Below are positions 1 to 35,141 of a stretch of 35,141 nucleotides of DNA, in pieces (within the stretch, counting starts at the first letter, position 1; every line of letters starts with the position of its first letter). Both the position numbers and the translations under genes were made by a program. The notes under the pieces are model-generated. The model did not search any database. It was not told where the DNA came from and saw only the letters and a program-made list of their open reading frames with translations. The stretch is taken from assembly GCA_003566995.1 (NCBI GenBank), contig PXBG01000121.1:1-35141 (forward strand), in the 5' to 3' direction. This DNA is from Syntrophobacteraceae bacterium (GTDB lineage Bacteria > Desulfobacterota > Syntrophobacteria > Syntrophobacterales > Syntrophobacteraceae).

Positions 1-1445
1 ACGGGTGGACGGAGCTGAAGATCCTCTTCCTGATCCACCTGGGTCTGCAGAATCTCTTCTTCTTCGAAACCCGCCTTTTCAGCTTCGAAATCAAATTCTG
101 CCGCTATGAGGCCCGCCGTTTCGAAGTCGAGAGCCTGATTGATGGTGGCGGGCACCCCCAGAAGAAGGAGTTTCTTGATGACATCGCCCGCTTTCACTCC
201 CATCTGCTTGGCAAGGTTGGCCACCGTTATGGCTTCCTCCACGCGAATGCGCCGCTTGCCGGCCTTGGCGGCGGGAGTGGCTTCCGGCTTTCCGGGTTCC
301 CTGACCGCTTCCCGCTCTTTGGTGCGGCCTCTGTCCGCCTGAGCTGCCAGCTCTTTTTTGGAGTAAAGGTCTTTCTTTTCAAAAACTTCCTTGCGATGTT
401 TCTGCCTTTTGCGATCGGGGGTTTCCCGAATCTGCTCTTCCGCCTTGATTTTTTTCTTGCGGGAAAGGTCCTTGGATTCACCCTCTTCAGCACCTCTGAA
501 GCGCGTGGGCACGACGGTGGAAACCGCAGGCTCCTCCTCGGGCTCTTCGGAAATTATGGAAGGAAGTTTGATGATCCTTGCCGGTTCATCCTTCTTGACC
601 TTTTTGCGCCGGCGCTTCTTGGTTTTCTTCTCAGCGGAACTGCTGTCTTCCTCTTCATCCTCTTCCGGTTCAACCGATTCTTCACTCTCCGGAGTGGCAC
701 CAGAGAGGGTGTCCTCCTGTTGCAGCGCGCCTTTTTCCGTCGACGAAGGGGGCTCCACGGGCTCTTCGGCTTTCACGCCCTCATGAGCAACTTCCCCGGC
801 GCCTTCTTTTTCCCCATGGAAGGGTATTTTTCCTTCCGGCATGGATGGTTCCTCCCGCAGGTGTTCCGGTGAGACGTGCCCGGCGGATTCTTCCGGAGCT
901 TCGCCCGCTGCAGGAGCTGATGGGGATGAAAGGGTGGCCGGTGTTTCCTTTTCCTGCGGCTGCACCTCCTGTTCCTGGGGGGGTTCCTCCATGGCTGGAA
1001 CAGGGGTCGTTTCCGCTGCCTTTTCGGCCTCCCGTTCCTCCCCGGCAGGAAAGGCGGCTTCCGGCTTTTCCTCGATCTCTTCCTCGGGCAAAGTCCTGGA
1101 TGAGGGCTGGTCCGCTTGTGGAAGTGGCTCCGGAGCCGCCTCCTGTCCGGAAGGCACTTCAGGGGCCGGTGAAGCTTCCATGGCCTCTTGTGAGGACTCC
1201 GCTGCGGTGGCTTCTTCCGGGGCACCTTTTTTCCGTCGTCGAACCACGACCCGGCCGACCCTTCTTTGTTCAACGGTCTGCCCTTTGGCCTCGGAAAACT
1301 GGTCCCGAATCTTCTCCACCGTGGATTCGGTGAGAGTGCTCATGTGATTTTTAACCTGGATACCGAGCTTCAATATCCGGTCTATCAGGTCCTTGTTGTT
1401 CATATTGAGTTCTTTCGCAAGTTCATGCACCCTCATCCGCGCCAT
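1..1445 (-). CDS. infB: translation initiation factor IF-2, N-terminal part (truncated by window edge)
   Basis: IF-2 is the GTPase that brings initiator tRNA to the ribosome. The frame is open from the ATG at 1445 to the window edge (481 codons), so the GTPase domain lies outside. Residues 1-50 begin MARMRVHELAKELNMNNKDL, an IF2 N-terminal helical domain. A second copy (GKRRIRVEEAITVANLAKQM) begins near residue 394 and runs into the acidic FEEEEILQTQVDQEED stretch. Between the two lie about 340 residues of Pro/Glu/Ala and then Lys/Arg-rich low-complexity linker, much longer than in E. coli. A GGGGGAAG Shine-Dalgarno lies 6 bases before the ATG; an alternative ATG is codon 4. The gene follows ylxR after 291 bases. 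Family identity is sure; only the G domain is unseen. Confidence 0.95.
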   Translation of the reverse strand, partial: MARMRVHELAKELNMNNKDLIDRILKLGIQVKNHMSTLTESTVEKIRDQFSEAKGQTVEQRRVGRVVVRRRKKGAPEEATAAESSQEAMEASPAPEVPSGQEAAPEPLPQADQPSSRTLPEEEIEEKPEAAFPAGEEREAEKAAETTPVPAMEEPPQEQEVQPQEKETPATLSSPSAPAAGEAPEESAGHVSPEHLREEPSMPEGKIPFHGEKEGAGEVAHEGVKAEEPVEPPSSTEKGALQQEDTLSGATPESEESVEPEEDEEEDSSSAEKKTKKRRRKKVKKDEPARIIKLPSIISEEPEEEPAVSTVVPTRFRGAEEGESKDLSRKKKIKAEEQIRETPDRKRQKHRKEVFEKKDLYSKKELAAQADRGRTKEREAVREPGKPEATPAAKAGKRRIRVEEAITVANLAKQMGVKAGDVIKKLLLLGVPATINQALDFETAGLIAAEFDFEAEKAGFEEEEILQTQVDQEEDLQLRPP

Positions 1446-1736
1446 GAAAACTTCCCCCTTGTACAGCGATGTGTGTTTTTCGCTATAGTAATTTCTGTAT
1501 TCTTTGGCCTTAGCCCGTCTGGCGTTGCGTCCTGTTTGGATGATGAAAGACCTTTCAAGGCAATTTCTTCAAGGCCACCGAATGGTTTGTCCGGGCATGG
1601 ACAACTCTGCCTGAAGGATCTGCCAGCCTTCCAACCCTTTTGATCGCTTGTTTTCATAAATCCAGAGAGGACATTTCAATCCAATGGGACACTCAACATC
1701 CCTCATGTGAGCAGCACATGACCGGTTGCTGCCAAT
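1446..1736. other. ylxR-infB intergenic region, no gene recognised
   Basis: There are 291 bases between the ylxR stop and the infB start. A 74-codon minus-strand frame (1433-1657) overlaps the infB start, but it has no recognisable motif and mixed codon use, so I do not call it. No convincing terminator or sigma-70 promoter was found. In many bacteria ylxR and infB are nearly adjacent, sometimes with an L7Ae-like gene (ylxQ) between them, and no such gene is present here. It is probably a transcribed spacer. Confidence 0.4.
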
Positions 1737-1994
1737 TCATGAAATGGATGGACCCGGCTGCTGAGCAAGGCCTCTGGCTCTACCCCTGAAAGCTCTTTGC
1801 ACCCTTTTGCTGAAGGTCAGGCGGGGCAAGCATTCGGGGCAGACGTACGCTCCCCTGCCGCCCAGGCGCTGTCGACCATCCGCAACGATCAGAGGTTCGG
1901 GGCCGTCGAGAGCCAGTCGTCGAAGCTGATACTTGGGGCTTTTGACACCACACACCAGGCAGGATCTGATGGGTACGTGGCCTTTCCCATCCAT
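1737..1994 (-). CDS. ylxR: YlxR/DUF448 family RNA-binding protein
   Basis: This is an 85-residue basic protein encoded between nusA and infB, the standard place for YlxR. It has the family's cysteine pairs CLVC (C12, C15) and CPEC (C52, C55), and the conserved GGRGAYVCPEC signature near residues 45-55. YlxR proteins bind RNA, and in some bacteria they modulate RNase P; the role in this lineage is not known. Its ATG follows the nusA TAA by only 2 bases (TAACCATG), so translation is probably coupled to nusA. Confidence 0.93.
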   Translation of the reverse strand: MDGKGHVPIRSCLVCGVKSPKYQLRRLALDGPEPLIVADGRQRLGGRGAYVCPECLPRLTFSKRVQRAFRGRARGLAQQPGPSIS

Positions 1995-1996
1995 GG

Positions 1997-3376
1997 TTAC
2001 CCTTCTTCGGTCCTATTTATGGTTTCCCCCGTATGGGGGTCTATGTCGACCACCTGCTTGTCGTCCGGGTTCTCACCGGCGACTTCCTGGGGGATCTGCC
2101 GGCCCGCACTTTCCTGAAGCATCCCCGTATCGCCCACTGGCTCTTTGTGAAGGAGATCGAGCACCTCTTGTTTCATGGCTTGCAAGGTCTCCTCAGGCAG
2201 GTGAGTGATGTCTGAAAGCTCTGAAAAGCTGGCTTCGTTGAATTCTTCCAGGGAGGTGATCCCATTTTCGTAAAGGCGATCCGCCAGTTCTTCCTCGAGA
2301 CCGGTTATGCGAAGAAAATCCTGATACCCCGCCTGCTTTTTCCGGTTGTACTTGCTCTCACTGCTCACATCGATCCGCCAGTTTGTGAGCTTTGAGGCGA
2401 GTCGCACGTTCTGGCCTCGCTTGCCAATGGCAAGAGACAGCTGATCATCGGGAACGACGACCTCCATGCTTCGATTGGCCTGGTCAATGATCACCTTGGA
2501 GATGATTGCGGGTGCCAGTGCGTTGACAACGAATTTGGCAGGATCCATGTTCCAGGGCACGATGTCGATCTTTTCACCATGGAGTTCCTGCACCACATTC
2601 TGAACACGCGCTCCCTTCATTCCCACGCATGCGCCCACAGGATCCACATCGGAACTTTTGGACACCACCGCGATTTTCGCTCTGGAGCCGGGTTCCCGTG
2701 TTGCTGCAATGATGCTGACGATTCCCTCAGCCATTTCGGGCACTTCTCCCTGAAAGAGCTGAATGAGAAAATGCGGGTGCGTCCGGCTCAATATGATCTG
2801 CGGGCCCTTGCTGATTTTCTTCACGTCGAGAACGTAGGCTCGTATGCGGTCTCCCTGCCGGTAGACCTCCCTGGGAATCTGTTCCTTGATGGGCAACATG
2901 GCTTCCGAGGGGCCCAGGTTGACAACGATGGCATGCTTGAGGACCCTTTGCACAATGCCGTTGACGATTTCACCCTTGCGGTTTTTGTACTCGTCGAAGA
3001 CGACTTCTCTCTCGGCATCCTTCATCTTCTGAATGATGACCTGCTTGGCAGACTGAGCGGCGATGCGCCCCAGGGTATCTGTGTCCATGCGAATGCCCAA
3101 TTCGTCCCCCACTTCGATCTCCGGATCCAGGTGCCTCGCCTCCTGAAAAGAAAGCTGCTTTTCCGGATCCGTCACTTCCTCGACCACTTCCTTGAACTGA
3201 AAGGCTTCTATTTCACCGAACTCCTCGTTGAAAGTGACGTCCAGATCGAACCGGGTTCCGTATCTCTTTTTTATGGCAGACTTGATGGCCTCTTCCAGCG
3301 TATGGATCAAAGTCTGGCGGTCGATGCCTTTTTCCCGACTCACTTGATCGATCAACCGCTTGAGCTCACTGGCCAT
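1997..3376 (-). CDS. nusA: transcription termination/antitermination factor NusA
   Basis: NusA binds RNA polymerase and modulates pausing, intrinsic termination and antitermination. The protein has 459 residues. The N-terminal polymerase-binding domain spans about 1-125 (starts MASELKRLIDQVSREKGI). An S1 domain spans about 135-199 (GIVQRVLKHAIVVNLG). KH1 carries VGMKGARVQ at 251-259 and KH2 carries IGKRGQNV at 317-324. A helix-hairpin-helix-like C-terminal module at about 355-410 (ITGLEEELADRLYENGI) is followed by an acidic tail. This resembles one copy of the C-terminal acidic repeat rather than the two found in E. coli. The gene lies 75 bases after rimP and 2 bases before ylxR, the conserved order. 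Confidence 0.97.
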   Translation of the reverse strand: MASELKRLIDQVSREKGIDRQTLIHTLEEAIKSAIKKRYGTRFDLDVTFNEEFGEIEAFQFKEVVEEVTDPEKQLSFQEARHLDPEIEVGDELGIRMDTDTLGRIAAQSAKQVIIQKMKDAEREVVFDEYKNRKGEIVNGIVQRVLKHAIVVNLGPSEAMLPIKEQIPREVYRQGDRIRAYVLDVKKISKGPQIILSRTHPHFLIQLFQGEVPEMAEGIVSIIAATREPGSRAKIAVVSKSSDVDPVGACVGMKGARVQNVVQELHGEKIDIVPWNMDPAKFVVNALAPAIISKVIIDQANRSMEVVVPDDQLSLAIGKRGQNVRLASKLTNWRIDVSSESKYNRKKQAGYQDFLRITGLEEELADRLYENGITSLEEFNEASFSELSDITHLPEETLQAMKQEVLDLLHKEPVGDTGMLQESAGRQIPQEVAGENPDDKQVVDIDPHTGETINRTEEG

Positions 3377-3451
3377 GATTTTTTATCTCCTCGCATGAGA
3401 CATGGTCTCGTCGATTGCTTTGAGCATTGTGTGCAATTGCGCTCATTTTTT

Positions 3452-3952
3452 TCAGGATTTCCCCCTGGACCGGGATTGAAAATATTTAAGCCTGGCTCTG
3501 TCAAGGTTTTCGAGAGGAATTTCGTAGGTCATGGAGTCGCAATTGACATGAATGACATGGGTATCGACCTTTTCGAGGATTCCCTTGAAATTGCGTCTTT
3601 CCATAACAGGGGACAGGGTCTTGACCTCAACCGTGCTGCCCACAAACCTGGCAAAGTGCTCCCGCTTCCGCAAGGGACGGTTGAGCCCTGGAGAAGACAC
3701 CTCCAAATGGTAGGGGTATTCTATGGGATCCGCCACATCCAAAAGGTCGCTCAGAGTTCGACTGACCTGAGCGCAGTCGTCAACGGACACTCCCTCTTCG
3801 CGGTCAATGTAGAGGCGCAGGACCCATCCGTGAGACTCTCTTCGAAACTCCACTTCAATGAGTTCCATTCCCTCGGATCGCAGCACGGGTTCCGTGAGAG
3901 TCCAAATGCGGGCGATGATGTGATCCGCTTTTTTTTCATGTGACTCTTGCAT
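3452..3952 (-). CDS. rimP: ribosome maturation factor RimP
   Basis: RimP assists 30S subunit maturation. The 166-residue protein contains GMELIEVEFRRESHGWVLRL, then the DCAQVSRTLSDLLD helix, and YHLEVSSPGLNRPL, the family's most conserved segment. An SH3-like C-terminal domain ends in YEIPLENLDRARLK. I start at the ATG at 3952 (MQESHEKKAD). A longer in-frame start at 4039 would add 29 hydrophobic residues and run straight through the terminator hairpin at 3993-4020, so I reject it. A GAAGGGTGG element lies 13 bases upstream of the chosen ATG, which is rather far. It is the first protein gene of the rimP-nusA-ylxR-infB operon, downstream of tRNA-Gly. Confidence 0.94.
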   Translation of the reverse strand: MQESHEKKADHIIARIWTLTEPVLRSEGMELIEVEFRRESHGWVLRLYIDREEGVSVDDCAQVSRTLSDLLDVADPIEYPYHLEVSSPGLNRPLRKREHFARFVGSTVEVKTLSPVMERRNFKGILEKVDTHVIHVNCDSMTYEIPLENLDRARLKYFQSRSRGKS

Positions 3953-3992
3953 AAAAAACGTTTTTCCACCCTTCAGGCCTGCAAATGGAAAC

Positions 3993-4020
3993 AAAAAAAG
4001 TGGGTAAAAAATACCCACTT
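3993..4020 (-). terminator. intrinsic terminator/attenuator between tRNA-Gly and rimP
   Basis: Read on the minus strand, AAGTGGGTA pairs with TACCCACTT (9 bp) around a five-T loop and runs directly into a T tract (TTTTTTTG, counting the stem end). It lies 190 bases downstream of tRNA-Gly and 41 bases upstream of the rimP ATG. It could end the tRNA transcript or act as a leader attenuator for the rimP operon; the sequence cannot decide between these. Confidence 0.8.
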
Positions 4021-4046
4021 CCATTAGCAGACCTGACAATAATTTT

Positions 4047-4071
4047 AAAGTCCTGGCGGGCAGGACTTTTT
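4047..4071. other. second hairpin in the rimP leader
   Basis: AAAGTCCTG (4047-4055) and CAGGACTTT (4061-4069) form a perfect 9-bp stem with a 5-base loop. On the minus transcript it comes just before the terminator at 3993-4020 and is followed by an A/T-rich stretch (AAAATTATT). On the plus strand it would have a T5 tail, but no plus-strand gene lies upstream of it. It is either a first, weaker terminator for tRNA-Gly or part of a leader fold. Confidence 0.55.
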
Positions 4072-4209
4072 ATGGACATCGATCATCCAAAAAATCTTGT
4101 CATCCACTAATCGAAGTAAGCTTTTTCCAGCTCTCCGATAATTTCGGAAAGCCACAGGAGCCACCTCAAGAAGGGAAGCCTTCTTCACAGAAGGATACGG
4201 CAGCAAGGC

Positions 4210-4285
4210 TGGAGCGGGCAACGGGAATCGAACCCGCGACCCCAAGCTTGGGAAGCTTGTGCTCTACCGACTGAGCTACACCCGC
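4210..4285 (-). tRNA. tRNA-Gly (anticodon CCC)
   Basis: The minus strand folds into a full cloverleaf of 76 bases including an encoded CCA. The acceptor is GCGGGTG/TGCCCGC, the D stem GCTC/GAGC, the anticodon stem CAAGC/GCTTG with loop TTCCCAA, and the T stem GCGGG/CCCGT with loop TTCGATT. The loop gives anticodon CCC, reading GGG glycine codons. A strong sigma-70-like promoter precedes it. It sits where E. coli has metY at the head of the rimP-nusA-infB operon. Confidence 0.95.
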
Positions 4286-4623
4286 CCTGTCGCCCGACGC
4301 ACCGCCAATAATAAGCGAAATGTTTTTGTGGAGTCAAGTTAAAATGAATTGGCTCGTTCCATGCGGGACTGTAATATTCTTGAAAAAAAGTCGTCAATCT
4401 GCGATGAAGCTTTCCACTCCCTGATTGTGAGGGCAAAGGAAATTTCATGCACTGTCCTTAACATTCATGGGCTTTGAGGGCAAATGAAAAAAGCCGGAAA
4501 AATAACTGTTGAAAAGCGGTCGCACGGCAAGCATTTTACTTTGAAGGCGGGTTCATTCCCTTTGCAACCAAATGGGAAAGCTTTTTCAGCTTCCGGTCAC
4601 TGTGACCGGCCACAGGAGTTTTT
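4286..4623. other. tRNA-Gly/dnaE divergent intergenic region
   Basis: These 338 bases hold the minus-strand promoter of tRNA-Gly (4308-4337) and the 5' leader of dnaE. I see no gene. No convincing plus-strand -35/-10 pair for dnaE could be chosen by eye. The dnaE Shine-Dalgarno AGGAG lies at the right-hand end, 5 bases before its ATG. Confidence 0.5.
4308..4337 (-). promoter_or_regulatory. sigma-70-type promoter for tRNA-Gly (and possibly rimP operon)
   Basis: On the minus strand TTGACT (4337-4332) and TATTAT (4313-4308) are separated by 18 bases. The -10 box is about 22 bases upstream of the mature tRNA 5' end, leaving room for a short 5' leader rich in G and C. Any transcript passing the two hairpins at 3993-4071 would continue into rimP-nusA-ylxR-infB. 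Confidence 0.75.
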
Positions 4624-7600
4624 ATGGGTTCCTTCGTACACCTGCATGTTCACACTCAATACAGCCTTCTGGATGGAGCCATTCGTGTGCAGGATCTGGT
4701 GAACACGGCCCGAAGCCTCAATATGCCCGCCGTGTGCATGACCGATCACGGAAGCATGTTTGGGGCTCTGGAATTCTATGAACTGGCAAAAAAGGCGGGG
4801 GTCAAACCCATCCTTGGCTGTGAAGTGTATGTGGCACCCGGAAGCCGCAGGGACAAATCCACCAGGGGTAACGGGAGTGGCCAGAACGGGGAAGACCGCA
4901 ATCATCACCTTGTGCTCCTGGCCCGGAACGAAGTGGGGTACCGGAACCTGATGAGGCTGGTCACAGCAGGCTATCTCGAGGGGTTTTACTACAAGCCCCG
5001 GATCGACAAGCAGATTCTCGGGAGCCATGCTGAAGGGCTCATCGGGCTGTCTGCCTGCCTCAAGGGGGAAGTGGCTTCCAGGCTTCTCGTGAACCAGTGG
5101 GACCAGGCTCGCGCTGTGGCTCAGGAATACGAGCGGATATTGGGGGAGGGCAATTTTTTCCTGGAAATTCAGGCCAATGGAATGCCGGAACAGGCACTGG
5201 TCAATGAAAGGCTCATCGAACTCGGCCGGGAACTCGGAATGCCCCTTGTGGCCACCAACGACTGTCACTACCTGAAAAAGAGCGATTCGAGGGCCCATGA
5301 AATCTTGCTTTGCATCCAGACGGGCAAAACGGTCATGGACGAAAAGCGCATGAAGTTTCAAACGGATCAGCTCTATTTCAAGAGCCCTGAAGAAATGGGG
5401 CAGGAGTTTTCGCACATTCAGGAGGCTCTCGATAATTCACTGGTCATTGCTGAGCGTTGCAATGTGGAGCTGGAGCTGGACAAATACCACTTTCCTGTGT
5501 TTCCTCTCAAAGAAAATGAAACCATTGAGGACCGCTTTGAAAAGGAAGTGTGGGAAGGCTTCCACAGGAGGCTGAAGCAAATCAGAAAAAGGCGTCCTGA
5601 TTTTTCCAGGGAGCAGGAGACCGACTATCAAAAACGCCTTCGCCACGAAATGGACGTCATCAAGCAGATGGGGTTCCCCGCTTACTTCCTCATTGTTTCC
5701 GATTTCATCAACTATGCCAAAAACAACGGGGTTCCCGTGGGGCCCGGACGAGGCTCCGCGGCGGGAAGTCTCGTGGCTTATGTCATGAACATCACGGATC
5801 TCGACCCCATCGAACATGGTCTCATTTTCGAACGTTTTCTCAACCTTGAACGTGTCAGCATGCCCGATATCGATGTGGATTTCTGCATTCGCGGACGCGA
5901 CAAGGTGTTGCAGTACGTTGCGGACAAATACGGAAAAGACCGGGTGGCTCAAATCACCACTTTCGGCACCATGCAGGCGCGGGCCGTTATCAGGGACGTG
6001 GGGCGCGCCCTGGCCATGCCCTACAATGAAGTGGACAAAATTGCCAAACTCATTCCACCGGCCCTCGGCATCACCCTGAAAAAAGCCTTTGAAGCGGAGC
6101 CGCGCCTTGGAGAACTGCAGCGGGATGATCCCCAGATCCGGGAACTCTTTGAGGTCGCCTTCGCTCTGGAGGGGCTGACCCGTCACGCATCCACCCACGC
6201 AGCGGGGGTGGTCATGTCCGACAGGCCCATTGTGGACTACGTGCCCCTTTACAGGGGGCAGGACGATGAAGTGGTGACTCAGTACGCCATGAAATATGTG
6301 GAAAAGGCCGGGCTCATCAAATTTGATTTTTTGGGCTTGAGAAATCTCACGGTCATCAACAACACCGCGGAACTCATCAAGAAAAACCACGGCTATGACC
6401 TCCTTTTGGACGAACTGCCCCTTCAGGACGCAACCACTTTTGAACTCCTTTGCCGTGGTGACACCACGGGCGTTTTTCAGCTGGAAAGCTCGGGGATGCG
6501 CGACATCCTTCTCCGATTGAAGCCCGGAAGCTTCGCAGACATCGTGGCCCTTGTGGCTCTCTACCGTCCCGGCCCCCTCGAGAGTGGCATGGTGGAGAAC
6601 TACATTCAGGGGAAACACGGGGAGATAGAGGTCAATTATGACCTTGAGGAACTGAGATCCATCCTCGAACCCACCTATGGGGTCATCCTCTATCAGGAGC
6701 AGGTCATGAAAATTGCCAGCGTGCTGGCCAACTACACGCTGGGAGAGGCGGACATTCTGCGAAGGGCCATGGGCAAAAAAATCCCTGAAGTCATGAGCGC
6801 TCAGCGCGACAGGTTCATGCAGGGAGCTGCGGAGAACGCCCTGGACGCATCCAGGGCCAGCCATGTATTCGATCTCATGGAAAAGTTCGCGGGATACGGG
6901 TTCAACAAATCCCACAGCGCAGCCTACGCCCTCATTGCGTACCAGACCGCCTACCTGAAAGCCCACTATCCTGTGGAATTCATGGCGGCACTGCTCAACA
7001 GCTTCTTGAACAACACAGACCAGGTGGTCAAACTCATCAACGAATGCAGGGAGAAAAACATCGAGATTCTTCCCCCCGATGTGAATGCCAGCAGCAAGGA
7101 TTTCACCGTGACGGAAGGCAAGATTCGCTTCGGTCTCGGAGCTGTTAAGAATGTGGGCGAGACGGCGGTGGAGGTGGTTCTCAAGTCGAGAAAAGAACAG
7201 GACGAGTTTCACTCCCTTCACGACTTTTGTCAGCGGCTGGACACCCAGAAAGTCAACCGGCGAGTCATCGAGCAGCTCATCAAATGCGGCGCTTTTGACT
7301 CCGTTCATGCATCGAGGGCGGGTGCCCTGGCGGCCCTCGACGACGCCATGGAAAAAGCCCAGGTTATGCAGCGGGATCGCCAGTCGGGGCAGTTGAACAT
7401 GTTTGGAATGCTGCGCAAAGGCAAAAACCTTGCTGCGGACCGCCTGCCCCAGGTCCCCGGCTGGGATGTGCGCACCACCCTTCAGTATGAAAAAGAAGCA
7501 CTGGGGTTTTACATTTCGGGCCACCCTCTGGATTTTTATGCTCATCGGCTCGCTTCCATGTGTTCCGCTGACACTCAGCGTGTCAAAGAGAAAAGAGAGG

Positions 7601-8118
7601 GAACCGAAGTGGTGGTTTGCGGCATTGTGAGTGTGACCAAGGAGCTCACCACCAAAAAGGGGGACCGAATGGCTTTTCTCACTCTTGAAGACAAGCTGGG
7701 AATCGTGGAGGTGGTGGCTTTTTCGGAAGCCTTTTCCCAGGCACGCTCCCTGCTCGAAGGGGACGAGCCTCTTGTGGTCATTGGCAAAGTGCAGCACGAT
7801 GAAAAAAGCACCAAGGTGTTGGCCAACAGCATTCTTTCTCTCGATGAGGCCCAGGTGCAGACGGTGGATCATGTGAGAATACATCTCAAGGCGGATGAAC
7901 TGGACCGCGACGGTCTTGCCCGTCTCCGCCATCTTCTCCTCAGCCATTCCGGTGATTGCAAAACGTTTCTTCATCTGCTAGTAGAAAAAAGTGGCGAAGC
8001 AGTGATAGCTCTCAATGCCAAATTGCATGTGAGTCCCACGCAAGGTTTCTTTGACGAAATGGAAAGATATTTCGGGATTTCCTGCGCCGAAGCTGTCCAC
8101 AAAGTATGCCGCCACTGA
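4624..8118 (+). CDS. dnaE: DNA polymerase III alpha subunit
   Basis: This is the replicative polymerase catalytic subunit, 1164 residues, the usual DnaE1 length. It starts MGSFVHLHVHTQYSLLDGAI, a PHP domain with the HxH motif. The palm carries the catalytic aspartates in MPDIDVDF (D415, D417) and in KFDFLG (D568), close to the spacing in E. coli. The GPGRGSAAGSLVAY nucleotide-binding loop lies just before the first pair. KFAGYGFNKSHSAAYALIAY marks the fingers/tandem-HhH boundary, and an OB-fold (VVVCGIVSVTKELTTKKGDRMAFLTLED region) follows near residues 995-1070. AGGAG lies 5 bases before the ATG. The next gene downstream is a chi-like holC, which supports a replisome context. Confidence 0.98.
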   Translation: MGSFVHLHVHTQYSLLDGAIRVQDLVNTARSLNMPAVCMTDHGSMFGALEFYELAKKAGVKPILGCEVYVAPGSRRDKSTRGNGSGQNGEDRNHHLVLLARNEVGYRNLMRLVTAGYLEGFYYKPRIDKQILGSHAEGLIGLSACLKGEVASRLLVNQWDQARAVAQEYERILGEGNFFLEIQANGMPEQALVNERLIELGRELGMPLVATNDCHYLKKSDSRAHEILLCIQTGKTVMDEKRMKFQTDQLYFKSPEEMGQEFSHIQEALDNSLVIAERCNVELELDKYHFPVFPLKENETIEDRFEKEVWEGFHRRLKQIRKRRPDFSREQETDYQKRLRHEMDVIKQMGFPAYFLIVSDFINYAKNNGVPVGPGRGSAAGSLVAYVMNITDLDPIEHGLIFERFLNLERVSMPDIDVDFCIRGRDKVLQYVADKYGKDRVAQITTFGTMQARAVIRDVGRALAMPYNEVDKIAKLIPPALGITLKKAFEAEPRLGELQRDDPQIRELFEVAFALEGLTRHASTHAAGVVMSDRPIVDYVPLYRGQDDEVVTQYAMKYVEKAGLIKFDFLGLRNLTVINNTAELIKKNHGYDLLLDELPLQDATTFELLCRGDTTGVFQLESSGMRDILLRLKPGSFADIVALVALYRPGPLESGMVENYIQGKHGEIEVNYDLEELRSILEPTYGVILYQEQVMKIASVLANYTLGEADILRRAMGKKIPEVMSAQRDRFMQGAAENALDASRASHVFDLMEKFAGYGFNKSHSAAYALIAYQTAYLKAHYPVEFMAALLNSFLNNTDQVVKLINECREKNIEILPPDVNASSKDFTVTEGKIRFGLGAVKNVGETAVEVVLKSRKEQDEFHSLHDFCQRLDTQKVNRRVIEQLIKCGAFDSVHASRAGALAALDDAMEKAQVMQRDRQSGQLNMFGMLRKGKNLAADRLPQVPGWDVRTTLQYEKEALGFYISGHPLDFYAHRLASMCSADTQRVKEKREGTEVVVCGIVSVTKELTTKKGDRMAFLTLEDKLGIVEVVAFSEAFSQARSLLEGDEPLVVIGKVQHDEKSTKVLANSILSLDEAQVQTVDHVRIHLKADELDRDGLARLRHLLLSHSGDCKTFLHLLVEKSGEAVIALNAKLHVSPTQGFFDEMERYFGISCAEAVHKVCRH

Positions 8119-8188
8119 CGGGAGGAAAGGCTTCCCTTCGGCGAACTGTTTTCGCAGGATCTGAAAAGTGCCTTTCGGCAGGGAGCGC

Positions 8189-8662
8189 ATGTTCTCAAGT
8201 TCGGTCTATTTTGTTGAAACGACCTCCAACAAGCAAAGACTGGTTCTTTGCCGTTTGGTTGAGTTCTTTTACGAAGGGCGACGAAAGGTTCAGGTGGTTG
8301 TGGATTCCTCATGCGGTGCCCGGAATCTGGATCAGCTTTTATGGACTTTTTCCGAGGAGAGCTTCGTTCCCCACCGGGTTCTTCCTTCCAAAACCGTGCA
8401 GTGGGCGGGGGAGCCGGTGGTCATCACCGTGGGGAATCTTCCGGTGGAGGGTTTTGATCACCTGGTTTGTGACTCTTCGGTAAACCTGGAGTTTATAAAA
8501 AGATACCGTGTTGCGGTGCATTTTGTTTTGAAGGACGATGCTGACCGAAAGCAAGAGAGCAGGCTGCTCTGGCTTGCGTGCGGTGAACAGGGTGTTGGCC
8601 GTCTTCATATTCCACACGATGTTGCTGATACGAAGTGGCCGGACTTTTTTAAACTCACTTGA
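8189..8662 (+). CDS. holC: DNA polymerase III chi subunit (HolC-like)
   Basis: This 157-residue protein resembles HolC, the clamp-loader accessory subunit that links the replisome to SSB. The match is by pattern: an N-terminal beta strand (VYFVETTSNKQRLVLCRLVE), then YEGRRKVQVVVDS, then the characteristic LDQLLWTFSEESFVPHRV and a later PVVITVGNLPVEGFDHLV strand. The family is poorly conserved, so the call is good but not certain. I start at ATG 8189 (GGGAG immediately upstream). GTG 8168, with AGGA 8 bases before it, would add 7 residues. It lies 70 bases after dnaE and is probably co-transcribed, putting catalytic and accessory polymerase III subunits in one unit. Confidence 0.75.
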   Translation: MFSSSVYFVETTSNKQRLVLCRLVEFFYEGRRKVQVVVDSSCGARNLDQLLWTFSEESFVPHRVLPSKTVQWAGEPVVITVGNLPVEGFDHLVCDSSVNLEFIKRYRVAVHFVLKDDADRKQESRLLWLACGEQGVGRLHIPHDVADTKWPDFFKLT

Positions 8663-8754
8663 GCATAGGGGGTGAGTGTTCGTTAGATTCATTGGGGTTT
8701 GCCCGTGTACGATTGGCCATGGGGCGATGTTTCGGAGGCAGGGTTTGACGGATG

Positions 8755-8772
8755 AAACCACACCGGTGGTTT
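8755..8772. promoter_or_regulatory. inverted repeat upstream of the carboxyltransferase promoter
   Basis: AAACCAC and GTGGTTT form a perfect 7-bp inverted repeat around ACCG in the 252-base gap between holC and the carboxyltransferase gene, 49 bases upstream of the -35 box at 8821. It has no T tract, so it is not a good terminator for dnaE-holC. An operator half-site pair is possible but unproven. Confidence 0.35.
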
Positions 8773-8820
8773 GTATAGCGAACAAAATAGCACTCCGCAT
8801 CAAGTGAGGGGGGAAAGCGC

Positions 8821-8848
8821 TTGACAACCCTCTCCCAGCCGCTAGAAT
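8821..8848 (+). promoter_or_regulatory. sigma-70-type promoter of the carboxyltransferase gene
   Basis: A consensus TTGACA at 8821-8826 and TAGAAT at 8843-8848 are separated by 16 bases, 67 bases upstream of the ATG at 8915. Together with the terminator at 10541-10580 this makes the carboxyltransferase a single-gene transcription unit. Confidence 0.7.
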
Positions 8849-8914
8849 GGCGCAAATTTGTTTTGATGGGGCAAACCGGGATTCATTCAATGTTGAAACG
8901 GAGGAGAAGCGCAA

Positions 8915-10468
8915 ATGGGAAAGACTGCTGAAAAACTGCAAGAGCTGCGGGAGCGGGAAGCGAAAATCAAGGAAATGGGTGGGCCCAAGGCCATTGCCAA
9001 AGTGCATGAACAAGGAAAGCTGACAGCCCGTGAACGTCTGGATTACTTCTTTGATCCTGGTACCTTCCGTGAATTGGACATGTTCGTCAAGCACAGAGGC
9101 ACTCTGTTCGGCATCGATAAAGTGGAAATTCCCGCCGACGGCGTCATCACCGGCTACGGCCTGGTGAACGGTCGTCAGGTTTTTGCTTTTGCCCAGGATT
9201 TCACGGCACGCGCAGGCAGTCTCGGTGAAATGCATGCCAAAAAAATCTGTAAGGTCATGGATTTGGCACTCAAATCCGGCAAGCCTTTCGTGGGTTTCAA
9301 CGACTCAGGCGGCGCCCGCATTCAGGAAGGTGTGGACTCTCTGGCAGGTTACGGGAACATCTTTTACCGGAACGCCATCTCATCCGGGGTTGTGCCTCAG
9401 ATTTCCGCCATCATGGGCCCCTGCGCCGGTGGTGCCGTTTATTCCCCCGCCATGACCGACTTTGTCCTCATGACAAAAAACACGGGCCTCATGTTCATCA
9501 CCGGCCCCGACGTCATTCGCTCCGTGCTGGGTGAAGTCATCACCCAGGAAGAACTGGGCGGAGCCATGACTCACAACACCAAGAGCGGTGTGGCTCATTT
9601 CGCCTGCGAAAACGATGCAGACAATATAGAGCAAATCAGGCGCCTTCTTTCTTTCTTCCCCGACAACAACATGGAAGATCCTCCCTTCGTCGACATGGGC
9701 GACAGCCCCACCCGTCTCTGTCCCGAACTGGACACCATCGTTCCCGACAGTCCCAGAGGTTCCTATGACATAAAAGATGTCATTCGTTCTGTGGTGGACA
9801 ACGGGGACTTCATGGAAGTTCACCAGTACTACGCCATGAACATGGTCGTTGGATTTGCCCGCCTGAACAACAAGAGCATCGGCATCATTGCCAACCAGCC
9901 CAAAGTGCTCGCTGGCTGTCTCGATTGCGATTCTTCCGACAAGGCCACCCGTTTCATCCGCTTCTGCGATGCCTTCAACATCCCCATGCTGACCATCGCC
10001 GATGTTCCCGGCTACCTCCCCGGCAAGAACCAGGAGTGGGGCGGAATCATTCGTCACGGCGCGAAACTGCTCTGGTGCTACTCGGAAGCGACCGTGCCCA
10101 AAGTCACCCTCGTCGTTCGCAAAGACTATGGCGGCTCCTACCTGGCCATGTGCTCCAAAGAGCTTGGCGGAGACATCACTTTGGCATGGCCCACCGCTGA
10201 AATCGCCGTTATGGGGGCTTCAGGCGCAGCCAACGTCATTTTCCGCAAGCAGATTGCGGAGGCGGATGACCCTGCAGCCAAGCGCGATGAAATCATCGCC
10301 GACTACGAAAAGCACCTGTGCAACCCTTACATTGCAGCTTCGCGCGGCTACATCGATGCGGTCATCATGCCCAATGAGACCCGGGCGCGCCTCATCGACA
10401 CCTTTGAGATGCTGGCCACCAAACGCGTCTCGCTGCCGCCCAAGAAGCATGGCAACATCCCCATGTAG
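8915..10468 (+). CDS. acyl-CoA carboxyltransferase (methylmalonyl/propionyl-CoA type, beta/12S-like)
   Basis: This 517-residue carboxyltransferase belongs to the biotin-dependent family that includes propionyl-CoA carboxylase beta, methylmalonyl-CoA decarboxylase alpha and the transcarboxylase 12S subunit. It moves carboxyl groups between biotin and propionyl-CoA/methylmalonyl-CoA. The N-terminal half has GKLTARERLDYFFDPGTF and the oxyanion loop FNDSGGARIQEGVDSLAGYG near residues 128-147. The C-terminal half has YGGSYLAMCSKELGGD near 405 and GASGAANVIFRKQI near 432. It ends KKHGNIPM, usual for this subgroup. GGAGGAG lies 7 bases before the ATG. No biotin carboxylase or biotin carrier gene is nearby, so the partners are encoded elsewhere. 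In propionate-oxidising Syntrophobacter relatives such an enzyme serves the methylmalonyl-CoA pathway. Which of the three activities it has cannot be read from the sequence. Confidence 0.93.
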   Translation: MGKTAEKLQELREREAKIKEMGGPKAIAKVHEQGKLTARERLDYFFDPGTFRELDMFVKHRGTLFGIDKVEIPADGVITGYGLVNGRQVFAFAQDFTARAGSLGEMHAKKICKVMDLALKSGKPFVGFNDSGGARIQEGVDSLAGYGNIFYRNAISSGVVPQISAIMGPCAGGAVYSPAMTDFVLMTKNTGLMFITGPDVIRSVLGEVITQEELGGAMTHNTKSGVAHFACENDADNIEQIRRLLSFFPDNNMEDPPFVDMGDSPTRLCPELDTIVPDSPRGSYDIKDVIRSVVDNGDFMEVHQYYAMNMVVGFARLNNKSIGIIANQPKVLAGCLDCDSSDKATRFIRFCDAFNIPMLTIADVPGYLPGKNQEWGGIIRHGAKLLWCYSEATVPKVTLVVRKDYGGSYLAMCSKELGGDITLAWPTAEIAVMGASGAANVIFRKQIAEADDPAAKRDEIIADYEKHLCNPYIAASRGYIDAVIMPNETRARLIDTFEMLATKRVSLPPKKHGNIPM

Positions 10469-10540
10469 CGGGGTTCCCTTTTCTTTTGTATCGCCCGGCT
10501 GACTCCCACTGAGCAGTGAAGGCGGATTTTGAACGTGGTG

Positions 10541-10580
10541 AAGCCCACTTTCCATTGAGGAAGGTGGGCTTTGCTTTTCT
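10541..10580 (+). terminator. intrinsic terminator of the carboxyltransferase gene
   Basis: AAGCCCACTTTCC (10541-10553) pairs with GGAAGGTGGGCTT (10559-10571), a 13-bp stem with one wobble pair and an ATTGA loop, followed by TGCTTTTCT. It lies 72 bases after the stop codon. The next gene starts only 24 bases beyond it, so that gene needs read-through or its own promoter. Confidence 0.85.
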
Positions 10581-10603
10581 CTGGAGTGATGGGGTGCGGA
10601 ACC

Positions 10604-11770
10604 ATGCTGACTCAAGAATTCACGGTTTGGCTGCGAAGCCTTCGCAGACATTTTCACCGGTATCCCGAATTGCGTTATGAAGAGAAAAAAACGGCATTCA
10701 AGATTGAAAATACGCTGAGGGAGCTGGGGGTGTCCTTTCAGAAGGGTGTGGGGGGAACGGGGGTTGTCGCCTCCATCGCAGCCAGAGAACCGGGAACTGT
10801 GAAGGCACTGCGGGCCGACATGGACGCTTTGCCCCTACAGGAAAGCACGCAACTGGAATACAGCTCCTGTCATGAGGGCATCATGCATGCCTGTGGTCAT
10901 GACGGACACATGGCCATTGCCCTTGGGGTGGCCAGGTGGCTGAAGGAAAACCACTGGGAAGATTGGGGGAGGGGGAAGGTTCTCATATTTTTTCAGCCGG
11001 CAGAAGAGGGTGGGGCGGGAGCCAGGGCCATGATCGAGGATGGAGTTCTTCATCATGACGCTCCCGAAGTGATTTTTGCAGGTCACCTGCACCCGGAGCT
11101 TCCCACCGGGCATATTGGCATGTCTCCCTCAGTGAGCCATGCAGCCTGCGACAACTTCTCCCTGCGTGTCGAGGGAAAAGGGGGGCATGGGGCGCATCCT
11201 GATCTGTGCCGGGATCCCATTGTGGCTGCGTGCCATTTCGTCAGCATGCTGCAGACTGTGGTCAGCCGAAGCGTTCCACCGCAGGAGAGCGCAGTGCTCT
11301 CTGTCGGTCGTATTCAGGGAGGAACGGCTTCGAACATCATTCCCCATGAGGTGCAAATGGAGGGCACCCTGAGGACGCTGAGTGAAACAGTGCGAAGGGC
11401 AGCCCTTGAGCGACTGGTCCGCTTGGTGGAAGGCCTTGAAAAGTCCTTTGAAGTGAGAGGGGAGCTGCAAATTCTTCCGGGCTACCCCCTTGTGGTCAAT
11501 GATTCCAAAGTGGTCGAGTTTGTGAAAGCCTGCGCGGAGCGGCTGCCCCATGGGTTCACTGTTCACCTGGAACCCCCGAGCATGGGATCGGAGGATTTCG
11601 CCTATTTTCTGCAAAAGGTTCCGGGAGCCCTCATTCGGCTGGGCTGTCATGATCCCGGAGCGGGATTTTCCCATGGACTCCACTCTCCATACTTTGATTT
11701 TGATGAAACGGTGCTGGATTTGGGCGTCATTCTCTTTTCAAATTTGCTCACTCGCTGGAGCCGTGTCTGA
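10604..11770 (+). CDS. M20 family amidohydrolase (N-acyl-amino-acid/hippurate hydrolase-like)
   Basis: This is a zinc- or manganese-dependent amidohydrolase of the M20D subgroup (hippurate, N-acetyl-diaminopimelate and IAA-amino-acid hydrolases), which cleaves an acyl group from an amino acid. Metal-binding motifs are visible: HRYPELRYEE near the N-terminus, HACGHDGH at about residues 95-102, FQPAEEGG near 131 and GHLHPELPTG near 166. A dimerisation lid (GKGGHGAHPDLCRDP) and the late SMGSEDFAYF motif follow. With the ATG at 10604 the protein has 388 residues, normal for the family. In-frame starts at 10571 (TTG, inside the terminator) and 10589 (ATG) are less likely. The substrate cannot be told. 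It converges with the minus-strand gene 26 bases downstream. Confidence 0.9.
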   Translation: MLTQEFTVWLRSLRRHFHRYPELRYEEKKTAFKIENTLRELGVSFQKGVGGTGVVASIAAREPGTVKALRADMDALPLQESTQLEYSSCHEGIMHACGHDGHMAIALGVARWLKENHWEDWGRGKVLIFFQPAEEGGAGARAMIEDGVLHHDAPEVIFAGHLHPELPTGHIGMSPSVSHAACDNFSLRVEGKGGHGAHPDLCRDPIVAACHFVSMLQTVVSRSVPPQESAVLSVGRIQGGTASNIIPHEVQMEGTLRTLSETVRRAALERLVRLVEGLEKSFEVRGELQILPGYPLVVNDSKVVEFVKACAERLPHGFTVHLEPPSMGSEDFAYFLQKVPGALIRLGCHDPGAGFSHGLHSPYFDFDETVLDLGVILFSNLLTRWSRV

Positions 11771-11796
11771 TTCAGTGGACCGGATCCGCTGGCGCC

Positions 11797-12294
11797 CTAA
11801 ACGGGGGAGGTTTCCACCTTCTCGGCAATGTCGAACCGTTTGCCTTGAATGATCAGATAAAAAGTCTCCTCATCGTCGGTGACCTGGAGGTGACGCGTGA
11901 GTTCATAATAGGCGGTTTTGCCGAACTTGGCTTTCAGCCGGCGGGGTGTGGCAAGGCAATAGAGGGAATTTTTGTTGACAGTTTCCAGGGTTTCGGCTGC
12001 GAGAGTTTCCCGCCGGCCATCGGTGAGTTCAATTTGAACGTGAAGCAACTGCTCCGCCGAATCCAAAGCCACATGGATGCAATGGACGAAAAGGGGGGCG
12101 TCCATGACCTGCACGCCATGCTCCTCCCCTTCACACCGGATGACATAAGAGCCCTGGCCCGTTTGATGGATCGAACGGCTCAGCACCCTCAAAACATCCC
12201 GGTCCTCCACGGGAATGCCTTCGCAGAACCAGTCACCGTGTTCATCGATGAGATACCGATAGGAGTGTTGCTGCCTTTTTTTCTCCTGCTTCAT
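11797..12294 (-). CDS. small conserved protein, DUF1285-like
   Basis: I do not recognise a function. The 165-residue soluble protein starts with a charged MKQEKKRQQHSYRYLIDEHG, then GDWFCEGIPVEDRDVLRVLS and YVIRCEGEEHGVQVMDAPLF. The pattern 'dG-Wf-eG-pI-r' followed by 'V-DaPlfV' resembles DUF1285, a small beta-rich family of unknown role. Codon use is like that of its neighbours. The ATG at 12294 is chosen because the upstream extension to 12411 (39 residues) is Pro/Arg/His-rich and unlike the rest; AGGA lies 11 bases upstream. It is downstream of the Dabb gene by 100 bases and converges with the M20 gene. Confidence 0.7.
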   Translation of the reverse strand: MKQEKKRQQHSYRYLIDEHGDWFCEGIPVEDRDVLRVLSRSIHQTGQGSYVIRCEGEEHGVQVMDAPLFVHCIHVALDSAEQLLHVQIELTDGRRETLAAETLETVNKNSLYCLATPRRLKAKFGKTAYYELTRHLQVTDDEETFYLIIQGKRFDIAEKVETSPV

Positions 12295-12394
12295 GCCAGG
12301 GTTTTTCCTTTGTTTCCATCCATGGGAGAAGGGGCGCCGAAAGTGTGCGGGGCTCGGTGCCGTGCTCTTGAGGGCCGGGGTCCTTAGATTGCAC

Positions 12395-12691
12395 TCATGC
12401 CCTGATTTCAAAATCCACGGCCAGGATGTTTTCGCTGGCCGCCCTCACCTTGCTCACGACCTTCTGGTGTTCGGGATGGACCTGATAGCGCTCCAGCGCC
12501 TCCAGATCATCAAAGGCTGACACCAGGGCAAAGTCATAGGACCGTTCCGATCGAATCACATCACGTCCGAACTGGAACTCTCGAATTTCTTCGATGGCAC
12601 CAGGCAGTGCGGCCAGACTTTTTTCCAGATCGGTGATCTGTGAATCGGTCACTCCCTCTTTGAATTTCATGAAAACGACGTGTTTCAGCAT
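12395..12691 (-). CDS. Dabb (stress-responsive alpha/beta barrel) domain protein
   Basis: This 98-residue protein is a single Dabb domain, a ferredoxin-like dimeric barrel fold. It opens MLKHVVFMKFKEGVTDSQI, has the helix LEKSLAALPGAIEEIREFQF, then YDFALVSAFDDLEALERYQV and HPEHQKVVSKV, all in the family order. Bacterial members are mostly of unknown function; some relatives are cyclases or stress proteins. I use the second ATG (12691), 9 bases from GAGGAG; the first ATG (12697) is only 3 bases from it. It lies 90 bases downstream of selB on the same strand. Confidence 0.88.
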   Translation of the reverse strand: MLKHVVFMKFKEGVTDSQITDLEKSLAALPGAIEEIREFQFGRDVIRSERSYDFALVSAFDDLEALERYQVHPEHQKVVSKVRAASENILAVDFEIRA

Positions 12692-12781
12692 GAACATTTT
12701 CTCCTCATTCCTTGGGGGTTGAGATCTTGAGGTGCGGGGAAAATCAGCTGTTTTATGAGAATCATTTCCTGGTGGTTTGTT

Positions 12782-14707
12782 TCAGGAACTTTTTCCCTCC
12801 CTCAATTTCCTCGAATCCCCGATCCGGATGGTGATGCGTTGCGCATCGAAGTGTTCAAGGAGGGGGATGGTGTACTTGCGGCTCACCTGGATCATGTCTT
12901 TGAACTGGGAGGTGGTGATTTCCCCCTTTTCTTTCAAAAACTCCACGAGCTGGTTTTGCAACGCTCCCAGATTGTCCCGGTGAAAGTACATGTCTTCTTT
13001 CACTTTCACCAGAATGCCCTTGGAGAGCATCCATTGCAGAATGTCCTGATGCTGCCTTGGAGTTCCGGGAAGTTTTGGTGAAAGCTCCCTGAAAAAAGGC
13101 ACCTGCAGCCCCGATTCCCTGAAAACCTTTTCGATCTCCAGACGAATGGAATCCTCACTTTCCGACAGGTCCACCTTGTGAGACGTGAGGCGGACCCACT
13201 CCTTTTCCTGAAGGAGCAAGTCCTCCTCGGCCAGGAGCCGAAGCACGTAGTTGTAGAGCTTCACCTCAACGGGCTTGGGCATTTGCGCCAGAAGCTCCTC
13301 TTTGAGCATGCCCTTTTTGAGAGGAAACCGCTGGTGATAGGAGGAAAGCTGATCTGTGATTTCCTGTTTGAGATCTTCCAGGGAATCCCAGTGCAGCATG
13401 CGGCGGTTTTCTCTGTCGTAGAAAACGATCTGCCTTTGGCTGACAAACTTGGGAAGGGATCTTTCCATTGCCCTGGATGAGACGTTGGCCCGTATTCTCA
13501 GCTGCTCTTCGGACACTCCAAACCACCCGGAGTCCTTCACATGCCAGAGAATTATTTCCGGTTCGTCATTGCTCATAAGAGTCTCCAGGGCCTTGGAGGC
13601 CTTGATTTTATCCTGGCCCTTGTGCTTCCTGGGAAGGGGGTGAAGGATGGCTCCGCCCCCAATGGTTTGCACGGGCGAATAGGAGCGCAGGACGAAACGG
13701 TCTCCTCTCAAAACTCCCACAGGATGGTCCAGCCGGATCTGGACAAACGTCCCTTCCCCTGCCTCCAGTTGTTCACGGTCGAGGAGCACGGCGGTGCCAA
13801 GGTGTTCCGCGGTCCCCGTGTGAAACCTCACCTTGGATCGGTTCTTGAGAGGCCGGGGAGCGCTGGCGAGCATTTCCAGGTGCACATCGACCATGTGGGT
13901 GGTGACCAGTGCTCCCGGTGACGCCACCACGTTTCCCCTTTGAATGAGTTCTCTTTCCATTCCTTGAAGGTTGATGGCAGTGCGCTGGCCGGAGAAGATC
14001 TCCTGCACATCGTGGCCGTGCACCTGCAGACCTCTCACCTTGCTTTTTTTCTCCTGCGGATAGATGATGACCGGATCTCCAACCCTGAGCCTTCCCGAGA
14101 GGCTGGTGCCCGTCGCCACCGTTCCAAACCCGCGCATGGTGAACACGCGGTCCACGGGGAGCCGGAAAGGGCCATCGGAGCTGCGCATCTCACTCTGGGC
14201 CACCATGGTGTTCAAGAGTTCCCTCAGTTCGGGAATGCCTTCTCCCGTCGCCGCAGACACAGGGAAAATGGTGCACCCTTCCAGGAAAGTCCCTTCCAGA
14301 AACTTTGAGGTGTCCTCTTTGACCATTTCAATCCAGTCAGGGTCATCCACCAAATCCATCTTTGTGAGCACCACGAAGCCCCGTTTGACACGGAGGATTT
14401 CGCAGATCTCGAGGTGCTCCCGGGTTTGGGGCATGACTCCCTCATCGGCGGCAATCACAAGGGCCACAAGGTCGATGCCGCTGGCGCCGGCGACCATGTG
14501 TTTCACAAACTTTTCATGCCCCGGCACATCGACGATGCCCAGCCGGTCGCCCGAGGGCAAGTCGAGATGGGCAAAGCCCAGTTCGATGGTGATTCCCCGG
14601 AGTTTTTCCTCTTTGAGCCGATCCGTGTCCATCCCCGTCAAGGCTCTGATGAGAGACGTCTTTCCGTGATCGATGTGGCCGGCTGTTCCCAAAATGATCT
14701 GTTTCAT
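12782..14707 (-). CDS. selB: selenocysteine-specific elongation factor SelB
   Basis: SelB delivers selenocysteyl-tRNA to UGA codons marked by a SECIS hairpin. The 641-residue protein has an EF-Tu-like G domain with GHIDHGKT (10-17), the switch segment [26 protein letters not shown] (60-67) and TKMD (115-118). Translation-barrel domains follow, with [19 protein letters not shown] typical of SelB. The C-terminal third consists of winged helices, ending with [20 protein letters not shown], which binds the mRNA hairpin. [10 protein letters not shown] and the full length separate it from EF-Tu. No selA, selD or tRNA-Sec is in the window. The presence of selB implies that the organism makes selenoproteins, such as formate dehydrogenases or hydrogenases. 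Confidence 0.97.
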
Positions 14708-14880
14708 GAACCTGCCTTTATGCCCCGAGCTTGTGGCCGCAATGAAATCATGGTCAGTTGGATATTGATTAGGGAGAGATGCCTGAGGCGCCGGAAGCTT
14801 TCAGGACAGGTCTGGCCTCCTGAACGAATTTGGTCCGGGACTGCTTGCCCAGGCGATGGGTCCCTGGTAAGGCGAATGTT

Positions 14881-14910
14881 AAGTTATCAAAAGGGCCATA
14901 TTCTCTTCAA
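14881..14910 (-). promoter_or_regulatory. possible selB promoter
   Basis: On the minus strand TTGAAG (14910-14905) and TAACTT (14886-14881) are separated by 18 bases, about 170 bases upstream of the selB ATG. The match to consensus is moderate and the leader would be long, so this is tentative. Confidence 0.35.
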
Positions 14911-14997
14911 GGGCTTTCCAGGCAATGGCGCATTTTCTCCCTTCCCGCATTTGCTTTTTCCTTTCCGCTGGCCTCCCCATCTGCATCTTGAAATCTT

Positions 14998-15026
14998 TTG
15001 ACAAGCCGTTTTGTGTCGTATATTTT
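14998..15026 (+). promoter_or_regulatory. sigma-70-type promoter of the aminotransferase-hom-apgM operon
   Basis: TTGACA at 14998-15003 and TATTTT at 15021-15026 are spaced by exactly 17 bases, 26 bases before the ATG. AGGGGA precedes the start codon at normal distance. Confidence 0.7.
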
Positions 15027-15052
15027 CACTGGTTTAAACAAGGGGACAAGCC

Positions 15053-16240
15053 ATGAACTTCAATATAGCACAACGCAGCCGAATGAATCGACTGCCACCT
15101 TATGTGTTTGCCCAGGTCAATGCGCTCAAAATGGAAAGGCGCCGGGCAGGAGAGGACATCATTGACCTGGGGATGGGAAATCCAGACATACCCGCCCCCG
15201 GACACATCATAGACAAGCTGGTGGAAGCCGCGCAGAAACCGCACAATCACCGCTATTCCGCCTCGCGGGGCATCACCAAACTGCGGGAGGCCATTTGCGA
15301 GTGGTACGGCCGACGCTACGGAGTGAGTCTCGATCCGGAGCGGGAAGCGGTGGTGACCATAGGTGCCAAAGAGGGACTCTCTCACCTGGTGCTCGTTCTC
15401 GTGAGCCCCGGGGACGTGGTTTTCTCACCCAATCCCACTTACCCCATCCATCCCTACTCGGCCATCATTGCGGGAGGGGACGTGCGATCCATTCCCATCG
15501 GCCCTGACCGGGACTTTATGGCCGATCTGGCCACGGCCACCAAGCAGACATGGCCGCGCCCCAGACTTCTGATCATTTCCTTTCCGCACAACCCCACGAC
15601 CATGGTGGTGGATCATGAGTTTTTTAAAAAGATAGTTGATTTTGCAAAAGAAAACCAGATGATGGTTGTGCATGATCTCGCTTATGCCGATTTGGTCTTT
15701 GATGGCTATGAAGCACCCAGCTTTTTGCAGGTGGAGGGAGCGAGGGATGTGGGCGTCGAGTTTTTTTCCATGTCCAAAAGCTACAGCATGGCAGGGTGGC
15801 GTGTGGGTTTTTGCGTGGGCAACGAGGAAATGGTGGGCGCACTCACCCGTATCAAAAGTTATCTGGACTATGGGGTTTTTCAGCCCATACAGATCGCGGC
15901 GACGGTCGCCCTGAAAAGTGATCAGTCCTGTGTGAGTGAAATCAACGCGGTCTATCAGTCACGCCGGGATGTTCTCGTGGAGGGCCTCAACCGCCTTGGG
16001 TGGTATGTGGAGAAACCCCGGGGCACCATGTTCGTGTGGGCGCCGATTCCTGAACCCTTCAGGCATATGGGATCCCTGGGTTTTTCCAAGTTTCTCATCG
16101 AGGAAGCCAAGGTGGCCGTTTCACCTGGGTTGGGATTTGGGGAGTACGGCGATGAACACGTCCGTTTCGCACTGGTCGAAAACGAGCAGCGCACCAGGCA
16201 GGCTGTTCGCGGTCTGCGTCGGGCTCTGCATCTCGGGTGA
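15053..16240 (+). CDS. class I/II PLP aminotransferase, alanine transaminase (AlaC)-like
   Basis: This 395-residue fold-type I aminotransferase probably interconverts alanine and pyruvate with glutamate/2-oxoglutarate; a related aspartate or LL-diaminopimelate specificity cannot be excluded. It begins [20 protein letters not shown] and [14 protein letters not shown], typical of the AlaC group. It has [16 protein letters not shown], the [10 protein letters not shown] turn, SFPHNPTT, and the PLP-binding lysine K242 in [17 protein letters not shown]. The C-terminal arginine for the substrate carboxylate lies in [13 protein letters not shown]. It is first in an apparent operon with homoserine dehydrogenase 36 bases downstream, a neighbourhood seen in other Desulfobacterota. 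Confidence 0.92.
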
Positions 16241-16276
16241 TCCAAACAATAACGCTGCAAAATCTCAGAGGGTTAA

Positions 16277-17599
16277 ATGGCTGCCATTGGTGTCGGGTTG
16301 ATCGGGTGGGGAACAGTGGGGTGCGGAATGATTCAGACACTCCATGACAATGCCAGGGTCATTGAAAACCGCCTGGGTGTGCCTCTCAGGCTCGTGAAGG
16401 TGGCTGATCTGGATTTGGAACGGACGAGGCCCGTCCATGTTTCAGAAGAATTGCTCACCACAAACGTTTCGGAAGTGCTCGACGATCGGGAAATTCATGT
16501 GGTGGTGGAGTTGATGGGAGGGTTGGGTGCTGCCAGGACCCTCATTCTGCAGGCCCTTGAAAGGGGCAAGCATGTGGTCACCGCCAACAAGGCTCTCCTT
16601 GCCCATCATGGCAATGAGCTGTTCGAAGCAGCCCGAAAAAACAAAAGAACCATTGCATTCGAAGCGTCTGTGGGGGGGGGCATTCCCATCATCAAGTCCT
16701 TGAGGGAGGGTCTTGCGGGCAATCAGATCGACACCATTTTTGGCATACTCAACGGTACGGCCAACTACATCCTCACCCGCATGACCGAAGGCGGACTCAG
16801 TTTTGACGCCGCCCTCGGGGAGGCCAAAGCGAAGGGGTATGCGGAGGCGGATCCAACCCTGGACATTGAAGGAATGGACACAGCGCACAAACTGGCCATT
16901 GTGGGGGCACTCTCCTTTGGAACGCCCATTCACCTGGATCAGGTTTACGTGGAGGGCATTTCCGCCATCGATCCCCTGGACATTCAGTTTGGAGAGGAGT
17001 TTGGCTACCAGCTGAAGCTTCTGGCCATTGCCCGTCATCATGGGGGACGGATCGAAATGCGGGTCCATCCCACCTTTATACCCCGAAGCCACATCCTTGC
17101 AGGCGTGAAAGATGCCTACAACGCAGTTCACATTCATGGAAACTCCGTGGGCAACATCATGCTCTACGGAATGGGGGCGGGAATGCTTCCCACGGGAAGT
17201 GCCATCGTGGCGGATCTCATGGACCTGTCACGGGACATGCTTTTCAATCTCCACGAACGCATTCCGTCGCTGGCCTTTTTGCCCGACCGGGTTCAGGAGA
17301 TCCCCATCAGGCCCATTTCCGACACGGTCACCTGCTACTATTTCCGTTTTTCCGCAGTGGATCGTCCGGGAGTTCTTTCCAGGATTGCCGGAATTCTTGC
17401 TTCCTATGGCATCAGTGTCGCCGCTGTCATTCAAAAAGGCCGGGAGATAGAGGGGGGAGTGCCCATCGTGATGCTCACCCACGAAGCGGTGGAAAGCAGT
17501 GTTCGAAGGGCACTGGAAGAGATCGATCAGCTGGACATGGTCCTTGCGCCCACTCAGTCCATACGCATCGAAGATCAGGATCTGGACAGCATCTCCTGA
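16277..17599 (+). CDS. hom: homoserine dehydrogenase with C-terminal ACT domain
   Basis: The enzyme reduces aspartate semialdehyde to homoserine, the branch point to threonine and methionine. The 440-residue protein has the N-terminal NAD(P)-binding GVGLIGWGTVGCGMIQTL, then VVELMGGLGAARTLILQALE and VVTANKALLAHHG. The catalytic-domain motifs GGGIPIIKSLREGL, NGTANYILTRM and EADPTLDIEGMDTAHKL follow. From about residue 355 there is an ACT domain (VDRPGVLSRIAGILASYGIS), which suggests feedback regulation by threonine. AGAGGG lies 5 bases before the ATG. It sits between the aminotransferase (36 bases) and the ApgM protein (38 bases). Confidence 0.97.
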   Translation: MAAIGVGLIGWGTVGCGMIQTLHDNARVIENRLGVPLRLVKVADLDLERTRPVHVSEELLTTNVSEVLDDREIHVVVELMGGLGAARTLILQALERGKHVVTANKALLAHHGNELFEAARKNKRTIAFEASVGGGIPIIKSLREGLAGNQIDTIFGILNGTANYILTRMTEGGLSFDAALGEAKAKGYAEADPTLDIEGMDTAHKLAIVGALSFGTPIHLDQVYVEGISAIDPLDIQFGEEFGYQLKLLAIARHHGGRIEMRVHPTFIPRSHILAGVKDAYNAVHIHGNSVGNIMLYGMGAGMLPTGSAIVADLMDLSRDMLFNLHERIPSLAFLPDRVQEIPIRPISDTVTCYYFRFSAVDRPGVLSRIAGILASYGISVAAVIQKGREIEGGVPIVMLTHEAVESSVRRALEEIDQLDMVLAPTQSIRIEDQDLDSIS

Positions 17600-17637
17600 G
17601 GAACCCCTTGTTATGGAAAGCTTTTTGAGGGTCAACT

Positions 17638-18861
17638 ATGAAGACCAGACACATCATTCTGGTGGGTGACGGCATGGGGGATTATCCCCTGGAAGAGCTC
17701 AAGGGCCGCACGCCCCTGGAGGCGGCACGCACTCCGCATATGGATCGCCTGGTGGCCATGGGCCGTCTTGGAACCGTGCGAACCGTTCCGCGAGGCATGG
17801 AACCGGGGAGCGACATCGCCAACATGAGCCTGCTTGGCTACGATCCGAGAAAGTACCACACGGGAAGGGCACCCCTGGAAGCTGCGAGCATGGGAGTGCA
17901 TTTGTCCCCGGAAGATGTGGCGTTTCGCTGCAATCTGGTCACTCTCGCCATGGATGACGCCCTGGTGGTGCGCATGGAGGACTACTCGGCTGGGCACATC
18001 AGCCATGAGGAGGCACATCAACTCATTGAAGCCCTGAAGCCTCTCACCGTGGGAAAGCCCCTGGATCTCTACCAGGGGGTCAGTTATCGTCACCTTCTCG
18101 TTTGGCACGGAGGCGTTCAGGAGCTGGACACCACTCCGCCCCATGACATTTCCGGGAAAAGCATTGAACGGTATGGCAGGGTCTACGGGGAGCACCCCGT
18201 TCTTCAGGAGTTCATCGTGGAAGCGGGGAGAATCCTGGAAAATCACGAGATCAACAGGCAACGTCTGAACTCGGGCAGGAAACCCGCCAACGCCCTTTGG
18301 CTATGGGGGCAGGGAAGGTCGCCTTCCATGCCAACCCTTCAGGACCGATACGGTTTCACGGGAGCCATGATTTCTGCGGTGGATTTGCTCAAGGGTCTGG
18401 GGGTTTGTGCGGGTTTGGAAGCGGTGTACGTCCCCGGTGCCACCGGTTACCTGGACACCAACTATGCGGGCAAGGTGAGTGCGGCGCTCAAAGCGCTGGA
18501 AACGGGGGATCTTGTCTACCTTCACATAGAGGCCCCCGATGAAATGGGCCATGCGGGAGACCTTGAAAAGAAAATTCAAGCCATAGAAGCCTTTGATGAG
18601 AGAGTGGTGGGACCCATGATGGAAGGGGCCGTGAAATTTGATCAGGTCCGTGTCCTTCTGGTGACGGACCATCTCACTCCCATCGAGAAACGAACCCATG
18701 TTTCCGACCCCGTTCCATTCCTTCTGGTGGATGATCTCAAAAAAGATGCCATCCCTGTCAATACAGCCGCGCGGTTCACGGAAGCTTTTGCAGAGAAAAC
18801 TGGCTGGCAACTGGATGGCGGTTCGGAACTTTTTGAAGTTTTCATTGGGAAAGCACACTGA
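17638..18861 (+). CDS. ApgM-type cofactor-independent phosphoglycerate mutase; possible homoserine kinase (ThrB2)
   Basis: This 407-residue member of the alkaline-phosphatase superfamily has metal site segments IILVGDGMGDYPLEEL, PGSDIANMSLLGYDP (57-70, with the catalytic/metal serine), HIEAPDEMGHAGD and VTDHLTPIEKRTH. By family it would be annotated as 2,3-bisphosphoglycerate-independent phosphoglycerate mutase. However, it follows homoserine dehydrogenase by 38 bases. ApgM relatives in such positions in Desulfovibrio and Bacteroides have been reported to act as homoserine kinase, and no thrB is visible here. Both readings fit the sequence; context favours a threonine-pathway role. GAGGG lies 6 bases before the ATG. 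Confidence 0.9.
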   Translation: MKTRHIILVGDGMGDYPLEELKGRTPLEAARTPHMDRLVAMGRLGTVRTVPRGMEPGSDIANMSLLGYDPRKYHTGRAPLEAASMGVHLSPEDVAFRCNLVTLAMDDALVVRMEDYSAGHISHEEAHQLIEALKPLTVGKPLDLYQGVSYRHLLVWHGGVQELDTTPPHDISGKSIERYGRVYGEHPVLQEFIVEAGRILENHEINRQRLNSGRKPANALWLWGQGRSPSMPTLQDRYGFTGAMISAVDLLKGLGVCAGLEAVYVPGATGYLDTNYAGKVSAALKALETGDLVYLHIEAPDEMGHAGDLEKKIQAIEAFDERVVGPMMEGAVKFDQVRVLLVTDHLTPIEKRTHVSDPVPFLLVDDLKKDAIPVNTAARFTEAFAEKTGWQLDGGSELFEVFIGKAH

Positions 18862-18951
18862 TATGTGCCCGCGATTCTCATGCCCTTCTTCCGGATCCTT
18901 GAATGCGGGAACGCCTGTTCTTTCCTTTATTTGCAGCGACCATGCGGCGCC

Positions 18952-19371
18952 ATGACCATAAAGACCGACGTGAGGGTGATCTACGGTGATACGGACGCCA
19001 TGGGGCAGGCCTATCACGGCAACTATCTCCAATGGTTTGAAATCGGAAGATCCGAGTGGTTCAGACATGCGGGCCTGACTTACAAGGAGCTGGAGGAAAA
19101 GGGTGTTTTTCTCCCCGTGGTGGAGGCACATTGTCTCTATCGCCGACCGGCCTTTTACGATGACCTGCTGACTGTTTCCACGACCGTTCAGTTTGCGGGG
19201 GCCCTTCGCCTGAGGTTCGATTATGAGATATCCAGGGATGGGGAGATCCTGACCACGGGTTACACCATACATGTGTGTGTCAGCAGGGATAGGAAAGTGC
19301 TGAAGCCCCCGGCATATCTCAAGGCCCTCATCGAGGGGGGCAATAGGGTTTCACCGGATGCTTCCACATGA
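18952..19371 (+). CDS. acyl-CoA thioesterase, YbgC/FcbC (4HBT hotdog) family
   Basis: This 139-residue single-hotdog thioesterase hydrolyses acyl-CoA esters. The start MTIKTDVRVIYGDTDAMGQA contains the catalytic aspartate of the YGDTDAMGQAYHGNY motif, the hallmark of the family. EIGRSEWFRHAGLTYKELEE and PAFYDDLLTVSTTV follow in the usual order. I start at ATG 18952. The frame is open back to 18865 but those 29 residues are outside the family fold; no strong ribosome site precedes 18952. YbgC often sits with Tol-Pal genes, which are not here, so its substrate is open. It is 90 bases after the ApgM gene and may be in the same transcript. Confidence 0.9.
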   Translation: MTIKTDVRVIYGDTDAMGQAYHGNYLQWFEIGRSEWFRHAGLTYKELEEKGVFLPVVEAHCLYRRPAFYDDLLTVSTTVQFAGALRLRFDYEISRDGEILTTGYTIHVCVSRDRKVLKPPAYLKALIEGGNRVSPDAST

Positions 19372-19500
19372 GCCCCTTTCCCTTTCGTACGACGGACCAC
19401 CTGAAAAGAAGCCTTCCAATGTGCGGGTCCGGCACCGAGCAGGAAGCCCTGCATGTGAATTCATGACAATTTGTATGGAAAATCAAGACAGGATGAACAA

Positions 19501-20235
19501 ATGATCATCTTTCCAGCCATAGACCTGAAAGAGGGTGTCTGTGTGCGCCTGATGCAGGGCGATCCGGACCGCGTCACTGTTTACGGGAACGATCCCGTCG
19601 CCGTTGCTGCAAGGTGGGCACAGGAAGGGGCTCAGTGGCTTCACATCGTGGATTTGGACGGCGCTTTTTCCAGCTCGCCCAAAAACCGCCAGTCGGTACA
19701 ATCCATTTTGAAAAACATTTCCGTTCCCGTGCAGGTGGGCGGCGGAATACGGGACAGGGAAACAGCGGCGGCTTATTTGAATTCGGGTGTAGAACGCGTC
19801 ATTGTGGGAACGGTTGCTCTTCGCAACCCCCGCTTGCTGGAGAGGCTGTGCGAAGAGTTTCCCCATCGGGTGGCCCTCGGCATCGATGCTCGCGACGGGC
19901 GGGTGGCCATTGAAGGGTGGAAGGAAACCACGGAGACCACTGTGTCGACCCTCGTGGAGCAGTTTTCTCAAATGCCGCTGGCCGCCATCATTCACACGGA
20001 TATCCATCGGGATGGCATGCAGTCGGGGGTTAACCTGAAGGCCACCCAGCAGCTGCTTGAATCCACACACATCCCCGTCATTGCTTCCGGAGGGGTGTCC
20101 ACCCTGGAGGACATCAAGGCCCTTCTGCCCCTGGCATCCATGGGACTGGAGGGGGTCATAACAGGAAGGGCCATTTACAATGGGACCCTGGTGCTTTCCG
20201 AGGCAATAAGTTTTGTTCGGGAAAACCTTCGGTAG
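19501..20235 (+). CDS. hisA: 1-(5-phosphoribosyl)-5-[(5-phosphoribosylamino)methylideneamino]imidazole-4-carboxamide isomerase
   Basis: HisA catalyses the ProFAR to PRFAR isomerisation in histidine synthesis. It is a TIM barrel of 244 residues with catalytic aspartates D8 (MIIFPAIDLKEG) and D129 (LGIDARDGRVAIEGWK). Phosphate-binding loops are QVGGGIRDRETA and the C-terminal IASGGVSTLEDI and GVITGRAIYNG. AIDLKEG and GW-x-E after DG separate it from HisF. AGGATG lies about 6 bases before ATG 19501; the longer frame from 19471 is unlikely. It stands apart from other his genes here, next to yqeY, so the his pathway is dispersed in this genome. Confidence 0.95.
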   Translation: MIIFPAIDLKEGVCVRLMQGDPDRVTVYGNDPVAVAARWAQEGAQWLHIVDLDGAFSSSPKNRQSVQSILKNISVPVQVGGGIRDRETAAAYLNSGVERVIVGTVALRNPRLLERLCEEFPHRVALGIDARDGRVAIEGWKETTETTVSTLVEQFSQMPLAAIIHTDIHRDGMQSGVNLKATQQLLESTHIPVIASGGVSTLEDIKALLPLASMGLEGVITGRAIYNGTLVLSEAISFVRENLR

Positions 20236-20271
20236 ACCTGTTTTTCACAATAGACAAGGATGAGGTCGGGC

Positions 20272-20718
20272 ATGGAACTGCAGCAGCGCATCGAAATGGC
20301 ACTGAAAGAGGCTTTGCGCGAGAAGGATGAGGATAAGCGGGATGCTGTGCGGGCTCTCCTGACGGCCATGAAAAACAAGGAGAAGGAATTCAGGCGCCCT
20401 TTGAACGAAGGGGAGATTCAGCAGCTCATTGCTTCCCAGGTGAAGCAGCGCCGGGATTCCGTGGACCAATATTCCAAAGCGGGGCGGAGTGATTTGAAGG
20501 ACAAGGAGGAAAGGGAGATTCATGCCCTTGAAGCTTTCCTTCCCGAGCAGCTCACATTGCCTCAGGTGGATGAGCTCATCGAAGAAGCGATGCGTGAGAC
20601 GGGAGCGGAAACCCTGAAAGACATGGGCAAGGTGATGAAGAACCTCATGCCCAAAGTGGGTGGCCGTGCCGAGGGAAAGATCGTCAATGAAAGGGTTCGC
20701 GCCAAGCTTCACCCCTGA
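20272..20718 (+). CDS. yqeY: GatB/YqeY domain protein
   Basis: This 148-residue stand-alone YqeY protein shares its fold with the tRNA-binding tail of the amidotransferase subunit GatB. It starts MELQQRIEMALKEALREKDE, then DAVRALLTAMKNKEKEFRRP and a helical bundle ending MGKVMKNLMPKVGGRAEGKIVNERVR, the conserved C-terminal motif. The role is uncertain; a link to tRNA or translation is assumed. I use ATG 20272 (GAGG at 7 bases); ATG 20260 is too near its AAGG. It lies 36 bases after hisA, and yqeY is frequently found upstream of dnaG-rpoD, as here. Confidence 0.93.
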   Translation: MELQQRIEMALKEALREKDEDKRDAVRALLTAMKNKEKEFRRPLNEGEIQQLIASQVKQRRDSVDQYSKAGRSDLKDKEEREIHALEAFLPEQLTLPQVDELIEEAMRETGAETLKDMGKVMKNLMPKVGGRAEGKIVNERVRAKLHP

Positions 20719-20737
20719 TTTTCCGATCAGGGGTGAA
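20708..20737 (+). terminator. hairpin overlapping the yqeY stop codon
   Basis: TTCACCCCTGAT (20708-20719) pairs perfectly with ATCAGGGGTGAA (20726-20737) around a TTTCCG loop, and the yqeY TGA lies inside the left arm. The tail (AAGCCATCTTTCC) has no proper T tract, so this may be an RNA-stabilising 3' hairpin or a Rho-independent terminator of low efficiency. Confidence 0.5.
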
Positions 20738-20833
20738 AAGCCATCTTTCCAAATCCATTATGAAAAAGCGCCTCAACAGCAAACCGAGTGAGGAGCGCCG
20801 ATGCAGCCCCGCGCTTCAACTTTTGCGACCCCC

Positions 20834-20862
20834 TTGATTTCCTCACTTTGAGCGGATAAGAA
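20834..20862 (+). promoter_or_regulatory. probable dnaG-rpoD promoter
   Basis: TTGATT at 20834-20839 and TAAGAA at 20857-20862 are spaced by 17 bases. A transcript would start near 20869, just before the inverted repeat at 20873-20894, leaving a 5' leader of about 75 bases before the dnaG GTG. Confidence 0.5.
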
Positions 20863-20872
20863 ATAAAAGTTT

Positions 20873-20894
20873 GACACAGCACTATTGCTGTGTC
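20873..20894. promoter_or_regulatory. inverted repeat in the dnaG leader
   Basis: GACACAGC (20873-20880) and GCTGTGTC (20887-20894) are perfect 8-bp arms around ACTATT, immediately downstream of the proposed transcription start. It could be a protein operator or a 5' stem-loop in the dnaG mRNA. There is no T tract after it, so it is not a terminator. Confidence 0.5.
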
Positions 20895-20943
20895 TCCGCC
20901 ATCATAATTCCAATGGAACTTTCAAGGGAGAATCTTTGCCCAG

Positions 20944-22761
20944 GTGAATGCTTCGAGTCTGGCCACGCTCATCAAGCAATCCGTCAACATCGTGGATGTC
21001 ATCGGGCAGTTTGTTCCCTTGAGGCGGTCTGGTACCCGATATTACGGTCTTTGCCCCTTTCATCATGAAAAGACGGCTTCATTTCATGTGGATGCTGAGA
21101 ACCAGCTTTATTATTGCTTTGGGTGTGGCAGTGGTGGGGACGTTTTGAGTTTTGTCATGCGTCACCAGAACCTTCCATTCATGGAAGCGGTCCGTCACTT
21201 GTCAGACCGCTATCAGATCCACCTGCCGCACCTCGATGACCGAAGTCAAACCACACAAAAGATCACCGAAGCCGCCAGAAAAGAAAAGCAGGATTTGTTC
21301 GCCGTGCTTTCTTCTGCCGCCCACTTCTTTTATGGGCAACTGCACCACAGTTCAGGGGGGCAGATCGCCCGCCAGTATCTTGCGAAAAGATCCATTCCCG
21401 ATGATGTGGTGGAGGAGCAGCGCCTTGGCTTCGCTCCCTCACGGTGGAATGGGCTCCTCAACCACCTGAGGTCTTTGGGAATTGATCCTCAGCTTGGAGT
21501 CAAAGCCGGATTGCTGGTGAGGGGTTCCAGACAGGAAAACCATTATTATGATCGTTTTCGCAATCGTTTGATTTTTCCCATCACGGATGAGCAGCAGAGA
21601 GTGGTGGCTTTCGGGGGGCGGACCTTGAGTGAGGATGCCTCCAAAGAGCCCAAGTATCTCAACAGTCCGGAAACACCCGTGTATCACAAGGGCCGCATGC
21701 TTTACCAGTATGCCCGGGCGCGGGCGGCGTGCAGGGAATCCCGGCAGGTGGTTTTGGTGGAGGGCTACATGGACCTGCTGGCCTTCCACTCCAAGGGTTT
21801 TTATTCTGTCACGGCCAATCTTGGCACCGCTCTCACTCTTCAGCAGGTGAGACTTCTGTCACGTATTGCCGATGAGGTTGTCTTGAGTTATGACAGTGAC
21901 GAGGCTGGTGAGCGAGCCATGCTGAGAGCCTTGCCCCTCTTTCTGCAGGAAGGGGTGTCCGTCAGCTGTGTTCGTTTTCCCCGAGACATGGACCCCGATG
22001 ATTTTCTCACTGAATCCGGCCTGGAAGGGTTTGAGAAGCTTTTTGCCGCACGCCTCGAATTGGGAACTTACGCTCTGCAAAAGATTCTGGACAGGTGGGA
22101 TGGAACCAGTGCGGGCAAAGCCAGGGTGGTGACCGAAACACAGCCCATCATGGAAGCCGTTCGCCAGCCCGTCCTGAGAGGGGAATATGCGCAACTGGTC
22201 CGTGACCGATTGTCCATTCCGGAAAACGTTCTTGAGAGTCAGCTTGATGAGATCAAACGTTCCAAAAGGAGATTTTCCGGCAGTCCTCCGCCTTCTGCCG
22301 GAAACGCCTTCCGGGGCGCATCGGCCTTGGAAGCTCAAAAAAGCATGGAAGAGCGAATTGTTCGATGGATGATCAGGTATCCTGAACTCATCGATGAGGT
22401 GGCTGCTTCGCGGGTTGTGGATGACTTTGAAGAGAGCCAGCTGAAGAGCATCGCAAAGGTTTTGCTCATGGCTCCGCGCCCTCCTTCCCGGCCCTTTGAT
22501 GTGCAATGGGTTCATGACCAGCTCACTGACACGCAGTTGCAAAACCTTTTCACGCGTCTCGTCATGGAACCGGGAGAGCTCAGGGAACCCCTTTTGCAAA
22601 TGCGGGACTGGCTGGAAGCTTTTTCGGAACGAAAGCGAAGGCGGAAGGCTCTGGGGCTGAAGGAGGCCCTCCAAAAGGCCATGGCGGAGGGAGATGATCA
22701 CGAGGCGAAAAACATCCTGACAAAAATTCAGCAGCTCAATTCCCCCGTAAAAAAAGTTTAA
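20944..22761 (+). CDS. dnaG: DNA primase
   Basis: Primase makes the RNA primers for replication. The 605-residue protein has an N-terminal CHC2 zinc-binding site (C37, H40, C58, C61 in GLCPFHHEK and YYCFGCGSGGD). A Toprim domain carries VLVEGYMDLLAF (E273) and SYDSDEAGERA (D317, D319). A helical C-terminal DnaB-interaction region lies from about residue 450. The start is a GTG at 20944 (VNASSLATLIKQSVNIVDVI), the only start that gives the normal DnaG N-terminus. AAGGGAG lies about 13 bases upstream, a somewhat long spacing. rpoD follows after 36 bases, the conserved macromolecular-synthesis pair; rpsU is absent. Confidence 0.96.
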   Translation: MNASSLATLIKQSVNIVDVIGQFVPLRRSGTRYYGLCPFHHEKTASFHVDAENQLYYCFGCGSGGDVLSFVMRHQNLPFMEAVRHLSDRYQIHLPHLDDRSQTTQKITEAARKEKQDLFAVLSSAAHFFYGQLHHSSGGQIARQYLAKRSIPDDVVEEQRLGFAPSRWNGLLNHLRSLGIDPQLGVKAGLLVRGSRQENHYYDRFRNRLIFPITDEQQRVVAFGGRTLSEDASKEPKYLNSPETPVYHKGRMLYQYARARAACRESRQVVLVEGYMDLLAFHSKGFYSVTANLGTALTLQQVRLLSRIADEVVLSYDSDEAGERAMLRALPLFLQEGVSVSCVRFPRDMDPDDFLTESGLEGFEKLFAARLELGTYALQKILDRWDGTSAGKARVVTETQPIMEAVRQPVLRGEYAQLVRDRLSIPENVLESQLDEIKRSKRRFSGSPPPSAGNAFRGASALEAQKSMEERIVRWMIRYPELIDEVAASRVVDDFEESQLKSIAKVLLMAPRPPSRPFDVQWVHDQLTDTQLQNLFTRLVMEPGELREPLLQMRDWLEAFSERKRRRKALGLKEALQKAMAEGDDHEAKNILTKIQQLNSPVKKV

Positions 22762-22797
22762 AGATACACTTCAAAACGCTTAGGGAGAAAGGAATCC

Positions 22798-24600
22798 ATG
22801 GCAGAGAAGGAAACGAAACAAAAGCGCGATCCTGCACTGACCAAGCCCGAAATGGACGACATCAAGCGGCTCATCACCGTCGGAAAAGAAAAAGGCTATC
22901 TCACATACGATGAAGTCAATGAGGCCCTTCCTGAAGAGTTGGTTTCTCCTGAAAAGCTTGACGACATGATGATGATTTTTGATGAGATGGACATTGAAAT
23001 CGTCGATTCGGAACAACAGGTACAGGTGGTGCGTGAAAGCGCGGGTTCTGACTCTGACTCCCTGATGGAAGACGAGGAAGAGGGTTTGCAGTTGGAGGCG
23101 GACACCACCAGCAGGGTCACAGACCCTGTCAAAATCTATCTTCGGGAAATGGGGCAGGTGTGCCTTCTCACGCGCGAGGGTGAAGTGGAAATCGCCAAAC
23201 GCATAGAGGCCGGGGAGCGCGAAATATTCAACGCCATCATGGAATCTTCCATTGGAATCAACGAGATCATGGGGCTCAAAGAAAAACTGGAAGTGAACAG
23301 CATTCGTCTCCACGACATTCTCCGTGAGGTGGAAGAAGAAATGAACGAAGAGGAGGAGGCTTCTCAAATTGCCCGGGTCATCGGGATCCTTGATGAAGTC
23401 AAATCTCTGGACGATGAGAACAGAGAGAATCAGATGGCCTTGCTGAACCACGACCCGTCCCCGGCCAATGAAGGGCTTGTCATCAAAAGCCGCCTCCAGG
23501 AAAACAAAGAAAAAATTGTGAGTCTCCTCAAGGGACTGCAGCTGAGCAGGCGTCACATCGACAACATTGTCAACAAGCTGCATGAGTGCCTTGAGGACAT
23601 CAACTGCTCGGAAAAGATTCTTGAGGATTGCATCTTAAGGTTTGGAAAGCCCTTTCACGAGGTGAAGCAGCTTTACGATGCGGCCCGAAACAATGGCGGA
23701 TCCCTTTGCCAGTGTGCCTCCCTGTTCACCATGAACGAAGAAGAGTTTGAACAGTTGATGTGCAGGGCCATAGAGGCCAGAGAAAGAATCAATCATCGGG
23801 AAATGGAAGCCAAGCTGGATTCGAGGACTCTTCGCCAAATTCTGAGGCGGGTGGAAGATGGCATGCTTCGGGCCAAAATGGCCAAAAGTGAGCTCATCGA
23901 GGCCAATCTCCGGCTGGTGGTCAGCATTGCCAAGAAATACACCAATCGGGGCTTACAATTTCTGGATCTGATTCAGGAAGGCAACATCGGGCTCATGAAA
24001 GCGGTGGATAAATTTGAGTATCAGCGTGGTTACAAGTTCAGCACTTATGCCACATGGTGGATCCGCCAGGCAATCACGCGGGCCATCGCCGATCAGGCCC
24101 GCACCATCCGCATTCCCGTCCACATGATTGAAACCATCAATAAGCTCATTCGCACTTCCCGCTATTTGGTGCAGGAGCTGGGCCGCGAACCCAGTCCGGA
24201 GGAGATTGCGGAAAAAATGGAGTTTCCCGTGGACAAGGTCCGCAAGGTTCTCAAAATAGCCAAGGAACCCATCAGTCTGGAAACACCCATCGGTGAGGAA
24301 GAAGACAGCCACCTGGGGGATTTCATTGAAGACAAGCGTGTGGCCTCACCCGTTGACGCAGTGATCAACCTCAATCTCAGTGAACAGACCCGAAAAGCAT
24401 TGGCCACTCTGACGCCTCGTGAGGAAAAAGTTCTTCGCATGCGTTTCGGCATTGGGGAAAAGGCAGATCACACGCTGGAGGAGGTTGGCCAGGACTTTGC
24501 CGTGACGCGGGAGAGAATTCGCCAGATCGAAGCCAAAGCCCTCAGAAAATTGCGTCATCCCAGCCGGAGAAAAGAACTCAGAAGTTTCATTGAGAGCTAG
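22798..24600 (+). CDS. rpoD: RNA polymerase primary sigma factor RpoD (sigma-70)
   Basis: This is the 600-residue housekeeping sigma factor. An N-terminal region 1.1 ([20 protein letters not shown]) is followed by region 1.2 ([20 protein letters not shown]). An acidic non-conserved region with [13 protein letters not shown] lies before region 2, where [20 protein letters not shown] starts near residue 413 and gives the -10 recognition helix. Region 3 contains [20 protein letters not shown]. Region 4.2 has the -35-binding helix-turn-helix [20 protein letters not shown] near 559. Conserved regions 2.3-2.4 and 4.2 agree with recognising TTGACA/TATAAT-type promoters, as seen elsewhere in this window. 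AAAGGA lies 5 bases before the ATG. Confidence 0.98.
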
Positions 24601-24710
24601 AACTTTTTGGGCACCAGCAAGAGGCGTGCAGGCTTCCCGTCGTCGAACAAGGGCGCACCCTGGAATTTCTCCTTGGGGTCAAGGGGAAAGAGGGTCAGAA
24701 ATGCCTTGAC
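24600..24710 (-). pseudogene. coding-like C-terminal fragment antisense to the rpoD-tRNA spacer
   Basis: On the minus strand a frame ending at the TAG in 24597-24599 reads 37 codons with strong coding character (28 of 37 third positions G or C by hand count), ending [18 protein letters not shown]. Its stop overlaps the rpoD stop in the palindrome CTAG. No ATG, GTG or TTG start lies in frame before the tRNA. The fragment therefore looks like the tail of a convergent gene whose 5' part was lost. I do not recognise the family, and chance cannot be excluded. Confidence 0.3.
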
Positions 24711-24735
24711 AATTGTTCCATGTTTTTTGTAAGCA
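24706..24735 (+). promoter_or_regulatory. possible promoter of the CAT tRNA gene
   Basis: TTGACA at 24706-24711 is followed by TAAGCA at 24730-24735 with 18-base spacing; CATAAT at 24734-24739 matches -10 better but the spacing is 22. The tRNA starts at 24762. The exact -10 box is uncertain. Confidence 0.45.
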
Positions 24736-24761
24736 TAATCTGCCCTTGGGTAAGCGGGCGC

Positions 24762-24837
24762 GGGCCCATAGCTCAGTTGGTAGAGCCACCGGCTCATAAC
24801 CGGTAGGTCCCTGGTTCGAGGCCAGGTGGGCCCACCA
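24762..24837 (+). tRNA. tRNA with CAT anticodon, probably tRNA-Ile2 (lysidine), alternatively elongator tRNA-Met
   Basis: A complete 76-base cloverleaf with encoded CCA: acceptor GGGCCCA/TGGGCCC, D stem GCTC/GAGC, anticodon stem ACCGG/CCGGT with loop CTCATAA, T stem CCTGG/CCAGG with loop TTCGAGG. The anticodon is CAT. The acceptor has C4-G69 and C5-G68, which are known determinants for TilS modification of E. coli tRNA-Ile2, while E. coli elongator tRNA-Met lacks them. I therefore lean to tRNA-Ile2 reading AUA. It is not an initiator, since position 1 pairs normally with 72. Confidence 0.9.
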
Positions 24838-24986
24838 TTCGCATCATATAACGTCATGGAATTTTCACAGCTTGACATTTCAAACGTTTTCGAAAGATCG
24901 ATCGCTCAAGGGGCTGACCAGGGCCTCCAAGTGGAGGAAAAGGAAACCTGCAAGATTTTCAGAATCCATAGCCCTGAATCATGTTT

Positions 24987-25028
24987 GATGGGGGTGTTCC
25001 TGCAAGGGGACACCCCCATCGCTTTTTG
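24987..25028 (+). terminator. intrinsic terminator downstream of the CAT tRNA
   Basis: GATGGGGGTGT (24987-24997) pairs with ACACCCCCATC (25010-25020), extendable to about 14 bp by TCC/GGG, with a short loop, followed by GCTTTTTG. It lies 150 bases beyond the tRNA and ends 15 bases before the nif3 ATG, so nif3 needs read-through or an internal start signal. Confidence 0.8.
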
Positions 25029-25043
25029 TGAAAAGGCTCGAGA

Positions 25044-25856
25044 ATGGTTCAAGTTAAAGACATCCTGACATGGGTGGATGCCCATGCCCCCTTGAGGTTT
25101 TCAGAAAGCTGGGATTCATGCGGGCTGCAAGTGGGTGATCCGGAGGGAAAGGTGGACCGGGTGCTTGTGGCTCTGGATCCTGGTTCAGAAACCCTTCTGG
25201 AAGCCGAAGCCAAAGACTGCCAATGCCTGCTCACCCATCACCCCCTTATTTTTCGCCCCCTTTCTGCCGTCCGCCCTGATCTCTATCCAGGAGCCCTGGT
25301 GATGATGGCGCTTCAAAAAGGAGTCCACGTCATTTCGGCACACTCCAATCTGGATGTGGCCCTCGGAGGCACCAATGATCAACTGGCCCGCCTCCTTTCT
25401 GTCCAACCGGCTGAACCGCTGGAAGCGGCATCCCATCTCAAAGGGGAAAGAGGGTACATGGGACTGGGATGTCTGGGCACCTTGCCCCGGAAGATGTCGC
25501 TCAAAGATTTTGCTGAATTTGTGCAAGGTGTTTTGGGCGGTGTTTCCATGAGGGTTGTGGGTGATTTGCAGAAATCAGTGGAAAAAGTGGCTTTATGCAC
25601 TGGAAGCGGGGGCAGCCTCATGGAGCAGGTGCTCGCCAGGAAGGTGGATGTCTACGTGACGGGAGACGTGAAGTATCACGAAGCTCAGCGTGCCCTTGAG
25701 GGCGGCCTCGCCCTTTTGGATGTGGGCCATTTTGCTTCGGAGAGGGTTGTGGTCGAACCCCTGGCACAAATGCTTCGTTTTCAGGCTGCGGAGAGTGGGA
25801 AATCCCTCGTGGTGCTCACATCACAGAGTGAAAAGGATCCCTTCGTTGTTTTTTGA
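25044..25856 (+). CDS. Nif3-like dinuclear metal centre protein (YbgI/YqfO family)
   Basis: This 270-residue protein belongs to the Nif3 family (often annotated GTP cyclohydrolase I type 2), toroidal hexamers with a two-metal site and an uncertain biological role. Metal ligands are visible in LLTHHPLIFRPL (about 61-72), ISAHSNLDVALGGTN, and late in DVGHFASERV. The start MVQVKDILTWVDAHAPLRFS and the WDSCGLQVGDPEGKVDRVLV segment match the family. The length equals the short bacterial form without the CutA-like insert. AAGG lies 9 bases before the ATG. It is followed by the zinc-ribbon gene, a pairing common in bacteria. Confidence 0.93.
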   Translation: MVQVKDILTWVDAHAPLRFSESWDSCGLQVGDPEGKVDRVLVALDPGSETLLEAEAKDCQCLLTHHPLIFRPLSAVRPDLYPGALVMMALQKGVHVISAHSNLDVALGGTNDQLARLLSVQPAEPLEAASHLKGERGYMGLGCLGTLPRKMSLKDFAEFVQGVLGGVSMRVVGDLQKSVEKVALCTGSGGSLMEQVLARKVDVYVTGDVKYHEAQRALEGGLALLDVGHFASERVVVEPLAQMLRFQAAESGKSLVVLTSQSEKDPFVVF

Positions 25857-26012
25857 AATTTCATTTCAAGTGTTTTCTTTTGTCGGTTGAGAAAACAAAA
25901 GAGAGGAAAGCATATCTACGCATTCTCAGTTTTTCCCAATGCGCCTTTCGGAAGGACTTTAACCTTATACTTGTTCCCTTGTTTTTTTCCCATGGACGAG
26001 GGTTGATTGCTC

Positions 26013-26026
26013 AGGAGGTCACCTTG
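26013..26026 (+). promoter_or_regulatory. consensus Shine-Dalgarno deciding a TTG start
   Basis: AGGAGGT at 26013-26019 is a perfect ribosome-binding sequence, 5 bases from AGGAGG to TTG 26024-26026. It fixes the start of the zinc-ribbon protein, for which the upstream open frame (from 25853) would add 57 unrelated hydrophobic residues. Confidence 0.8.
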
Positions 26027-26770
26027 CAGGAACAGCTCAGATCACTGATCGAATACCAGATCTTGGAAGACAAAAAGGCACGGCTCCTTCAGGATTTCGA
26101 AGAAACCCCCAAGCGCATCGCGGCCATTGAAAAAGAGTTCAGCCAGCTTGAGGGGGAATATCTCTCCAGAAAAGCGGAACACGAAAATGCCAAAAGAATG
26201 CATGGAATGTTGGAGCAAAACATAGCAGATCTTGAAGCGAAGATCGCTCGCAGCAAGCGGCGCATGAACGAAGTCAAGACCAACAAGGAATATCAGGCTC
26301 TCATGCGGGAAATCGACGAGTACAAAAAGGAAATTGCCGCCAGGGAAGACAAGGCCCTGGAGTTGATGGCGGAAATCGAAAAGCTTGCTGCAGAGGTCAC
26401 TGAAAAGGAAAAGGAGGTGGAGAAGCAAAAATCCATTGTCGCGGAAAGCAAAAAACGACTTCAGGATGAGAGCGATTCTTTAAAGGAGCATGTGCAGCGC
26501 CTGGAGGAGGCTCAATCCAAAGTAAGGCAAAAGATGGATGAAAATGTTCAGAAAAAAACAGAATTTCTTCTGCAGCGCCAAGCGGGAATCGCTGTGGCCG
26601 CGGTGGAAAATGGTGTCTGCTCTGAGTGCCACCTGAACATTCCGCCTCAAAAATTCATCGAGTTGCAGCGAGATGAAAGTCTCATGCAGTGCCCTCACTG
26701 TCATCGTTTTGTTTATTATCCCGGCCATGACTGCTACAAGCTGACGGCCGAAGATATAGAGCACCTGTGA
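26024..26770 (+). CDS. C4-type zinc-ribbon, coiled-coil protein
   Basis: This 248-residue protein (TTG start chosen from the AGGAGGT site) has two parts. Residues about 1-185 form a long antiparallel coiled coil rich in Glu/Lys, including the conserved turn MNEVKTNKEYQALMREIDEY. The C-terminal part is a zinc ribbon with CSECHLNIPP and CPHCHRFVYY (four cysteines in CxxC pairs). The family is widespread beside nif3. Its molecular role is not settled; nucleic-acid or flagellar/secretion-related roles have been suggested for some members. The gene lies 167 bases after nif3, with prs 156 bases downstream. Confidence 0.9.
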   Translation: MQEQLRSLIEYQILEDKKARLLQDFEETPKRIAAIEKEFSQLEGEYLSRKAEHENAKRMHGMLEQNIADLEAKIARSKRRMNEVKTNKEYQALMREIDEYKKEIAAREDKALELMAEIEKLAAEVTEKEKEVEKQKSIVAESKKRLQDESDSLKEHVQRLEEAQSKVRQKMDENVQKKTEFLLQRQAGIAVAAVENGVCSECHLNIPPQKFIELQRDESLMQCPHCHRFVYYPGHDCYKLTAEDIEHL

Positions 26771-26836
26771 AGCTTGCAGGCTCCAAGGAACTCCCCCCTG
26801 GGAAAAAGCCTTTTGTGACTTTTTTAACGAAAAAGG

Positions 26837-26865
26837 TTGCCATTTGGCTGCCGCTGTAATAAGAA
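26837..26865 (+). promoter_or_regulatory. possible prs promoter
   Basis: TTGCCA at 26837-26842 and TAAGAA at 26860-26865 are spaced by 17 bases, about 60 bases before the prs ATG. The match is moderate. Confidence 0.4.
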
Positions 26866-26926
26866 GATTTCACTTTGCGACAGGGACCAGCGTTCACAAA
26901 GAGTTTTGAAAGAAGGTAAAAGATCC

Positions 26927-27880
26927 ATGGCGACTTATGGTTTGAAGATATTTTCGGGCAGCAGCAATCCCGAATTGACCCAGCAGGTTTGCGATTCTTT
27001 GGAGATCTCCCTCGGGCGTGCCATGCTGGGCACTTTCAGTGATGGAGAAATACGGGTTGAAATCGGTGAGAACGTCCGCGGGGCCGATGTATTTGTCGTG
27101 CAGTCGGGAACGCATCCGGTCAACGATCATCTCATGGAGCTTCTGGTCATGATCGATGCCTTCAAACGTGCTTCCGCAAGGAGAATCACCGCTGTCATTC
27201 CCTACTACAGTTATGCCCGGCAAGACCGCAAGAACAAGCCGCGCGTGCCCATCACAGCACGTTTGGTGGCTGATTTGATCACACGGGTCGGCGCCGACCG
27301 CATCCTCACCATGGATCTTCACGCTGGACAGATACAGGGTTTTTTTGATGTTCCCGTGGACAACCTCTATGCTTCCCCTCTCATCCTTCCCTACATTCGT
27401 GAACACTTCAACGGGGATCTGGTCATTGTCTCCCCAGACGCAGGCGGCGTTCCAAGGGCCCGTGCCTACGCCAGCCAGCTGAAAGCAACGCTGGCACTGA
27501 TCGACAAACGGCGCTCCGACGTGAATCAGGCTGAAGCCATGAACATCATCGGTGAAGTGGAAGGTCGCACTGCGGTGATATTGGACGATATGGTGGACAC
27601 GGCCGGCACACTGGTGGAAGCCGGCAAAGCTTTGATGGAAAGGGGTGCCAAGGCCGCTCATGCATGCGTGACTCATGCGGTTCTATCGGGTCCGGCCGTA
27701 GAGCGCATTGAGCGAAGCAACCTCGAAAGTCTTGTGGTGACCGACACCCTTCCCATGAGGCCCCAGGCGGCTCATTGTCCCAAGATCAAATGCATTCCCT
27801 CATTCAGGCTCTTTTCTGCGGCCATTCGCAACATACACAACGAGGATTCCATCAGCACACTCTTTGAGATTCTTCACTGA
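26927..27880 (+). CDS. prs: ribose-phosphate pyrophosphokinase (PRPP synthetase)
   Basis: The enzyme makes PRPP from ribose 5-phosphate and ATP for nucleotide, histidine and tryptophan synthesis. The 317-residue protein starts MATYGLKIFSGSSNPELTQQ. It has GENVRGADVFVVQS, the ATP/metal segment YYSYARQDRKNKPR, the PRPP synthase signature DLHAGQIQGFFDVPVDNL, the SPDAGGVPRARAYA loop and the PRPP-binding VILDDMVDTAGTLVEA. I use ATG 26927 because the open frame back to 26837 adds cysteine-rich residues outside the family. AAGGT lies about 10 bases before it. It stands alone: the ispE, rplY and pth genes that often flank prs are absent. Confidence 0.97.
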   Translation: MATYGLKIFSGSSNPELTQQVCDSLEISLGRAMLGTFSDGEIRVEIGENVRGADVFVVQSGTHPVNDHLMELLVMIDAFKRASARRITAVIPYYSYARQDRKNKPRVPITARLVADLITRVGADRILTMDLHAGQIQGFFDVPVDNLYASPLILPYIREHFNGDLVIVSPDAGGVPRARAYASQLKATLALIDKRRSDVNQAEAMNIIGEVEGRTAVILDDMVDTAGTLVEAGKALMERGAKAAHACVTHAVLSGPAVERIERSNLESLVVTDTLPMRPQAAHCPKIKCIPSFRLFSAAIRNIHNEDSISTLFEILH

Positions 27881-27933
27881 TGGCTTCGTTTCCAGCCTAC
27901 CCCTTTTTCTCCTCCTGGTGACAGGGCCCATTG

Positions 27934-27959
27934 CGGCCTCCCTGCATACCGGGGGGCCG
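27934..27959 (+). terminator. GC-rich hairpin downstream of prs
   Basis: CGGCCTCCC (27934-27942) pairs with GGGGGGCCG (27951-27959) with one wobble and an 8-base loop, 53 bases after the prs stop. Only TGCTTCTC follows, so it is a weak intrinsic terminator at best. Confidence 0.4.
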
Positions 27960-28146
27960 TGCTTCTCTGCGAGCCCTGTGTCTCCCGACCCTTTCTCCTG
28001 CAAAAGCTTTGTGCTATGTTCCTTTTTCTAGGGAGCACAAAATCCCAGGTTCTTTTTAGCGCCAGTCGTATTCTTTTTTCTTTTCATCACGCTTTTCCCA
28101 GAATCAGTTCCGTCTTTTTCATCTTCCATATGCTGTGGATTTGACC

Positions 28147-29445
28147 ATGGAAAAGCCTCAGTACATCTATGACATAGATGACCGTCCTCCCCTGGGTCAT
28201 GCTTTCCTCTATGCGCTGCAGTGGGCCATCATTCTTTTTCCTGCTCTCATCATCGTGGCCACCCTTGCGGGAAAGGCATTGGATCTCGATGCAGCCGGGG
28301 AGGTGCGCTTTTTTCAAATGACACTGCTGACCTCCGGTGTTTTCACCCTGCTTCAAGGCTTCTGGGGGCATCGTTATCCATTGTTGGATGGACCAGCTGC
28401 AGCTCTCCTCCTGACTTTCATAGTGCTCGCCCCGTTTGGCATTGAATCCATTCAGGGAGGAACCATCCTGGGAGGCCTTTTCCTCATGGGGATTGTTCTC
28501 ACGGGTCAATTGAGCAAGCTCGTGGCTCTTGCCACTCCCAATGTGGTGGGTGTCATCCTCATGCTCATCTCTTTCACTTTGCTTCCTCATTTGACCAGAA
28601 CCATGACGGGGATGGACGTGCATCCCGATGGACAACCCCTGACCTTTTTTCTGAGCATGGCTCTGGTCATGCTCATTGCCATCCTGTCCCATTGGCTCAA
28701 AGGATTTCTCAAGACCATCGCCCTCCTGGTGGGCATGGTCATTGGCACTCTCGTGTTTGCATTCCTAACCCCTCCCCAGTGGACTCACCTGCTCCAGGCC
28801 CGCTGGCTCGACACGCCATCCCACTGGATTGCCGGAACTCCACACTTTTACTGGCCTGCGGTCATCGCATTGGCAACATCTTATGTGGCGGTGCTTGTGA
28901 ACAGCCTCGGCAGCATCAATGGCATCGCAGTGGTCACAGACACGCAACGATTGTCCAAAGGAATCGAAAGAGGTGTTTTTCTCAATGGCGTGGGAGGCGT
29001 TTTCTGCGGAATTTTCGGCATTGTGGGGCTGGTGACCTACAGCATGAGCCCCGGCGTGGTTCTGGCCAATCGCGTGGCCAGCCGATACACCACCGCTTAT
29101 TGTGGGCTCCTGTTCGTGGTGGCAGCTTTTGTGCCCAAGCTGGCCGCTGTGCTGTCATCCGTACCTTCGCCGGTTGTGGGGGCCACTCTGTGCGTGGCCA
29201 TGGGGGCTCAGGTGGGAGCAGGCCTGGCGGTCGTGGCCAGCAATAAACTCACAAGCCGTGACTATTACGTGGTGGGCTTGCCTGTGGTTTTAGGAACACT
29301 GGTAGGTTTTTTGCCCGAATCTTTTCTGGAAGCGGTGTCTCCCGGAGCGAGGCTCTTTCTCGGAAATGGCCTGATCACGGGCATTGCCCTTGTGCTTTTG
29401 CTGGAACACCTCTTCATGCCAAAGAGAAAAATGGATGACTCCTAG
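28147..29445 (+). CDS. NCS2/SLC23-family membrane permease (divergent nucleobase transporter)
   Basis: This 432-residue polytopic membrane protein has about 12-14 hydrophobic segments and the overall order of UraA/xanthine permeases. The start region is [20 protein letters not shown], then the first helix [19 protein letters not shown]. The family-typical [20 protein letters not shown] and a late [18 protein letters not shown] helix are present. In TM8 and TM10, where UraA has the coupling residues E241 and E290, this protein has VNSLGS (N252) and TYSMSPGV (M300), so substrate and coupling are probably different. ATG 28147 is chosen; a GTG at 28135 would add four residues, and neither has a clear Shine-Dalgarno. 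It precedes the Nudix gene by 50 bases. Confidence 0.88.
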
Positions 29446-29495
29446 CTTTCAAACCTTTTTGCTTTCAACCGTCGAACCGGCGGGAAAGGACCCAT

Positions 29496-29951
29496 ATGGT
29501 TGATCCTGACAGAGTCTTTTGTCCAAAATGTGGTTTTAATGTGCACGTTTATCGAAATCCCTTTCTCACGGTGGACATCGTGATCCAAATGGAATCAGGA
29601 GGCATTGTTCTCATCGAGCGCAGGAATCCTCCTCATGGATGGGCCCTTCCGGGAGGCTTTGTGGACTATGGGGAAAGCCTGGAAAGTGCCGCAAGGAGAG
29701 AGGCGCTGGAAGAAACGGGGCTGGAAGTAAGAAATTTGACGCAGTTTCGGGCGTATTCAGATCCTCAGCGCGATCCCCGGCACCACACGGTGACCATGGT
29801 CTTCGCAGCCCAGGCCGCAGGCAAACCCCAGGCTGCAGACGATGCCCGCAACGTGGAGGTTTTTATGCCCCACAGCCTCCCCCGTCTCATGGCTTTTGAT
29901 CACGGGAAGATCCTGAATGATTATCTGGCCTGGAAAGGTGCCAGGGGATGA
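29496..29951 (+). CDS. Nudix hydrolase with N-terminal zinc-finger-like CPxC motif
   Basis: This 151-residue Nudix protein hydrolyses a nucleoside diphosphate linked to another group. The complete Nudix box GX5EX7REUXEEXGU is present from [18 protein letters not shown] to EETGL. A short N-terminal [15 protein letters not shown] precedes the fold, and the substrate loop [15 protein letters not shown] resembles ADP-ribose or NADH pyrophosphatases. GGAAAGGA lies 6 bases before the ATG. The substrate is not determinable. It follows the NCS2 permease by 50 bases and may be co-transcribed with it. Confidence 0.92.
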
Positions 29952-30094
29952 GGGCGGGGAACTGAAGTGCTTCGGCCGCGGTTTTCCTGCTTCGAGCTTG
30001 AACTGGGCATGCTTTTTGAGATATTCATTCTGAACGCTCGGATCATTGGCTGTCACTGCGGGTCGAAACAGTGTTGTGCCAAAAATGCTGAAAA

Positions 30095-31162
30095 ATGGTG
30101 AGCCAGGAGTTCTTGGGGGAAAGATTCCGCTCCTCGGCTCAGTCAAAGGCCTGTCACATTCCAATTGTGAGGTTTACTGTGCGATATCACGGAAAAATTT
30201 TTATTCTATTGTGTCTTTCCCTGTTCTACCTTGTGAATCCTTCAACCCTTTCGCTGGCTCATGCCGGGCAGGATGAAGCGTCTGCATCCTGCATTCATTT
30301 GGAGAAAGGTTTTTGGAAAGCCCACCCCGAAGAGTTTGAGCGGCTTTATGAAAGAGTGGAACCGAACTTGTCCCGGGCGGATTTGGAGGCCATCCTTTCC
30401 CAGGAGGAAGCTGTTTGCATGGATGAAGCCCACATGGCGAGACTCGAGTTCATCGCTTCACCCCAGTCCGTTCGTATGCAGCGTCAGCAGCACATAGATG
30501 TGGTTCCAAGAATGGTCAATGAGAGAACCCTGTCGGAGGGTGCAGCTTTTTTCCAGGACCATCGGAGTGTCTTTCGGCGGACTTATGAGAAAACCGGCGT
30601 GAAGCCTCAGGACATCGTTGCCATTTTGAACTGGGAGTCAAGGCTTGGACAGTTTCGGGGAAGGTACGACGTGCTGAGGATTTTTGTGGGGCAGATATTT
30701 CTCATCGATGAAATGGAGAGATGGCATTATGCCAACGGTTCGTATGATGTGGAGAACTCCATGCCCAGACCGCAGGCTCTGCAGCGCATTGAACGCATTA
30801 AAAGCCGGGCCATCAACAATTTGGGAGAACTTCTGATTCAGGCGGAACGAGGAGGATTTGACGTGACCACGGTGAAAGGGTCTTGGGCTGGAGCCATAGG
30901 AATTCCCCAGTTCATGCCCGCCTCCATGGTTTATGCAGCCGATGGGGATGGGGATGGAAGGGTAGACCTCAACACCATTCCGGACGCCATCATGTCCGTG
31001 GGCAATTATCTGGCCATGAATGGTTATCACAGCAGAGGGAGTGCTCACGCTTTCCGGCGCTACAATCCCGAAGGGGAATATGTGCGGGGGGTGGCTTTAT
31101 ACAGCGAAAAAGTAGAAATGCTGGGGGTGAGGCCTTCCTCCCGTTGGGCCTATGAAGGGTAG
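30095..31162 (+). CDS. MltB-like lytic murein transglycosylase
   Basis: This periplasmic peptidoglycan lytic transglycosylase cleaves the MurNAc-GlcNAc bond. Catalytic glutamate E181 (counted from the ATG at 30095) lies in ILNWESRLGQFRGRYDVL. The family core GSWAGAIGIPQFMPASM and DGDGDGRVDLNTIPDAIMSV, then NYLAMNGYHSRG, follow. A signal sequence is present: GKIFILLCLSLFYLVNPSTL then SLAHAGQ. The 30095 ATG gives an unusually long n-region (about 30 residues) and lacks a ribosome site; GTG 30167 or 30179 would give a normal signal peptide, so the start is uncertain. No lipobox cysteine is visible, so it is probably soluble or membrane-anchored in the periplasm. It precedes the Mla-type cluster by 84 bases. 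Confidence 0.88.
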   Translation: MVSQEFLGERFRSSAQSKACHIPIVRFTVRYHGKIFILLCLSLFYLVNPSTLSLAHAGQDEASASCIHLEKGFWKAHPEEFERLYERVEPNLSRADLEAILSQEEAVCMDEAHMARLEFIASPQSVRMQRQQHIDVVPRMVNERTLSEGAAFFQDHRSVFRRTYEKTGVKPQDIVAILNWESRLGQFRGRYDVLRIFVGQIFLIDEMERWHYANGSYDVENSMPRPQALQRIERIKSRAINNLGELLIQAERGGFDVTTVKGSWAGAIGIPQFMPASMVYAADGDGDGRVDLNTIPDAIMSVGNYLAMNGYHSRGSAHAFRRYNPEGEYVRGVALYSEKVEMLGVRPSSRWAYEG

Positions 31163-31246
31163 CGCCCCCCATGAAATGAGGGGACTTCGTGATGAGCCAG
31201 GTGCGCCGCACGCTTCACAGCAAATCTCTAAAAATCAGACTTTCCC

Positions 31247-32395
31247 ATGAATGATGAAGTTCAGAGCCGGCCACAGGAATCATCCGTTGCTTTTGCCCGC
31301 GAAGGGGCCACCGTCGAAGTGCGGCTTTCCGGGCCCTGGACCATTTCCAGCGGCATTCCTTCTTCTTCCAGAATCCGCGAAGCATTGAGCGCTCATGAGG
31401 ATTGCACACGGATTCGAATCCTTGCGGACGGTGTGGCTCAATGGGACTCCGCTCTCCTGGTGTTTCTGGAACGGCTCAGAAAATTTTCCCGGGAAAGACA
31501 TGTTCAAATGGATTTTCAGGGCCTTCCCGAGGGTGCCGAGCGACTTTTAACGCTTGCTTCGAGACCCTTGCAGGAGGAAAGGGGGGCCCGGGGAGAGGAA
31601 AAGTCCTTTCTCAGTCGCATTGGTCGGGAAGCATTAAAATGGTACCACGCTGCAGGGGAAATCATAGAATTCATTGGCCGTGCCACACTGGCATTGGGGA
31701 ATTTCTTTCGGGGAAGAGCTCAGATGCGCCGCTCCGACCTGTTGGGAATCATTCAGGAATGCGGTGTGAATGCTCTTCCCATCGTGTCCCTCATCAGCAT
31801 TCTTGTGGGACTGATCTTTGCCTTTGTGGGGGCGGTGCAATTGAGAATGTTCGGCGCTCAGATTTTCGTGGCGGACCTGGTTGCCCTTGCCATGGCCCGT
31901 GAGATGGCTGCCATGATGACGGGCATCATCATGGCGGGTCGCACCGGTGCAGCTTTCGCCGCACAGTTGGGCACCATGCAGGTCAATGAAGAAATCGATG
32001 CATTTCGAACTTTTGGCATTTCCCCCATGGAATTTCTGGTTTTGCCAAGGATGCTGGCATTGATGTTGATGATGCCTTTTCTCTACCTGTACTCTCTTTT
32101 CCTTGGAATTCTTGGTGGCGCCATCGTGGGGACCTGGATGCTCGATTTGCCATGGGTGCAATACTCCCATCAGACTCAAATGGCCATCACCCTGACGGAT
32201 TTTTTCATCGGACTGGTGAAAAGTGCCATTTTTGGCGTTCTGGTGGCCGTGTCCGGGTGCCTGAGAGGCATGCAGTGCGGCCGAAGCGCTTCTGCAGTGG
32301 GAATGGCCACGACCTCTGCGGTGGTGACCGGCATTGTGTGGATCATCGTTGCCGATTCCATCGTGACGGTGATCACAAGCATGTTGGGGATTTGA
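31247..32395 (+). CDS. MlaE-family ABC transporter permease with N-terminal STAS-like domain
   Basis: This 382-residue permease moves phospholipids between the membranes in an MCE system. The first 110 residues form a STAS-like domain (VEVRLSGPWTISSG, then RIRILADGVAQWDSALLVFL), which corresponds to the separate MlaB subunit in E. coli. The rest is the MlaE fold: IIQECGVNALPIVSLISILV, EMAAMMTGIIMAGRTGAAFA, GTMQVNEEIDAFRTFGISPM and a final hydrophobic TSAVVTGIVWIIVADSIVTV. About five or six membrane spans are seen. The ribosome site is weak. mlaF follows after 22 bases. Confidence 0.93.
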   Translation: MNDEVQSRPQESSVAFAREGATVEVRLSGPWTISSGIPSSSRIREALSAHEDCTRIRILADGVAQWDSALLVFLERLRKFSRERHVQMDFQGLPEGAERLLTLASRPLQEERGARGEEKSFLSRIGREALKWYHAAGEIIEFIGRATLALGNFFRGRAQMRRSDLLGIIQECGVNALPIVSLISILVGLIFAFVGAVQLRMFGAQIFVADLVALAMAREMAAMMTGIIMAGRTGAAFAAQLGTMQVNEEIDAFRTFGISPMEFLVLPRMLALMLMMPFLYLYSLFLGILGGAIVGTWMLDLPWVQYSHQTQMAITLTDFFIGLVKSAIFGVLVAVSGCLRGMQCGRSASAVGMATTSAVVTGIVWIIVADSIVTVITSMLGI

Positions 32396-32417
32396 AAATC
32401 CTCAGGAAAGCGGTGAC

Positions 32418-33200
32418 GTGAAGGAACCTCAAGAAGCACATATCACTGTGGTGGACCTGGAAATGGCCTACGGCAGCTTTGTCATTCAGAAAGAACTGAA
32501 TTTTTCCATTGGAAGGGGAGAAATTTTCATCATCATGGGTGGCAGTGGCTGCGGCAAGAGCACCCTGCTCAAACACCTGATCGGTCTCATGGAACCGGCC
32601 AGGGGCCGGGTCCTCTATGGGGATGTGAGTTTTTGGGAAATAGACCCGGGGGACCGGGACGCTATCATGCGCCGCTCGGGCATCCTTTATCAGAGCGGTG
32701 CCCTGTGGAGTTCCATGACCCTGGAAGAAAACGTGGCCTTGCCTCTCCAGGAGTATTCTGATCTCAGCATCTCCGACATCAGAGATCTTGTTTCTCTCAA
32801 ATTGGCACTGGTGGGTCTGGCGGGTTTTGAAAGCTTTTACCCCTCTGAAATGAGTGGGGGCATGAGAAAACGCGCTGCCCTCGCACGGGCCATCGCTCTT
32901 GACCCCCAAGTCTTGTTTTTTGACGAACCCTCTGCGGGTCTGGACCCCGTGAGCGCGAGAATGCTGGATGACCTGATTTTGGAACTACGGGACAGCCTGG
33001 GGGCGACAATAGTGGTGGTGACCCATGAGTTGCCCAGCATATTTGCCATTGGCGACAAGGCCGTTTTTTTGGATAGCGAAACAAAAACCATGACCGCTCT
33101 TGGCAATCCTCATGAACTCCTGCAGGAGTCCCCTGACCGAAAGGTTCTCAATTTTCTCACTCGCGGGGAAGCGCAACCCCGAAAAACAGACCGCCCCTGA
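32418..33200 (+). CDS. MlaF-family ABC transporter ATPase
   Basis: This 260-residue ATPase powers the MlaE permease. Walker A is GGSGCGKST (41-49), the Q loop is GILYQSGALWSSMTLEENVA, the signature is MSGGMRKRAALARAIALDP near 145, Walker B is VLFFDEPSAGLDP, and the switch histidine is in VVTHELPS. The Q loop with SGALWSSMT and the MSGGMRKR signature are typical of the Mla/PqiA-associated ATPases rather than import ATPases. It starts with GTG 32418; AGGA lies 10 bases before it. The C-terminal tail after residue 235 is short and charged. The permease precedes it and the MCE gene follows 103 bases downstream. Confidence 0.95.
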   Translation: MKEPQEAHITVVDLEMAYGSFVIQKELNFSIGRGEIFIIMGGSGCGKSTLLKHLIGLMEPARGRVLYGDVSFWEIDPGDRDAIMRRSGILYQSGALWSSMTLEENVALPLQEYSDLSISDIRDLVSLKLALVGLAGFESFYPSEMSGGMRKRAALARAIALDPQVLFFDEPSAGLDPVSARMLDDLILELRDSLGATIVVVTHELPSIFAIGDKAVFLDSETKTMTALGNPHELLQESPDRKVLNFLTRGEAQPRKTDRP

Positions 33201-33303
33201 AGGCCTCGATGAAGTCGGAACTCATGGATACTTCTCACTTTCCACGCAGTGGACGGGTATCCCGGGAGATTCATTGCCTGCTCAGCAGGTGGACCCTTAA
33301 AAG

Positions 33304-34338
33304 ATGAGTCATTGGTTCATGAGCAAAAAAGCGAATCCCAAACTGATCGGATCTTTTGTTGTGGGTGGATTGGCCCTTGCCCTCCTCGCCATTTTTCTGT
33401 TGAGCGCCGGTTTTTTCAGAGAAACGGTGAAGTGCGTGGCCTTTTTTGAGGGATCGGTGAAAGGGTTGAGCGTTGGGGCTCCTGTGACATTTCGCGGCGT
33501 GAGAGTGGGGACGGTCACGGACATTCAACTGCGCATCGGCAGCAATGACCTCGATCATCTCATCCCCGTTTTTTTTGAGATAGAAACTGCAAGACTCACA
33601 ATGGTGCGAGCCGACGGTCAGCCCAACGGACTGGATGTTGATCGCCTGATTGAGAGGGGATTGCGGGCACAGCTGACTGTGCAGAGTTTTGTGACCGGTC
33701 TTCTCATGATCGAACTGGATTTCAGGCCCGGGACACGCAAGGTGCTTGTGGGAACCATACAAGATTACCCGGAAATACCAACCATCCCTTCGGATCTGGA
33801 AGATTTTCTGCGAAGATTTGAGGAAGTTCCCATCGAGGAGGCCCTCGAGCAGATCACAGACATTCTCAAAACTGTCCGGGAATATGTGGATTCACCTGAA
33901 GCCATGGCGCTTCTTCGAAATTTCGGTGAGGCTCTCGAGGGGGTGAATGCGCTTGTGAAGAAAGTTGACGGGCACGCAGACCCGCTTTTAAGGGAAGGAA
34001 CTCTTGCCCTGCGGGAAATGAAACAAACCTTCGGTGAACTCAACAAGCGATTGTCCGCGATACTCGACAGGTCAGAGGGCGCAATGGCTTCGATGGACAA
34101 TGTGGCTGGTGAAATGGACCGGCGTCTGCCCGCGTTGATGGACGAATTGGAAAGAACAGCCAGGTTAACCCAGAATGCCATGGAGAACATGGCGGCTGCC
34201 TCGCAGGAGGATTCGCCCCTCATGCACAACCTCCAGGAACTTTCTGTTGAAATGACTTCTGCAGCACGCTCTATTCGCGTGCTCGCTGACTATTTGCAGC
34301 AAAACCCTGAAGCCTTGTTGCGCGGAAGGCGACCATGA
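33304..34338 (+). CDS. MlaD-family single-MCE-domain substrate-binding protein with long helical tail
   Basis: This 344-residue protein is anchored by one membrane helix (LIGSFVVGGLALALLAIFLL, about 15-34) and has one MCE domain at about 42-120 (AFFEGSVKGLSVGAPVTFRG, VRVGTVTDIQL). Residues about 160-325 are almost wholly alpha-helical and charged, and the C-terminus ends YLQQNPEALLRGRRP, a motif typical of MCE proteins paired with PqiC-like lipoproteins. The length is nearly twice that of E. coli MlaD, so the hexamer would project a helical needle into the periplasm. ATG 33304 is chosen; ATG 33319 is an alternative. It overlaps the earliest start of the next gene by 4 bases (ATGA). Confidence 0.92.
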   Translation: MSHWFMSKKANPKLIGSFVVGGLALALLAIFLLSAGFFRETVKCVAFFEGSVKGLSVGAPVTFRGVRVGTVTDIQLRIGSNDLDHLIPVFFEIETARLTMVRADGQPNGLDVDRLIERGLRAQLTVQSFVTGLLMIELDFRPGTRKVLVGTIQDYPEIPTIPSDLEDFLRRFEEVPIEEALEQITDILKTVREYVDSPEAMALLRNFGEALEGVNALVKKVDGHADPLLREGTLALREMKQTFGELNKRLSAILDRSEGAMASMDNVAGEMDRRLPALMDELERTARLTQNAMENMAAASQEDSPLMHNLQELSVEMTSAARSIRVLADYLQQNPEALLRGRRP

Positions 34339-34349
34339 AAGGAGCAAAA

Positions 34350-34988
34350 ATGGGCCACGTTAAAATCATTCGTGCCACATGGCTTCTCGCCATGCTTGTG
34401 GGCTTATCAGCGTGTGTGGGGGTCTCAAGCAAGCCCTCCAGAACTTTCTTGCTGAACGAGGTGGCTCATTTCAACAAATCCAATGCCATCGATCCCATAA
34501 GAGATTTTTCAAAGGAGCCCCTTCGTGTGGGCGTGGGACCCTTTAAAATACCGGAATACCTGAATCGGCCTCAAATCGTTTCCCGAACTGCCGGAAACGA
34601 ATTGCAGATCAACGAGTTTCATCGCTGGGCGGAACCTCTGGGCGAAAGCATGCCAAGGGTGATGGCTCAAAACATGTCCCGGTTGCTCATGTCTGATCTG
34701 GTTTTTGCTTTTCCCTGGAGGAGCTCCCTGAGGCCCGGTCACCGCGTGACCGTGACCGTGCTGCGCTTCGACGGGAGTCTGGGGGAAGACGTTTCCCTGG
34801 AAGGAATTTGGAATCTTTATGCCGGGAGCAGAAACACGTTGCAGGAATCAAAAAGATTTTCCTTCACGGTGGCCTGCAAAGGGGGAGATTTTGACGCACT
34901 GGTGGATGCCCACAACCATCTTGTGTATCTGCTCAGTCTTCAGGTTGCCTCGGCCATCGGGGCTCACTCCCTCCCCTCCTCATCCTGA
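34350..34988 (+). CDS. PqiC/ABC-type transport auxiliary lipoprotein
   Basis: This probable outer-membrane lipoprotein pairs with the MCE protein. From ATG 34350 it has 212 residues with a lipoprotein signal, MGHVKIIRATWLLAMLVGLS and the lipobox cysteine in LSAC. The mature part opens with RTFLLNEVAHF, then PLRVGVGPFKIPEYLNRPQI, EFHRWAEPLGESMPRVMAQN and RVTVTVLRFDG, the order seen in PqiC (DUF330). ATG 34350 has AAAGGAG at 5 bases; ATG 34335 overlaps the mlaD stop. The gene closes the cluster, the place MlaC has in E. coli. Confidence 0.85.
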   Translation: MGHVKIIRATWLLAMLVGLSACVGVSSKPSRTFLLNEVAHFNKSNAIDPIRDFSKEPLRVGVGPFKIPEYLNRPQIVSRTAGNELQINEFHRWAEPLGESMPRVMAQNMSRLLMSDLVFAFPWRSSLRPGHRVTVTVLRFDGSLGEDVSLEGIWNLYAGSRNTLQESKRFSFTVACKGGDFDALVDAHNHLVYLLSLQVASAIGAHSLPSSS

Positions 34989-35064
34989 GGAGCTACAGGG
35001 CAAGAAGAGCCCTTCCGGGTTTCAGGGAAGTTTATCACGTGTGGCGTTTTGATCGGTGAACGAA

Positions 35065-35141
35065 ATGATTGCTTATCATGAAATCATGGAACTCGTGGGC
35101 CGCACTGTCGATGCAGTGGGTGTGCTTGTCATTGTGGCGGG
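35065..35141 (+). CDS. start of a membrane protein, probable DUF1622 family (truncated by window edge)
   Basis: Only 25 full codons are present: MIAYHEIMELVGRTVDAVGV followed by LVIVA. The helix-amphipathic start and a hydrophobic stretch after VDAVGV resemble the small three-span DUF1622 proteins. A GGTGA lies 5 bases before the ATG; an in-frame GTG at 35056 is an alternative start. The identification is tentative because most of the protein is outside the window. Confidence 0.45.
   Translation, partial: MIAYHEIMELVGRTVDAVGVLVIVA

Follow-up and report, generated by a model that had tools for sequence, protein, structure and literature searches.

The permease encoded in the window, the whole 35,141-nt stretch of DNA analyzed here (contig PXBG01000121.1 of Syntrophobacteraceae bacterium GCA_003566995.1), is a member of the NCS2 superfamily within the clade of Escherichia coli YbbY, and is neither a canonical NAT nor a protein of the YbbY branch itself. 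As had been observed in the first-pass annotation, residues corresponding to Glu241, His245, and Glu290 of UraA are replaced, and sequence comparison confirms this observation as a whole. The reading that the coupling acid has been lost is incomplete, because another conserved acid stands elsewhere in the protein. In all 136 aligned sequences examined that have Glu or Asn at position 252, exactly one of the positions 81, 252, and 253 is acidic. The acid thus seems to have been moved rather than lost in the clade of the window permease. The permease itself belongs to an already known kind of transporter, and what merits testing is how the acid is distributed among these positions. The features concerned are listed in Table 1.

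Table 1. Positions of the permease gene, its key residues, and the adjoining genes in the window
Feature	Position	Strand	Basis
NCS2/SLC23-fold permease, 432 amino acids, YbbY-like Asn252 clade	28147..29445	+	PF00860, UraA fold match, tree
TM1 Q25-W26 (Gln-His in canonical NATs)	28219..28224	+	Alignment; canonical motif from PMC5972032 (available part)
TM3 strand D81-G82-P83; D81 is the clade-conserved acid at the UraA Leu69 position	28387..28395	+	DSSP strand 81-83 in the model; alignment
TM8 helix, residues 236-263	28852..28935	+	Secondary structure of the AlphaFold model
N252, UraA E241 position	28900..28902	+	Two alignments; invariant in 29 relatives
S256, UraA H245 position (SVCT1 Asp345)	28912..28914	+	Alignments; SVCT1 correspondence from PMC10011568 (available part)
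TM10 strand 295-297 and residues to M300 (UraA E290 position)	29029..29046	+	Model secondary structure; alignments
Ribose-phosphate diphosphokinase (PRPP synthetase), upstream neighbor	26927..27880	+	NCBIfam PRK01259, 461.5 bits
Nudix hydrolase, downstream neighbor	29496..29951	+	PF00293, 88.6 bits

Family assignment and residues at the UraA coupling positions

The permease ORF starts with ATG. Its product scores 200.5 bits against PF00860 (curated cutoff, 27), which places it in the NCS2/NAT (SLC23) superfamily, and is the sole PF00860 protein found in its own genome (a 3.04-Mb assembly, 94.47% complete). A counterpart in a sister genome shows 89% identity across the full length of the protein. 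The suggestion that the permease is not an ordinary uracil or xanthine importer holds, since its scores are 85.6 bits against the uracil permease equivalog NF007995 (cutoff, 477) and 188.9 bits against the xanthine permease model TIGR03173 (cutoff, 414.15), and since it falls into a separate clade in the tree. The annotation is corrected accordingly for the whole group: proteins of the Asn252 clade should not be annotated as uracil or xanthine permeases by default. The score against the NCBIfam model NCS2_1 (NF037981), 131.3 bits, exceeds the cutoff of 40, but this model was dropped as proof of membership because it does not discriminate; Glu252 proteins such as L268, L274, and L275 also exceed the cutoff (94-96 bits).

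A HMMER pairwise alignment with UraA and a MAFFT alignment of the window permease with seven E. coli K-12 proteins, which include NCS2 proteins of this organism, both place N252, S256, and M300 at Glu241, His245, and Glu290 of UraA, bearing out the proposed correspondence. This residue correspondence is one of sequence alignment, and the fold match to UraA described below is for the whole chain. An alignment error concealing acids that are really located at the TM8 and TM10 sites is scarcely conceivable: nothing was found in its favor, the two methods agree, and the TM8 helix (residues 236-263) contains no acid anywhere.

Canonical NATs are defined by three motifs, in TMS1, TMS8, and TMS10, according to the available part of PMC5972032. 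The frame flanking the replaced residues in TM8 and TM10, which had been described as conserved, is partly kept, but all three motifs fail. The Gln-His of TMS1 is Q25-W26 in the window permease, both residues being invariant in the 20-row alignment. The segment at the TMS8 motif reads N252-S-L-G255-S256. In the TMS10 motif, counted from M300, the Gly and the last Arg are kept, while the first two positions and the Thr are not. The absence of the canonical motifs would also fit a family member that is inactive or receptor-like. Such a protein is very improbable, given the open frame, the conservation across genera, the invariant polar and glycine positions, and the confident full-length fold of the model.

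The differences from known transporters extend beyond UraA. XanQ, XanP, and UacT have a Glu in TM8 and a Gln in TM10, both of which are missing in the window permease, and the TM3 Gln of XanQ and XanP is replaced with Asp. The Na+ ligands Glu341 and Asp345 of SVCT1 (SLC23A1), as given in the available part of PMC10011568, correspond to N252 and S256. YbbY is far closer in these features. It shares with the window permease the TM1 Gln-Trp, the TM3 [DE]GP (Glu-Gly-Pro in YbbY), and the TM8 Asn at the E241 position, and, as in the Bacillota relatives, there is no acid at either UraA glutamate position. Contrarily, TM10 of YbbY is FSPFVSSIG whereas that of the window permease is SYSxSPGV-like, and the ybbY gene is located in the allantoin cluster whereas the window gene is in a PRPP synthetase-Nudix setting.

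Distribution of the conserved acid in the clade

A protein search of 97 genomes gave matches in 50, the window's own genome counted. Twenty-nine relatives (L003-L031) were read out; all of them keep N252, G255, and S256, which is more than chance would give, and have Asp or Glu as residue 81. None is acidic at residue 300, where M, L, I, V, T, or S is found. Since N252, G255, and S256 are found in all 29 relatives, and the TM8 Asn in YbbY as well, Asn252 is not peculiar to the window gene. The loss of the glutamates, regarded earlier as a peculiarity of this gene, is the same throughout the clade, in Desulfobacterota, in Bacillota, and in E. coli YbbY. A subclade carrying an Asn/Met pair had also been anticipated. 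The tree does contain an Asn clade, but residue 300 is free within it, and the pair was dropped as a subclade marker because M300 varies among the relatives.

Scanning of genome contigs yielded 79 loci, 76 of which were aligned at full length (the partial loci L065, L081, and L087 were left out). Asn252 is present in 74 of the 76, and the other two (L084 and L086) have Met. All 76 are acidic at position 81, though this count is biased by the inclusion of [ED]GP in one of the two patterns used for scanning. Of a further 60 stretches fetched, the analysis excluded 40 with the best match to GhxQ (AzgA-like), two incomplete ones (L192 and L239), and L242, which had no match. The total of 189 rows was thinned at 95% identity to 151 rows, which cover the fetched part of the PF00860 loci and thus sample the phylum rather than enumerate it.

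Asn252 is found in 102 of the 151 rows. The acid is at position 81 in 87 of them and at position 253 in 15, with no row having both or neither, and none of the 102 is acidic at 256 or 300. Most of the rows acidic at 81 came via the scan whose patterns included [ED]GP. Among the 29 Asn252 rows from outside the pattern scan, excluding the window permease and YbbY, 14 have the acid at 81 and 15 at 253, and none lacks it. None of the 34 Glu252 rows has an acid at 81 or 253; their residue 300 is acidic in 24 and Gln in nine. The other 15 rows have Lys (eight), Gln (three), or Met (four, two of which are acidic at 81) at position 252. These rows are related to one another, and no probability is attached to the split; the 102 Asn252 rows are not independent because the pattern rests on few evolutionary events, the acid at 253 having arisen once.

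Position 81 is Asp or Glu in 44 of 44 rows of the window clade. The only acids conserved in at least 90% of 43 clade rows and the window permease are D81 and D372. D81 is the sole one within the transmembrane core, D372 being at the start of helix 370-387 in the model.

The careful tree was calculated for 64 of the 151 rows after blanking of the trait columns 25, 26, 81, 252, 253, 256, and 300. All 39 rows with the acid at 81 or 253 share one side of a branch (100/100), and this YbbY-containing Asn252 clade, to which the window permease belongs, is apart from the Glu252 and Lys252 proteins. The clade is split into a 20-row branch (100/100), which holds YbbY and proteins of Bacillota, and a 19-row sister branch (100/99), and the window permease is in the latter, not inside the YbbY branch proper. 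The 19-row branch is further split into 10 rows with the acid at 81 including the window permease (99/97) and nine rows with the acid at 253 (100/100). A quick tree (95 of 127 rows) gave the same groups. Rooting among the Glu252 types is weak in the careful tree (72/31). Most simply, the ancestor of the Asn clade would have had an acid at 81, and one branch would have lost it and gained that at 253 in a single event.

The proteins with the acid at 253, which come from the phylum of the window (L131, L134, L137-L145, L225, L233, L237, and L245), have Asn252 and the TM1 Gln-Trp as in the window permease, but differ from it in having Asp or Glu directly after Asn252 and no acid at 81. Two other groups without Glu252 should be noted. 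In a Lys branch (L172, L173, L187-L190, L193, and L194), the E241 position is occupied by Lys (SLKTVGD-like) and the E290 position by Ser or Ala. In the NCS2 proteins L191, L196, L199, and L244, the E241 position has Met or Gln, but Glu is retained at the E290 position.

The TM8 glutamate is the residue commonly invoked to account for proton coupling in NCS2 transporters. The present clade, which is large and widespread, does without it and has an acid at either of two alternative sites, and proteins differing at 81, 252, and 253 are a ready comparative set for asking which residue couples substrate to ion. We tentatively suggest, with somewhat less than even confidence, that the binding-site carboxylate is movable within one fold, being located at TM8 residue 252 in UraA- and XanQ-type proteins, at TM3 residue 81 in the branches of YbbY and the window permease, and at TM8 residue 253 in the third branch. 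If this is true, NCS2 provides a natural series for determining where an elevator transporter needs its coupling acid, with the Lys252 branch as a fourth case, in which an acid is changed to a base. Neither the TM3 acid nor the 81/252/253 pattern was seen described in the available parts of open-licence PMC papers on YbbY, NCS2/NAT, and SVCT1/UapA.

Binding site in the predicted structure

The AlphaFold model of the window permease (63 rows) has a mean pLDDT of 92.6 and a pTM of 0.90. Its fold matches those of the uracil:H+ symporter UraA (8oo1_C; Z, 42.8; rmsd, 3.0 Å; 22% identity over 399 aligned residues), UapA (5i6c_B; Z, 41.8), and SVCT1 (7ytw_A; Z, 41.3; rmsd, 2.1 Å), and is common to XanQ, XanP, and UacT as well. 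Likening D81 to the chloride-site residue of SLC26 transporters was considered and dropped, since we take the SLC26 residue to lie in TM1. Short strands in the model at residues 81-83 and 295-297 match the TM3 and TM10 strands of UraA. According to the available part of PMC5539350, these UraA strands provide the primary site for uracil, which is held through the backbone of Phe73 and a link from Ser72 through water to Glu241. D81 aligns with UraA Leu69, a few residues upstream of Ser72 and Phe73, though Leu69 is not known as a substrate contact.

Taken with its place in the branch sister to that of YbbY, these features suggest that the window permease may be an elevator-type NCS2 nucleobase importer with a relocated carboxylate. 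The binding site would retain one carboxylate, with D81 of TM3 substituting for the TM8 glutamate, and N252 would be a neutral hydrogen-bond partner. With the D81 carboxylate retained, substrate binding, and probably proton coupling too, would persist.

Alternatively, the loss of the Glu residues in TM8 and TM10 and of the His/Asp in TM8 might have ended proton coupling, so that the protein is a nucleobase facilitator, uncoupled or coupled to another ion, in which D81 is only structural. N252, S256, and M300 are all non-ionizable, the E241A and H245A mutations of UraA are reported as loss-of-function in the available part of PMC5539350, and the residues of the SVCT1 Na+ site are also gone. However, the acid at 81 is strict, the sister branch has an acid at 253 instead, and no Asn252 row lacks both, which is hard to explain as purely structural at both positions. 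We therefore regard such a facilitator as unlikely, and the loss of the glutamates, from which lost coupling had been argued, is poor evidence for it when a conserved acid stands at 81, or at 253 in the sister branch.

Genomic neighborhood and possible purine salvage

The setting between PRPP synthetase and Nudix genes is kept in the closest relatives of the window permease. Among 47 loci (L037-L083), the PRPP synthetase gene (prs) is upstream in 25 of the 44 with more than 1 kb of upstream sequence, a Nudix gene is downstream in 26 of the 41 whose downstream sequence exceeds 300 bases, and the two are found together in 22 of 38. This synteny may reflect vertical inheritance alone.

Seven proteins of the window genome match PF00156. 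One of them shares 43.6% identity with E. coli Hpt (tblastn), indicating the presence of Hpt, while none of the seven matches Upp. Apt was not detected in this genome either, the one match (E, 4.7e-5) being to L184, which we take to be PyrE-like; the other PF00156 proteins are presumably PyrR, PurF, and ComF-like. The absence of Apt and Upp is tentative because the genome is 94.47% complete. No match was obtained in a search for NCS1. An Rfam scan of the whole window gave only two tRNAs at gathering scores, with no purine riboswitch seen.

The presence of Hpt, the lack of detected Apt and Upp, and the adjoining PRPP synthetase gene favor uptake of bases usable by Hpt. The substrates would be purine bases, most likely hypoxanthine and guanine, since Hpt is encoded, the PRPP synthetase gene adjoins, and the permease is the sole PF00860 protein. 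Combining this with the sequence patterns, we give about even credence to a hypoxanthine/guanine-type importer whose single binding-site carboxylate is supplied by D81. The available part of PMC6308229 names YbbY as the known representative of cluster 3 in NAT/NCS2 subfamily 1 and cites unpublished evidence that this cluster transports adenine, guanine, and hypoxanthine; further clusters without an assigned function are distinguished there as well. No paper linking YwdJ with a nucleobase was found among open-licence PMC papers.

The earlier proposal that the protein may carry another substrate could be realized with a non-nucleobase or catabolic cyclic amide, such as ureides or creatinine-like compounds. 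The pocket residues of the window permease are indeed unlike those of UraA, XanQ, XanP, UacT, and RutG, and creatininase, M20 peptidase, or isochorismatase-family genes adjoin some relatives. Against this, PRPP synthetase and Nudix are the neighbors in the window and are conserved in the closest relatives, Hpt is encoded in the genome, and no catabolic amidohydrolase is found among the ten window genes scanned around the permease. The context thus argues for nucleobases over an unrelated substrate, and a cyclic-amide substrate for the window permease is improbable.

As the neighbors just described suggest, substrates may differ within the wider branch. The PRPP synthetase neighbor is missing at L049, L050, L052, L053, L056, L057, and L079. 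L053 adjoins an isochorismatase-family gene, L052 creatininase and M20 peptidase genes, L056 an NMT1-like gene, and L057 a beta-lactamase-fold gene, so that some members of the branch may carry a catabolic substrate. Some relatives adjoin a dehydrogenase gene. These neighbors were identified in a scan of 18 hand-picked genes, several of which (L140, L143, and L071) matched nothing. Unrelated neighbors were also seen at L137, L134, L143, and L138. In the branch with the acid at 253, L131 is beside a PurS/FGAM-synthase-like gene; L138 is beside a weak phosphoribosyltransferase match.

The window genome encodes two PRPP synthetase-like proteins, L180 and L182. The gene for the second, L182, adjoins frames that we take to be ispE-, ribosomal L25-, and Pth-like. 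Further downstream in the window, an SLT_2 gene is followed by an Mla-type lipid transport operon (MlaE, ABC ATPase, MlaD, and an auxiliary lipoprotein) at positions 31247-34988.
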